This document shows positions 1 through 64,000 of a stretch of DNA of 64,000 bases, piece by piece (positions within the stretch are counted from its first letter, which is position 1; the number at the start of each line of letters is the position of its first letter). A model generated the notes under the pieces. The model was given only the letters and a program-made list of their open reading frames with translations. It was not told the origin of the DNA and did not search any database. Position numbers and translations under genes: made by a program. Origin of the DNA: Siphonodentalium dalli (taxonomy: Eukaryota > Mollusca > Scaphopoda > Gadilida > Siphonodentaliidae). The stretch lies in the NCBI GenBank assembly GCA_032622095.1, contig CP136064.1:218626205-218690204 (forward strand), read 5' to 3'.

Positions 1-372
1 TCTTACACTTGTTCGGGTGTGTTAAACTGTTAATTCAGTATTTAGACAGTATTTTATATCCAACTGGAGGAATATGTCATTCTACTACGTCACCGAAAAT
101 CTCAAGCGAATAGACGTTACCCCTCCACAGAAAACATCACTTGAACTAAGCTCAATTGTAAATATTCACTTCCATTTCTAGATTTCGGGGCACAACAATT
201 GGCGATAAATTGCCAAAAATTATTTCACCATCGAGAGTCACTGAATTTAATTAATATATACTAATGACGGTGTGTGTTGTCAGTTTGGATTTATTATTTG
301 TACACATAAATAAAGTTTGAGCAAAATTATCCTCATTTCTATTTGTTCACCCTACTGGAGTGTTTCACATCA
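1..372. repeat. Dispersed repeat family 1, copy 1
   Basis: This stretch is clearly related to 15,865-16,226 in the same orientation. Shared blocks include ACTGGAGGAAT, the GGCGATAAA region, GACGGTGTGTGTTGTCA (here) against GACAGTGTGTGTTGTCA (there), and GGAGTGTTTCACATCACTTTAAA at the end. It carries no credible reading frame and may begin before the window. The family is not recognised; it looks like a non-autonomous element or an old duplicate. Confidence 0.7.
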
Positions 373-413
373 CTTTAAAGAAGCACCAATAGTAATAATG
401 AGCAATAGTTGAA

Positions 414-549
414 GGTACTCAATCCGATCAGACCCTCATAAATTACTATTTCTTTGGCTTCGGGGGGGGGGGGGGGTAAAAAATAATTGATTCGAAAATA
501 AATAGTAATTTAGGGGTGCTTAATGATTAATCGGATTGAGTAAGGTACC
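414..549. repeat. Foldback element with a G15 tract in its loop
   Basis: The left arm starts at GGTACTCAATCCGAT and runs to AAATTACTATTT. The right arm reads back as the same sequence, AAATAGTAATTT to ATCGGATTGAGTAAGGTACC. Between the arms is a run of 15 G (462-476). This is a small palindromic MITE-like element. No target duplication is clear. Confidence 0.5.
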
Positions 550-2100
550 TTTAAAGTAACAAAGAGCATATGGTATATTATATCAGTTGAAAACATATAA
601 ATATGGTAGCTTTTAATATCTGGAGAGTGCCACGTAATACTAACAGGTGATGTTTACCTCAAAATCAGATGACTATAGTAATACTAATATTAGATTTCAA
701 AATTTAAATTAATTGAACTTGAAGTTGAACTTGAAGGGGCACTAGACTAATTAATATACTACTAATAATATCATTAAGAAATTGGGTGAGCCTACCTTAC
801 ATACTGAGCATTTTTTACATTAATTGACACGGCCCTAATATAATTTACGCAAAACAGCATTAATTAAATAACATGACTTTGACTTAATCAGCAATCATTT
901 CAATGTCAATATTGACAAATTCAGAAGTCGTTAAATTACGGTCAATAAACATTTATAATTATAATTTATCATGGCTATAATAGAATATAGGCCCCAACAA
1001 TTACGCATTATTGGCGACAAATTTATACGGATACTATCTGTCGTAGTTTTATGAAGATTATTAGTCATTTTTCTGTTCAAAAATACAAAAATATCCAACA
1101 GAAAATATCTTCAAACCTACCGCTCTAAAGAGTTAAGAATGGCGGTCGAAATATTGCGCGGAATGCTAAAGGTCAAATCGCAAAGGTCAAGTTGGCGGAC
1201 GACTCCTTCAATATCCAACTTTCTGCGTTCAGTGTAGTGTCGTTATAAAGTACTGGGGGTTTGCGCCCGGTCACCTGGCGCAACGAATAACGTAAATTAT
1301 ACGACCGCTAGAATGAAATTTATGTGTTCCGTGGGTAGCTCTTAACTTGATTCTGTTACAGAACCCGGATTTTCATACAATAGGAAATGTATTTAGTTAT
1401 TTCATCGTGTTTTATTACAAAAATACCTCGAAATTGTAAAGTATTTAATTGTACGGTCTGCGCATGCGTGACGTCTGCAACAGATGGTAATGTAAAATGG
1501 CGGAATCAATAAATTCCGGAACGAAATGTCCGTAAATCGGGTCTTTTGATAAATTGTCACATATATTAGGGGCAAAATAAATTATTTCTCTTCAGAATAT
1601 TGAGCTTACAATATATTTCACAGGATAAAGTGAGCACCAAATGTCACAGTTTCGATTGAGTTCAAACTTTTGTTCCGCTTCCGGTTCCTATCAGAGAAAT
1701 TTTGTATTACTAAAATGGTGGCCGTCTTTGATTTTCTCGCTTCGGTCGGCAATCTTTTAATACAATGAGCTAATGTGTACAAGTTATCACTCACTGTGAT
1801 GAAATATTCTTGTTTACAATGTTATTCACTTATTAAAGTTGAGAAACTATTCTCTATGTCCCTAATTGCAAACACCCAGTAAATCTATACAGAGCGACTT
1901 GACCGCTGAAAGCAGCAATCTGCGAAAGCGGTCATGTTGACCTAGCCTACAACGTACCGGATTTATCGAACTATTTCTATACCGGACAGTTTCAAAAAGT
2001 GTTAGGTGTGTATTGGAGCGCAAACCGCCAAGTGGGTTTCTACTGTTATACCCACTTTCATATTCTATACATTCCATAATAAAGACTTATTAGTCGTCTC
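550..2100. other. No gene seen; AT-rich sequence
   Basis: AT-rich non-coding DNA on both strands. A short internal repeat, GAACTTGAAGTTGAACTTGAAG-like, sits near 716-736. The only open frame, minus strand 1,862-2,077, has no recognisable domain and I do not call it. Confidence 0.5.
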
Positions 2101-2331
2101 TTGACATTTGTGGCTTGCGTTAGTCCGGTATAGCTCAGGTGATCATTGGGGGTTCGTACCCGGTTACGAAACGTCGCCGGAAGTACCGGTACTATATATA
2201 TGTATTTTTTTCTTCAAATTCGTCCCTTGCACATTATCGAATACACTGCGCATGTGGAACTTCCGGCCTATTCGTGTTTCGTTTGTTTTCGCAGGTCGAA
2301 AATCCAGTTTATTGTGTAAATACAGCTTGGT

Positions 2332-2534
2332 TATGGATAAGTCACGAAAACAAGGCAAAGGAGTCGGGTCATCGTTGTGTTGTCGGCTGTAGCAATAGGG
2401 CTGGATTACACCAGTACAATGGAATTAAGCGAAGTTGCTATACCTTTCCCACCGAGGCCAAAAGGTTATTGAAATTTGATTGGGAAATTGAATTCTTGGG
2501 CCCGTTTTCGTGGATATCATATCATAATGAATGA
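2332..2534 (+). pseudogene. THAP-like zinc finger fragment
   Basis: An ATG at 2,332 opens a short frame of lysine- and glycine-rich residues. After about one base of frame slip, it becomes a frame containing HRCVVGCSNRA, then a tyrosine and a YTFP-like FP motif, and then EAKRLLKFDW. The CxxxC pair, the Ser-Asn after it and the downstream FP are the pattern at the N-terminal half of the THAP DNA-binding zinc finger, which P-element-type transposases and host regulators carry. The second Cys/His pair, the usual Trp and the AVPTIF-type end are not seen. The fragment stops at 2,534. It is most likely a broken first exon of a transposase or THAP gene. Assignment rests on a short motif. Confidence 0.35.
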
Positions 2535-4380
2535 AAAGATATACATTACGCTCTATTGTTTCTTTTAATTAATTATAACCAGATATTAATGAGCATCTTT
2601 TCCCCCCATCTCATTGAATTTGAATCACTGGCAGTGTGTACACAACCACAGTCGCTTGGAACAAATACATGTGGCATGTTTACCCATGCTGAATTGAATG
2701 TAAGTTCGGTACTCTGACAATGAGTGTACAATAAATTTATTTATCGTGTGTTATATAATTTTAGTCGACCAAAATTGTGCCATACTATGATGCAACATGT
2801 AAAAAGCTACTACGAGTCGGCACCTGGGGCGTAATTTATCAGTGTTAATCGCTGGTGCCAGCTAAGATGTAACTCGTAGGTAAATAAATATTACGTTTGC
2901 GATATCTTATATGACGTAGAACTTGCCAGTGTTTATAACTAAATACATTTTCCGTGTCTCTTGCACCTGCATGGCTCTCTACGTTATCTAAGTAATTGAA
3001 AAGCGTAATATTTATATACCCGCGAGATAACTCGTAATATATATTAAAATACTTGAAATATGAGCCATAACATTTAATTAATTAAAAGACAAATTTCTGC
3101 TGGAAGACATTGTGAGTCTATGCACCTTTCAGTCGTTTAACTGCCCTGTGTTGATTCGAGCTGGTCCTGCACAACACATACACGGCAGACGGTAATTGGC
3201 ATTATTATGCAGTCAGAAAGTTAACTTCTGTTGGATTCTGCTCAACTCCATGCATTATGATAGTCAATCACTTAGACATTTTCAAATTAAAATTTCAAAT
3301 ATGTTTTAATAAACTTTATTGTAACACGACCCTGCCCAACTATGCTTAAAAGCTATGTCCTGATTGGTCAGTACCCCGAGTTACCATGGATATCTCGTTC
3401 CAGTTTTGTGGTACAATTCTATTTTCCCAATTGTACCGCAAACGGAGTACTACCGCGCGTGCACCCGTAACCCTTTGAATTTTGCTACATCTTTACAACC
3501 GTTAAAGAGATAACAATGGCTTGTGATATTTCTAGCGATACGTCGTTTGAATGAGTTTGGTTGAGTTATGGTATGTTGATATATGTTACGACCAAAGGAA
3601 GTTACTTAATACATATATTAAACGATTAAAATAGATCATGGGCGCTGCTGAAAACACATAATTTTGGACAATCACAATAGTTATTTACGCAAACCAAGTT
3701 GTAGTCACGATTGTTTGTTTATTCAATGATCACTGTTTTGGTCGAATGAAACACATTAATAAATATATAACATGTTAGTTTAATAATTACTTTTTTATAT
3801 TGAATTAATTCAATTTCACGAGTTGCAATAAAATATACAGGGTAATATTCAGAATAATTTCAATGAACTAATTTTTTTATAGACGAAATAAAACTTAAAT
3901 GGCCACAATTCTCTTTTTTTTTTTCATTGGTAGCCAAATACCGAAAGAAATTCGTAACAGATGGCAAATTTCACAATGAAATTGGAAGGCAGTAATGTCA
4001 GAGTGTGGTATGCAGTACCGACAGCGAATTTGAGACAGCAGTCGACATGGTACAATACATAGATTTTTCTCCTCAAAATAATAAATTTATTTCAATAATT
4101 ATTCTGAATGCTGTGCATATATGCTTTCCTTTATGTTGGTCATATGAATCATGATGTATCTGACTCTGATCTCTGTATTTAAAATATGGAATTTAAATGA
4201 TCACATCAGATTTAAAAAATAAATTAAATAAAGTTGGAAATTCCAATTTTTTTTCTGGTAGAGCTATTTAATTTCTACCAGTACCACTGTACCAGTAATC
4301 AGTAATACCAAAGTCATGTATAGATCATTGGAATAACTATCAAATAGTGTCTAAGTCAACGGGACATATCCATATTTCAG
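2535..4380. other. No gene seen; AT-rich with small repeat pieces
   Basis: Mostly AT-rich non-coding sequence. Positions 3,395-3,440 contain TCCAGTTTTGTGGTACAATT, which recurs at about 4,960-4,985 and inverted at about 5,043-5,062. This marks a small dispersed inverted-repeat element. Confidence 0.45.
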
Positions 4381-5703
4381 CTTGAAAGTGTGAACACAGG
4401 GCAACCAACAGGTGAATGTATTAATCAGCCTCATACCAGCTGCACCACAACCCAAGCAACGATTCCCACTACAACTACAACAGAATCGTCAACGTTCCAG
4501 ACCCATATTGGTTCCACTTCAAGTTCAAAAGCTGTACACGAAGACATAGCCATGTACTGGGGCATTTGACAAGTGGTATATATTTCTTAAGTATCTTAAA
4601 TGAAGGAAGCATTATTTTCTAATGCAGAACATAAATGTGAAAAGAATAATACTGTCTTAAAATACTGTTATTAAAATACAATACACACCTCTGAATTGTT
4701 ATTTATTTCTTAAATAAAACAATAGAGCCAAAGCAGTTTTTTTTTTATTAAAATCAGGCATCATAGATTCATACAAAAATTAAAATTTCTTCCAAATTGT
4801 TATTTCAGGATTCAACAGATGACCGATTGGGTAGATTAACTGAAGAAATGGAGAGCATGGTTTCTGCAAAAGACAATCTAAATACTAATAAGAACACAAA
4901 ATGGGGCACTAGACTTTCAAAAGGAAGCAAACTGATAGTCTCATACAGCATATATCTCGATCCAGTTTTGTGATACAATTCTATTTGTTTTGTTTTTTTT
5001 TAGATTGTAACACAATTTTTTTGTTCTTGTGGTACAATCTGAAAAAATAGAATTGTACCACATAAACATTGTTTTAATCAGATTGCGCATGCGACTTTCA
5101 CTCGAATAAATTTATGTTTCCAAACTTTCTGTTTCAATATATTTACAATTAATGCAATGAAAAAAAATTAGATTTCAATTTCAGAATGGTTGACGTCAAA
5201 TCGAATGTAAGAAGATTTCGAAGATCTGAATGTAACTGAACTTGACGATTTGCTGAGGGGGTTATATGCAGAGGTCCGAACAAACAGAAAAGAAACATAC
5301 GGAAAGTCAGCTATGATCGGATTACTGACGAGCATCGATAAATCGCCATCTGTGGAGTCCTCCATTTGAAAGGAACATTAATATTGCTACAGATACGGAA
5401 TTCAACAGATAAAATAATATGGTTTTGAGTGTCTTGAAATTATTGAAACGCGATGGTAAAGACGTTTCAAAGCACCACGATACAATGTGTCAGAATGATT
5501 TGCAAACGCTATTGGGAGAGATGGCTATTGAATCAGGTTCAGTGTTTGACCAATCAAATCATACAGCTCTGCAGAGCTGGTTTGACATAACTCTGAACTT
5601 TTGGTCAACGAGGCAGGAAAAACATCCGCAGTTTAAAGAAAGAGCATTATTGTGTCAAAGAAGATTAAAATGGTCATCGTTATCTGGAAATGAAGTACAA
5701 TGA
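4381..5703 (+). pseudogene. Crypton/KIAA1958-like (DUF3504-type) recombinase fragment with exon-like blocks
   Basis: Three open blocks each follow a pyrimidine tract and CAG. Block one (4,381-4,572) is Thr-rich. Block two (4,810 to about 4,930) begins DSTDDRLGRL and ends in an NTNKNTKW-like stretch. Block three (5,187-5,703) has EWLTSN, then DFEDLNVTELDDLL, LYAEVRTNRKETYGKSAMIGL, and later DLQTLL and WFDITLNFWSTRQEK. The order 'NTKK..W, FEDL..ELDDLL..FY.E.R..G..Y.KSS..G, DL..L, FD..L.F..RG' is what I know from the N-terminal part of Crypton-derived tyrosine-recombinase-like proteins (KIAA1958, ZMYM, QRICH1 group). In-frame stops occur in block three (TAA after SNRM, and again near 5,366-5,410), so it is decayed. 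The catalytic R-H-R-Y half is not seen. It could instead be a host gene relic of the same fold. Confidence 0.5.
4966..5062. repeat. Short inverted repeat inside the recombinase relic
   Basis: The left arm TGATACAATTCTATTT (4,971-4,986) pairs with the right arm AATAGAATTGTACCACA (5,046-5,062), about 60 bp apart. A half copy occurs at 3,405-3,435. It lies in the gap between exon-like blocks two and three of the Crypton-like relic, so a small MITE may have landed in an intron. Confidence 0.45.
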
Positions 5704-6304
5704 GGCAACAAAAAACCAAACCTGGGTCCACCAAAGATGACAAAGCACCCAAATGGAGGATGTAATTATCAGGAAAGGAAAACTGACCTTTAAAATCGTA
5801 TAAATTATACGTTTCTAAATTATATTATGATTGTGAGTTCCTCTTCCAGAACATAAGAACGTTATCATCTTTCGAACCAGACATTGGTGTGGTGTGAACG
5901 GAGACCGATAGGCGTCCACACTATCGAGAAGATGATGAAGGTGATCTCACACTTAGCTAAACTAAGCAAGGTTTATATATATCTTTATTGCCTCCATTGA
6001 ATGAAGAGTAGAAACAATATAAAACAGCACACGTGCGTTCAGTAACATGATACATGGAACATAAACACGACCGTAGACATAAATACACCATTGTCAGTGT
6101 TTGCTGGCATAATGCACACACGTGTTAGTGTGCAGGAACATACATATATATATACTTGCAACATACATGAACGTATATAGATGTACGCTCACACATGCAG
6201 GTGCACACGTACACTTGCTGGACATCATCCACGAAGCTGGGGGGCAACACTGTTACAAATTTGTTGGATTATAATCATAACGGTTACTTATTATCTAGAC
6301 TAAA
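5704..6304. other. No gene seen
   Basis: Non-coding. Positions 6,040-6,230 are rich in CACACGT/CATATATA alternations (Z-DNA-like dinucleotide steps). No known element was recognised. Confidence 0.4.
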
Positions 6305-7910
6305 CTATGAGATACCCAAATATTCCAAAGATGGCCAGTATGACAAATGAAAAAAATGTATCAATTCAACGCCACCTCCTAATTTATTTCTGACGATGTC
6401 GGGAATCTTTCCCAATAAAAGAGTGATTTTGTCATTCTTGGATAAGCTCTCTAGTTCAAGAAACATGTTGACGCCAAAGCGATCTGAGCAAGTAAACCAA
6501 AATGCACTTCTACTCCAAGATGGAACAGTCGCAAATAACATGTTCTGCAATATTTGTGTAACTACGGTGACATTTTGGACAAATTGCATCACAAATGTCG
6601 GACGGCGAGCAAATCAGCTGAGCAACCAAATAAAATGTTGGTTTCTCTTTGGGATATTTTTGAGACTGTCCACAGATTTGACATACGAATATTGTTGTGT
6701 ATAAATATAAATCTACTAAATGAGGGGTCATTTCCAACCCGGGTCTGCCATGCAGATTCAAATACAGTCCGCGAGTGGTTAATGATTTGCTTCCATGCCA
6801 GCTGTTTTTGGAAAGTTTGATGATGAAACGTAGTCTTTCAAGTAGTCCAAAAGTTGACGATTTTCTTGAACGGTGATAACAACGTGCATCCAATTGTGAG
6901 TAACTGTTTGATTATGTAAGTAATCTAGAACCCTGTATACAAAAACGTGTTTAACAGTTTTCTCTGCGTCCAGGTTGCACAGGGCTCTAAAAAGGTCTAA
7001 GCTTCATATCGTCAATGATTTCCTTTATCGGACGGCTGCATACAAGAACGAGAGCCATATATGTGCGAGTTTGAATGTGTAGACCTTGCATGTTTTTCAC
7101 ACACATACGATGAACTTTCTCCAATTTTGAACTGAACAGTTCACTTTTGTCTGATTATGTAGCAGTTCCGATCCATATAAACGACGGGAAAGAACGACGC
7201 TGTTATAAATTTTCATCGCAAGCGGGAGTAATACCGCTTGCATAAAGACAACATGAAAAATGTTGAGCGTATTTTGCCTATCATATCAGTGAATACGTTA
7301 TTGAATTGATATTTAGTTGGTGGTAAGCGAAGATGTGTCATTTGATCTACCTCTGCAATAGCGCTTGATCCTAATAACCAATGCCGATTGCGCTTGATCC
7401 TAATAACCAATGCCGGTTGTGTTTTGAAGCTTGACATATTGACTAGTTAAATACTAGAACGAATGTTTTGTTGGGATTAAATTGATATCGCCATATATTA
7501 CTGTACCTTACACATTTATTGCATAGCCCTTGTAGTCCAGTCTGTGATAATGAAAAAAGGGCCATATCGTCAGCGTGTGTGAGGCAAAAACAATTTATGT
7601 TTTTCATGAACAAACCAAGATGAGATCTTTCTAATTCATAAAGTAAATGGTATAAGAAATGGGGAGACAGTGCCCCCTTGTCTGGCACCATGTGTAACCT
7701 CAAATCAACGTGAGGAAATTCCAGAAAAAGGAAGTTATCCATAATATGCCTATCAGAAGGCAGTTGAGTATTTTTAATGTATTTCCTCTGACGTGGCTCT
7801 CATAAATATTGAATAGCCGTCCGTTGATCCAAAAGGTGTCAAATGCTTTCCACACGTCCAAGAAGCACGCATATAATTTGCTATGCTCGGACGCGTAAGA
7901 AATGCATTCC
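6305..7910 (-). pseudogene. 5'-truncated LINE reverse transcriptase fragment
   Basis: Read on the minus strand, frames around 7,910-7,700 give YASEHSKLYACFLDVWKAFD, the finger/palm block with the first catalytic Asp. Frames at 7,700-7,443 give DKGALSPHFLYHLLYELE, then HADDMALFSLSQTGLQ; the ADD corresponds to the YxDD catalytic box, with His for Tyr. Frames at 7,437-7,213 give a W.LG..I.EVD..THL-like thumb. Positions 6,893-6,305 carry a C-terminal Cys/His segment (CPKCHRSYTNIAEHVICDC) and an FW..LLG tail typical of LINE C-termini. The product would copy element RNA at a nicked target. Frameshifts and stops separate the blocks, so it is dead. At 7,905-7,915 the frame abuts the TatD relic without a visible junction sequence. 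LINE clade not assigned. Confidence 0.7.
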
Positions 7911-9009
7911 AATATGGAGAATCAGTCTCTAAAACAATTCTATCCAAATGTAAGGACTTTACTGTTTCTATGAGGTGGTTGCTTGAAAATATAAATGGTG
8001 ATATACCAAAATATACATTTGGGAAAGTAGACCGCCACCTGACTGATTCTCCAGCTTTAAAAGCAATGGAGATACATTTTGTTGTCTGAATTTAAAATTG
8101 ATTTAACAACTTGATAACACCGCTCAATCAAGAATCCAACCCCTCTACAATGTATCACAATTGGCAAATCATGTTTTTTTTTGCCAGAAGCAGTTGACAC
8201 TTGAACAGATATTCTTGCTTCTCGACACTTTTGCCAGAGAAACCAAGAATATCATCAGACTCGTCAACCGCACCAGTCTTCTTGGGTCGATTATCGAGAT
8301 GGAAAGACAGCTGGATCACAAAATATTCCAACCTTGAAAATTCCTCCCAGTGGGCAACTTTGGGGTGAATACCGAAGGTAAAAACGGTTTTACCTTCTTT
8401 GCAGTAGTCTGCAAATAACTGCATATTTGGCCAAGATTTAGCCGCACAAAAATTACTGATAGCAAATTTGAAGGTTGGAGAATAATCATTATCATCTCAA
8501 CATGATGGATGCTGATTCAGACTGGCTATCCCTGTCTGTTTCTGTACCATGTCCAGATGGTAATGAGAGTCCACATAAGTGTACAAATACAGTGGGTCCA
8601 GACCAACCACAATAGCTCGCTGGTCAATAGATAGGAGCGCAAGCAAGTGGAGGATATATTTGGCATGTAACAGGCTGCTCGGTTTATTGGGTTGATACAT
8701 CACCCTCTCCTGGTCATTGTGCTGCTCATACATATGGTCAAATGCGTCAGCCAAGCGATTCTCTCAATCAGTGTTTTTAAAAACAGAATCAGGGCTGCAC
8801 TTTGAGGACTTGACAACTATCTCGAGATCTTCAACCTTTTCGAGTGACATGAGGGATGAAATGGTGCAAAACGTGGAATACATTGAAGCAGTCCAAATAG
8901 ATAACATTGATAGAAATTTGAAGTCTGATACTTGATTTGGAGGGTGGTCAAGAATGTGAGCGTTGCAGTGTTTTTTTGTTGTTGTGGTAAATTGTATTTT
9001 ACACCCCAA
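7905..9009 (-). pseudogene. TatD-family metal-dependent DNase relic
   Basis: The minus strand reads, in order, VDSHYHLD (metal-binding HxH), TFGIHPKVAHW (metal His), a degenerate GAVDE block followed by SGKSVEKQEYLFKCQLLLAKK, IVIHCRG, MYLHCF, and LETDSPYW (terminal Asp). These are the consecutive signature motifs of TatD hydrolases, TIM-barrel DNases using two metal ions. The frame is broken by in-frame TGA at 8,764-8,766 and 8,497-8,499. A one-base slip in an A9 tract at about 8,176-8,184 shifts the IHCRG-to-LETDSP half. The central glycine-glutamate block is degenerate. TatD genes are normally housekeeping; here it runs directly into a LINE fragment on the same strand. The stretch upstream of 8,763 has no recognised domain. 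Recognition of the family is firm; the exact ends are not. Confidence 0.7.
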
Positions 9010-9191
9010 CAGGCACTCTCATCTACGAAAAACCAAGGAGAGTGCCTCCAAACAACATGTCTTCTTAAGTAATCAAATTTTGCACAACATATAGAGCATG
9101 GTTATAAACAACTGTACACTCTTCATCATAATCCGGTACAAAATTTGATTCGTCAAGTTCAATATCCATACTGAAATATAATTTAAACAAT

Positions 9192-9985
9192 GGGGGTCTA
9201 ATAAAGACTTCTTTTGATAATTATGAATATTGAGTTTTGAAATCAGAAAATAATTATAACAATAGGCTATTAAAGCTACATCATTCATGCCAAGTGAAAA
9301 AGCATTAAATTCATAGGGAATTTGTGGACTCAGGGTAAGAAATACATAATTAATTCGGCACAGAAAGAAAACCCAAATTCGAATTTGACTTGTATTTTGA
9401 AATGAGTAATTCATATTCCAAACTTGAAAACAATCAGATAACTAAAAGAAAACAGCGGGGGTCTAATAAGGAATTCTTTTGATAATTATGAATATTGAGT
9501 TTTGAAATAAGAAGATAATTATAATAGGCTATTAAAGCTGCAGAATTCGTGCCAAGTGAAAAAGCAAGATATTAATTGTGAATTTATAGACTCGGTGTAA
9601 GAAATACATAATTAATTCGGCACAGAAAGAAAACCCATATTTCGAACTTGACTTGTATTTTCAAATGAGTAATACATATTCCAAACTTGAAAACAATTAG
9701 ATAACTAAAATAAAACAGCGGGGGTCTAATAAAGAATTCTTTTGATAATTATGAATATTGAGTTTTGAAATAAGAAAATAAATATAATATGCTATTAATA
9801 ATAGGCTATTAAAGCTGCAGCATTCGTGCCAAGAGAAAAGGCAAGCTATTCATAGTGAATTTATAGACTTGGGGTAATACATAATTAATTCGGCACAGAA
9901 AGAAAACCCAAATTTCGAACTTGACTTGTATTTTGAAATGAGTATTCCATATTATATGAAAACAATTAGATATCTAAAACGAAAG
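9192..9985. repeat. Tandem array of three ~264-bp units
   Basis: The unit starts GGGGGTCTAATAA at 9,192, 9,457 and 9,720 (spacing 265 and 263). Shared landmarks are TTTTGATAATTATGAATATT, AGGCTATTAAAGCT and CATAATTAATTCGGCACAGA. Copies differ by scattered substitutions and small indels. No coding capacity. Confidence 0.85.
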
Positions 9986-10184
9986 TGCATGTATCACCCG
10001 GAAACCAAACTAATGGGCCAATTCTAGGTCACGGGTGCTAAAATTCACACTCGTCCATCTTATCAAAATGTTCATGGTCACTGTAATCGTTTATTCTATA
10101 TTGAACTATTTTAAGTTATATTTAGAACCTTTCCCATCTGAGTTAAATCATAGGCATGTGATTCATTTCAATTGCAGTAGGGGC

Positions 10185-10870
10185 CGTAGCTTTTTGTCCA
10201 AGTTCACTTCGATGTAAACCAGCTTGTGACATAGGTTCTAGATAAACCAGAATCTAGAACAGATCACAAACTGGTTTACGTCGAAGGAAACGTGACTAGC
10301 CATACCTCTGGTAATAATAAATGGATCAGGTGTACAAGAACCCACATCATGCTTTCAACGTGATTCAATTCAAGTGAAACATGGGCCGTAGTTTCTTGTC
10401 CAAGTTCACTTCGATGTAAACCAGCTTGTGACATAGATTGCTCTAGATAAACCAGAATCTAGAACAGATATCACAAACTGGTTTACGTCGAAGGAAACGT
10501 GGACTAGCCTTAACTCTGGTAATAATAAATGGATCAGGTGTACGAGAACCCACATGCTTTCTACTTGATTCAATTCAAGTGCGACAGGGGCAGTAGCTTG
10601 TTGTCGAAGTTCCCTTCGATGTAAACAAGCTTGTGACATAGGTTGTTCTAGATGAACCAGAATCTAGCACAACAGATATCACAAACTGGTTTACCTCGAA
10701 GGATAACTCTGGTAAAAATAAATGGATCAGGGTTCGTAACTTTTAGTCAGATTCCTTCGATGTAAACTAGCTTATGATATCGGTTGATCTATATAAACCA
10801 GAATATAGATCAACTGGTATCACAACCTGGTATACGTCAAAGGATAATTGGACTAGCTATGACTCAGGTA
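10185..10870. repeat. Tandem array of four units, each with an internal long hairpin
   Basis: The landmark CTTCGATGTAAAC recurs with spacing about 202, 205 and 141 bp (10,208; 10,410; 10,615; 10,756). Each unit holds arms CTTCGATGTAAACCAGCTTG and an inverted CACAAACTGGTTTACGTCGA, separated by a small palindrome around TCTAGATAAACCAGAATCTAGA. The last unit is shorter. Nothing here codes convincingly. Confidence 0.85.
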
Positions 10871-12189
10871 AAAAAAAACTTCCGTGCTGCAGTTACGGTA
10901 TAACAACTAAAATCATATTTCTTTTATGGTTGGCCAATCCCATGAAATTTTAAAGATTTTGTTATAGGCATGGTGAGTGGTCAACTGACAAAACAAATCA
11001 CATCTCAACAAGAGCATCGCTAGGGTGTGACAAATATGTGGCTAGCATACTGACAATATCACTGCTCATAATCATGTTCTCTTTTCAATGCATGGGTGGT
11101 GCGAAACAGACACAGTACGAGCGACCTTTCTCAAGGGTCACAACTTGGCGCAAAATATTAACAGCATACAATCCAACAATTTCCCATCGGACAAGCCACT
11201 TCTGTACGAAAACTCACGTTTAGACCAGTGGTGCGATGCGAACTCCTCTCGCTGTGTTGACAGCGAAGGCAAGTCCGACGCGCTTATCACCAGACCACAT
11301 AGCTCCTGAACCCACTATCATATCACCACTCAGCAGGCTATAAACAGCTTAAAATCTGACAAGAATCATGATTTTTTTAGGTGTTTATAGTTCATATAAG
11401 ACCCATATAATGTATAAATTAATCAGTAACTTCACTGAAGCACAATATAATAAGGCCAAACAAATAATGGACTTGAGTTAAGTTCAACTACTCATCAGCT
11501 AGCCTGGTAATCAGTTACCAAAAGATTAAATAAAGTGCACCATCGTGAAAATTATAGCCATCATTAAAATGTCAATTACATTACAACTTTACAAGGGATA
11601 GCTATGTTGGAGATTAATTTGAGACAAGGAGAAAACAAAATGAAAACACCACTTCCGCTCCTAATTTTTCTTCATTATTGTTACCAGAAACACAGGTATA
11701 TTATTTGTTGGCCTAATAATAATATTGGTGATAATAATAATAACCCTTGGAACTCCGAACTAGTATATGGCTCAAGCTAATCAGAAACACAATTGTCTTG
11801 GTGGGTACCTCCTAGTGATGTACGGTTTTGAAATTTCATTTTGGTTATCGTTTTACTCAATACATCAATAACTGTATGCATAGAGCTGATGGTATAATAT
11901 TTCCAGCCATTTTCCAGTCGATTATCGCTCATATGACACCCAAATATTCCATATTGAAACTGCTAATAGTAATGGTGGAAAACAGCAACATTCAGCAACC
12001 AATGTGGTCAGTTAATTGAAACCGGAAGAATATGTTTTATAAAATATATCAGTTGCGGTTTGAAATAAAACTGTAAAACCACACATCACTAGCACATACA
12101 GAAAGAACTTTACTTGGAACTTCAACAATATGAAATCATCCCATATTTTTATACTGGTCATTATGTTCAGTTCAAGAGTGCTTACATCT
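10871..12189. other. No firm gene; one weak secreted-peptide candidate
   Basis: Non-coding apart from a plus-strand frame at 11,038-11,223. It gives a hydrophobic stretch ILTISLLIIMFSFQCMG followed by polar residues. An overlapping frame (11,088-11,309) is rich in Asn/Ser and has two Cys. Together they resemble a frameshifted small secreted peptide, but there is no family match and no good start context. Confidence 0.2.
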
Positions 12190-13701
12190 CACATCTGTTA
12201 ATATTAGATTTCTGCATTAATGAATTCAATGAAGGGAGATGTGAATCGACTGGCACTGAAGGCTTCGTTATACGGTCAAGCAGGATAAAATAATGCCCTT
12301 CATGATCTACATCGGGTATTGGAGATGGAAGCCCGTTGTGTTGTTGCAACAAAGTGAAGACGGCTATTATTGTGAATTTTACAGCAGTTTATTATTGCAA
12401 CACTTCATAAAAGAAAGAACTCTATCCTCTGCATAAATGGTTGTGAATAAATTTTGTCTCTACAAAGAGATTGATATTTTCATCCCGTTTCAACTTACTG
12501 GCAGTACCTGACAGAATATTATGTTATTCTGTATATTTGTTGAATGGCATCACATCGCTGTTGCAATTAATATTGTCAACAGTAATGGGATAACCATCCC
12601 ATAATTTAGTTACCCAGTAAGACTTCTGTATGTCCATGGCAACGTTAAATAACATTTTCTCCTTATCCTCAATTTCCTTGTCTGATATATAACTCAGTTT
12701 ATATGGGGGTTAGAGTCTCCATGTAGTGTATCAGGGAGAACAACAGAATCGAGCAAACTTTGTCAAATATGCCCGAGAATGCTCGATCATGTTCCGTCTG
12801 GAGAATCCAGGGCAATATGGGGGTAACAATTAATGCATCAAGACCACCCTCCACAACCTACCATACAATACACAATTCATTAAAGAGTGTCAAAATATGG
12901 ACCACTATCAACAATTATTGAAGCAACATATTTGCCAGCTCGGATATGTTTTCAATACAGGCAGGAGATCATTCACACTGAATATTTATAGAATGAAATT
13001 TATTGGTACGGTTTACATGGAGGGGGCAGTTATGTTGTAAAATATGTTTTGTGTCGAGTTCATCTAGTGTCACTGAGCCAGGATTTTTGTTCACTAGTTG
13101 CAGATAACCCGAAGGAGTGATAAAATAATTAGGATTTGAAAATCATGATCTTTGGTTGATGATCCTTGCCATGAAATTTCCTATTTGTGTTTTTTGCGGC
13201 TTACAGCTGGTGGGCCTATCTTCACTTTATTCACGTTATCTAGACTATACACAACAAAAGATTCATCAAACATACTGCTAAACTCCAAATTAACTTTACT
13301 CTCGCATTATATTAATGCTCATCAATATGCTGATCTGAGATGTCATTTTTCTTGGGATACACCTTGGCTTCAACTTCAGTGGAATAATTTTTACTGGCCA
13401 TAAACCTCTTATTAGGAGCAACTAATAAGCGATGGATAGTATGGACAGAACAACCAGCTTCCTTCAACCCATCAATCATATCGAAAGTATGATCCAACAT
13501 TTGTTGCAATGTTACCCCACAACTTCGAGCAACTGTTGACCTGCGCTTCAAGTCAGTTTCATAGCTATTTTGCTCTATGAAAGATTGTATAATATCTGGA
13601 AGTTGTGGGAACATTGGCAGAATTGTAGGCCTTCGCCCTGCATGTTTATTGGGCGATTGCGAACTATTTGGCCCAGCATCATCCTCAGAACTTGAGGACA
13701 C
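12190..13701 (-). pseudogene. Relic of a multicopy invertebrate protein of unknown function
   Basis: An open minus-strand frame of 129 residues (13,701-13,312) starts MSSSSEDDAG and contains IIQSFIEQNSYETDLKRRST, then GVTLQQMLDH and NKRFMASKNY. Past its stop, other minus frames continue the same apparent protein: NKVKIGPPAVSR near 13,230-13,195, a FSRRNMIEH-like block near 12,800, and LPSPIPDVDHEGHYFILLD near 12,310-12,265. I recognise this block order from uncharacterised, highly repetitive proteins of molluscs and cnidarians, probably transposon-encoded. I cannot name the superfamily. Many stops and frame slips mean it is inactive. It could alternatively be one intact 129-residue ORF followed by unrelated DNA, but the downstream similarity argues against that. 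Confidence 0.45.
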
Positions 13702-14322
13702 TTAAAGTATTACGTATGAGTAGCAGCTTCCCTGTGTATCTGTACACTCGCTGTCCATGGTTTAAGTTTCAATTTAATGAATTTCTAATTTTCTATATAT
13801 GCAGTGATTAATACTCGCTGATTAAAAAGTTAACATAATTTTGTACTCACTAATTAACTGCAACAAGGCTCAATAATTGATTGCAAGGCATCTTTAATAA
13901 TATTAACTGACTGAAAAGAGATAAATCAGAAGTGTCACAATGCCTAGGTAAAAGCAGAGGTAAAATCAGCAGGGTTCGCGCTGCCGCTTGCCAATGGCAA
14001 AACAAAAATTCATTTGGCAAAACAAATTTCATCTGGCAGAAATTTTGGCCGCAAGTGAGTTTTTAATTATGGGATGTGAACACTCTGGCCATAAAACATC
14101 ATCGATCAGCGTTTTTGAAGGCACACAACTCAAAAGTAGTTAACAAATCTGGGAATGATTTTCTGGATTCAGGAAATTGAGACACAATAGACATGCTATT
14201 TTGTAGGATTTGTGAATTTGATTGTTTTTATTCATGAAAATCCATAAACTGATGATTTTACCAAATTTCCCCAATTTTATTTCACGAAATTCACCAATTT
14301 CCCCTTTTCCGATTTTTAGTAC
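13702..14322. other. No gene seen
   Basis: AT-rich non-coding sequence. A short local repeat of GGCAAAACAAA/TTCATTTGGCA near 13,995-14,040 is the only structure noticed. Confidence 0.4.
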
Positions 14323-14446
14323 GTTGTTTATGGAGGGTTTATGTACAGGTACTTATTCCAGCAAAAATAATTTATGTTTAGAACGTTATTTATGGAGGGT
14401 TTATGTACAGGTACTTATTCCATCAAAAATAAATTATGTTGCAATT
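14323..14446. repeat. Two tandem copies of a 62-bp unit
   Basis: GTTGTTTATGGAGGGTTTAT at 14,323 and GTTATTTATGGAGGGTTTAT at 14,385 begin near-identical units ending in CAAAAATAA. A plus-strand frame runs through here and onward but has no recognisable domain. Confidence 0.75.
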
Positions 14447-14484
14447 AGTTCCGTGTTTGGCATTTTTTTCCTCATAAATGCACT

Positions 14485-14795
14485 GTCCAGACTACCCTGG
14501 GGTTCATATTGTTTTCATTTGAGAACATTGTTACATGTAAGATATGAGAATTTGTTTACTTCATTGTTCTCTTTAGCACAACGGACACAATATTGCTTTC
14601 CTTTCATTTTTCATCTCAACCCTCTGGTCCTCACATACTTAACAGCTATGTATAATGTAAGACATCTGTATTTTATCCAACAATACAATATTTCGTCATT
14701 TGAACCATCCGGAATCAAAACTTCAGTAGAGGTATTTGCTGTGAATTAATGTTCATTTGGTAGTCTCATTCAACAGCGGAAGTCCGTGAATTTCC
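14485..14795. repeat. Dispersed repeat family 2, copy 1
   Basis: Related to 29,855-30,115 and 48,200-48,590. Shared blocks include GGGTTCATATTGTT, CTCTTTAGCACAACGGACA, TTTCATCTCAACCCTCTGGT and the GAATCAAAACTTCAG region. This copy lacks the duplicated tail seen at 48 kb. Confidence 0.75.
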
Positions 14796-15055
14796 CAGGA
14801 TCGTGCTGTCTTTGTATTTATCTGGTGTGTTGTGTGAAACATTGTGACCGAGCTCAATCTGATCTCTGAATGTCAACCAACTGGGAAAAAACATATATAA
14901 CATATCTGTAATATATTGGTCATTTTCTAATGGCGTATTCAATTGGTAGTTGCACTAATCCGACCTCCCCCAACGAAACTGATATACATATGGTTCAGTT
15001 TTGGTTCGTTAATTACGCTATCGTATGGTTATATTGATGCTTCAGTTACGAATAC

Positions 15056-15555
15056 TTAAAGAAACGGTTGGCCTTGACGGTGGGTATCCTGTGAAAATAT
15101 CTCCACCCGTCAAAAACCGCCACAAACAGAAAGAACATCAAAATGTAGATAGACTTTGTCCGTATACAAATAAGAAATATCGCATAAACAGTATGTTATG
15201 GTCATATGTGTGACCATTGTCATGTAAACAAAAGCGTAAAAAGTTACTTTTCTGGTGTTTGTTTATATTATGATGGTAAACATAAAGAGCGTTCTTTGTC
15301 GGTGAATACCTGATATGGAACTAATAAAGAGCGTTTATGCCATTTGTGTGTGATAAGCCAGTAGCATTGTGTTGTCTTCTGTAACAAAACCAGTCTCTAG
15401 CTTAGGTAAAATATAGTACCGGTAGGTCTTTATGATAACATGCTGTTTACGCGATGGTCATGGTATATCTGAACGGAACTGTATGCGTTTTTCTGTTTAC
15501 GGTGATTGGAACAAATATGAATATTTTCGACAATTAAGGCCGCACGTGCCTTTAA
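15056..15555. mobile_element. TTAA-flanked MITE, subfamily A, copy 1
   Basis: Bounded by TTAA on both sides. It begins AGAAACGGTTGGCCTTG and ends GGCCGCACGTGCCT, so the short inverted ends are imperfect. It is about 490 bp, non-coding, and contains two internal AAAGAGCGTT motifs with a CTGATATGGAACTAATA spacer. Copies occur at 37.8, 39.5, 52.4, 58.8 and (partial) 63.5 kb. TTAA flanks point to piggyBac-type mobilisation. Confidence 0.85.
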
Positions 15556-15864
15556 CATCAGTTATTCCTTTTTGCTGGGAAAAAAATTGCTTGCCGCAAA
15601 ATGATCCCTAAAAATGTGAATTCTCGTCACTCTTCATCAAACCCTCCTGTGTTCGACCCACCTTCCGCGCAGAAGTGAGGATGACGCTCTTTATTGTTGC
15701 CATATAAGGCAGTGACTAATATTTAACGCTCTTTATTTGTCTATGTCGAACGCTTTTGAGCTGACACAATTCGTGATTATTTTTCCGATCATTGGCGATA
15801 ATTTGAAGCGCAGATCGACATATTTATATGCGTTGCATGCTCGTTGTTGGCACTTTCCATTAAA
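15556..15864. other. No gene; two stray ACGCTCTTTAT motifs
   Basis: Non-coding. GACGCTCTTTATTG near 15,684 and AACGCTCTTTATTTG near 15,725 match the internal motif of the TTAA MITEs, so this may be debris of an older member. Confidence 0.35.
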
Positions 15865-16226
15865 GACATATGTACTTGTTCAGGTGCGTGAAACTGATAA
15901 GTTAGTATTCAGGCGCTATGACAACTGGAGGAATGTAACATTCTACTAATTTCGCCGAAAATTTGAAGCATATCGACCGTACACTCCATAGAAAACATCG
16001 TCAGAACTACGCTCAATATTTACTACTCGATTCGGGACGCATCTATCGGCGATAAACTAACGAAAACGATTTCGCCATCGACACTCACTGTGTTTAATTC
16101 ATATATAAGAATGACAGTGTGTGTTGTCAATTTGGATATACTAATTGTAAAAATTATTACTTTGAACAAGATTATTCTCCATTTCTATTTGATCACCATA
16201 CCGGAGTGTTTCACATCACTTTAAAA
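15865..16226. repeat. Dispersed repeat family 1, copy 2
   Basis: Same orientation as 1-372 and alignable end to end by eye, from ACTTGTTC to GTTTCACATCACTTTAAA. The copy is diverged by substitutions and small indels. Confidence 0.7.
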
Positions 16227-16800
16227 CATTTGATCGACAAATCCGTGAAAGACTTGCGCAACGCATTCTGGTAACGACTATTTACTGTATGACGAAAATG
16301 CTGCTTATCTTCAACCTTGATTTGAGAGTATCTTTTTGGGGGGGGGGGGGGGGGGGGGCTTCGGCTTGAAGTCTTTTAATTGTCGTTTTGGTTAAGCTAA
16401 CGTACATAATGAATTGCGGAGCGACCGTATTCCTAGCATCAATCATCGTCATTATAATTAATCTCAAATCTAGACCCTTGGGCCGAAGCCACGTCATCAA
16501 AAACTTGTCACAGATTTGCCATTCCGAATGATACTAGTCAATGGAATGAAAGCATCCCGTAATCCGCACAGAGCATGTCAGTCAGTCTGACCCCATAAAA
16601 ACCCGTTTTCCGGTGCTTGCGACTGTTTTTCTTCTAGGCTTATTACTAATTATTTCCAAACGCTGAACATATTGTATTGTTCAGCAGCCTAAATAAAAAC
16701 TTTGGTTGGAGGGCGAATATATACATGCATGTGACAATACTGATGCGCGCGTTAATTTGCCTTAGATTGAATCGAGCTGACAACTCTATGCTATTGTTTT
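16227..16800. other. No gene; G21 homopolymer
   Basis: Non-coding apart from a run of 21 G at 16,338-16,358 followed by CTTCGGCTT. A 15-G run next to CTTCGG-like sequence also occurs at 462. Such runs are assembly-sensitive. Confidence 0.4.
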
Positions 16801-17290
16801 CTTACAATCATGTTATGCACAACAAATTTAAAGAATGGATTAGATTAGATGTTCTGTCCAGTCTTTCATCGATGAACGGGTTCTGTGTCTCAGAACAAAG
16901 TCACCGCTAGCATACAGAAAGTGAGTGTACGATAAATAATGTGTAATCAATTCAGAAACGGATGTAAGATCTCTTGTGGGCCAGGGAACAATGAATTCAA
17001 CATTCCTGTTAGTTTTATATCGATGATGTTATGGACAGGCTACTTCATCAAGAACCTGATCAGTCCTCTGTGAGAGAGCACCTGAATCTGGGCATTTATC
17101 GTTCTGACGAAATACATCAGTTTTAGCGATCCTGACTGATTTGTACATGCATATCAACAAAAGCATGGTTATTCTGTTTAAAGCCACATACGTGTAAGTC
17201 TTTATTTGTGTCAGTTCTGCATTTTGTTCTTAGTCGAAGGATACTCATTAAATTAGGCAGGATTTGACATGGTTCATTAATATGCTGGTG
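16801..17290. repeat. Segmental repeat, left half of the Polinton target locus
   Basis: Colinear with 46,940-48,065. Shared landmarks include TTATGCACAACAAATTTAAAGAA, ATTCAGAAACGG.TGTAAGAT, CTACTTCATCAAGAAC and TTAGGCA.. .ATTTGACAT. The right half of the same locus resumes at 29,735, after the Polinton. This copy lacks the MITE that sits at 47,367-47,900 in the other. Confidence 0.75.
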
Positions 17291-17310
17291 GAAGGCCAGT
17301 AGTAATGGGG

Positions 17311-17512
17311 GGCACTATGGGCCAGTACCCCCCAGACATGGGCACTATGGCCCAGTACCCCCCAGACAAGGGCACTATGGCCCAGTACCCCCCCCCCAGA
17401 CATGGGCACTATGGCCCAGTACCCCCCAGACATGGGCATAGTGCCCATGTCTGGGGGGTACTGGGCCATAGTGCCCATGTCTGGGGGGTACTGGGCCATA
17501 GTTCCCCCTGAG
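17311..17512. repeat. 30-bp terminal tandem array that folds back on itself (left)
   Basis: Units of CCCAGTACCCCCCAGACATG plus GGCACTATGG repeat four times, then the orientation flips at about 17,427-17,447 (CATGGGCATAGTGCCCATG) and two inverted units follow. The arm end is therefore a palindrome as well as one half of the element's inverted repeat. Confidence 0.85.
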
Positions 17513-17639
17513 GATAGATGTTCCTGTCATTGATGTGACATTTCTGATCGAAAAAATGAAAATGGACTTTTTTCAAAAGGAAAATCTCACTTTGGAAAAT
17601 ATCAATTAGCTATCAAGAGTTTCTTTTCGATCAGTTGGT

Positions 17640-17655
17640 GGCCCTGAAAAGGGCC
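17640..17655 (-). terminator. Histone-type 3' stem-loop, OTU gene (left arm)
   Basis: Minus-strand GGCCCTTTTCAGGGCC: a 6-bp stem with TTTC loop, preceded by AAAAC and followed by ACC. It lies 19 nt past the stop codon at 17,675. Confidence 0.75.
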
Positions 17656-17674
17656 GTTTTATTTTTGTTATAGT

Positions 17675-18179
17675 TTAGAATCCGCCACATTGAACTTCTT
17701 TGTTCGACAAAACTTCAATTGATTTGTCTCCTCTCCTCATCCATATTTCGCATTCACAATAATGCTCGTGGCAAGCGTGGGGGATCCACACTAGAGGTAT
17801 TGATGACTTGAATCTTGGTGTTGATTTGTAGCCGCCTTTGGTAGCATCAAACATGACGATAGGTCGCTGTATAACAGTCGCCGCTAATTCAACCATCAAT
17901 CTTGATTCGGCCAAAAGTGGTGAGTGTCGTAAGTCTTGTGCCGACGCACCAAGTTCGTCCCTCTCTGTGTAGTACAGGTCAACTACCGCATCTCAGAACC
18001 ATCCATCCATCGGTCGTCCCGTAAACCCCAATGCTGAGTGCCCTCCAAAATAGAGATATTTCTTCGCCGTACACTGCTTTACAGTATACCCCACGGACCA
18101 TCATCTCGTCAAGATCGGTTATGTTTACAGCAGTCATCTTTGAATGCAGAATAAATTGTTCGCTGCCGTGCTTGAACAT
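17675..18179 (-). pseudogene. OTU-like protein, frameshifted left-arm copy
   Basis: This copy is nearly identical to the intact gene at 28,862-29,368. A 2-bp deletion at about 17,988-17,994 (CTGAGATGCGG here against CTGAGAGATGTGG there) shifts the frame after the LFWRALSIGVYG block. The first part ends at a premature stop near 17,979; the second half continues from 17,914 in another frame to the proper stop. The upstream motif and 3' hairpin are kept, so transcription signals may still be intact. A few other substitutions separate the copies (for example Lys for Met at residue 14). Confidence 0.8.
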
Positions 18180-18221
18180 ATATCATGATTGCGCGGGCGG
18201 TAGAGAAAGCACATAATGCTT

Positions 18222-18266
18222 TGACGTTAAAAATGACAAATGTTTCCTGACGTGTTTCTTTTCAGT
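18222..18266 (-). promoter_or_regulatory. Shared upstream motif, OTU gene (left arm)
   Basis: The minus strand carries the motif with core ACGTCAGGAAACATTTGTCA followed by TTTTTAACGTCAA, about 45 nt before the start codon. This copy has lost two bases in CACAACG compared with the others. Confidence 0.55.
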
Positions 18267-18629
18267 GCATTATCTGTTAGTTTCACCATTTCGATATGTT
18301 ATAGATTAAATTCATGATAGTATATGCAATTAATTAAGATGTTTTAACATATGAATTCATCTTCGTTCATAAACGATGACCAAGTAAAGTTATCAAATGC
18401 AATGATCAAGAAAAATGTTCAGTATGTTTCTTGTGTTCAGTTTTTTATGTATAAAATATGTACAATTCCAAAACAAAAACTAGAAAAACATTCCATATTT
18501 TCCTAACGAGGTAACAAATATATCAAATCATGTGTACCAAATAATAGATAATGATCTAACGAAATTAAAAACATTTGTTTGATCGCTATACAATAATGAT
18601 CAAGAAAAATATGCATGTTGATCCGTCTC
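18267..18629. repeat. Divergent intergenic cassette between OTU and B genes (left)
   Basis: Non-coding, and repeated almost verbatim at 19,905-20,270 in the same arm and inverted in the right arm. It includes CCTAACGAGGTAACAAATAT, TGATCAAGAAAAAT and TATGAATTCATCTTCGTTCA blocks. Seven copies of its inner ~120 bp exist in the element: 18,540-18,630, 20,150-20,270, 25,858, 26,138, 26,502, 28,148 and 28,423. Confidence 0.75.
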
Positions 18630-18675
18630 TGAAAAAACACAACGTCAGGAAATATTTGTCAATTTTAACGCCAAC
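18630..18675 (+). promoter_or_regulatory. Shared upstream motif, gene B (left arm)
   Basis: TGAAAAAACACAACGTCAGG continuing into AAATATTTGTCAATTTTAAC, about 90 nt before the ATG at 18,763. It matches the motif before the OTU, C and E genes. Confidence 0.6.
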
Positions 18676-18762
18676 GCGACATGTGATTTCATTGTCGCCC
18701 GTGTCAAATGTATACAAATATTTTCGAATTTGATCAACCTTACATTGCATTGCTATCAAGAG

Positions 18763-19251
18763 ATGGATCCGTTAACATAATTTCTTCAGAGTGAGATATA
18801 CAGTGATCCTGTTGCACAGAATACATATGCTGCACCACAGTCAACAGTCCAAGCTAATACGACAATGACTATAGGTGGTGATACACTCATTTTAAAAGCG
18901 ATTTTAGATGAACTGAGATGTCTTCGCAGGGATATTGACGTGAAAACGCAAGTAACGCATCATGAAGTGAAAGTGAGTCTTCGTTTCGTTGCAGAACAGA
19001 TAGATATCCCAATCAGGGTTCATGATGTTCAGAGATCGAAAGAGCAGAAACAGATCAAAAAAGCAAAATCATCGGCGACGAAAGAAAAACAACCTAAGAG
19101 TATCATGAAGGCTTCTACTGAGACAAAAGTCAGATTTCATCTTCCTTGTAAAGAATCTAGAGATACAGAAAAATGTGATGAATTCGCAAAAGCTCTCGGT
19201 TCTCATGGGAAAGATATGTCAAGATATAAGAAAAACACAAAACGGTGTTAA
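18763..19251 (+). pseudogene. Small basic protein B, left-arm copy with early stop
   Basis: Matches the intact right-arm gene at 27,526-28,014, but codon 6 is TAA (18,778-18,780) where the right copy has GAA, a single G-to-T change. Reading could restart at the ATG at 18,865 to give a 128-residue form missing the first 34 residues. The rest is nearly identical, including the Lys-rich tail. The 3' hairpin follows 22 nt after the stop. Confidence 0.75.
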
Positions 19252-19273
19252 AGTCAGATGATAAATTTAAAAC

Positions 19274-19289
19274 GGCCCTTTTCAGGGCC
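19274..19289 (+). terminator. Histone-type 3' stem-loop, gene B (left arm)
   Basis: GGCCCTTTTCAGGGCC preceded by AAAAC and followed by ACACAC, 22 nt after the TAA ending at 19,251. Confidence 0.75.
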
Positions 19290-19499
19290 ACACACATTTC
19301 CCAAAAGGTTACTCTTTCATAGCTGAAAAAAACAAAACACGATTGTTCAATTCATAATTTATTCAACAACAAATATTTGCAAGTATATTTTGTTTTAAAT
19401 TATTCGTGGCATGATTTTTTCAAAACGAAACATAGGGTACAAGGAACATTATTAGTTCTTAAGCAATGCTAAAAGTTTTTCTTTTTAAAAAAATTGGTT
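19290..19499. other. Convergent spacer between genes B and C (left)
   Basis: Non-coding. After the B hairpin come TTTCCCAAAAGGTTACTC and AACAAAACACGATTGTTCA, the same sequence that follows the E hairpins at 25.1 and 25.35 kb, so B and E share their 3' flank. Confidence 0.6.
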
Positions 19500-19515
19500 G
19501 GTCCTGAAAAGGACC
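19500..19515 (-). terminator. Histone-type stem-loop with compensatory pair change (left C)
   Basis: Minus-strand GGTCCTTTTCAGGACC. Relative to the other hairpins the third stem pair is T-A instead of C-G, so both sides changed together. A CAATTTTTTTAAAAAGAAAAACT purine-rich region follows. Confidence 0.75.
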
Positions 19516-19526
19516 GTTTTTGTTTT

Positions 19527-19542
19527 GGCCCTGAAAAGGGCC
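19527..19542 (-). terminator. Histone-type 3' stem-loop, gene C (left arm)
   Basis: Minus-strand GGCCCTTTTCAGGGCC with AAAAC before it, 19 nt after the stop at 19,562. It is the first of two tandem hairpins. Confidence 0.75.
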
Positions 19543-19561
19543 GTTTTGTACGACATCAAAT

Positions 19562-19825
19562 TCACTTCCCAATTTTCTCAGAGTGAGAATTTTGCTTTTG
19601 TTGTCCCGCCTCAGATAAAATAGGACAGCTAGGCTCGGCTGGTATGGTTGCTGTTCTTTTTTGCATGATCAGCTTTGAACGGGCAGTCACTTCTCTTGCG
19701 TACCTGTCCCACATTATCTGCGGTGTCATCCCCATAGTTCCTCTCAGTATCGCCATCAAGGGTTCGGGGATTGCAGATATGTTGAGAACAATAGAATAAG
19801 TCTGAAGATCCGTCTTGAACTTGTA
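19562..19825 (-). pseudogene. 3' fragment of unknown gene C fused to an OTU-type promoter (left)
   Basis: The frame is open from 19,825 (TAC right after a TGA) to the stop at 19,562, 87 residues, with no ATG until residue 24. It includes IPEPLMAILRGTMGMTPQIM and DRYAREVTARSKLIMQ. The sequence just upstream is the OTU gene's promoter, and the two join near GTTCAAG, which occurs in both genes. This looks like the C-terminal end of a longer protein spliced by recombination onto a foreign upstream region. The function is unknown; I do not recognise the family. Confidence 0.55.
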
Positions 19826-19863
19826 TCACGATTGCGCGGGCGGTAGAGAAAGCACATAATGCT

Positions 19864-19902
19864 TTGACGTTAAAAATGTTTCCTGACGTTGTGTTTCTTT
19901 TC
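19864..19902 (-). promoter_or_regulatory. Shared upstream motif, gene C fragment (left)
   Basis: Minus-strand CACAACGTCAGGAAACATTT followed by TTAACGTCAAAGC. It lacks the GTCA-T hexamer present in the right-arm copy. Confidence 0.5.
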
Positions 19903-20141
19903 AGTGCATTATCTGTTAGTTTCACCATTTCGATATGTTATAGATTAAATTCATGATAGTATATGCAATTAATTAAGATGTTTTAACATATGAATTCATC
20001 TTCGTTCATAAACGATGACCAAGTAAAGTTATCAAATGCAATGATCAAGAAAAATGTTCAGTATGTTTCTTGTGTTCAGTTTTTTATGTATAAAATATGT
20101 ACAATTCCAAAACAAAAACTAGAAAAACATTCCATATTTTC

Positions 20142-21077
20142 CTAACGAGGTAACAAATATATCAAATCATGTGTACCAAATAATAGATAATGATCTAACG
20201 AAATTAAAAACATTTGTTTGATCGCTATACAATAATGATCAAGAAAAATATGCATGTTGATCCGTCTCTGAAAAAACTTTTTTGTCTGTGATGGTAATTT
20301 CCAATCATTTTCAAGAAATAATTCAGCTGCAAAAGTGAAGAAATTTATAATTTGTGACAGTTCATCATGACTAAACATCTCGGCGGACGACATGGTTCTA
20401 AAATGAGAAAAGTAACAACAACTGAATTTATACTTTGAATAAATGACAGGACCTCGGTCATTAGCTGTCAACCATTTATGGAAAATATCAGTTCTAATTC
20501 GCAAATAATTTTCTGTTCTAGGATGAAAATCTACTAAAATATATCCATGATTTATTGAAGTTGCATCTTCGTATGCTTGTTTCAAATGATTGGTTTGCAT
20601 TTGATGAGACAAAACTTTTTTTTGATTTTTATCTCGAACGCTTTGAAATAAAACCATGTAGTGTGCATTCAAACTTATAGTTCTGCTACTTTTTGATTTT
20701 TGGAACATGTTTTGAGTAATGTAAATTATTGAAGCATTTCGATGGTGACCTTTTCTAGTAAACCAAAGCATTATTTTGTCTTCATCTTGTTCCCCCATCA
20801 TGTCATCGAAAACAACAAGATGAGGAAATGATTTATCTGATACAATTTCCTCATCATTGTCTGGAATACCATCGATAAACTCAACGTTATCAATTTCGTT
20901 TATACGATTGTATGTGTCTTGCCATTCTTTGTAACACCAAACTATTTTCTTTGGTGGTGTTTGGAATAAATCGTGTTTAAATTCAATAACTTTTTTAACA
21001 AATTCTGTTTTACCTGATCCACTAGGTCCGCTGATAAAGAAATTACACGGATGTTGGAAAAGTAAAGATTCTTCCAT
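20142..21077 (-). CDS. FtsK/HerA-type (A32-like) DNA packaging ATPase, with a hybrid 3' end
   Basis: Polintons and related double-jelly-roll viruses use this ATPase to pump DNA into capsids. Residues 15-24 hold the Walker A loop ISGPSGSGKT, residues 87-92 the Walker B LVVFDD, and a sensor-like YITQN follows near residue 117. The start is the ATG at 21,075-21,077, 33 nt after the stop of the upstream gene on the same strand, as in a compact viral cluster. The conserved ATPase part ends near residue 210 (YSKYK). From there the frame runs on through a TATAAATT box, the start of gene D (MSSAEMF, ATG at 20,393) and finally repeat cassette sequence to 20,142. The annotated 311 residues therefore overstate the native protein. 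No 3' hairpin follows. Confidence 0.8.
   Translation of the reverse strand: MEESLLFQHPCNFFISGPSGSGKTEFVKKVIEFKHDLFQTPPKKIVWCYKEWQDTYNRINEIDNVEFIDGIPDNDEEIVSDKSFPHLVVFDDMMGEQDEDKIMLWFTRKGHHRNASIIYITQNMFQKSKSSRTISLNAHYMVLFQSVRDKNQKKVLSHQMQTNHLKQAYEDATSINHGYILVDFHPRTENYLRIRTDIFHKWLTANDRGPVIYSKYKFSCCYFSHFRTMSSAEMFSHDELSQIINFFTFAAELFLENDWKLPSQTKKFFQRRINMHIFLDHYCIAIKQMFLISLDHYLLFGTHDLIYLLPR
20276..20393 (-). pseudogene. Truncated start of gene D (left arm)
   Basis: ATG at 20,393 begins MSSAEMFSHDELSQIINFF and continues to about SQTK, where it is cut by a repeat cassette at about 20,276-20,281. The identical fragment lies at 26,377-26,500 on the plus strand. It follows a TATA box at 20,425-20,432 by about 35 nt. 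The function is unknown. Confidence 0.55.
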
Positions 21078-21110
21078 GTTGTCACTTTGATGTATAATCA
21101 GAGAGTGAAC

Positions 21111-21806
21111 TTAACGACGTGTGAATTTAGTTTTTAAACAGAAATCTCCATAGCTGTAAATATTTCCAAACATTTCAATAATCCAAGTATTATAGTCTTC
21201 TATTCTTCTGTTTGTTCTGTAAACAAAAAAATCATTTCCTATAATGTTTTTAATTTTTGCATATGTTGACATTTTTTTTGTTAACAAATACCCATAGATC
21301 CTAGGAACTGATTTAAAGGTTCCCATAGCAAGAGGATAATTATCTTCATACTTTGTATAATGAATATAGTCATGTTCATCAAAAGTTTCTAAATCTAAAT
21401 GGTGTTCATCACCACCAAATATCCAAAAATCAGATATTCTTTCAATGAGAAAAAATGCTTTGAATTTAATAAATGATTCAATATATTTTTGAGAGAAATG
21501 AGAAAATATACTTGTCTCAAGATAGTCCAATCTCTGTAAACATTCGTCGACATCACAGCATCGTAGTATTGCTTCCTTTTCTCTTTCAAACCAGACTTCT
21601 TGTAATTCCTTCTTTATCTCTGGAATAAGTGTTGACTGTGCCACCAAATATCCATAAATCTTCTCAGCAATTTCTGGAGGTACTACTCCTGTCAACATCT
21701 TGACATGAAATGACTCAACATCTCCATCCGTATGGATATGTGTGAATACCATTGACGAGTTTTCGTTTTGTGTACACCGATCTGAAAGTTTTGGTTTGAC
21801 ACTCAC
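21111..21806 (-). CDS. Unknown Polinton protein, 231 residues
   Basis: The gene lies between polymerase B and the ATPase on the same strand. It overlaps the last 92 nt of the polymerase frame in a different frame and ends 33 nt before the ATPase start, so the three look co-transcribed. The protein is rich in aromatic and acidic residues (FWIFGGDEHHLDLETFDEHD) and has a basic C-terminus (CLKTKFTRR). No membrane segment, signal peptide or catalytic motif is evident. Position suggests a replication or virion gene of the element, but I do not recognise a family. The frame is intact with an ATG-type start, unlike the polymerase beside it. Confidence 0.65.
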   Translation of the reverse strand: MSVKPKLSDRCTQNENSSMVFTHIHTDGDVESFHVKMLTGVVPPEIAEKIYGYLVAQSTLIPEIKKELQEVWFEREKEAILRCCDVDECLQRLDYLETSIFSHFSQKYIESFIKFKAFFLIERISDFWIFGGDEHHLDLETFDEHDYIHYTKYEDNYPLAMGTFKSVPRIYGYLLTKKMSTYAKIKNIIGNDFFVYRTNRRIEDYNTWIIEMFGNIYSYGDFCLKTKFTRR

Positions 21807-24800
21807 TAATCAGTTGATGGTTCTTTTGTCTTTTAATTCTGGAAGGATACTCAACAACAGTTTTGAAATTTTCACGATCATTAACACATTGTACCATTGT
21901 TTCAAAATTAACTTTTTGACTTGTGCTGTAATCAAGAGTGATACCTTTTACCTTACATTTGGTGTATCTTCTCCCATCTTTGATGTATTCATATCCGTAG
22001 TTCTTTGGCCCAAGTCCAACAAATTTGACAATCTTTGCATCTGGATGTTCGTCGCTCCATTTCCCCAATCTTCCTTCGATAGTTTTGATGTTCTTCTTTG
22101 ATGGATCACTGGCATACATACAGCTGTCTGTATCAAAATACAGCACTCTATCTCCAAGTTTTTAAAAAACTTTATACAATTGTAATCTTGCATACGCTGT
22201 AACAAAAGAAGCAACAACAACATTTGCTGAATGATGAGGTTCAATATTATCTAAAATATCAACATAATTTACCAGAATGAATTTGTCACCATCAAGAAGT
22301 GTAACATTTTGAACAATTATATTGTTACTAGTAAGCAATTCAAAATAACGTGATGGCTTATCCACATACTCTGTTATTGAAATAAGATTTCATTGTGCAT
22401 TCTTACCCCATATACAATTAATCATAATTTTAGATATTTGGCAAATTGATTCAACTCTGTAACCAAGACTTTCCAGTTCATCTTTCTTCTGTTGAGTTCT
22501 TGTATATAATTCTTCCATGGTGAGCATCGTATAGGGATTCTTGTATTGTCTGTTGTAACATTTTGGACATCCATGAAACAGACATCCATTCATCTCAAAA
22601 ACTGTTCTTGTGGCTTCCTCATAGCCATCGACGTAGTGTCCACCAATCTTGATTTCTCCTCCATTCAAAGCATGCTTAATTGTTATCATACGTGACAATG
22701 ATAGATGTTGAAGCCAACGTATCGCTTTCATGGAATAGTTTTTAGCACATGGGTATCCACCATCTGGAATGATTCCAATTGTTTTCTCTGGCATTGAATT
22801 CTTCCTCCATGCCAAATTGCAAACTTGCGCCAATGTTATTGACTCAATGAACGGGTCAATCTGTTCTGTTTCCAATATGTATTTCCTGAAATTTCCACAT
22901 CCATGGCGAAGAATATCCACGTCTGATTTGCAGTACTTCTCCATCTCTTCTTGGAAGTTGAATATCACGTAATTTTCTATTTTCTCATTGTACCATTCAA
23001 AGAATTTCTCTCGATTTTCCACGCTCATCATGTCTGGTTTGTAGTAATCAGAAGCCAAGTAAGGTCCAATGTAATTTTGAAACTTTGGTGAATTCACCCA
23101 ATGTGGAAAGTGTCCTTTCGCCATCTCATTCAGCTGAAAAGTTTGTGGAAACTTTGAAAGCGGCATCATCAGAAAACTCAGAGAATCAATAACTTTCACG
23201 CTGTTGCATTTTAAACTGAGAATTTTGTTTCCATTCATGATCAGTTCTGGTTTATGAATTCCACTTTGTATGAGTGCTTGAAGTAGAAACTGTGCATCGT
23301 ATCCCTGAGCATTATGTGCTATTGCAACACATCCTTTGTGATCTTGGTGGAATAACCAGTTTGTGAAGTCTGTTAAAATGTTGTCACCCTTGAATACAAA
23401 TTCTCTGGAATCCGGTCCGCATGTTTCACATTTTTCTTCGATTGGTTTGCACATGCAATCTCCACAAGCGGTATGTGCAACACAGAAGTTTGGAATATGA
23501 ACACCTGTGTCTTGTCTGCATTCAAAGTCAAAGAATACATATGGAATCTTTGCAGGTTTCTTTTCCGGTGATTCATATTTTGGAATGTAGCACCTGTGAT
23601 CTGCTTCAACGATTTCTTTGCAATGTTTGCATTTCTTCAACCCCGCACATATATGTCTGCTTGATTTATTGGTGAGAATTTCTTCATCACAATTGTTGCA
23701 TAGTTGAACCAAATCACATATTTTTCTTTTCTGTTTTCCTTCCGTCTTCAAATGGTTATCGAAACAAGATTTACTTCTGAATGATCGTCGACACGTTCTA
23801 CACTTCACCCAATTTGTGAAATTACACTGTGTCAATGACCAGCATGCACAAACAAATCTGCATCGATGATCGCCACGACTTTTGAATCCAATGTCACAGA
23901 ATTCGCAGTAGTAGCTGGTGCCTAGAAATCCTTTGATTGATGTTATGGTGTCGAAGTGATTGTTGTTGTAGTAGATGTGTACACATTTGCTCTCCGAACA
24001 CATTTCTGCAGGTTCAAATAGAAATCCAGCGCCAGCAAATTCATTGTGAATTTTCACAACATATTCTGGATACAATATTTCTTGAATCTTGTGGAACTCA
24101 TTGATACTGCAAACTGTATCGTGTGGAATGCCAGCACGGTTGAGTAGATTTTTTGCTGCATCTGTTTGTGCTATGTATATTGATTGTCTTATTCTTTTCC
24201 ATTTCTTTGACCAGCACGCAGATCCATCACTATCTGCCTTACACATTCCGACGACAATAGATCTTGCCATACACATAACATCATCAGCATTTTCAATCCG
24301 GACAATACTTCTTTTTACTTTTGTCAGCTTGTTCTTGTCTGCAAATGGTCCATAATGTAGTGAGTGTCGTGTACCACCTTCCGGAATATCTGTAACGAAG
24401 ATTTCGAAATTGAGTGCACCGTCATGAATTGTAAAGTCTGCATTTGATTGAACCACATTTTGAATATTATCCATGAGTGTCCCACCATTCAATTCACTGG
24501 CTTTTGTGAATGGAATGAAAATGTTCATATCAAGTCCTGGATGATTTATCGTAACTCTGATTCTTGTCTTCTCATTTGCTGAACATTTGTGTTTCAATTC
24601 TTCTGTCAACTTCTCAAATATCTCTGGAATGTTCTCGATTGGATCTGTAAATTTCTAGAATTTCACACCAAATTGTCGTGCTGCTGATTAAAATTTTCTG
24701 GAAAATTTCTCCGAGTTCAGCTCCAATTTGAAATATTTTGTTGGATTGAACACAACACGCTCTCTAGCCAGACTTCTCTTTCTCTTCCCACCAATTTCTC

Positions 24801-24972
24801 TATTCTGTCTTCGACCGCGTCCAATCTGCCCATCACTAGAATTTTCTTCACTTTCTGCCCCATCAGTTTCCATTTCGCTCTCTTCAATAACTGCAGGCCT
24901 TGGTCTTTTTCTAACAATATCTTCTTCGCTGGTGGCGTCGTCTGAAACAGGTCTTTTAATTCTCTTAAACAT
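21715..24972 (-). pseudogene. Protein-primed family B DNA polymerase, inactivated
   Basis: Polintons replicate with this polymerase. The N-terminal part (24,972 on) is acidic-then-basic. Four CxxC pairs lie at about 23,900-23,600. Exonuclease motifs follow: FFDFE (about 23,525), AHNAQGYD (about 23,310) and YCKSDVDIL (about 22,920). Then come the Polinton-typical VDGYEEAT...NGCLFHGCPKC block (about 22,640-22,555), a WGKNAQ motif-B region (22,393-22,410) and YFDTDS, the motif C metal site (about 22,130). Four stops lie in this same frame: TAA 24,688-24,690, TAG 24,655-24,657, TGA 22,390-22,392 (where family members have Arg, so probably CGA decay) and TAA 22,162-22,164. The palm stretch with motif A (DxxSLYP) is missing: the sequence passes directly from the LGYRVES block to the motif B region, an apparent in-frame deletion. 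It is therefore catalytically dead. Confidence 0.85.
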
Positions 24973-25053
24973 TTTTGTCTTGAGTTTTGTCAGCAAAAAA
25001 TATTGCGACTGGCTTCTTCGGATTTGAAGTGTAAAGTGTAGAATTACACCTGC

Positions 25054-25060
25054 TTTTATA
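25054..25060 (-). promoter_or_regulatory. TATA box of the polymerase-ATPase cluster
   Basis: Minus-strand CTATAAAAGC, about 80 nt before the first ATG of the polymerase frame (24,972). A second copy from the 214-bp duplication lies at 25,268-25,274. Confidence 0.55.
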
Positions 25061-25134
25061 GCATTTTCATCGCGTGAACAATCGTGTTTTGTTTTTTTCA
25101 GCTATGAAAGAGTAACCTTTTGGGAAATGTGTGT

Positions 25135-25150
25135 GGCCCTGAAAAGGGCC
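25135..25150 (-). terminator. Histone-type stem-loop, duplicate behind gene E
   Basis: Minus-strand GGCCCTTTTCAGGGCC in the distal copy of the 214-bp duplication. A transcript passing the first hairpin would meet this one. Confidence 0.7.
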
Positions 25151-25348
25151 GTTTTCTCTTTTCCAGGATTCATAAGAATTCTGACAAATCAGGATATATC
25201 CCGTTGGGATTAATTGTCACAGACCAAATAGGATTTGATATGTGCGCCGCACCAACCTGAGCAAAGCTTTTATAGCATTTTCATCGCGTGAACAATCGTG
25301 TTTTGTTTTTTTCAGCTATGAAAGAGTAACCTTTTGGGAAATGTGTGT

Positions 25349-25364
25349 GGCCCTGAAAAGGGCC
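25349..25364 (-). terminator. Histone-type 3' stem-loop, gene E
   Basis: Minus-strand GGCCCTTTTCAGGGCC, 19 nt past the stop of gene E at 25,384, with AGAAAAC before and ACACAC after. Confidence 0.75.
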
Positions 25365-25383
25365 GTTTTCTCTTTTCCAGGAT

Positions 25384-25737
25384 TCATAAGAATTCTGACA
25401 AATCAGGATATATCCCGTTGGGATTAATTGTCACAGACCAAATAGGATTTGATCTGTGCGCCGCACCAACCTGAGCAAAGCTGTCAATCGCTGCATTGCA
25501 CAGATCTTTCTTCTTGATCTGTGACAAGATCTCCACGAGATCAAGATTGCTTGATTCTTGAACATCACATACTTTAGGCAATGGTCGTCGGCGAGTCAAA
25601 AAATCTCTTATCATCTGCTTCTGAACCCTACTTTGTTTAGGAGAATCCTGCCATTTCTTATATCTTCTTATTTCCGTCTCCTCTGACGAATCTCTCTTCC
25701 TCCACAACTTCTTGAGAAATTTCTTTAAAGACGGCAT
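25384..25737 (-). CDS. Small basic protein E, 117 residues, unknown function
   Basis: ATG at 25,737 gives MPSLKKFLKKLWRKR, a strongly basic, possibly amphipathic N-terminus. A middle part rich in Arg/Lys/Glu follows, then a neutral C-terminus with AIDSFAQVGA and a NPNGIYPDL end. A small DNA-binding or virion protein is possible, but I do not recognise the family. It precedes the polymerase on the same strand, has the shared upstream motif about 75 nt before the start, and ends in a histone-type hairpin. The frame is intact. Confidence 0.6.
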   Translation of the reverse strand: MPSLKKFLKKLWRKRDSSEETEIRRYKKWQDSPKQSRVQKQMIRDFLTRRRPLPKVCDVQESSNLDLVEILSQIKKKDLCNAAIDSFAQVGAAHRSNPIWSVTINPNGIYPDLSEFL

Positions 25738-25811
25738 AATGAATGAAGTTCACTGAAAAAGTTAAAATATTTGTATACATTTGACACGGGCGACAATGAA
25801 ATCACATGTCG

Positions 25812-25858
25812 CGTTGGCGTTAAAATTGACAAATATTTCCTGACGTTGTGTTTTTTCA
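25812..25858 (-). promoter_or_regulatory. Shared upstream motif, gene E
   Basis: Minus-strand TGAAAAAACACAACGTCAGG then AAATATTTGTCAATTTTAAC and GCCAACGCGACATGTGATTT. Apart from small differences it equals the gene B upstream region. Confidence 0.6.
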
Positions 25859-26275
25859 GAGACGGATCAACATGCATATTTTTCTTGATCATTATTGCAT
25901 AGCGATCAAACAAATGTTTTTAATTTCGTTAGATCATTATCTATTATTTGGTACACATGATTTGATATATTTGTTACCTCGTTAGGAAAATATGGAATGT
26001 TTTTCTAGTTTTTGTTTTGGAATTGTACATATTTTATACATAAAAAACTGAACACAAGATTGTTACACGGGCGTCAATGAAAACACAACGCATTGAACTT
26101 AAAAATTGACAAGTATTTCCTCAAGTTGTGTTTTTTCAGAGACGGATCAACATGCATATTTTACTTGATCATTATTGTATAGCGATCAAACAAATGTTTT
26201 TAATTTCGTTAGATCATTATCTATTATTTGGTACACATGATTTGATATATTTGTTACCTCGTTAGGAAAATATAG
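25859..26275. repeat. Repeat cassettes between gene E and the right arm
   Basis: Two copies of the inner cassette (from 25,858 and 26,138) with a variant motif region between them. Non-coding on both strands apart from short frames generated by the cassette itself. Confidence 0.65.
26083..26142 (-). promoter_or_regulatory. Diverged, orphan copy of the shared motif
   Basis: The minus strand reads AAAACACAACTTGAGGAAAT then ACTTGTCAATTTTTAAGTTC. It has the same layout as the functional copies but altered at the ACGTCAGG core, and no gene follows. A twin lies at 28,365-28,425. Confidence 0.45.
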
Positions 26276-26337
26276 AACTGATATTTTCCATAAATGGTTG
26301 ACAGCTAATGACCGAGGTCCTGTCATTTATTCAAAAG

Positions 26338-26345
26338 TATAAATT
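26338..26345 (+). promoter_or_regulatory. TATA box before gene D fragment
   Basis: AGTATAAATTCAG, 32-39 nt upstream of the ATG at 26,377. The intervening TTCTCATTTTAG could hold the transcription start. The mirror copy is at 20,425-20,432. Confidence 0.45.
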
Positions 26346-26376
26346 CAGTTGTTGTTACTTTTCTCATTTTAGAACC

Positions 26377-26628
26377 ATGTCGTCCGCCGAGATGTTTAGT
26401 CATGATGAACTGTCACAAATTATAAATTTCTTCACTTTTGCAGCTGAATTATTTCTTGAAAATGATTGGAAATTACCATCACAGACAAAAAAGTTTTTTC
26501 AGAGACGGATCAACATGCATATTTTTCTTGATCATTATTGTATAGCGATCAAACAAATGTTTTTAATTTCGTTAGATCATTATCTATTATTTGTTACACA
26601 TGATTTGATATATTTGTTACCTCGTTAG
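26377..26628 (+). pseudogene. Truncated start of gene D (right arm)
   Basis: The same 5' fragment as at 20,276-20,393 (MSSAEMFSHDELSQI...), cut at about 26,500 by the cassette AGAGACGGATCAACATGCAT. The frame runs on through cassette sequence to 26,628. Its original partner is unknown. That both arms have the same cut means it happened before the arms were copied. Confidence 0.55.
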
Positions 26629-26873
26629 GAAAATATGGAATGTTTTTCTAGTTTTTGTTTTGGAATTGTACATATTTTATACATAAAAAACTGAACACAA
26701 GAAACATACTGAACATTTTTCTTGATCATTGCATTTGATAACTTTACTTGGTCATCGTTTATGAACGAAGATGAATTCATATGTTAAAACATCTTAATTA
26801 ATTGCATATACTATCATGAATTTAATCTATAACATATCGAAATGGTGAAACTAACAGATAATGCACTGAAAAG
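26629..26873. repeat. Promoter-side cassette before gene C (right)
   Basis: Non-coding. Contains CATATGTTAAAACATCTTAATTAATTGCATA and the CTCGTTAGGAAAATATGG block shared with the other intergenic cassettes of the element. Confidence 0.6.
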
Positions 26874-26918
26874 AAACACAACGTCAGGAAACATTTGTCA
26901 TTTTTAACGTCAAAGCAT
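26874..26918 (+). promoter_or_regulatory. Shared upstream motif, gene C fragment (right)
   Basis: AAACACAACGTCAGGAAACA then TTTGTCATTTTTAACGTCAA, followed by GCATTATGTGCTTTCTCTAC exactly as before the OTU gene. Confidence 0.55.
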
Positions 26919-26951
26919 TATGTGCTTTCTCTACCGCCTGCGCAATCGTGA

Positions 26952-27215
26952 TACAAGTTCAAGACGGATCTTCAGATTTATTCTATTGTTCTCAACATAT
27001 CTGCAATCCCCGAACCCTTGATGGCGATACTGAGAGGAACTATGGGGATGACACCGCAGATAATGTGGGACAGGTACGCAAGAGAAGTGACCGCCCGTTT
27101 AAAGCTGATCATGCAAAAAAGAACAGCAACCATACCAGCCGAGCCTAGCTGTCCTATTTTATCTGAGGCGGGACAACAAAAGCAAAATTCTCACTCTGAG
27201 AAAATTGGGAAGTGA
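26952..27215 (+). pseudogene. 3' fragment of unknown gene C (right arm)
   Basis: Right-arm twin of 19,562-19,825: the frame is open for 87 residues after a TGA, and the first ATG is at 27,021. The 19-nt distance from its stop to the hairpin matches the other genes, which supports this frame over the overlapping frame ending at 27,148. The upstream region is the OTU-type promoter, so the 5' part of the gene has been replaced. It could still produce a short protein from the internal ATG. The family is unknown. Confidence 0.55.
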
Positions 27216-27234
27216 ATTTGATGTCGTACAAAAC

Positions 27235-27250
27235 GGCCCTTTTCAGGGCC
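27235..27250 (+). terminator. Histone-type 3' stem-loop, gene C (right arm)
   Basis: GGCCCTTTTCAGGGCC with AAAAC before it, 19 nt past the stop at 27,215. Confidence 0.75.
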
Positions 27251-27261
27251 AAAACAAAAAC

Positions 27262-27277
27262 GGTCCTTTTCAGGACC
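27262..27277 (+). terminator. Second histone-type stem-loop with compensatory change (right C)
   Basis: AAAAACGGTCCTTTTCAGGA followed by CCAACCAA. The stem pair C-G is replaced by T-A on both sides. A purine-rich CAAAAAGAAAAAC, like the histone downstream element, follows about 15 nt later. Confidence 0.75.
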
Positions 27278-27487
27278 AACCAATTTTTTCAAAAAGAAAA
27301 ACTTTTAGCATTGCTTAAGAACTAATAATGTTCCTTGTACCCTATGTTTCGTTTTGAAAAAATCACGCCACGAATAATTTAAAACGAAATATACTTGCAA
27401 ATATTTGTTGTTGAATAAATTATGAATTGAACAATCGTGTTTTGTTTTTTTCAGCTATGAAAGAGTAACCTTTTGGGAAATGTGTGT
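27278..27487. other. Convergent spacer between genes C and B (right)
   Basis: Non-coding, inverted copy of 19,290-19,499. No further signal seen. Confidence 0.6.
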
Positions 27488-27503
27488 GGCCCTGAAAAGG
27501 GCC
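27488..27503 (-). terminator. Histone-type 3' stem-loop, gene B (right arm)
   Basis: Minus-strand GGCCCTTTTCAGGGCC, preceded by TTTAAAAC and followed by ACACAC, 22 nt past the stop at 27,526. Confidence 0.75.
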
Positions 27504-27525
27504 GTTTTAAATTTATCATCTGACT

Positions 27526-28014
27526 TTAACACCGTTTTGTGTTTTTCTTATATCTTGACATATCTTTCCCATGAGAACCGAGAGCTTTTGCGAATTCATC
27601 ACATTTCTCTGTATCTCTAGATTCTTTACAAGGAAGATGAAATCTGACTTTTGTCTCAGTAGAAGCCTTCATGATACTCTTAGGTTGTTTTTCTTTCGTC
27701 GCCGATGATTTTGCTTTTTTGATCCGTTTCTGCTCTTTCGATCTCTGAACATCATGAACCCTGATTGGGATATCTATCTGTTCTGCAACGAAACGAAGAC
27801 TCACTTTCACTTCATGATGCGTTACTTGCGTTTTCACGTCAATATCCCTGCGAAGACATCTCAGTTCATCTAAAATCGCTTTTAAAATGAGTGTATCACC
27901 ACCTATAGTCATTGTCGTATTAGCTTGGACTGTTGACTGTGGCGCAGCATATGTATTCTGTGCAACAGGATCACTGTATATCTCACTCTGAAGAAATTCT
28001 GTTAACGGATCCAT
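27526..28014 (-). CDS. Small basic protein B, 162 residues, unknown function
   Basis: I choose the ATG at 28,014 (MDPLTEFLQSEIYSD); a longer frame to 28,047 begins at a non-ATG codon. Residues about 38-75 (TLILKAILDELRCLRRDID) look helical or coiled-coil. The rest is Lys/Arg-rich (KEQKRIKKAKSSATKEKQPK) and ends in SRYKKNTKRC. A nucleic-acid-binding or structural protein is plausible. I recognise no family. It diverges from the OTU gene across a cassette with two copies of the shared motif, and ends in a histone-type hairpin shared with gene E's 3' flank. The left-arm copy has a stop at codon 6, so this is the only full-length copy. Confidence 0.6.
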   Translation of the reverse strand: MDPLTEFLQSEIYSDPVAQNTYAAPQSTVQANTTMTIGGDTLILKAILDELRCLRRDIDVKTQVTHHEVKVSLRFVAEQIDIPIRVHDVQRSKEQKRIKKAKSSATKEKQPKSIMKASTETKVRFHLPCKESRDTEKCDEFAKALGSHGKDMSRYKKNTKRC

Positions 28015-28104
28015 CTCTTGATAGCAATGCAATGTAAGGTTGATCAAATTCGAAAATATTTGTATACATTTGACACGGGCGACAATGAAATCACATGTCG
28101 CGTT

Positions 28105-28147
28105 GGCGTTAAAATTGACAAATATTTCCTGACGTTGTGTTTTTTTA
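28105..28147 (-). promoter_or_regulatory. Shared upstream motif, gene B (right arm)
   Basis: Minus-strand AAAAAACACAACGTCAGGAA then ATATTTGTCAATTTTAACGC, about 90 nt before the ATG at 28,014. A GTATACAAATATTTT stretch lies between. Confidence 0.6.
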
Positions 28148-28777
28148 GAGGCGGATCAACATGCATATTTTTCTTGATCATTATTGCATAGCGATCAAAT
28201 ATTTTTAATTTCGTTAGATCATTATCTATTATTTGGTACACATGATGATATATTTGTTACCTCGTTAGGAAAAATATGGAATGTTTTTCTAGTTTTTGTT
28301 TTGGAATTGTACATATTTTATACATAAAAAACTGAACACAAGATTGTTACACAGGCGTCAATGAAAACACAACGCATTGAACTTAAAAATTGACAAGTAT
28401 TTCCTCAAGTTGTGTTTTTTCAGAGACGGATCAACATGCATATTTTACTTGATCATTATTGTATAGCGATCAAACAAATGTTTTTAATTTCGTTAGATCA
28501 TTACACATGATTTGATATATTTGTTACCTCGTTAGGAAAATATGGAATGTTTTTCTAGTTTTGTTTTGGAATTGTACATATTTTATACATAAAAAACTGA
28601 ACACAAGAAACATACTGAACATTTTTTCTTGATCATTGCATTTGATAACTTTACTTGGTCATCGTTTATGAACGAAGATGAATTCATATGTTAAAACATC
28701 TTAATTAATTGCATATACTATCATGAATTTAATCTATAACATATCGAAATGGTGAAACTAACAGATAATGCACTGAA
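28148..28777. repeat. Divergent intergenic cassette between genes B and OTU (right)
   Basis: Two inner cassettes (from 28,148 and 28,423) and one orphan motif (28,365-28,425), so it is longer than the left-arm equivalent by one cassette. Non-coding. Confidence 0.7.
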
Positions 28778-28824
28778 AAGAAACACAACGTCAGGAAACA
28801 TTTGTCATTTTTAACGTCAAAGCA
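28778..28824 (+). promoter_or_regulatory. Shared upstream motif, OTU gene (right arm)
   Basis: AAACACAACGTCAGGAAACA then TTTGTCATTTTTAACGTCAA, ending about 40 nt before the ATG at 28,862. This is the complete form of the motif. Confidence 0.6.
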
Positions 28825-28861
28825 TTATGTGCTTTCTCTACCGCCCGCGCAATCATGATAT

Positions 28862-29368
28862 ATGTTCAAGCACGGCAGCGAACAATTTATTCTGCATTCA
28901 ATGATGACTGCTGTAAACATAACCGATCTTGACGAGATGATGGTCCGTGGGGTATACTGTAAAGCAGTGTACGGCGAAGAAATATCTCTATTTTGGAGGG
29001 CACTCAGCATTGGGGTTTACGGGACGACCGATGGATGGATGGTTCTGAGAGATGTGGTAGTTGACCTGTACTACACAGAGAGGGACGAACTTGGTGCGTC
29101 GGCACAAGACTTACGGCACTCACCACTTTTGGCCGAATCAAGATTGATGGTTGAATTAGCGGCGACTGTTATACAGCGACCTATCGTCATGTTTGATGCT
29201 ACCAAAGGCGGCTACAAATCAACACCAAGATTCAAGTCACCAATACCTCTAATGTGGATCCCCCACGCTTGCCACGAGCATTATTGTGAATGCGAAATAT
29301 GGATGAGGAGAGGAGACAAATCAATTGAAGTTTTGTCGAACAAAGAAGTTCAATGTGGCGGATTCTAA
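28862..29368 (+). CDS. OTU-like protein, 168 residues, with Ser at the expected Cys
   Basis: The OTU fold is a deubiquitinase/cysteine protease fold. The N-terminal third contains EEISLFWRALSIGVYGTTDG, which lines up with the family block D-G-N-C-L-F-R-A-L-S..-Y-G. The second part has a helix (ESRLMVELAATVIQRPIVMF) and then PLMWIPHACHEHY, matching the region with the C-terminal catalytic His. At the nucleophile position both arm copies have Ser (residue 42), with one extra residue (Trp) in the loop. The product may therefore be a non-catalytic ubiquitin binder or use another geometry. ATG at 28,862; intact frame; hairpin 19 nt after the stop. The left-arm copy is frameshifted. Fold assignment is by motif order only. 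Confidence 0.6.
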   Translation: MFKHGSEQFILHSMMTAVNITDLDEMMVRGVYCKAVYGEEISLFWRALSIGVYGTTDGWMVLRDVVVDLYYTERDELGASAQDLRHSPLLAESRLMVELAATVIQRPIVMFDATKGGYKSTPRFKSPIPLMWIPHACHEHYCECEIWMRRGDKSIEVLSNKEVQCGGF

Positions 29369-29387
29369 ACTATAACAAAAATAAAAC

Positions 29388-29403
29388 GGCCCTTTTCAGG
29401 GCC
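29388..29403 (+). terminator. Histone-type 3' stem-loop, OTU gene (right arm)
   Basis: AAAACGGCCCTTTTCAGGGC then CACCAA: 6-bp stem, TTTC loop, with the canonical ACC tail. A purine-rich CGAAGAAACTC lies about 10 nt downstream, in the place of the histone downstream element. Confidence 0.8.
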
Positions 29404-29533
29404 ACCAACTGATCGAAGAAACTCTTGATAGCTAATTGATATTTTCCAAAGTGAGATTTTCCTTTTGAAAAAAATAATTCTAAGTCCATTTTCATTTTTT
29501 CGATCAGAAATGTCACATCAATGACAGGAACAT

Positions 29534-29733
29534 CTATCCTCAGGGGGGAACTATGGCCCAGTACCCCCCAGACATGGGCACTATGGCCCAGTACCCCCCC
29601 CCCCCCCCCAGACATGGGCACTATGGCCCAGTACCCCCCAGACATGGGCACTAGTGGGCCATAGTGCCCATGTCTGGGGGGTACTGGGCCATAGTGCCCA
29701 TGTCTGGGGGGGGGGGTACTGGGCCATAGTGCC
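29534..29733. repeat. 30-bp terminal tandem array that folds back on itself (right)
   Basis: The same CCCAGTACCCCCCAGACATG units as the left end, flipping at about 29,650. C/G homopolymers here are longer (up to 13 C) than in the left array. Confidence 0.85.
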
Positions 29734-29734
29734 A

Positions 29735-30310
29735 CACAGTGACCGATTGCTGCTATGCCACCATTCTCCAGCGTGTGCATATTAATACAGGGAGATAGTC
29801 TTGAAATAAGGTTCTGCTCCACAACCGTCCTCCATCAGTTCAGGAGAGATTCTGGAGTTCATATTGTTATCATTTGAGAACATTTTTATTAATTTTTCTC
29901 TTTAGCACAACGGACAAAACCTTGCGTTCCTTTAATTTTCATCTCAACCCTCTGGTCCTCATATACCGAACAACTATTTATATTGTAAGACATCTGTTTC
30001 TTCTCAGACACATTTATGTGATTTATTGCATTGTCATGAATTTCGTCATTTATAACATCTGAAATCAAAGACGTATTTGCTGTGACCGAAGGTTCAGTTG
30101 ATGGCCTCATTCTCTTTTGTTGGGCAGAATGGATTTGTTTTTGTTTAATTTTGTTGAAAAATTTGTATATCGAATCTCTAACTGCTAAACATTTCTTTAT
30201 ATGGTTGGCTGCGCTGCTGATTGAAAAACAAGTTAGCTCCGCAAAATGTCTGTTTTAGGGAAAACAAGCTGGAATACCCATACACGATATTTTCAACAGT
30301 TATTACCATC
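29735..30310. repeat. Segmental repeat, right half of the Polinton target locus (family 2, copy 2)
   Basis: Colinear with 48,075-49,160: GACCG.TTGCTGCTATGCCACC, GGTTCTG.TCCACAACCGTC, CTCTTTAGCACAACGGACAA and TTTTCAACA.TTATTACCATC. It lacks the 113-bp duplication and the 308-bp insertion present in the 48-kb copy. Confidence 0.8.
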
Positions 30311-30339
30311 TATTTCCTCTTTGTTTTTATGCGCCCTTT

Positions 30340-31545
30340 TTGAAAAAAAGGTAGTATTATGTAATCTGTCCGTCCGTCCTTCCTTCCTTCGAATATTTTT
30401 GGTTTCCGACCGATAACTCCAGTTTCGATTATTTGATCTGAACCAAAGTTGGTATGTGTATTTCCCAGCTAAAACTACAGGCCAAGTTCGAATATGGGTT
30501 CCGCCCAATTATTTTTACATGAGTTACGGCCCTTTTTCGACTTGGAATTTGACCACCTGTTAACTTTTTTGGTTTCCGACCGATAACTCCAGTTTGGATT
30601 ATTTGATCTTAACCAAAGTTTGTATGTGTATTTCCCAGCTAACAATACAGGCCAAGTTCGAATACGGGTTCCGTCCAGTTATTTTAATGTGAGTTACAGC
30701 CCTTTTTGCCGCCGACCCAACGTCCGTGCGTGCGTCTGAGGTTTCCGGATGATAACTTTAGTTAGAGTGAACCAAATTAAATTAAATTTGGTATGTGGGT
30801 TTACTAGCAGAAAAGACAGGTCAAGTTCGAATTCTGGTTCCGTCCGCCAATTTTCACCAGAGTTATGCCCCTTTTTCGACTTAGAATTTTACTGTCTGTT
30901 AACATTTTTGGTTTCCGACCAATAACTCCAGTTTGGATTATTTGATCTGAACTAAACTTGGTATGTGTCTTTCTCCCAGCAAAACACAGGTCAAGTTCGA
31001 ATTCGGGTTCCGCCCGCCAATTTTCACCAGAGTTATGTCCCTTTTTGAATTAGAATTTTTGCCAATTTGAGGTTTCCGGATGATAACTTTAGTAAATGTG
31101 TACTGAATGAAATTAAATGTGGTATGTAGGTTTACTAGCACTAAAGACAGGTTTTTATGCGCAAACAACGGTCGTATCAAGCCGACGCTTAGAGGCGGAC
31201 ATGAGGTCTACCGACCTTTTATTCGACTTAGAATTTGACCAATTTCATAACATTTCGGTTTCCGACCGATAACTCCAGTTTTGATTATTTGATCTGAACC
31301 AAAGCTGGTATGTGTATTTCCCGGCTAAAACTACAGGCCAAGTTCGAATATAGGTTCTGTCTAATTATTTTCATATGAGTTACAGCCATTTTACGACTTA
31401 GAATTTGACCGCATTTTGTCATTGAAATTAGGGGTATATCAGATATTCTTCAAATGTGAGCCCAAAGTATTATTTTATTTTGTGGTAGTACCATTCGAAA
31501 TAGCTAAAGGGCGTATTTTGCCACGCCCTAGCGATGCTCTTGTTG
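30340..31545. repeat. Array of six ~170-bp units with a shared 3' terminus
   Basis: GGTTTCCGACCGATAACTCC or the variant GGTTTCCGGATGATAACTTT starts at 30,401, 30,571, 30,740, 30,910, 31,071 and 31,257. Units share TGGTATGTG, CAGGCCAAGTTCGAAT and GAGTTA.GGCCCTTTT. The array ends in GGGCGTATTTTGCCACGCCC followed by AGCGATGCTCTTGTT, which recurs at 49,826-49,860 and 56,937-56,973. Confidence 0.75.
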
Positions 31546-32324
31546 GAGTTTGGAATTCATTAGTCAATATCTGTAAAATACATTCTCTACAGTTCGTCTG
31601 GTCCTACTTAAACGATACTTGAGTAGATTTTACAATAGAATATCTGTTTAGTGTCAATATTGCTCCATTGGTCCTTTTGTCTTTGCAAAGGCGTCGTCTC
31701 AAACAAGGTGGAATTATTAACTGGTACCCTTAAAGGTTCTGAAACTTGGCTGAAATTTGTCTCCACTGTTACATGTAGGTGTAGCATGCCAAGTGTGTAA
31801 AGGTGTAAAATTAGTTTTGGATATCATATCAGTGGGTGTCATCCCGCTCTTTTTTTTGGTACCCGGGAGTCAGGCCATTTCCATACGGTACGCGGGATTC
31901 ATACCTCTCTGAATACTGGTATTCGGAATACATATGCCCGATTTAACAAGTATTCAGTATTCAAAATAAAGACTGGCACGCATATATGTCAAACCATAAT
32001 ACTAGTGTAAAATTTATAAGTATGTATTTTTATATGCATTCTTAACTGGTACGTAGGATTCACCACTATGTTAACTGGAATTCCGCATTCGTGGGGGTAA
32101 GGGTTGACGCCCTCATCTGAAATCCTATGCAGATACGTTTTATGTGCAATATGGATGAGTGGTTGGTGAAATGAAGAAATAACATTTACATAACCCGAAT
32201 GTGTTAAAATAAATTATAACCAATGTCACATCTTCTTGGCATAGACTAAAAGCAAAAGATATAACTGGGAATGTTTTTCCCAAATTTCAGCCTCAATATA
32301 TCCTCGCGCAACTACGCACATAAT
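31546..32324. other. No gene seen
   Basis: Non-coding. A local repeat of GTATTC-GG-ATTCAT variants (31,880-32,100; GGTACGCGGGATTCATAC, GGTACGTAGGATTCACC) is visible; otherwise nothing recognised. Confidence 0.4.
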
Positions 32325-32640
32325 CGACCTAGAATGTGAAACAGGTAGATAATGTGATTATTTGATTCTGAAATAAGCAGATCATAGACTCATATCCGTT
32401 ACTTCGTTATATGGCGCGGGTCACAGTGAAATTACATGTTAAAGAGCGTACACATGAAAAATCGTGATTTGGCTTTTTTGTGTCATTTGCCACACAATCT
32501 GCTTAGAACCGCCTCATTATGAGTCGATAATGTGACTAAAATCCTCTCATTTTCAGCATATGAGATTACCTAAAACAATTATATTATAAGCAGATAATGT
32601 GCGGGTTTTCGGGAGAACAGGCTGCAGAAATAGCTTCAGT
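32325..32640. repeat. Dispersed repeat family 3, copy 1
   Basis: Related to 62,160-63,060 in the same orientation: ATTTGATTCTGAAATAAGC, CCGTTA.T.C.T..TATGGCGCGGG, AAAGAGCGT and AGAACAGGCTG recur in order. Many ATAAGCAGA/GATAATGTG motifs suggest internal tandem structure. Confidence 0.6.
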
Positions 32641-32739
32641 TATTAGTTTGGCTCAATGACTATTATTTATATTTTCTTTTTGCTATAGGTCCAAGATTCG
32701 GAGGAAATAAAATAAGTGTTCATTGCACATTTTATTTTT

Positions 32740-33025
32740 ATACCCCACTTTTTGAAGAATAATTTTTACAATTGGCCCAGAGACATGGGACCTATATTGA
32801 GTGCTTTAATCAGAAATTTTGATGAACGCTAGACAACCCACAGCTTGAGTCCTTAAAGTTAAGACGGATATTATAAAATTAAATTAAAGTGTGTAATAGA
32901 GAAACAAATACTAACAAAGCTCATGTTTTATCAGGAACAAATGAAGGAAGTAGGTAACTTGGATGAAGATGATAACCTATTATCTGAACAAAATTCTCCA
33001 GCTAAATTAACATCCACTCCAACAA
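32740..33025. repeat. Dispersed repeat family 4, copy 1 (exon-like block)
   Basis: An inverted relative lies at 49,150-49,400. Both contain a pyrimidine-CAG followed by an open block reading about EQM...EVG.LDE..LLS (32,933-33,020 here). It may be an exon of a decayed repetitive gene. Confidence 0.5.
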
Positions 33026-34176
33026 TGCTCGGAGCTTACCAAGAAGGATAACTCAATCTTGTTAGCAGCCTCAATCACGGATCATTGCTGATCAACTAAC
33101 ATATTTGCAGTGTATTACGATCGAAATAATCACTTTATCGTGTCTTTATAGACAAATAATATTCCTATCTTCAGTTTTATCTTTATTTTATTAACAAAAC
33201 GGTTATTTGTAGTCTTGAAATCGGGATTATAAACAAACATAATTTGTCACGATTTTTTTAAATTACACGTGCTAGTGAAACCACACTTTGAGGGGCATGG
33301 CGAACCTCTTATTCCAATGTACAATATTTGAGTATTTAGGGCATTAAGAGCCAATTGATTTTGATTTCCATGATATATTGAGGGGACGGGAAATTTAAAA
33401 ATAACTGCGCACCAAGTGTAGGTGGTTATGAATATGTGATGTATACAGGGAAGATGAAATTCATCTCATTTGTTATTATGTGGTCATATCCAAAAAGTAT
33501 TTTGGCGATCTACAGAGTCTTTGATCACATACCTAGAAATACTTGGAACTGTTGAATTGACCACGTCAAGCTATCACCATATTCTGCCAGTGAAATGAAG
33601 TAAAAAGCTAACAGCTCTATCTTCCTGTTGCTTTGCTGTTGTACCAGTTTCTTGATTTACTTGGCTTCATATTAACCAACATTTGAGTTGATGACCTCCA
33701 TTTAGCTGGAGTAATAACATGATGCTCATATTCTTGGTATAAGTAAAGCCAGCTGGTGATCGACCATGAAGTTATGGAGCAGAAGAACCGAAAGAATATA
33801 CTAAACATGTTCTGCTACCAAACCAATCGTGTTGAGAAAAACCCGCAATGTGTTTGCCAGAATAATGTCTCCAGCAATGTGGTAATCGACATAAAAGTTC
33901 AATCAATTATGATATATTTGATATCGATATTTTCTTATGTAATGCGATAATGAAGTGGGATATTTATTCGCTACCCTTTTGCAGCAGCCCATCATGAATC
34001 TTTCAAGTGATCTCAGATAGAGTTATGCTGCTTGCTACACGAGCCCTAAAATGTCCCAAATTGATTGAATGGATTATACCCGAGAATTCGCAATAAAATC
34101 AATAGTAATTGCAATGCGTGTCCGGACAGGAGATCTCGATTAATATTTAATATTTATACTGTTGTGACCACTACCT
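33026..34176. other. No gene seen
   Basis: AT-rich. A plus frame at 33,756-33,950 and a minus frame at 33,617-33,808 have no domain I recognise. Confidence 0.35.
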
Positions 34177-34505
34177 AATGTCGCGTGACGAACGTGGGAA
34201 TTCTTTCCGTTTAGTCGTGCGACGCAAAAACATGTGAAATTGTGCGACAAAACATGCGACATTTTATAGTAGGAAATAATTGGTCAGTTTCCTACATGCG
34301 CAATGAATGTATACTGTAATGTTGAAATAGAATGGAATGTGACATAAAATGGCATGTTTTGTCACGACACGACGGAAATTTGCGATATTTTGTATGTTTT
34401 GCTGCGCAAAGAAATCGGCAGAAACGACAAAAGAAGCAACGTAATGTCTCATGTTTCGTCGAGTGACATGTTTTGTCGCTTTCGGAAAGTGACAAGCGAC
34501 ATTGC
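34177..34505. mobile_element. Probable MITE with long imperfect inverted ends
   Basis: The left end AATGTCGCGTGACGAACG and the right end GACAAGCGACATTGCG are inverted relatives. Inner CGACAAAACATG (left) pairs with CATGTTTTGTCG (right). It is non-coding, about 330 bp, and the target duplication is unclear. Confidence 0.35.
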
Positions 34506-34796
34506 GAATTGGGCCCAATAGTATTCCATAGATTATATATTGCCTTTACAAACAAAATCACATTCATTCAAGGACAGAAAGGCGGAACCCTCGATAGTTG
34601 TCATAATCTTCTGGGACGTGTGCGCGCGCCCATGACACTGCACAAGCAGGAAGATTCACGTGGTGATACTGTGCACAATATCCCCAACCCCACCGCTGGG
34701 TGGTGATATCTAGCGTATTGGGAACCCTGGAAGGCTCTCTTCCCATTCTGTTGACGGAACGAAAGCCATGCAACTTGAGTACAAACCTATTCAGGC

Positions 34797-35044
34797 ATAG
34801 ACTTTTAAATCCCGGAAGTCTATAATGCAATGGTAATTTGTGTCATCAAGGTGATTTGCTTCATCTATCTTGAGTCAAATTTGCTCAATTTCCCAGCAAC
34901 AGAAGCATTGTGTCTGTCTGATAGACTTTTAAATCCCGGAAGTCTATAATGCAATGGTAATTTGTGTCATCAATGTGATTTTCTTCATCTATCTTGAGTC
35001 TAATTTGCTCAATTTCCCAGCAACAGAAGCATTGTGTCTGTCTG
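34797..35044. repeat. Two tandem copies of a 124-bp unit
   Basis: ATAGACTTTTAAATCCCGGA begins at 34,797 and 34,921. The copies are nearly identical (three or four substitutions). Confidence 0.9.
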
Positions 35045-36344
35045 AATCACTAGGCAATGTGAACAAGTACTTCTGGAATCAAAAGAAAACTGTTTTAATG
35101 TCTAATGTCCAGTCACGGCTATTACTAGGATCCTCGGTCACCTTAATGTGATAAAAATAACAGTTGATTTGTGTTTATTTTGTTAACACAAGCATATAAT
35201 GCTTAATCTTTTTTGCTTTTTTTTTCAGTCTAATGTATTGGCACAACATATTTAACTCAAAAGTATTTTCGTTACAGCCATTTCATGTTATTTTCTCTGG
35301 CAAAATATCAGCCACAAATGTATGAACATGCATACACATCTATACTTCTAAAGTTAGTAACATTTGTTGTATCATACTCTAGGGTAGTAAGAGTGAAGTT
35401 TTTTTTTATATAAGAAATCCACCTAATCATGTGTTGACCAATAACTGCCATATATTAATACATCCACGTGATCGTGTCCAAAATATAAATCTAATGAAAT
35501 GCTAGAATCTTGGTAACATGACTTAATGTCATTTGTGAATTATTCTCCACAATATCGGTAACTCTAATGGCAGATTTTTTCTCTTATAAATGTTGATCAA
35601 TTTGGTGAACAAAATATTCATTAATATGAATACTAAGTATGGTCATATTTAGCACATGATCATCATGTCTGTTTGCCAAAATATGTTTCAGTACTTAGAT
35701 ACACGTACATGTATTGTCTGCTCACATTTCCTTAACACCCCTCCAGAATACTAGACTGACTATTCCATGAAGTTGATGAACCAATGTATACTTTCAAACA
35801 AAACAATATTCCGTTAGTAAAAATAGGGTAGGTAGGTAGACAATTTTTTTGTGGATATATATTTGTTTTAATCTTGGGACGGTTCACCAGTCCTGTTTTA
35901 TCATGTCGACTGTTTATATATTTATGTTTACATTAACACATGCATTCGCGCTGTGGAACATTAATGCAGTCATTGGTTTGTCGAGATTAAACGTCAAATG
36001 ACGTTGCATGCAGATCCATACTTGTACTTGCTTTCATTGTGTGTTGACTCAACTTGTAACTAACGATAATGCAATGTTGGAAAAGGCACTAAATGCTTTT
36101 TTAATCTGACGGTTGAGTGTAAATATAAATTATGGATGTTGATTTTATTGCATTCCATAGACTGGATTCAAGTGGTCAGCCATTTTTATGTGTGGACAGC
36201 GATATTCTATGGAACGCAATCAGAAACAACATGCATATCTTAAATTAATAAATATAATTCAAGTTTGATATGATTATGCATGGACCAGTATTGTTTCCTA
36301 AGATATGAGAGGGGTTTACATGTGTTCCATCATCATGGCTATAA
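35045..36344. other. No gene seen
   Basis: AT-rich. A small inverted repeat, ATTGCATTCCATAGA (36,148) against TCTATGGAACGCAAT (36,207), is the only structure noticed. Confidence 0.4.
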
Positions 36345-36756
36345 GGCTACGTTCATACGTTGGCAAGTTTGCACGGTATGTTTTTGTGGGCATTTCGTCA
36401 TAGAAAACCACATGTTGCCAGAATATGAAAGGAACCGTGTACATAACATGCATCTTTACCAAAGTGAAAGACATGAGAAGTAACATTTATCTAATTCCAC
36501 TTGTAACAGTGCTATTGTAATTTGCCTTCAAATACCTGTATGATTTATTCTTGCGAGATAATTGCATGATATTTACAGGCAAATTCATGTAGCATCGTTA
36601 CAGGTGGGACTACAGAGATTTTGCTTTGTACGTAGTTAGCTGTAGCACATATGCACTTTATGTGCTTGTTTCCGTTCATATGATGGCACCATATCGTTTT
36701 CTACGACAATGCCTGCAAACCATGCTGTGCAAACTTGCCAGTGTATGAACGTACCC
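36345..36756. mobile_element. Harbinger-type MITE with TAA target duplication
   Basis: The 412-bp element begins GGCTACGTTCATACGTTGGC and its other end reads back as GGGTACGTTCATACACTGGC. The inverted ends are about 36 bp, through AAGTTTGCAC. It is flanked by TAA on both sides (36,342-36,344 and 36,757-36,759), the 3-bp target preference of PIF/Harbinger. No transposase inside; the 68-codon frame overlapping it is incidental. Confidence 0.75.
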
Positions 36757-36759
36757 TAA

Positions 36760-37819
36760 CACAATTAGGGTCGGTAGATATTTGTCATGGTCGGTAGGAA
36801 ACAAATAATATTTTGTTTGAATCAATTGATGGGAGAATCTAATTAGTGAAGAAGGGTTAATATTTTGTCACTAACCGTATATCTGAGTAATTGATAAAGA
36901 ATACACACTTATTTTCTGACATAAAAAAAACAGGAGGAAAATTCCACGCCAACATAACCCTGTGCCAATATAGGCTTTTGTGTAACATTACAGTCTTTAA
37001 ATAAAATTAAATAAGACCGACATGGAGCACGTACTAAGCTGCAATGTGTAATCTAATACTGAATATATACCACCGTTTCGTGTTACACCAAGAAATGTTT
37101 CTAAATTATGAGTCTAACTTTTGCTCTGGAGAAAAACGCCCATTCAGTGAATGATTCTTTCGAAATTGGTGATATTTATTATTACTCATTAATTTATTTA
37201 TACGGACAAATGCACGACTTGCAGGAATAAAATAAATTTATAGGGTCATACCCGCAGTATGACATTTCGTAGAACTGCTGCCATAATGTTGGATTTGTTA
37301 AAAACGAAAACAATGGTGGCGTTTTCAAATTGTTGACAAACTATCACTTGCATTTTCATCTTCAAATTCAAGGCGAACGTCTGCCATTGTTACAGTGCAT
37401 GTTGTCAACAAATCAGAACTGTGCATAAGTCTTACCGCCAGCGATTACGTCATATATTCTCCAGTAGCACTGTGCGCGCGGTACAAAATAAAACTTCGGC
37501 GACAATTTTGTTCCCAAGTTATAATAAATAATTGCGGGATATTTTTACGGGGCTGTGTTGGGGTGTCTTGGATACACACGATACATCAATACTTAAATGG
37601 GATAAAATTTCAGCTGGTCTTTAAATACACGGAAGTGTTTCTTTGTGGATATGTAAATGTAGATTACTAGCATCAGTATCCTTGATTCAACAAGTATATT
37701 TAAACAGTACTAATTTAAGGTACAGGTTAATGTTTAGTGTTTTCATGGTACCATTTATTTACTGCGTTGTCTCTATAGATGAATAATGTCAGGAGTCATC
37801 GCCTATCATGCAGATATCA
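36760..37819. other. No gene seen
   Basis: Non-coding. GGTCGGTAGATATTTGTCAT/GGTCGGTAGG forms a short direct repeat near 36,770-36,800. A plus frame at 37,395-37,670 has no recognisable domain. Confidence 0.4.
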
Positions 37820-38326
37820 TTAAAGAAACGGTTGGCCTTGGCGGTGGGTATCCTGTGAAAATATCTCCACCCGTCAAAAACGCCACAAACAGAAAGAACA
37901 TCAAAATGTAGATAGACTTTGTCCGTATACAAATAAGAAATATCGCATAAACAGTATGTTATGGTCATATGTTTGACCATTGTTATGTAAACAAAAGCGT
38001 AAAAAGTTACTTTTCTGGTGTTTGTTTACATTATGATGGTAAACATAAAGAGCGTTCTTTGTCGGTGAATACCTGATATGGAACTAATAAAGAGCGTTTA
38101 TGCCATTTGTGTGTGATAAGCCAGTAGCATTGTGTTGTCTTCTGTAACAAAACCAGGCTCTTGCTTAGGTAAAATATAGTACCGGTAGGTCTTTATGATA
38201 ACATGCTATTTACGCGATGGTCATGGTATATATGAACGGAACTGTATGCGTTTTACTGTTTTTCTGTTTACGGTGATTGGAACAAATATGAATATTTTCG
38301 ACAATTAAGGCCGCACGTGCCTTTAA
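37820..38326. mobile_element. TTAA-flanked MITE, subfamily A, copy 2
   Basis: TTAA on both sides. Very similar to 15,056-15,555 across the full length and in the same orientation, including CGGTTGGCCTTGGCGGTGGG and GGCCGCACGTGCCT ends. Confidence 0.85.
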
Positions 38327-39315
38327 CTTTCAATAATATTTTATGTTATCGAATTTAAAGATATATTCAGGGCTTCTGGCCAACTTTTGCGAAACTTGTT
38401 TTTATCTTGTATTCATATTCTATTACACAACATAACACATTTGAATGGAAAATTGTTCCATTGAAGACGTTACTAGTATTTTGTTTTATATGTAATTTTC
38501 TATTCAATTATTTCATCACTTTCGATGATATATATGGGACAATAGAAATTATAGGATTATTTTTACAGTAACAAAATAGCATTGTTTGATGCTAACCTGG
38601 GTGTTGGTTAATGGATTTAGGTAATCCTTGTATGATATATTAATAGGCTGGGATAAAAAGATATCCATACAACCGGCTTTGTGTTTTTCCTCTGTTGTTT
38701 TGGCCCCTGCAGAACTTACATGTACATATTTATTAAATCCATATCTCCGAACTTAGGAGTTGGTGTGCCTTTGGGTATGGTAAAGGAAAAAATACCCACA
38801 TACGACTGGTTTGATCCACTGTGTTTGTTTACTGGAGTTAAGACTCATGGTTATGAGTTTTCAGTCTACAAACATTTTGCATTGTAGCTATATTCCTACG
38901 TACCTCATATTGGGAAAGTATGGCATCCCTGTCTATTGCATAATTCGGGTGGTCAATATACTTTCTCGATAACTGTAGGAATGGTAATTTAGGGTACTAC
39001 GCATATACTGCCATCATATGCTTGTAAGGGAGGATTTTATCTCTGTCTGCTCTTGTCCATATTCTCCAAAATGACACATAGTTTTTCACATGAAAAGTTG
39101 TCAAACAATCTGGAGCTAAGGATATTTCAGAGCTGAAAGTGAGAACAAGGTATTTTTAGTTTCATGTACAGTTGATTTCCCAAAATTCAGAATAATAATA
39201 CTGATTATTGTTTGTGATAGGAAAAAAGATGTCATGTTTAGTCAAGTTCTGCCTCGGAGTGGAGAAGTTCACCAATGTTCAATACTGATCGAATTTCTTT
39301 GTAAACAACAATGGG
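38327..39315. other. No gene seen
   Basis: Non-coding, AT-rich. The plus frame at 38,681-38,887 has no domain and no supporting context. Confidence 0.4.
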
Positions 39316-39476
39316 CTATTTTCGAATATACGGTGGCTGATTTGCGACATGCTCAATACAGATATTATCTTGAGATCTCGACATATTATCTCGAGATCTC
39401 GACATATTATCTCGAGATCTCGAGATACATCTATATATACATGTCTGATTACGATTAGCATAGCATAATTTTCCTG

Positions 39477-39978
39477 TTAAAGGTACGGTTGGCCTTGGTG
39501 GTGGGTATCCTGTGAAAATATTTCCACCCGTCAAAAACCGCCACAAACAGAAAGAACAACACAATGTAGACATACTTTGTCCATATACAAATAAGAAATA
39601 TCGCATAAACAGTATGTCATTGTCATATTTTTGACCATTGTTATGTAAACAAAAGCATAAAAAGTTACTTTTCTTGTGTTTGTTTATATTATGATGGTAA
39701 ACATAAAGAGCGTTCTTTGTGGGTGAATTCCTGATATGGAACGAATAAAGAGCGTTTATGCCATTTGTGTGTGATTAGCCAGCAGCATTGTGTTGTCTTC
39801 TGTAACACAATCAGGCTCTTGCTTAGGTAAAATATAGTAAATCTTTATGATAACATGCTGTTTACGCGATGGTCATGGTATATATGAACGAAAATGTATG
39901 CGTTTTAAAGTTTTTCTGTTTACGGTGATTGGAACAAATATGAATATTTTCGACAGCTAAGGCCTCACGTGCCATTAA
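39477..39978. mobile_element. TTAA-flanked MITE, subfamily A, copy 3
   Basis: Begins AGGTACGGTTGGCCTTGGTG after TTAA and ends CACGTGCCATTAA, with one base changed in the terminal CCTTTAA. It is nested inside the foldback composite. Confidence 0.85.
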
Positions 39979-40214
39979 TATACAGCATAATATGTCAGCA
40001 TGCTACAGTGCTATACACATATTTCACAGTATAACCTCACCAATACACCTTACCAATACACCGTAATTTTGTAACACGCAGGGGGCGGGGACTCAATTCG
40101 GTAGCGATCGAGTGGTTTCACCCATGAGTCCCAGAGCCAAACAGGGTTTGAGTATTTAATTAAAGTTTTAGGCACGTGAGGTAAGCCTGGCTCAGTCGAG
40201 CTGCAGGTTTAATT

Positions 40215-40712
40215 TCAATGAGCAACAGTTTTTTAAGAATGCCACTCAACGAGCGACAGTTATGTAGATTCAGAGTTGTGTTGCTCATTAGTCAATTAGT
40301 AACAGTTCTAAGAGTGTCGCTCAATGAGTGACGGTATATGGTTTCAAAGTTTTGTTGCCCATTAGGCAATGAGTAACAGTTTAAAGAGTGTCGCTCAACG
40401 AGTGACAGTTATAGCTTCAGAGTTATGTTGCTCGTTAGTCAACGAGTAACAGTTTAAAGAGTGTCGCTCAACGAGCGACATTTATATATTTTCAAAGGTT
40501 TGTTGCTCATTAGTCAATGAGTAGCAAGTTCAAAGAGTGTCGCTCATCAGTCATTGAGTGACGGTTTTGTTAATCGTTGCTCACCTTGCGAGTAACAGGT
40601 TTTTGTTGCTCGTTGCTCACTTTGTGAGTAACAGCTTTTGTTGCTCGTTACTCTGAGTAACAGCTTTTGATGCTCGTTACTCTGTGAGTAACAGCGATGG
40701 CCGTGAGTGTTA
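40215..40712. repeat. Array of alternating small hairpins (GTTGCTC/GAGTAAC and GTCGCTC/GAGTGAC)
   Basis: About five ~115-bp units, each with TGTCGCTCAACGAGTGACAG and GTTGCTCATTAGTCAATGAG. They decay rightward into repeats of GAGTAACAGCTTTTGTTGCT. Each half is itself a hairpin. Non-coding. Confidence 0.75.
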
Positions 40713-41149
40713 CCTCCTAAGACCATTAGCTTTAAGAATTCTCTGCAATGTACGTTTGCATATTATAAAACCATGATTTTGAGCAAGTAGCAGAAGAATT
40801 TCATTTTGTTTAAATCCAAGTTGATGGTAGAACATTATGACTTGCTCGCGTTCCATCTTGGTTGTTGTCACATTGCCACTACATCAGTTGTTTAAATATG
40901 CATGTTATGTCGAGATCTCGAGATAATATGTCGAGATCTCGAGATAATATGTCGAGATCTCGAGATAATTATGTCGAGATCTCGAGATAATATGTCGAGA
41001 TCTCGAGATAATATATGTATTGAGTATGTCGCAAATCAGCCACCGTACGAATACATTGGGGTCGACAATCCGACAAATGGTACCCCAAGCAGGATACTGA
41101 AGAATCGTAAGGATCAGTTTATTTTTGTCATATTATTATGAACGCTCTT

Positions 41150-42000
41150 CATGTTTGGTATCATTTGTAGCTCAACTTTTTTGTAACGTCCGTGCGTCAA
41201 CAATTTCATTTGGCACGCCCTAAATGCCGCATCCCTCACCCGGTCTTTACCAAACTTCATATGTGCCAACTTTATATAGGGTGACCTATAGATGGGAGCT
41301 ATCGAATTTTTCGATGACAAATATGGCCGCCAGCAGCCATCTTGGATTTGAGTCCATCGGCACACCCTACAGCCCGTAGTTATGGCCGGATCATTTTTTT
41401 TGCAGGCACGACTGTGATCACCTGTAGAATGGAGCTATCACATTTGAACAAATTTAGATCTAAAAAATGGCCGTCGAGAGCCATCTTGGGTTTTACTCTT
41501 TGCACGGCTAAATCCTTGGGCACACCAAGGAGAACGGTTGAGCATTCCGACGTCGAAGATGGAGAGATGCAGTCTGCACAACCTCTGGTTCTGTAATGGA
41601 GGACCAGATTACCGTGTCTGAGGAAAGTTCCAGGAATCGTCAGGTTGGTTAACTGGCACCGGTGCGGGTTATAGCTTTAAACTTACATATTATATTATGG
41701 TAAACTTACATTTATAGTTTCGTCGTGGCACACAATCCAATACAATCCATTCACATCAAACACAACTACAACAAATAATGGCGATCAACATTGATAACAC
41801 AATAAGATCAGGTTTTCGTATTGGTATGAGGTATCGTTCTGGAGTCTTCACAGTCATATGCTGGTCATCAAGCTTATTTATCTTCGGGGTTACCTAGATG
41901 GGAGCATCCTATCTTGACGGAAATTCGTTAAAAAACATGGCCGCCAGCAGCCATCTTGGAATTTACTATGTGTATGACTAAATCCTTTGGTGTACCCTAC
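41150..42000. repeat. Dispersed repeat with three related inner blocks
   Basis: Blocks ATGGCCGCCAGCAGCCATCT at 41,323 and 41,938, and ATGGCCGTCGAGAGCCATCT at 41,467, each follow GATGGGAGC or ATGGAGCTATC and precede a TTGG.TTTTA/GAGT tail. Non-coding. It runs directly into the LINE sequence. Confidence 0.55.
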
Positions 42001-42697
42001 ATACCACATCATCCCTCATCCGATCATCACCACACAGCGACTGAAATTTTTATTTCGAAATTCCTTGAAATTATGGATCAAACTGTTCCTCAATCTAAAA
42101 TATTGATCAGGCCCAAAGACAAACATTGGTTGACATCAGAATTACGATCGATGATTCGAAGAAGAGACAGGCTACGTAAGATTGCGATAAAATCCAAAAA
42201 GGACATAGACTGGGCGAAATTCAAACAAGTACGAAACACGGTCAACAATATGAAAAAGTACGCAAGGGCCCAATACGAGGAACATCTCCAGAATACTGTC
42301 AAAGACCAACCTTCCCCAAAATATTTTTGGCATAGCATCACCGAAATTATGCAAAACAAACATAAAGACGCTATCCCCCCTCTCATCGATTATGATGGCA
42401 ATCTTGAAACTGACGATCAAACCAAAGCATCGATGCTTAATAATGCCTTCATTGCTAACTCAATCCTCGACAATCTACCGGTGTTCACACAAAAATGTAA
42501 CGATACGATAACTGAAATTGACTTCACTCTTGACGACATCACTTCGGCAATTGCGAGTATGAAACCAAACAAAGCGTCAGGCCATGACGGCATCACAGTT
42601 AGAATGCAGCAGAAAACAAGCCCAGCTATTGCCATCCCTCTCAGAATTATATTTAAGAAATCTCTTGAATCGTGCGCATTTCCTAATAAATGGAAAC

Positions 42698-42907
42698 TGT
42701 GAGAGAGAGAGAGAGAGAGTTTCTAACTATAAGGTGTGCGATGTATGCTGAAGTGACATAAACAGTGTATAAACAGAAGTGACAATAGAATGTAACTCGA
42801 ACGCCTTCAGTCGTGTGTGAGTACTGTTCAACTGTCCGTGTGAGAATCGTCTACATAGTACTGAGTGGGGCTGGTCAGTTAGGCTACACATAAACTGTTC
42901 CACGACA
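42698..42907 (-). repeat. 3' LTR of the 1.4-kb element
   Basis: 210 bp, 13 longer than its partner because of a longer GA tract and small indels. A short purine run GGGAGGA (minus strand, 42,908-42,914) immediately precedes it as polypurine tract. Confidence 0.85.
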
Positions 42908-42969
42908 TCCTCCCGGGGAGGGGAAAATAAGAGAAATTACAATATGTGCGAACTCAGTGTCATCAAGCA

Positions 42970-43869
42970 TCAGTCGCCAGAATCTTCAGAGAAGCAAGTG
43001 GGATTATATATACATACGCTGTTCGTCACGATCCAACGGAGACGAACAGTGAACTCACGATAGATGCATGTATGATTACATGTTAGTTGGAATATTTGCG
43101 GTGATTGTTGACAGTACGTATTTTCGAATTCCTGACAACTGTGAATCTCAAAAGTTCCGTTAACGTCCGGCAAAAAGTTGTCTTCAAGTACACTTTGACC
43201 TTGAGAGGAGATTTGGTTGTTCAGTAGTACTTTGTCGTAATGGTCGTATGGCATACAGTTCGCGCGATCTGTCGATGGAATCGTTTCTGTCATTGTCGAG
43301 ATGTCTGGATCAGGTGGAGCATTGAGTTGGAAGCCAGCGTCAGAATAACTTCTCAGAAACACATGCATAACCGATGGCTTGTGCTCTTCATCCGCAGACT
43401 CCGATCCAATGCGTACAAGCATCTGCTGGTCGGGATATATTAGAGGGGTACAAGAGTAGACTGCATCACATTCATAGCTGCTATGGTGGTTCGAAATCTC
43501 ACATGCATAGTTTACATCTTGCTGTGTAATTTCATCAGCTTTCGGCAATTACATCACTTGAAAACAATCCGTGAAGTGCGTGTAGGAATCGATTTGCAAC
43601 TTTAGATTAGTTAGGACACACACGATTGCCTTAACTTCTGGTTCTATTTGAGGTAGATCAGCTACACAGCGGACGACGTCGTCTGTAATAAGTTCCAAAA
43701 TATCAACCTGACCTTCAAGTTCTGAGGCGATATGTTGCAGCTCGCTCACGTCGCAATATGAAGACGACACGTTCTGTTTGATTTCATCTGCGTTCTCCAC
43801 CAAGTTCTTGATTTCAGAAAACAGTTCTTGCCACATTCGACGGTGAAATGAGTAGACTCTATAATCCAT
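42970..43869 (-). pseudogene. Internal ORF of the LTR element, one in-frame stop
   Basis: The frame is open from ATG at 43,869 to 42,970 except for a TAA at 43,549-43,551. The first 106 codons look helical (MWQELFSEIKNLVENADEIK...ELEGQVDILEL), possibly coiled-coil. The remaining ~190 codons are mixed with scattered Cys and no zinc knuckle. It could be a Gag remnant or an unrelated captured ORF; no family is recognised. Confidence 0.45.
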
Positions 43870-43888
43870 GTTGAGGTGTTCTGACTAT

Positions 43889-43904
43889 CCGGTTCGAAGG
43901 ACCA
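43889..43904 (-). other. tRNA primer-binding site of the LTR element
   Basis: Minus-strand TGGTCCTTCGAACCGG, one base from the LTR end. It complements a tRNA T-arm/acceptor 3' end including CCA. Confidence 0.75.
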
Positions 43905-43905
43905 A

Positions 43906-44102
43906 TGTGAGAGCGAGAGAGAGTTTCTAACTATAAGGTGTGCGATGTATGCTGTATTAACGTATAAACAGAAGTGACAATAGAATGTAACTCGAACGCC
44001 TTCAGTCGTGTGTGAGTACTGTTCAACTGTCCGTGTGAGAATCGTCTACATAGTACTGAGTGCGGCTGGTCAGTTAGGCCACACATAAACTGTTCCACGA
44101 CA
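43906..44102 (-). repeat. 5' LTR of the 1.4-kb element
   Basis: 197 bp. Matches 42,698-42,907 apart from an indel around TGCTGTATTAACGTATAAAC and a few substitutions. Confidence 0.85.
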
Positions 44103-44916
44103 GAAACAAGCAAATGTCATTCCTATTTATAAGAAAAACGACAGATCCAACTGCAAAAACTATCGCCCAATATCTCTACTTCCATGCGTCAGCAAGCTCC
44201 TGGAGAAAATAGTACTGAAATATTTATCCGCTTATTTCAGTAAGAACAATATACTATTCCAATACCAATCAGGATTTGTATCAGGCCACAGCACCACTTT
44301 TCAGCTACTTGAGATATACCACACCCTGTGCCAGGCACTCGATGAGAAGTTAAATACGTCTGCAATTTTCTGCGATATTTCCAAAGCATTTGAGAGAGTC
44401 TGGCACAGGGGGTTGTTATTCAAGTTGGAGCAAAACGGAGTAACCGGGAATATACACAAATGGATACACAGTTATCTCTCTAATAGATCACAGCGCGTTC
44501 AAATAGGAATTACATTCTCTAACTATCAGACGATATCGGCAGGTGTTCCACAAGGATATATCCTCGGACCCTTTCTATTTTTGACTTACATTAACGACCT
44601 CGCAACGATCCAATCACTCACTCGAATGTACGCGGATGATACTTGCTTCTTTACTGCCCAAACATCACCGGATGATTGTGCTCGCGAACTCTATGATTAC
44701 CTTGAAAGAGTGAATCGGTGGTCAAAACAATGGATGGTAACCTTTAATGCAGAAAAAACAAAGTCTATGGTATTTTCACTGACCCCCTCTGACTATTCCC
44801 TCGATTTAGATCTCGACAACGATGTGATTCAACAAGTAACTCTTCACACCCATCTTGGCGTTTCTATCCACTCAAATATACATTGGGACACCCAAATAAA
44901 TACTACTAGCCGATGA

Positions 44917-45530
44917 GCCCGACGTTGTCCGGGCTATTCAAAAACCAAATTTCAAGTCGATAGCTCCACCCGTTTCCGAGATCTGGTCTGCGCGAAGCTT
45001 GCGTCGCACGGGCTCGGCGACCCGATAAAATTCGTATCCGGGGCAAGATACATTCACATAGCAAATTTCAAGTCGATAGCTCCACCCGTTTCCGAGATCT
45101 CGTCTGCGCATGCGCGAAGCTTGCGTCGCACGGGCTCGGCGACCCGATAAAATTCGTATCCGGGGCAAGATACATTCACATACCAAATTTCAAGTCGATA
45201 GCTCCACCCGTTTCCGAGATCTCGTCTGCGCATGCGCGAAGCTGGCGTCGCACGGGCTCGGCGACCCGATAAAATTCGTATCCGGGGCAAGATACATTCA
45301 CATAGCAAATTTCAATTCGATAGCTCCACCCGATTCCGAGATCTCGTCTGCGCATGCGCCGCACGGGCTCGCCAATACGAGAACGTCGACCGCCTGGTCA
45401 AACTACACACACGTACCAAGTTTCGTCCCGATCGGTCGAGAATCGTAGATTTGTAAAAATGACAGACAAACATACAGACAGAGGTCTTGAAAATATATGA
45501 GATAGATTTGCAAAAGAGTTGCCAGCAGAT
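44917..45530. repeat. Minisatellite-bearing insertion in the LINE
   Basis: The landmark CAAATTTCAAGTCGATAGCT recurs at 44,945, 45,063, 45,185 and 45,307 (spacing 118, 122, 122). Units contain GGGCTCGGCGACCCGATAAA and TATCCGGGGCAAGATACATT. The insertion ends with CGATCGGTCGAGAATCGTAG and GACAGACAAACATACAGACA, a tail style common at transposon ends. All frames read through, giving spurious ORFs on both strands. Confidence 0.8.
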
Positions 45531-46391
45531 TGTCACAACTCAGGAAGATTAAATTCCAAGTAAACCGACAGACGATCGAGATAATGTTCAAAACATATAT
45601 ACTCCCAATAACGGAATATGGTGTCATAATTTGGGATAACGCCCCTGATTGCCTACTCCAAAAGCTCGACCGTCTATATATCGACGGTGGTAGAATAATA
45701 ACTGGCCTGACCCGATCTGCCTCAGAAGCGAGAGTACTGGGTGAACTTGGATGGCCTCCCCTCAACGAAAGACGTAAATTACATAAAACGCGCATGTGGC
45801 ATAAAATATTGGAAAATAAGGCCCCTCCTTACATAACGAAACTTTTGCCTCTTACCGTTGGGGAATCATGTCGATACCCAATTAGAAATCCGTTACGATA
45901 CGTCAACTATTCCACGAACACAACTCACTTTAAATCAAGTTTCCTCTCAACTATGATTGCTGAATGGAATGTATCGTGCAAAATAACAACTGATGCAAAA
46001 AAAACTCACAGACCCCACATCAGAACCAACTAAGGACGAAATACTTGCTAATATGTATAATAATTTACGCATTGAAGAGACATCAATAAGACCCCCTTCT
46101 TACTACAATGTCGGGCGGAGAACATCAAATATTTTGCAATGTAGGCTCCGAAACAACTGCAGTGATCTCAACTTCGGTAACCAATGTGAAGACGCAAGCC
46201 ATTTTTTCTTCGAATGTCCTTTCTACACAGAAGCAAGGAACCATATGTGGACACGACTAGATGAGCATAAAGTGGTCATCACCAGTATTAATGATATTCT
46301 CTTTGGCATACCCGAAATTAGCGACACCTTGAACAGGCGATTATTCGAGACAGTACAATCATTCATCATATCCACAGACCGATTTCAGTAA

Positions 46392-46939
46392 TCATTATTC
46401 CATTGACTCCGCCCACTGCCACAGCCATAGCCACAACTACAACCTACATGTTTTTGATTGGGAGCCGGTTCCCCTATGTATATATACATAGCCGATCACA
46501 TGGGACACCGTCTCCCACACAAATAACAACAAAACTTTCATCAAATTTCATTCCTGCAAAACCATCCACTTGAATTCATCAGCAGCTGAACGCCAGGGGA
46601 GAGGAGCTTCACTAAGTTTCGTAACTTGTGCTCCGATCCTCTGTGCACCCACAACATCATCCATATATTCTGTTTGTAAATTATTCCATGTATCTGTGGG
46701 TCACAATAAATATGTTCAAACAATCAAACAGATCATCACCAAACTCCTGATTTATCATTTTATTCATTGCTCAGCAAAAAAATTTAACTCCTTCCGAAGT
46801 TGATCAACAGTGTCATTGACACTTTCATTATTGTAAGCTATAGCCTAAACGTGGTAAAATTTCGTTATATAGTAGCCCTTGTTGCAATGTCATCAATTTC
46901 AAAATAATCAACAATATTTCTGAATACAGTGTTTGGTTT
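46392..46939. other. LINE 3' flank and an unrecognised exon-like block
   Basis: Minus strand 46,712-46,560 has two overlapping open frames, one giving YMDDVVGAQRIGAQVTKLSE and PLPWRSAADEFKWMV. The balanced composition looks protein-like, but no family, start or splice site is firm. A TATATATACATA run lies at 46,478-46,490. Confidence 0.25.
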
Positions 46940-47366
46940 CTTGGAACCATCTTATGCACAACAAATTTAAAGAACGGGTGACGAGCAAATCGATCCTCTT
47001 TGAACCAAAGGAGATGTTCTGCCCAGTATTTTATTGCTGAACAGGTTCTGAGTCTCAGAGCAAAGAAGTCACCACTAGCATACGGAAAGAGATATGGAGT
47101 GTAAAGAAGTGTGTAATAAATTCAGAAACGGGTGTAAGATCTATCTTGGGCAAGGGAACAATGAGATCACCTAATATATATATGTTCTGGACCGTCTACT
47201 TCATCAAGAACATGATCAATCCTCTCTGGGAGAACACTTGAAACACTAGAGCCCGCTCTGTTCACCATCAGGTTCAACGAGTATGTCTGAAGCAGGACAT
47301 TTACCGTTCTATATCATCTGTTTACTTCAAATTTCTGAGTAATGTCTCTATCTTCAGGCAAAGAGT

Positions 47367-47900
47367 TTAAAGGCACGGGCGGCGTTCGTTGCAGAAATAT
47401 TTATATTTGTTCAAATCGCCATCAACAGAAGGAAGACCAACATATATACAGATCCGCTCGTATGCCAAACATAATCAGCGCGTAAATAGTATATTGTCGC
47501 CAAGACGAACGATGGTGTACGTAAACAAGAGACTGCTCGTGTTACAGGAGTTGTGCTTCTGTTTACATAACACAGCGCAATTATATTGGTTAATCACACA
47601 AAATTGATATAAACGCTCTTTATTATTTCCATATCAGGAAAAGAGTAACAAATAACGCTCTTTATGTTTACCATATCCGGATCTAAACAAAACCCAGGAA
47701 ACGTAACGTTTTTTGCTTTAGTTTACATAACAAAGGTGAACAAATTGACAATAACATACCGGTACTGTTTATGCTATATTTCTGATTGGCATAAGAACAA
47801 AGTCTGTCTATATCTTACTATTCCTTCTGTTTATGGCGGTTTTTGACGGAGGTGAATATTTTAACAGCATACCCACCACCAACGCCGCCCGTATCTTTAA
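47367..47900. mobile_element. TTAA-flanked MITE, subfamily B, copy 1
   Basis: TTAA both sides. Begins AGGCACGGGCGGCGTTCGTT and ends CCAACGCCGCCCGTATCT. Contains ATAAACGCTCTTTAT and AACGCTCTTTATGTTTACCA. Subfamily B is recognisable as a relative of A but diverged. Confidence 0.8.
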
Positions 47901-48356
47901 GCGGTCCTGACCAATTTGTATATCAACAAAGGCAGGGTTATTCTGTTTAGACCACGCGAGTGTATTTTGTCTGTGAGCATACGCACCCTAAAGTGTAAAT
48001 TCTGCCTTTTGTTCTTGGACGAACGATACTCATTGACTCAGGTAAATTAGGCAATATTTGACATTAATCTCTCACGAATGACCGTTTGCTGCTATGCCAC
48101 CATGTTTCAGAGTGTGTATATTCATACACGGAGATAGTTTTGAGATGAGGTTCTGTTCCACAACCGTCATCCATCAAGCTCAGGAGAGACATCCATGGGT
48201 TCATATTGTTATCATTTGGGAACATTTTTACTTAATTTTTCTCTTTAGCACAACGGACAAAACCTTGCGTTCCTTTCAATTTCATCTCAACGATGGTCCT
48301 CACATATTGAAAAACTATGTATTTTGTAAGACGTGTTATTTCTCAAACACTTTAAT

Positions 48357-48582
48357 GCGATGTATTGCATTGTCAGGAATTTCGACATTTGAACCATCTG
48401 GAATCAAAACTTCAGCAAAGTTATTTGCTGTGACCGAAGGTTCAGTTGATGGTCTCATTCTATTTTGTTGCGATGTATTGCATTGTCAGGAATTTCGACA
48501 TTTGAACCATCTGGAATCAAAACTTCAGCAAAGTTATTTGCTGTGACCGAAGGTTTAGTCGATGGTCTCATTCTATTTTGTT
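48357..48582. repeat. 113-bp tandem duplication
   Basis: GCGATGTATTGCATTGTCAG begins at 48,357 and at 48,470. The copies are almost identical up to TCTATTTTGTTG. Confidence 0.9.
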
Positions 48583-48664
48583 GGGAAGAATGGGAAGTGT
48601 AGCTTGCCGTAGTTGGTTTGGTCGGACGCGAATGTGGTTGCTAATATAGTTTGGGGATTTGTAT

Positions 48665-48972
48665 GATCGGTTACATTCAGTTAAATATCCAGGGTTGTTT
48701 AGATACCTGTTACCGGTTTGGGCGCCGAACTCTGGAAGCTCAAATGTCCCCAAAGTTCTAGTAAACAGTATCTTTTCAACTTGTATTTTCCACTTTTTTC
48801 AATGCATAATTACCTAATTCAACAATATGCTGTGTAAATAGTAAATATGACGTTGCAACTAAGCCAGGAGTGGCCCCAGGTATTCCCCGAGACATGGCAA
48901 CACCTAAACTAAGCTTTTAGTTGCATGTACAATTGTATGATCAGAAAGATTATGTCACTTCAAATTATATTT
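48665..48972. repeat. 308-bp direct repeat, copy 1
   Basis: Nearly identical to 50,467-50,774, from GATCGGTTACATTCAGTTAA to CACTTCAAATTATATT. Differences are one or two bases, so the duplication is recent. Non-coding. Confidence 0.9.
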
Positions 48973-49149
48973 GTGTACGGTGTTTTGTATATCGACTCAG
49001 TGTTTTGTATATCGACTATCTATAACTGTTGAACCTTTCTATGTTGGCTGAACTGCTGAATAAAACAAGACAGCTCTTCAAAATGTCTGTTTAGGGGAAA
49101 AACTTGAATATTCATATGTAATATTTTCAACAATTATTACCATCAATTT

Positions 49150-49400
49150 CTAATTTAGCTGGATAAATTACATCAGATAAGAGGTCATGCTCTTCATCCA
49201 GTTTGCCTACTTCTCCATGACAGGCCATTTGTTCCTGAAAAAATATGAACTTGGTTATTATTTGTTTCTCTATTACACACTTTAATTGTAATAGTCAGAA
49301 GCAGTTAATTTTATAATATCCATCTGAACTGTTATGACTCCAGCTGTAGTTCGTTCTTGTGTTGATCAAAATGTCCAATTAAAGCACTCAAGATAGGTTC
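49150..49400. repeat. Dispersed repeat family 4, copy 2 (inverted)
   Basis: Inverted relative of 32,740-33,025, including the exon-like block near 49,156-49,235 on the minus strand. Confidence 0.5.
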
Positions 49401-50466
49401 AGCCAATTTTCAGGAAAAAGAAAAGAACACAAATTGTAATAATAGTCATTGAGCCAGACTATAAAATAAAACTTTCTGATTTGCTGCAATTGGGGAAAAA
49501 CATGCCCAGTTATTATATCTACTGCTTTTAGTTATTTAGGTCAACTAGAAGTCACGTTGGTTATGGTAAGTTTTATTGGGATATGTTCTTCATATTGAGT
49601 CGTTTGATATTATTGTTCTAACCGAAACATGAAAAATAAAATAATCGGATTCAATAATTACATACAAGGCAGCAATTAATGAATTTATTGAGGAAACAAA
49701 CATCCAATGGTATACGCCAGAACAATTGACCACATATTAAATATGTTATATGTACATATATTTTCCCTGTGGGCTGACATTGAGATATCAGATTGAGCTG
49801 TCACAATTATTCCGAATTACCACGGGCGTATTTTGCCACGCCCGAGCGGTGCTCTTGTTTCAATTAGAAATTGCAGTACTTACGAGGTCTGGTGATAACT
49901 CGAGCAATACTCAAAATAATATCACGTGTGGTTCACCTTTAAACACGTAGGTCATTGTAAAGTTGAGTCAATTTTTGCCAGAATTTTACTTCGTTCATTA
50001 AAAAAAGCCAACGTCCAAAAAAGTCACCTCGTTTCGTTGTACATGGGGTATGTGACCTTTTCCAACATATAATTTACCTGATTTAATGATATTTTCCAAG
50101 TAAACTAACCAGCGTATTAGCCAAGTCCGAGCGATGCTCATCTTATTGTCTATGTAATGACTAGACTGCAAAATTAATGCTTGACAATCACAACAGAGCA
50201 TCTTTCATAAATATTTGCTACACCCTCACTTTCTTTGGTCATATATAATATATATTCATAGAAATCCTATATATGGGCCACAAGGCTTTCTAAAGTAGTG
50301 GACTGATGGGAGATGTTTCTTGCAAGTGAATTTAATGTATAGATTGTGTTGCAAGTGGATTTATTTGTGTGGTGTCCCATCAATTACTTTATGTCATAGT
50401 TGCAGAGTACCAGTGCTTATTAAATGCATGTAGTTGTTGCTGTCTTTATCATTTACTTATGTATTT
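49401..50466. other. No gene; one copy of a repeat terminus
   Basis: Positions 49,826-49,860 are GGGCGTATTTTGCCACGCCC with a GAGCGGTGCTCTTGTT tail, the terminus also seen at 31,510 and 56,940. Otherwise AT-rich and featureless. Confidence 0.5.
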
Positions 50467-50774
50467 GATCGGTTACATTCAGTTAAATATCCAGGGTTGT
50501 TTAGATACCTGTTACCGGTTTGGGCGCCGAACTCTGGAAGCTCAAATGTCCCCAAAGTTCTAGTAAACAGTATCTTTTCAACTTGTATTTTCCACTTTTT
50601 TCAATGCATAATTACCTAATTCAACAATATGCTGTGTAAATAGTAAATGTGACGTTGCAACTAAGCCAGGAGTGGCCCCAGGTATTCCCCGAGACATGGC
50701 AACACCTGAACTAAGCTTTTAGTTGCATGTACAATTGTATGATCAGAAAGATTATGTCACTTCAAATTATATTA
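50467..50774. repeat. 308-bp direct repeat, copy 2
   Basis: See 48,665-48,972. Same orientation, 1.8 kb apart. Confidence 0.9.
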
Positions 50775-52080
50775 GGATATTCTCGTCTTTTTTCCACAAA
50801 AAGAACCAGCTGAATTTTACCTGGTTACAGTATTATTTCGGTACTAACAGTAATTAATACTTTTCACCATGATGTTGGTCAGCCAGCAGCAGTGGGGTCG
50901 ACATGCTGCTTCGAATGCCCCTTTAATTTATAGTTTCTATGAGCTTTTCATGCTCTTCAGAGTGTCACCTGCCTGGACATTACTACACTCCTTGGAAATA
51001 AGAAAGTTACGAAATTGTGAATTGAAAGAACGGATAAAATATATATCAACATATTTCAGATACCATTTTAGAAATTATCCCTAACCTCAATTCAATAGTA
51101 GCAATTTTATTGATTGTTTTTTTAAACTTGAAAATAACATTGTTTGTGGTGCCCATTACAAAGGTAAAAAGACCCCCAACTTATTGGATATATTATTATG
51201 AGAGATAATGCATTGTTAAGGGAAGTGATAAGTAAGAGATAGATTGTGTATTCCTCCATTCAAGGGAGACGTTATATACAACAATATATAACATGTCTTA
51301 ATATAGAGGCAATAAGATGGGTTGCTATTCAGGATAACATGATATACATGTGTGTCCTACCAATCCACATGTGGGGTGGTACACACACGGAAACTAAATG
51401 GTGCACAAAATGCACATGAACGGAAAACATTTATCAAAAAGTTCACCCTCGTTGTTTATGGTTAAGGAATCCAACCCACTCATCGGCGCTGGTGGTCAAA
51501 TAAATACATCAACACATATTGTGGCGGCAGGTGATCTAGAATTAGAAACGTCGATAAATCGAAGACACTGATTATTCGATAACAGAAGTTTTTTTTAGAT
51601 CAGTGCTATGTGGAGCTAGTGGTCTAGTTGGCATGCTCATATATTAGGATAATATATGTTGCACATTCAGAAGGATGACTTTGTTTTATTGGTTACTATT
51701 GCTGGGCAGTGGGCGATCACCCTAATGCACATTGAAGTCACAAACCCATCAGGGCAATTGGCACAGTTGCCCAGATACACCAATCAGGTTACCTTCCATA
51801 ACCCAGTAACTTATCTAGATTCGAACTGTGTTAGCTGCGGCAATGGTGAACGGCTTGTGTTGACATAATGTACCATTTACCGTGCCAACATACTGAGCCC
51901 CTGCCACTCATCAGAAATTTGGATTTGGTTGACACTTATATGATTTGTATAATGTTCTTGAACACAAATTGGGAATGTTAATAGTCCTAATGAGTGGAAT
52001 TTTAATTAATAACCTTAATTTTACTGCAAATTAAGTAAAATATGTGATTTTTTTTTAATTTGTACTTTTGCAGATTCATG
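50775..52080. other. No gene; possible tRNA-headed SINE
   Basis: GCTAGTGGTCTAGTTGGCAT at 51,616-51,635 resembles the A-box half of a tRNA-derived SINE, and GATTCGAACTGTG at 51,819 could be a displaced B box. Spacing is too long for a functional promoter. The rest is AT-rich. Confidence 0.25.
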
Positions 52081-55000
52081 GTTTTCACTGTACTCCTTGA
52101 TAAATGGCTGATCCGTTCCATCCCCAAGAAACACAGATCTTTTCGGTTCTTCTGTGCTCCTCCCTGCGTTTGTCTTCCTTACCAATGCTAAGTTCCCATC
52201 AAGAGTAAATGCCTTCGACTTTGGCTAGAGGAATATATTGAACAAAATGAATTACCTTAATAATCTAGATGAATTGTGGAAAAAAAGATACTTAACTTCA
52301 TTCATTGTTTTTGCTTTACAAATGCTGGCCCATTATAATACTCATTATCAGGGGGAATTCCAGCCATTAACAATCACTCACACATTAAAGGCACGTGAGG
52401 CCTTAGTTGTCGAAAATATTCATATTTGTTCCAAACACCGTAAACAGAAAAACATTAAAACGCATACAGTTTCGTTCATATATACCATGACCATCGCGTA
52501 AACAGCATGTTATCATAAAGATTTAGTATATTTTACCTAAGCAAGAGCCTGATTGTGTTACAGAAGACAGCACAATGCTGCTGGCTAATCACACACAAAT
52601 GGCATAAACGCTCTTTATTCGTTCCATATCAGGATTCACCAACAAAGAACGCTCTTTATGTTTACCATCATAATATAAACAAACACCAGAAAAGTTACGT
52701 TTTATGCTTTTGTTTACATAACAATGGTCAAAGATATGACAATAACATACTGTTTATGCGATATTTATTATTTGTATACGGACAAAGTCTGTCACATTTT
52801 GTTGTTCTTTCTGTTTGTGGCGGTTTTTGACGGGTGGAAATATTTTCACAGGATACCCACCGCCAAGGCCAACCGTACCTTTAAGGTAGAGTAGAAACTC
52901 GATCACTGTTATTATTTCATTTTTAAATGCTATTTCTTCAGTTATTATTACAATATCCACGCATTTTCAGATGGGGAAAACTGTTCATACGTGCTTTTAC
53001 AACCATTAAGAATGATTCGAATTTTAAATGTTATGCCAAACTGGTCAACTCATTGTAGAGGGCATTGGATTAATAATTGGTTCAAATAATTTTGTGCTCA
53101 CATTTGGGCACCCGGAAACAAATGGCTGTTGCGTCTGCATCGCCTCGTTCCGAAATTTCCTATACTCTTCCAATGTTTCGCATCTGGCACACTTTCTTGA
53201 TCTGTGGTGAGATAATCATTTTAGAACTATTTATCAACCAATGAATCATACAAGTTTTGCAGCTGGCTCAGAATTAAAAGCAAATGTAAGAAAAGGTGTG
53301 GCTGGTTTTATTTTAATTACTAAAATAGCAGTTAAACCAATATTAAATGTTGGCGATTGTAAGGCTATTCATAAATATGATTTCTAACCAATTGAATTAT
53401 TTTGAAACACAGACGGCCATGAAATAGTTCCGGCCACTAGAAGAAAAGTAATTAAAATTGCTTCTATAGTATAGTTAACATATTACCTCAGTAACATGCA
53501 GACAGCACATAACTTGAAAAAATGAAATCAATAGCATGATCAGCCAATTCATGATGTTCGTTTGTAGATTATTTTTTGAATTGATAATGTTGACATAAAA
53601 TTCATGATAGTTGAATAAGAGAAAAAAACCCTTTAAGTATAATACAGATTTGATCAAATTTAGATGGATTGTCTGTGGCTTGCGAAGAGCCAGTTGCCCT
53701 GAATGCGTCTGTATTTGCAGACTGATATTGAGCTTACAATTGTTTTACCTTACCTCATCAGTTTGACCTGTTTTGTACAAAGGACTGAGCGGATACACAG
53801 GAATCAAGCTGCAAACGGACCAGCCACTGTAAAAGCTTTATTGAGTAAGCTAGTTCTGGACTATCCACCAAGAAACATATTTTCAGTTCTTCTATGCCCT
53901 TCCCTGTTTCCCTTCCTCAACAATCCAAAGTTCTCACCAAGAGAGATAGTCAATGCCGTCGACTTTGACTAGAGGAATAAGTTTGAAATAATCTAATGAC
54001 CTTAATAAGCTAGATGAATTATAAAAAAGCTATAATACTGTTAACTTCTTTCATTGTTTACTTGGTAAATGATTGTTGCTGGCCATCATGATAATCGTGC
54101 TCCTGTGGAATTCCAAACATTAACAATCATTCACAAATTAAGGTAGAGTAGAAACTCCATCATTACATTTTAGATGCTATTTCTGGACAGTTATTATTGC
54201 AGATGGGGAAATGGTTCAATTGTGCTTTTATAACCCCTAACACCCATTAAGAGTAATTTGAATTTTAAATATTATTCCAAGCTGCCCAACTCATTGTTGA
54301 GGACATTTGATTAACAAATGGTTCAAATACTTGTGTTCTCACGTCTGGACACACATAGACAAATAGCTGTTGCTTCTGCATCGCATCGTAACGAAATTGC
54401 CTATATTCTAATGTTTGGCCTCAATATCTGGGACACTTTCTTGATCTGTGGAGAGATAATCTTTTTAGAAAGACACATTATCAGCCAATTAATTGTTCAA
54501 ATTTAGCAGCTGGCTCACAACTAAAGGCAAATAAGGTGTATTATAATTATTAAAATAAGCAGATAAAACAATATTAAATGTTGACAATTGCAGGGAACTT
54601 CATAGATATGATTTCTAATAAATTTATTGAATTATATCGAAACAGATAAGTCCATAGTTCCGGCCACTAGAAGAAAAGTAAATAAAATTGCTACTGTATT
54701 ATAGCTAAAATATTTCCTCAGTATCATGCAGACAGCACATTAATTGAAAATGAAATCAATAGCATGAACTGCCAATTAATGATTTTCATTGTTTGTAGAA
54801 TAGTTTGTGAATTGCTAATGTTGACATAAACTTCATGCTAGTAGAATAAAGAAGTTAGTCCAAAAAGATTGATCTATATTTAGATGGATTGATGGCGGTT
54901 TGCGAATAGCCAATTTCCCCGAATGACTGTATTTTCAGACTGGCTTTGAGCTTGCAGTTGTAACTTACCTCCTTCGTTTGACTGTTTTGGTTGATATGAC

Positions 55001-55095
55001 CTGTACAAAGAACTGAGCTGATGTACAGGCATCAAGCTGTAAACTGACCAGCACTCCTAAAGCTATATCGAGTAAGCCACTTCTGGACTCTCCGG
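52080..55095. repeat. Imperfect tandem triplication of a ~1.25-kb unit
   Basis: The unit runs GGTAGAGTAGAAACTC... to CACACATTAA or CACAAATTAA. Full or near-full copies are 52,885-54,141 and 54,142 to about 55,095; the 3' part of an earlier copy is 52,080-52,388. Shared landmarks are CCGGCCACTAGAAGAAAAGTA, CATGCAGACAGCACAT and TCTTCTGTGCTCCTCCCTG-like blocks. The copies are well diverged. A TTAA MITE lies at the first junction. Confidence 0.75.
52385..52884. mobile_element. TTAA-flanked MITE, subfamily A, copy 4 (reverse), with an empty site in the window
   Basis: Reads AGGCACGTGAGGCCTTAGTT to GGCCAACCGTACCT between TTAA sequences. The next tandem unit has the uninterrupted site CACAAATTAAGGTAGAGTAG at 54,133-54,152 with a single TTAA, which proves a TTAA target duplication. 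Confidence 0.9.
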
Positions 55096-56380
55096 TGTTG
55101 CTAACCAAAGACGAAACGCACAGGGATTCAATCCCTCGGCTCGAAGCTGCATAATGTTACAGCTGCGTCGTGTATCCAAACTAGGTATAATAGCACTCTG
55201 CATTCACAATATAGTGACTAAACTATTCTGTTCTTTTTTTTTATTTTCTCTCCTTGAAAACATTTAAAGACATTTAAAACTGTTAATATACATTTCGGTC
55301 CTACTGCTGCAGTGTTTGCTGAAGAGACTTTAAATTCGGGAAAGCTATGTATATATTTCTGTGACACAAAGCAATGCATATCCTCCCACTTAAATTTCCT
55401 TCTAATTCTGGAGATGCTTGTTACAGTTCTAATTCAAGCCTTTGTAAAACACATTATGTCAGATAATTTCCAAGCCTCTCAAATTATCTGCTGAATTAAA
55501 ACCACTGTTTTGTGTGCTTGTATTAGTCTCACTTGATGAAAGCATAAGTTTCACTACTTTCAAAGATATGATTGATAAATTAATTTCTAACATTATTTTT
55601 TGTACAGGCATCATACCTACCATCAATGCTGACAACCCTGAGCCGTCACACCCGGCCTGTGCAGCATGTGTGATCTGTCCTCAAAATGTGTGTTATCACA
55701 AGAGGCTCGCAGTGGTCTTCCTTTGAGAGAAAATTTGTAATGAAGAAATATGAAACACTCAAATTGGACGTCATACAACCACATCCTTATATGGGAACAA
55801 TATATAGTGTCTCGCATTGAGTTCATATCAGACTTATAGTGTATTAATAGCTTTCTGCTACGTTCCTCATACTATCACTGATTTGAACCATTTTGAGAAA
55901 TTGTACACACACGATTATGAGCTGGTCAGACTTAATTAACTTTTTCGTTGCAATACTGAAATTTGTAAAAAGAACTTACTTTGTCTTGAGATGTCCCGGT
56001 TAAACCTGACTCCAGGTTGACCAAACTGGTCCCATGTTTCATATCATCGTATCCATATATATGGTATATTAATTACTTACCTGGGTTTATTATTTTCGAA
56101 GGAGCATGAGCCACAAGCCACCGCAGCCTGAAATGACAATGTTGAAAGCCGGTCACTCTGGTGTTTGTCAAGCTATTGGGGAAAATTGTCCAAATTTGTA
56201 AACCAGGATTTAGATTATTTACATTCCGGCTTATTATGTTATTGGTCAGTCTGTCCTTCCGTTCTCACTGTTGTTGTTTGTGAGCTGAATATTGTGTCCA
56301 ACCCATATTAATGAGCTGAAATATTTTTTGAGCAAAGCAGCTACTTTGTAGAAAAAACATTATACAAAAATGTTTGAGGT
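55096..56380. other. No gene seen
   Basis: AT-rich. Plus frames at 55,312-55,494 and 55,514-55,726 have no recognisable domain. GGGATTCAATCCCTCGGCTC at 55,122 is tRNA T-arm-like but isolated. Confidence 0.35.
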
Positions 56381-56580
56381 TTTCTCTCCAAAAAATAGTG
56401 AGGAAAAGTGTCAACGAATTAAGAGTTACTTACTGTCCAAAGTTAGTGAGGCAAACTGTCCATGTACTGTGAGTTATTATACTTTTCAAAAATAGTGATG
56501 CAAAGTGTTCATTAATGAAGAATTACTATACTTTAAAAATAGTGAGGAAATGTTCATATATAATGAACAATAAAATGTAC
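56381..56580. repeat. Degenerate tandem array of ~50-bp units
   Basis: AAATAGTGAGGAAAAGTGTC-like motifs at about 56,391, 56,442, 56,491 and 56,537, each followed by a GTTCAT/GTCCAT and GAGTTA/GAATTA block. Confidence 0.5.
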
Positions 56581-56744
56581 ACACCTGTTCTCTCTCGGTG
56601 GCGATTAGAATGTTAGAGCTTTTGAACTAACCTTTAAATTACGAACGGATAAAAGTTCATTAATATGAACAATCAACTTAGCTAATAACTACAAAACCTT
56701 AGAACCAGTTTATGGACTAAAACATTTTGCTCACACGCTGTTTA

Positions 56745-56975
56745 TTGGTAGTACAGTCCGTCCGTCCGCTTTTTTCGTTTCCGGATAACTTTCGTAAGTC
56801 TGAAGGGAATGAAATTGTTATTTGAGTTGAATGAAATTGTTATTTGAGTTGAATAGCCCAAACTACAGGTTAAGGTCCAATTTGGGTTCCGTCGGCCAAT
56901 TATCATCAGAGTTATGGTCCTTTGTTGAAATTAGCATGGGTATATTTTGCCACGCCTTATGCATGCTCTTGTCAT
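56745..56975. repeat. Short copy of the ~170-bp-unit repeat with the same terminus
   Basis: CCGTCCGTCCGCTTTTTTCG, GTTTCCGGATAACTTTC and CCAATTATCATCAGAGTTAT match units at 30.4-31.4 kb. It ends TATTTTGCCACGCC and GCATGCTCTTGT. Confidence 0.65.
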
Positions 56976-57144
56976 ATGTAGGCTGCTGGTGGGGAAGATA
57001 ACCAGACATGGGTATCTTTATATCACCTCCCCCTTAGTCACACCACATAAGTGAAATAAATGATAAAATCATAAGAATCTTGTCATATGTATGCTGCTTT
57101 GTGTGAGGGTAGTTATCGAATCATGAGCATCTCCCTCGTCCCAA

Positions 57145-58022
57145 GCCTGAGTCAGAATGTTTTGTAATTTGTTGGCTGTTGGTTGGAAGATATTAGGGGC
57201 ATATATATGTATGCTGCTTTGTGTGACAATTGCTTGTCGTATGTTGGCTGCTGGGCGGGGAGATACTCATGGCAGGGCATTGCCTCCAACCCAGACTAAA
57301 ACAATGTCATGATATGTACTTATATTACATATTTGATTTCATGAATAAATTTGCTCGTCATTTCATTACATTTATATAAAATAAGTGAAAAATAAATATT
57401 ACGTGTTATGTTACAACTTGCATACATGTATTCTTATCATGTCGGCAAAAAAAGAATATTTTAGTTGGTCCTACTAAACAACTAACACATGTCCAATAAG
57501 CGAAATAGAAGGGTGAAATTTTGTTTGTTTGCGTAGGTCCATTCTATGTTTATATGGAATTATTTCAACTTTGACTTTAAAAGCCTGAGTCAGACTGTTT
57601 TGTAATTTGTTGGCTGTTGGTTGGAAGATATTAGGGGCATATATATGTATGCTGCTTTGAGGGACAATTGCTTGTCGTATATTGGCTGCTGGGCGGGGAG
57701 ATATTCATGGCAGGGCATTGCCTCCAACCCAGACTAAAACAATGTCATGATATGTACTTATATTACATATTTGTTTTCATGAATAAATTTGCTCGTCATT
57801 TCATTACATTTATATAAAATAAGTGAAAAATAAATATTACGTGTTATGTTACAACTTGCATACATGTATTCTTATCATGTCGGCAAAAAAAGAATATTTT
57901 AGTTGGTCCTACTAAACATAAACAACTAACACATGTCCAATAAGCGAAATAGAAGGGTGAAATTTGGTTTGTTTGTGTAGGTCCATTCTATGTTTATATG
58001 GAATTATTTCAACTTTGACTTT
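57145..58022. repeat. Two tandem copies of a 438-bp unit
   Basis: GCCTGAGTCAGA begins at 57,145 and 57,583. The copies are nearly identical, from TTTTGTAATTTGTTGGCTGT to CAACTTTGACTTTAA. Confidence 0.9.
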
Positions 58023-58778
58023 AATGCTAATAACTTAAAAAATATGTCATCAAAGTTGGAAATATTACCACATACACATAGAATGGACCTCCACAAACCC
58101 AATTTCACCACTCACAGGCTTTACTGGACCTGTATTTATTGTTTAGCAGGACCTGTTTTAGTTTGTCAATTTGTGCCAACTGGCATAGCTGAAGGGGATA
58201 TTGTCGCCACATTTTGCTGTGTTAGATACCCAGGTTTGAAAATGGGTGTTTTTGTACCCAGCTTAACATTTGCGGTGTTCCAGAAACGGCAAATAAAGGT
58301 CGAGAAACGAAGAAAACGTTGGCCCGGGTCGAAAGGGCCACAAGGGTACTATTTGCGACAAAATTATATCATCACCTGTTTCGATGCACGGCGGGCCACA
58401 CAGCGGCCCCCGTTATTGACTGCCGTTCATGTACCAATTTTATGAATAGGGAAGATAAAATGTGAAAGGGCCTGCGGTGGACATGACCGATGTGTAGAAA
58501 GTAAATCGTTACAAATTCACAAGAATACTTTGCACAACCGAGCTGAATTAAAATAACAATTCAAATAGATAAAAAAAACCACTAAAAACTCTTAAACGGG
58601 TATGATTCTAGTATTCTCATTCTGACATCTTGATAATAATTCATTACATCCATTCTACACTAAGTTTCAATGCACTAAGCAATTATTACCCCGGAGCCGA
58701 CATGCTGCCAGTACCAGCAAGGTGGTGTGCCAAGGACGCAGATTTCACCGCAGAACACCACTGAGAACATCACTGTGG
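58023..58778. other. No firm gene
   Basis: A plus frame at 57,990-58,445 (151 residues) is the longest here. Part of it lies in the duplicated unit. It has a hydrophobic stretch and a basic KVEKRRKRWPGSKG block, but no domain I recognise. I do not call it as a gene. Confidence 0.3.
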
Positions 58779-59280
58779 TTAAAGGCACGTGCGGCCTTAA
58801 TTGTCGAAAATATTCATATTTGTTCCAAACACCGTAAACAGAAAAACATTAAAACGCATACAGTTCCGTTCATATATACCATGACCATCGCGTAAACAGC
58901 ATGTTATCATAAAGACCTACTATATTTTACCTAAGCAAGAGCCTGATTGTGTTACAGAAGACAGCACAATGCTGCTGGCTAATCACACACAAATGGCATA
59001 AACGCTCTTTATTAGTTCCATATCAGGTATTCACCCACAAAGAACGCTCTTTATGTTTACCATCATAATATAAACAAACACCAGAAAAGTAACTTTTTAT
59101 TCTTTTGTTTACATAACAATGGTCAAACAAATTACCATAACATACTGTTTATGCGATATTTCTTATTTGTATACGGACAAAGTCTATCTACATTTTGATG
59201 TTCTTTCTGTTTGTGGCGGTTTTTGACGGGTGGAGATATTTTCACAGGATACCCACCGCCAAGGCCAACCGTGTCTTTAA
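58779..59280. mobile_element. TTAA-flanked MITE, subfamily A, copy 5 (reverse)
   Basis: TTAA both sides. AGGCACGTGCGGCCTTAATT to GGCCAACCGTGTCT, very close to copies 1, 2 and 4. Confidence 0.85.
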
Positions 59281-59342
59281 CGACATTGACACTGGCAGCC
59301 AAATTGACTTTCTTTCACATAGTCTGGCGAGTAGTTTCATTA

Positions 59343-59430
59343 GGAAATGTTCAGACAATAAGTTCGAACAGACGGCCACGTACCGCGTACGGTTATGTTC
59401 CGTTTGATGAACTTATTGTCTGAACATTCC
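59343..59430. repeat. Near-perfect inverted repeat (22-bp arms)
   Basis: AATGTTCAGACAATAAGTTC on the left and GAACTTATTGTCTGAACATT on the right flank a 43-bp GC-richer loop containing ACGTACCGCGTACG. Confidence 0.85.
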
Positions 59431-59589
59431 CAACAACAATGAATCCTTCTGCTCTTGTATCTGTTTTTCTGTCTGTTAATAAATAATAGACCGTTACAAT
59501 TTAAACATTTGTAACTGAATGGGAGAATCCATTTAGTATATAAAGGTTTAACCCTTTCACGACTGGAGCTTCCTGAAATTTTGCGAAAA

Positions 59590-59770
59590 CCCTATGCCAA
59601 TACATTTTCTTATATATGTGAGTTTCCAATGGGATCCTCGCATATATGAGGGAATGCATTTACCTTGTAACCCGGTGCATTCTCTTATATATGTGACTCC
59701 CTGTGGTGGATTCGCATGTGTGGGAGAGTGCACTGGCACGTGGGTTTTAATGGTGCACCAGCGCGGGTCT
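59590..59770. repeat. Short array of inverted CATATATG-type motifs
   Basis: CATTTTCTTATATATGTGAG, CGCATATATGAGGGAATGCA and GCATTCTCTTATATATGTGA alternate in orientation about every 45 bp. Confidence 0.5.
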
Positions 59771-60199
59771 CGTCATGAAGGGGTTAAAGTCGTTGTTCTT
59801 CCATGAGCTGTCAATAGATTCTGGGTATAAAATAATAATTTTCAGTCAACCGTAGATTCTGTCACTAGGAAATAATGTTTTCTCCAATTATTTTTTATGA
59901 ATTGGGAGAATTTTTTTTCGTTATTTTAAGAACATGCATTACAAAAATTTGTATTTGTGTATTTTGTTTTATTGAAAAGCAGTCTTTAGAAAGCAGTTTT
60001 AAACTCTAGTGCATTAATTTATATTAATTCTCGCGCGTAGTGAAAATAATTACCCGAGAATATGACGCCAATGTGTTCCTCCCCCGATCTCGGTGTTCGA
60101 ATCATGTATGCAAATCGCGCCATTTTCTACTATTCACTAACAGTGGCTCAAGAATGCACTGATTTTACATGTTGAATACACCGAGCTGATACTAAAATC

Positions 60200-60401
60200 G
60201 GGAGACCATTGTTTATCGAGAACGCAAGGTGTTGCATGGATCAGGTATGTCTTCAGTTGCTGCGTATTTGAAGAATCGAAACCAGAACGCGGCTGTGAAA
60301 CACAATGGGCAATATGTCACTGCCACATATGTCGAAAAGCGAATTAGTGATGTGCCGTTTCAAGATGGCGTTTACTCATCTCATAACAAAAGACGGTTTA
60401 T
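60200..60401 (+). other. Unrecognised coding-like fragment ahead of a MITE
   Basis: One plus frame reads ERKVLHGSGMSSVAAYLKNR, NGQYVTATYVEKRISDVPFQ and SSHNKRRF. The composition is strongly protein-like; an in-frame ATG lies at about 60,247. It stops at the TTAA of the MITE at 60,402. I do not recognise the family. Confidence 0.35.
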
Positions 60402-60921
60402 TTAAAGATACGGGCGGCGTTGGCGGTGGGTATGGTGTTAAAATATTCATCTCCGTCAAAAACCGTCATAAACAGAAAGAATAGTAAAATATAGACAGAC
60501 TGTGTTCTTATACCAATCATAAATATGGCATAAACAGTATGTTATTGTCAATTTGTTTTCCTTTGTTATGTAAACAAAAGCAAAAAACGTTACTTTACCT
60601 GGCGTTTGTTTAGATCCGGATATGGTAAACATAAAGAGCGTTATTTGTTACTGTTTTCCTGATATGGAAATAATAATGAGCGCTTATATCATTTGTGTTT
60701 GATTAACCAATAGAATTGTGTTATGTAAACAGAAGCACAACTTCTGTAACACGAGCAGGCTCTTGTTTACGTACACCATCGTGCGTCTTGACAATATACT
60801 ATTTAAGCGCTGATTATGTTTGGCATATGAACAAAACTATATATATTTTAATATTCCTTCTGTTGATGGCGATTTGAACAAATATGAATATTTCTGCAAC
60901 GAACGCCACCCGTGCCTTTAA
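60402..60921. mobile_element. TTAA-flanked MITE, subfamily B, copy 2 (reverse)
   Basis: TTAA both sides. AGATACGGGCGGCGTTGGCG to CGAACGCCACCCGTGCCT. Inserted directly at the end of the coding-like fragment. Confidence 0.85.
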
Positions 60922-61172
60922 TAAGGATACGTCACAATATAAGCTACATCGGAATGCTGCGATCACCATTCGTTCTGATGGGCGCTAATTGCATTACAGT
61001 TGAGAACACGAGCAGACCAGCAGACACTCAATGCTTCAAACGGTGACAATTTACACCACGAAACTCGATATTATCACGGGGCGGACAGGTATTATGGCAT
61101 ATTGAAGGAAGGTGGCTCATTTGAACATCCAGAGTATGGCCGGTTACTTAATTTGGAAGTAGTGATGCGATA
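60922..61172 (+). other. Unrecognised coding-like fragment behind a MITE
   Basis: Open from the MITE edge to the TAG at 61,170-61,172: GMLRSPFVLMGANCITVENT, then ETRYYHGADRYYGILKEGGS and HPEYGRLLNLEVVMR. It is probably a piece of the same locus as 60,200-60,401 but in a frame that does not simply continue it. The family is unknown. Confidence 0.35.
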
Positions 61173-61346
61173 GGTAGATACACGACATATCCATCCATAT
61201 GATTTATCCATACACTCTGAAGAAAAAAAACACTTGACAATCTCGTAGCATTTTTAAAGCTGCTTTAAATTTATTGCAGATAACTGAGCAAAACGCTCTT
61301 TATTTTACTATGTCAGATATAAGATTACAAGGAACGCTATTTATTG

Positions 61347-61568
61347 TTACATGCACAAGAACGTACTCGGCCAGACTTTTCTAAATTCTGTGACTTGAGA
61401 TCCATAGAATATTTCGTCATACAAATTAGGGACCGGATCGTAAATAATGTAATAGCAACGTCCATTTGAACAGAGCTTTCGGTCCAATGCCTTCTTGAGT
61501 GCTTCATTCAATGCCATTTGCATGTAGCTGAATGATACATACTCGTGTGTGTATTTGTTGGACATTAA
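61347..61568 (-). other. Unrecognised coding-like fragment cut by a MITE
   Basis: The minus frame starts at the MITE edge (the TTAATG of the target site supplies an ATG). It reads SNKYTHEYVSFSYMQMALNE, then a Lys-rich helix, CYYIIYDPVPNLYDEIFYGS and a stop at 61,347. It is convergent with the plus-strand fragment ending at 61,172. The upstream part may lie beyond the MITE (past 62,090). No family recognised. Confidence 0.35.
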
Positions 61569-62090
61569 AGGCACGGGCGGCGTTCGTTACAGAAATATTC
61601 ATATTTGTTTAAATCGCCATCAACAGAAGGAATATTAAAAGATATATAGTTTTGTTCATATGCCAAACATAATCGGCGCGTAAATAGTATATTGTCGTCA
61701 AGACGCACGATGGTGTACGTAAACAAGAGTCTGCTCGTGTTACAGAAGTTTTGCTTCTGTTCATATAACACAGCGCAATTCTATTGGTTAATCACACACA
61801 AATGATATAAACGCTCTTTATTATTTCCATATCAGGAAAAGAGTAACAAATAACGCTCTTTATGTTTACCATATTCGGATCTAAACAAAAGCCAGGTCTG
61901 TAACGTGTTTTGCTTTTGTTTACATAACAAAGGAAAACATTTGACAATAACACACTGTTTATGCCATATTTCTGATTGGTATAAGAACAAAGTCTGTCTA
62001 TATTTTACTATTATTTCTGTTTATGGCGGTTTTTGACGGAGGTGAATATTTTAACAGCATACACACCGCCAACGCCGCCCGTATCTTTAA
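61565..62090. mobile_element. TTAA-flanked MITE, subfamily B, copy 3
   Basis: TTAA both sides. AGGCACGGGCGGCGTTCGTT to CCAACGCCGCCCGTATCT. Close to 47,367-47,900. Confidence 0.85.
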
Positions 62091-62159
62091 ACATAAGTAC
62101 GTTCCGGTGATCAAAATATAGCGCACACTTACAGCGTATGGATAATAACGGGACATAAG

Positions 62160-63060
62160 TCCACTATGGGCTTATTTAAGATCAAATAATCCAATATGAA
62201 CATATGTGAATATTATAGGTCGATTATGAAACTATTTGCGCGAGGATATCTTGCAGCGGTACACACATTGTATTTTTACACGTATAGTCATGTTTTTCTC
62301 TGCATTATCCCCAGTGTGTATATGATTATTATCAGATGAATATAACTGGTGATACGATTTGCACTGTTTTGCAGCTCTGTTATGCCTAACGGTAAATAAT
62401 CCTATGTTCGATGCCACGCCTGCAAAGCAATTGTCCTTCCAACAACAGACTAATTATCTCCATCGACCCTCTCATCCCGCGGCGGCGTATATATGATTTT
62501 AAACTACACATCCGCGTTTCTATCTATTGATTTCTGACTTATTAATCATAAGACACCTTTCTGAATCTACGCAGCCGATCACAATGCACACTACAGTATC
62601 ACACACAAGACGCTCCATTCACGTCGATAATTTACATATTCGTTTGGGATAAAATAATTTTCGATAATTGTTGTGAGTATATATTCGCAGAATTCTAATC
62701 ATTGGGCAACATATCCTCTTGCACATAGGTTCACAATGGACCTAAATATTCACAGGTTCATATTTGATTCTAAAATAAGCCCACAGTGGACATATCTCCG
62801 TTATTCCTTTGGTATGGCGCGGGCCGCAGTGAAAACAAATAAAGAGCGTGAATAGTGTCGATAAAAAAAGGTAGATTTAATAGTGTCAATATGGGCCTAT
62901 TTCGTATGGAAATATATAGTCCCATATTGGACTGTTTTAAAAAAGCGCGTTTTATGTCCATATAGAGCGTATGTAGAGGTTAATTAATGCCAATGTGAGC
63001 TTATTTCGCTCTTTAAAATAAGCGCGTTATGTGCTTATTTCACAAGAACAGGCTGTCTTG
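62160..63060. repeat. Dispersed repeat family 3, copy 2
   Basis: Relative of 32,325-32,640, with TATGGCGCGGGCCGCAGTGA, AAAGAGCGTG and ACAAGAACAGGCTG. It contains several AATATGGGCCTATTT/ATAAGC-type repeats and is longer than the other copy. Confidence 0.55.
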
Positions 63061-63507
63061 GGGCTTTATTACAGCGGATGGTTCTCCCGTGTTTTACGGG
63101 CGGAGGGGTCGGGGTGTGGGATGTAGGATAGCGCCGAGGTTTGTAAAACTGGTATTTTAGTACCCAGTTTCGCTGATATATTTGTACACATGATGACCAT
63201 CTCTCGCCAATTTTGAACATTTTGGAGTTACTTTCACCAATTCGTACATTACCTTTCCGTCAGCCATAACGTGTCTATGAATACAGTTTCTTTATATTTT
63301 GGGTAGCAATACACAATTTCCAGCTTTTTGGATGACTTGGGAGGGGGTAGTGCACTTCAAATCTAAGCTGAGCCATTATCTTCGGCGTAGGTACCATCAT
63401 TTTGTTTTATTTTCGACAGGAATGGTAGGTGTAATAAAATGTCGGATCTTTAGCTTCTTCGTATAATTGTTACTGAGTCCCTTGGTTTGCACACACAACG
63501 CTTAATT
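63061..63507. other. No gene seen
   Basis: Non-coding. GGGCGGAGGGGTCGGGGTGT at 63,099 is a small GC-rich patch. Confidence 0.4.
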
Positions 63508-63643
63508 TTAAAGGCACGCGAGGCCTTAATTGTCGAAAATATTCATATTTGTTCCAAACACCGTAAACAGAAAAACATTAAAACGCATACAGTTTCGTTC
63601 ATATATATCATGACCATCGCGTAAACAGCATGTTATCATAAAG
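63508..63643. mobile_element. TTAA MITE, subfamily A, truncated copy 6 (reverse)
   Basis: Starts AGGCACGCGAGGCCTTAATT after TTAA and follows the family for about 135 bp to GTTATCATAAAG, where unrelated sequence with a C12-type tract begins. Confidence 0.8.
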
Positions 63644-63669
63644 GAGGGCATCTCCCCCCCCCCTTTGAG

Positions 63670-63745
63670 TTCGGAATCCAGTTTTAAAATGACGCTGGAA
63701 TCCGGAATCCAGCTTCAAATTGACCCTGGAATCCGGAATTCAGTT
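63670..63745. repeat. Short direct repeats of GGAATCCGGAATCCAG
   Basis: Three related units (TTCGGAATCCAG, GGAATCCGGAATCCAG, GGAATCCGGAATTCAG) about 28-30 bp apart. Confidence 0.6.
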
Positions 63746-63890
63746 TAAGAAACAAATACCGATTTCACGTTCAGTTTACATGATATTATAGATCTTATAT
63801 TCAATACAATGGAACCATGATCACGGAAACAAGCCTTTGGCTTTATGGTGTTATCCTTGGTTTTAAATAGATGAACATTCTTAAAAAGTG

Positions 63891-63974
63891 TGGCGTATCC
63901 ATCACCTTTTCTACAGGAAGTCGAAATTTTTTATCATTAAGGTATCGGTAAGTGGTGATGGATACGCCGCATCT
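63891..63974. repeat. Inverted repeat near the window end
   Basis: GGCGTATCCATCACC (left) and GGTGATGGATACGCC (right) are perfect inverses with about a 48-bp spacer. Confidence 0.85.
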
Positions 63975-64000
63975 ATTTATAGGGTCGTATCATTCCCTGC

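Follow-up and report, generated by a model that had tools for sequence, protein, structure and literature searches.

Four of the small accessory genes of a Polinton in the scaphopod Siphonodentalium dalli, namely OTU-like, B, C and E, end in the complete 3' signal of replication-dependent histone genes, at which their transcripts would very probably be cut by SLBP, U7 and CPSF73 and not polyadenylated. An mRNA that lacks poly(A) and ends in a stem-loop is considered a mark of replication-dependent histone genes. At the sequence level the two-part signal on the genes of the element is confirmed, and the identification of its hairpins as histone-type mRNA 3' ends is supported. Such ends had been noted from the DNA itself with the remark that no description in Polintons was known, and none was found in the literature searched.

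The element and its genes

The window, that is the whole stretch of DNA analysed, comprises 64,000 nt of S. dalli (GCA_032622095.1, CP136064.1:218,626,205-218,690,204, forward strand) with a GC content of about 36%. The element in it is a Polinton (adintovirus-like integrated element). It shares with Polinton/Maverick elements and adintoviruses a type B DNA polymerase (Pfam DNA_pol_B_2, 3.8e-15 for the first frame; the PolB entry had 59 scored matches, 97-100% identical) and an A32-type ATPase (Pox_A32, 1.9e-08 in the window and 6.6e-9 in sister copy L089). Sister copies further show an rve integrase match in L089 (E 2.3e-5, covering half of the domain, 25 bits and below the curated cut-off of 32.6) and a possible adenovirus-type endoprotease in L090 (Peptidase_C5, E 5.6e-4, 20.1 bits and below the cut-off of 21.3), while no integrase was seen in the window copy. 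The capsid-like protein at L089:2-781 gave no Pfam match and may be an adintovirus hexon, which it looks like. Two arms of some 3 kb, inverted relative to each other, are built of blocks that are 99-100% alike. The accessory genes, their stem-loops and the arms are as follows.

17504..20496: left inverted arm with OTU-like, B and C genes, in blocks (repeats I1-I4, I6, I22 and I25 pair with 26273-29547, 99-100% complementary)
17640..17655, minus: stem-loop with downstream box, 19 nt after the left OTU-like stop (Rfam Histone3 17615-17660, 40.0 bits)
17675..17992, minus: 3' part of the left OTU-like gene copy, with 105 open codons (C-terminus same as 28862-29368)
18865..19251, plus: left copy of gene B, 128 aa counted from ATG, the frame being open from 18781
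19274..19289, plus: stem-loop 22 nt after the B stop, left arm (Histone3 19269-19313, 40.1 bits)
19500..19515, minus: distal C stem-loop, GGTCCTTTTCAGGACC, left arm, 46 nt after the stop, with box (Histone3 19474-19520, 35.6 bits)
19527..19542, minus: proximal C stem-loop, left arm, 19 nt after the stop, without a box of its own (under Rfam gathering)
19562..19825, minus: left copy of gene C, with 87 open codons (four sister copies retain part of the frame, with indels)
25135..25150, minus: second E stem-loop, within the 214-bp tandem copy of the 3' end of E (Histone3 25111-25155)
25349..25364, minus: stem-loop 19 nt after the E stop (Histone3 25325-25369, 40.1 bits)
25384..25737, minus: gene E, 117 aa
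26273..29547: right inverted arm (inverted-repeat comparison)
26952..27215, plus: gene C, right copy
27235..27250, plus: proximal C stem-loop, right arm (under Rfam gathering)
27262..27277, plus: distal C stem-loop, right arm (Histone3 27257-27303, 37.1 bits)
27488..27503, minus: stem-loop 22 nt after the B stop, right arm (Histone3 27464-27508, 40.1 bits)
27526..28014, minus: gene B, right copy, 162 aa
28862..29368, plus: OTU-like gene, right copy, 168 aa
29388..29403, plus: stem-loop 19 nt after the right OTU-like stop (Histone3 29383-29427, 37.7 bits)

The OTU-like, B, C and E proteins have no credible family match, a point in which the element differs from Polinton/Maverick elements and adintoviruses. 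The name OTU, as used in the sequence-only reading, found no backing in Pfam (no family at E<=0.1, and none at E<=1 for the sister copies), in PDB sequences or among 17 protein-search candidates. In the family 1 protein a Ser stands, by eye, at the place of the OTU catalytic Cys, and an OTU protease identity is supported neither by a family match nor by this residue.

The core and unassigned genes of the window copy are the following.

20142..21077, minus: A32-type packaging ATPase ORF, without stem-loop; its C-terminal part continues into sequence common to 26308-26628
21111..21752, minus: 213-aa ORF of no known family, without stem-loop
21715..24654, minus: type B DNA polymerase, spread over three frames in this copy (22390-24654, 22162-22389 and 21715-22161, the two shorter ones assigned by eye), without stem-loop
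24688..25101, minus: gene D fragment, without stem-loop (zinc-knuckle-like in a sister copy, weak)

The initial claim that "Polinton genes" end in hairpins holds for small accessory genes only: no hairpin was found at PolB or the ATPase of the window (search with up to 3 mismatches), nor at the ATPase, integrase, capsid-like and protease genes over the 8.6 kb read in one sister copy. Near PolB of that same copy the exact 16-mer was absent among the matches listed. No AATAAA or ATTAAA occurs within 600 nt of the ATPase and D genes.

Hairpins at the ends of the accessory genes

As first reported, ten hairpins, eight of one sequence, lie between 17640 and 29403: GGCCCTTTTCAGGGCC was matched ten times with up to 3 mismatches, eight times exactly and twice as GGTCCTTTTCAGGACC, which represents a paired change on both sides of the stem, and shuffled sequences gave a mean of 0.09 matches, with 0 of 100 reaching ten. 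All of them are sense to the preceding gene, and the distance from the stop to the first hairpin is 19 nt for OTU, C and E and 22 nt for B, again in agreement with the sequence-only reading. Its "ten copies" are indeed present, yet they are not independent and amount to five distinct hairpins at four gene ends. The OTU, B and two C hairpins each occur twice because the inverted arms are 99-100% alike, and tandem duplication of 214 bp at the 3' end of E has placed the second E hairpin 233 nt from the E stop.

The window hairpins have the 6-bp stem, TTTC loop and AAAAC 5' flank first described and a 3' flank of ACCA, ACAC or AACC, apart from the two proximal C hairpins, where the 3' flank is AAAA. 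These two, which have no downstream box, are also the ones that fall below the gathering threshold of Rfam Histone3, passed by the other 8 of 10 with up to 40.1 bits. In sister copies scores reach 42.6 bits and the family-1 copies scanned pass likewise. Most family-2 hairpins fall below gathering: matches were obtained only in L002 (1 of 3) and L061, and none in L050, L051, L060 and L065. The folding energy equals that of the host hairpin (-11.4 kcal/mol) in three of four element hairpins folded, the distal C hairpin giving -9.3. Across the genome, counts by stem pair were 2608 for C-G, 386 for the T-A double change, 71 for T.G and 25 for the C.A mismatch.

Downstream box and host histone genes

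All 30 host H3 loci, two of which were translated, carry the 16-mer of the element unchanged, and in 27 of them a second histone-array 3' end carries it too; the two loci scanned scored 41.6 bits with Histone3. The host hairpins have an AAAC 5' flank and an ACCA or AACT 3' flank, followed 14-15 nt on by a purine-rich box at the expected place of the U7-binding histone downstream element (HDE). The same two-part layout is found in the element genes, with a purine-rich box 12-16 nt beyond the stem. By a pattern picked after looking at the sequences, the core of the box begins at +13 to +17 in all eight element classes and at +15/+16 in the host. In five of the eight classes, alignment to the host flank scored above 999 or more of the 1000 shuffles; it was weak in the other three, where 29 (family 1 B), 128 (family 1 E) and 28 (family 2 OTU2) of 1000 shuffles were as good. 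Proximal C hairpins are without the box, and distal C hairpins have it.

Regarding the trans-acting factors, two host stretches match the RNA-binding domain of SLBP (E 3.1e-13, and E 3.9e-4 with one internal stop). None of 31 stretches examined by eye, a minority of the places listed by repeat-swamped pattern searches, resembled U7 snRNA, and a U7 family search gave no match anywhere, its controls being equally without match.

Placement and conservation across copies

The survey covered the window and 24 fetched loci of the one genome of S. dalli. Of 83 hairpins, 80 stood where a recognised element gene ends, and 66 of 81 had a downstream box, against 10% of random positions, the gene-end motifs and box patterns having been picked after looking at the sequences. 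A stop codon lies 10-30 nt upstream of 65/81 hairpins in the sense direction and of 0/81 in antisense, compared with 3.3% of random positions, although the copies are related and these counts do not represent independent events. Hairpin placement, in sense only, is tied to stop codons, as had been proposed. Between two diverged families the OTU-like proteins are identical at 49 of 165 aa (30%) and the hairpin at 16 of 16 positions, 13-19 nt from the stop in both.

Alternative explanations

The hairpin could instead be an SLBP-binding element for stability or translation in the 3' UTR of an mRNA that is polyadenylated further on. We consider this unlikely, even though AATAAA or ATTAAA occurs within 600 nt of several stops, with one AATAAA that overlaps the OTU hairpin at its 5' flank and others lying at least 198 nt after the stops of C, E, right B and left OTU, and even though a downstream box is missing at the proximal C hairpin. 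A precedent for dual histone and poly(A) processing is human H2AC18, according to PMC9756948. Given these motifs, polyadenylation of the accessory transcripts may occur; however, AATAAA is frequent by chance at about 36% GC, and a box at host spacing in 8/8 classes would be useless without cutting by the U7 machinery.

It is very unlikely that the element uses the hairpins as its own DNA or RNA signals (terminator, packaging or recombination site), with a superficial likeness to histone ends. They are numerous and lie inside inverted arms, but the hairpin is identical to that of host H3, with similar flanks and box, and occurs in sense only, after stops, with none at the integrase, ATPase, capsid-like and protease genes examined in a sister copy. 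Viral genes terminated by hairpins are also known in giant viruses such as Mimivirus, where, according to PMC4402537, palindromes of another kind are cut by a viral enzyme and the products are polyadenylated, unlike what we propose for the element. Hardly credible is a functionless passenger, namely pieces of host histone 3' UTR picked up by chance and multiplied. The distal C hairpin region is 86% similar to the host flank over 50 nt, and B and E of the window share an identical 3' cassette of 81 nt. Against this stand the paired double change in the stem (perhaps one event) and the hairpin itself, which is the same 13-19 nt beyond the stop in two families whose OTU-like proteins are 30% identical. 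In addition, no histone coding or promoter sequence is common to the element and the two host units compared, the similarity of the window element to these being confined to the 3' signal, C runs and one 18-nt match (E 0.27).

Proposed mechanism and implications

In the histone-type processing that we favour, the host stem-loop-binding protein (SLBP) would bind the hairpin, the box would pair with the host U7 snRNP, and CPSF73 would cut between the two, a few nt after the stem, as in the histone 3'-end pathway (PMC7614891). The accessory mRNAs would leave the nucleus without poly(A) and be made, translated and stable mainly where SLBP is present, that is in S phase and perhaps in oocytes or early embryos. 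Core genes would use ordinary polyadenylation, and under such a division of genes the accessory proteins would be turned on in DNA-replicating cells. With confidence slightly better than even, we extend the proposal to two 3'-end classes, ordinary for core and U7/SLBP-processed for accessory genes, with selection on the signal in at least two diverged families of this genome; accessory proteins would be tied to S phase or the egg, the DNA may go to the histone locus body, and the arrangement could be a general trait of animal Polintons that has been overlooked.

If true, this would be a new way for transposon or virus genes to couple to the host cell cycle and a handle on the time and place of Polinton gene expression, and accessory transcripts could be overlooked by poly(A)-selected RNA-seq. 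Histone-type end signals on accessory genes set this element apart from the Polinton/Maverick elements and adintoviruses described in the literature searched. Relative to the metazoan histone 3' end (Rfam RF00032 Histone3; SLBP/U7), stem, loop, flanks, box and spacing are shared and the 16-mer is that of host H3; the accessory genes, like histone genes, are short and open in one exon by sequence. The differences are that the carriers here are accessory genes of a virus-like mobile element, and that gene C has two tandem hairpins, the first without a box.

Hairpins in the window

In silico analysis of the window with a search allowing up to three mismatches returned 10 matches to the 16-mer, the hairpin sequence consisting of a 6-bp stem and a TTTC loop. 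Eight matches are exact and two carry the paired change GGTCC...GGACC; the chance expectation for the window, based on dinucleotide shuffles, is 0.09. All ten copies claimed by the sequence-only reading, eight of them exact, were thus recovered, but they represent five different hairpins at four gene ends, because the inverted arms of the locus repeat blocks (17504-20496 pairs with 26273-29547, in blocks 99-100% alike). The same reading had placed the proximal hairpin 19-22 nt after the stop codons of the OTU, B, C and E genes, in agreement with the distances measured in the sense orientation, namely 19 nt for the OTU-like gene, 22 nt for B, 19 nt for C and 19 nt for E. A second (distal) hairpin is found 46 nt past the stop of gene C, while the second hairpin of gene E lies 233 nt past the stop, inside a 214-bp tandem duplicate. 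A check against Histone3, the Rfam covariance model of the histone mRNA 3' end, had also been suggested; 8 of the 10 window hairpins reached its curated gathering cut-off, both failures being proximal C hairpins.

Nature of the element

The gene set of the element fits a Polinton. PolB matched DNA_pol_B_2 (3.8e-15) and the ATPase matched Pox_A32. In a sister copy, the block beside the ATPase contains a match to the rve integrase (2.3e-5) and, at its end, one to an adenovirus-type endoprotease (5.6e-4), both under the curated cut-offs. A further frame of this copy, for which no Pfam match was obtained, is presumably an adintovirus-type capsid protein. The family looks young, since the 59 PolB matches scored out of 2563 candidates, that of the window among them, share 97-100% identity and 51 of the 59 are free of internal stops. 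The window copy is rearranged, with PolB spread over three frames.

Viral-contig scans with PolB, the ATPase, the capsid-like protein, the integrase and an ATPase alignment, a DNA pattern scan for the hairpin and a genome-contig search revealed no related elements elsewhere. The protein collection contains 388 ATPase relatives, as sequences without genomic context. No Polinton or other transposon with histone stem-loops appeared among the papers listed for the literature searched, a set with most subscription papers outside its scope, and the word stem-loop is absent from the main text of an adintovirus paper (PMC11071296). The signal itself belongs to a known type; its carrier, a Polinton, is new as far as this literature goes.

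Placement across the genome

The genome searched comprises 2.23 Gb in 9 contigs and contains 2608 occurrences of the exact 16-mer, histone genes among them. Approximately 100 listed places, all on contig C1, were grouped into 38 clusters, of which 24 (two only in part) were examined together with the window. These 25 loci carry 83 hairpins, 80 of which lie at the ends of recognised element genes of two diverged Polinton families, as assigned with C-terminal motifs derived from these very sequences.

Hairpins at element gene ends and their distance from the stop codon
Family 1, B: 15 hairpins, all at 22 nt
Family 1, OTU-like: 16 hairpins, all at 19 nt
Family 1, C: 24 hairpins, proximal at 13 or 19 nt, distal at 41 or 46 nt
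Family 2, B: 4 hairpins, at 19 nt
Family 2, OTU1 and OTU2: 2 hairpins each, at 13 nt
E, both families: 17 hairpins, at 18-28 nt, measured from whichever E-end copy lies closest

In addition, a motif-free count was performed, with locus L001 excluded and the window limited to its element part. The sense stop of a frame of at least 70 codons was present 10-30 nt upstream in 65 of 81 hairpins and an antisense one in 0 of 81, while 3.3% of 96,000 random positions had such a stop upstream. Within this sample, the hairpin is therefore not distributed among repeats without relation to stop codons, the pattern that the sequence-only reading had named as speaking against a gene-end signal.

Three hairpins were located outside recognised gene ends:
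L001 (G000:C1:64258500-64268400), hairpins at 2333 and 7946, plus strand, 25 nt past a 119-codon frame
L063, 1882-1926, minus strand, Histone3 match of 37.5 bits, assigned to neither Polinton family

L001 is a tandem array with a period of about 5.6 kb and six evenly spaced hairpin places among those listed. The idea that this 5.6-kb period marks a host histone array was dropped; the array has an ORF pair that we take to be reverse-transcriptase-like. Its 119-codon frame matched no Pfam family and may be a further case of a histone-type end outside the histone genes. The L063 hairpin lies downstream of a frame weakly similar to Ulp1-protease, past an apparent 3' splice site. A family-2 hairpin at position 2242 of locus L002 was also considered as an integrase end and dropped; the frame terminates like the second OTU-like gene of locus L061.

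Conservation between families

The proteins of the two families have diverged considerably. The OTU-like proteins share 49 of 165 residues, E shows short similarity only (12/26), and B scores 69 against 68 for the best of 200 shuffles, so that its orthology rests on start, end and neighbourhood. The hairpin is identical at 16/16 positions in the OTU-like and B pairs. In family-2 E, it contains a T.G pair at locus L065 and is the exact 16-mer at L002. At the third stem pair, C-G was counted 2608 times in the genome, T-A 386 times, T.G 71 times and C.A 25 times; the pairing variants exceed the mismatched one, although among related copies these may reflect one event. Histone3 gave no match above gathering at the family-2 loci L050, L051, L060 and L065, and one for the three hairpins of L002.

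Comparison with host histone genes

The proposed comparison with host histone 3' ends covered 30 loci, from at least 150 histone matches scored, and bore out the likeness, as the identical 16-mer is present at all 30. The H3-type 3' flank is uniform in 30/30, with an ACAAAC 5' flank, the 16-mer and then ACCAAAATTTCACTAAAGATAAACTC; H3 is encoded at the two loci that were translated. The same histone units contain a second 3' end, a putative gene end, in which the 16-mer is followed by AACTAAATTTTTCACAAAGAGAAACATTT (27/30 loci). H3-type matches, among those listed, are mostly on contigs C8, C9 and C5. Histone3 scores are 41.6 bits at two host H3 loci and up to 42.6 at element gene ends (in sister copies), and the folding energy is -11.4 kcal/mol in the host and in three of the four element hairpins folded, the distal C hairpin having -9.3. 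When the window element was compared with two host histone units, DNA similarity was confined to the 3' signal (21-50 nt), except for runs of the base C and one 18-nt match (E 0.27).

Concerning the purine-rich downstream box, eight element classes were compared (four genes per family in two families, with the distal hairpin used for C). Counted from the stem, the core starts at +13 to +17 in these classes and at +15/+16 in the host. Shuffles aligning as well to the host flank, per 1000, numbered 0 for OTU, 29 for B, 0 for C and 128 for E in family 1, and 1 for OTU1, 28 for OTU2, 0 for B and 0 for E in family 2. The resemblance is strong in five classes and weak in three (family-1 B and E, family-2 OTU2). 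A box pattern, picked after inspecting the sequences, follows 66 of 81 hairpins versus 10.1% of random positions. A slightly wider pattern is absent from 15 of 80 assigned hairpins, i.e., 13 of the 24 for C, one OTU-like and one B. The 13 boxless C hairpins equal the proximal C hairpins (13) in number, and in the sequences the distal hairpin directly follows the proximal one. Processing of gene C transcripts is thus likely to be directed by the distal hairpin, and the proximal one would be retained in the mRNA. Beyond the box, the word TGCT occurs about 30 nt after the stem in 8 of 10 rows (both host rows and 6 of the 8 element classes).

Predicted fate of the transcripts

In histone mRNA, the stem-loop is the binding site of SLBP and the downstream element base-pairs with U7 snRNA, with CPSF73 acting as the endonuclease; SLBP levels rise before S phase, and the protein promotes mRNA processing and export as well as translation and stability (PMC7614891). 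Element mRNAs would likewise be bound by SLBP at the stem-loop and by U7 at the box, be cut by CPSF73, and undergo SLBP-promoted processing, export, translation and stabilisation. The host genome contains two stretches for the SLBP RNA-binding domain, one with an internal stop. An Rfam family search for host U7 snRNA returned none, its controls being equally silent. Four pattern searches used the U7 Sm motif together with the sequence complementary to the box, and the downstream part of 31 stretches was folded (13 of 22, 7 of 73, and 11 picked from about 100 places listed for each of 239 and 348); some of these fold moderately, down to -14.1 kcal/mol, and none is U7-like by eye.

Alternatively, the accessory mRNAs may be polyadenylated. 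At the OTU gene, an AATAAA overlaps the A-rich sequence flanking the hairpin. Either machinery can process the transcript of a human H2A gene in which the two signals overlap (PMC9756948). A histone-type fate of the accessory transcripts is our best prediction, because both cis parts, hairpin and box, are present. No hairpin with at least 5/6 pairs is present in the 8.6 kb of the sister copy covered by loci L089 and L090 (ATPase, integrase, capsid-like and protease genes), and the places listed include no exact 16-mer in the 3.8-kb stretch from L089 to L003, which holds the PolB of that copy; therefore, as far as examined, histone-type ends appear restricted to accessory genes. An AATAAA is located about 250 nt past the protease frame of the sister copy, weak evidence taken alone, while none is present within 600 nt of ATPase and D in the window.

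Further repeats in the element

Genes E and B of the window copy share an identical 81-nt 3'-end cassette (25075-25155, 25289-25369 and 27428-27508), while their cassettes differ from each other in L003, as if cassettes had been exchanged between genes. Furthermore, the B, C and OTU-like genes are preceded by copies of a 70-nt block that are 80-81% alike (18632-18701, 26871-26940 and 28778-28847), perhaps a shared promoter element.
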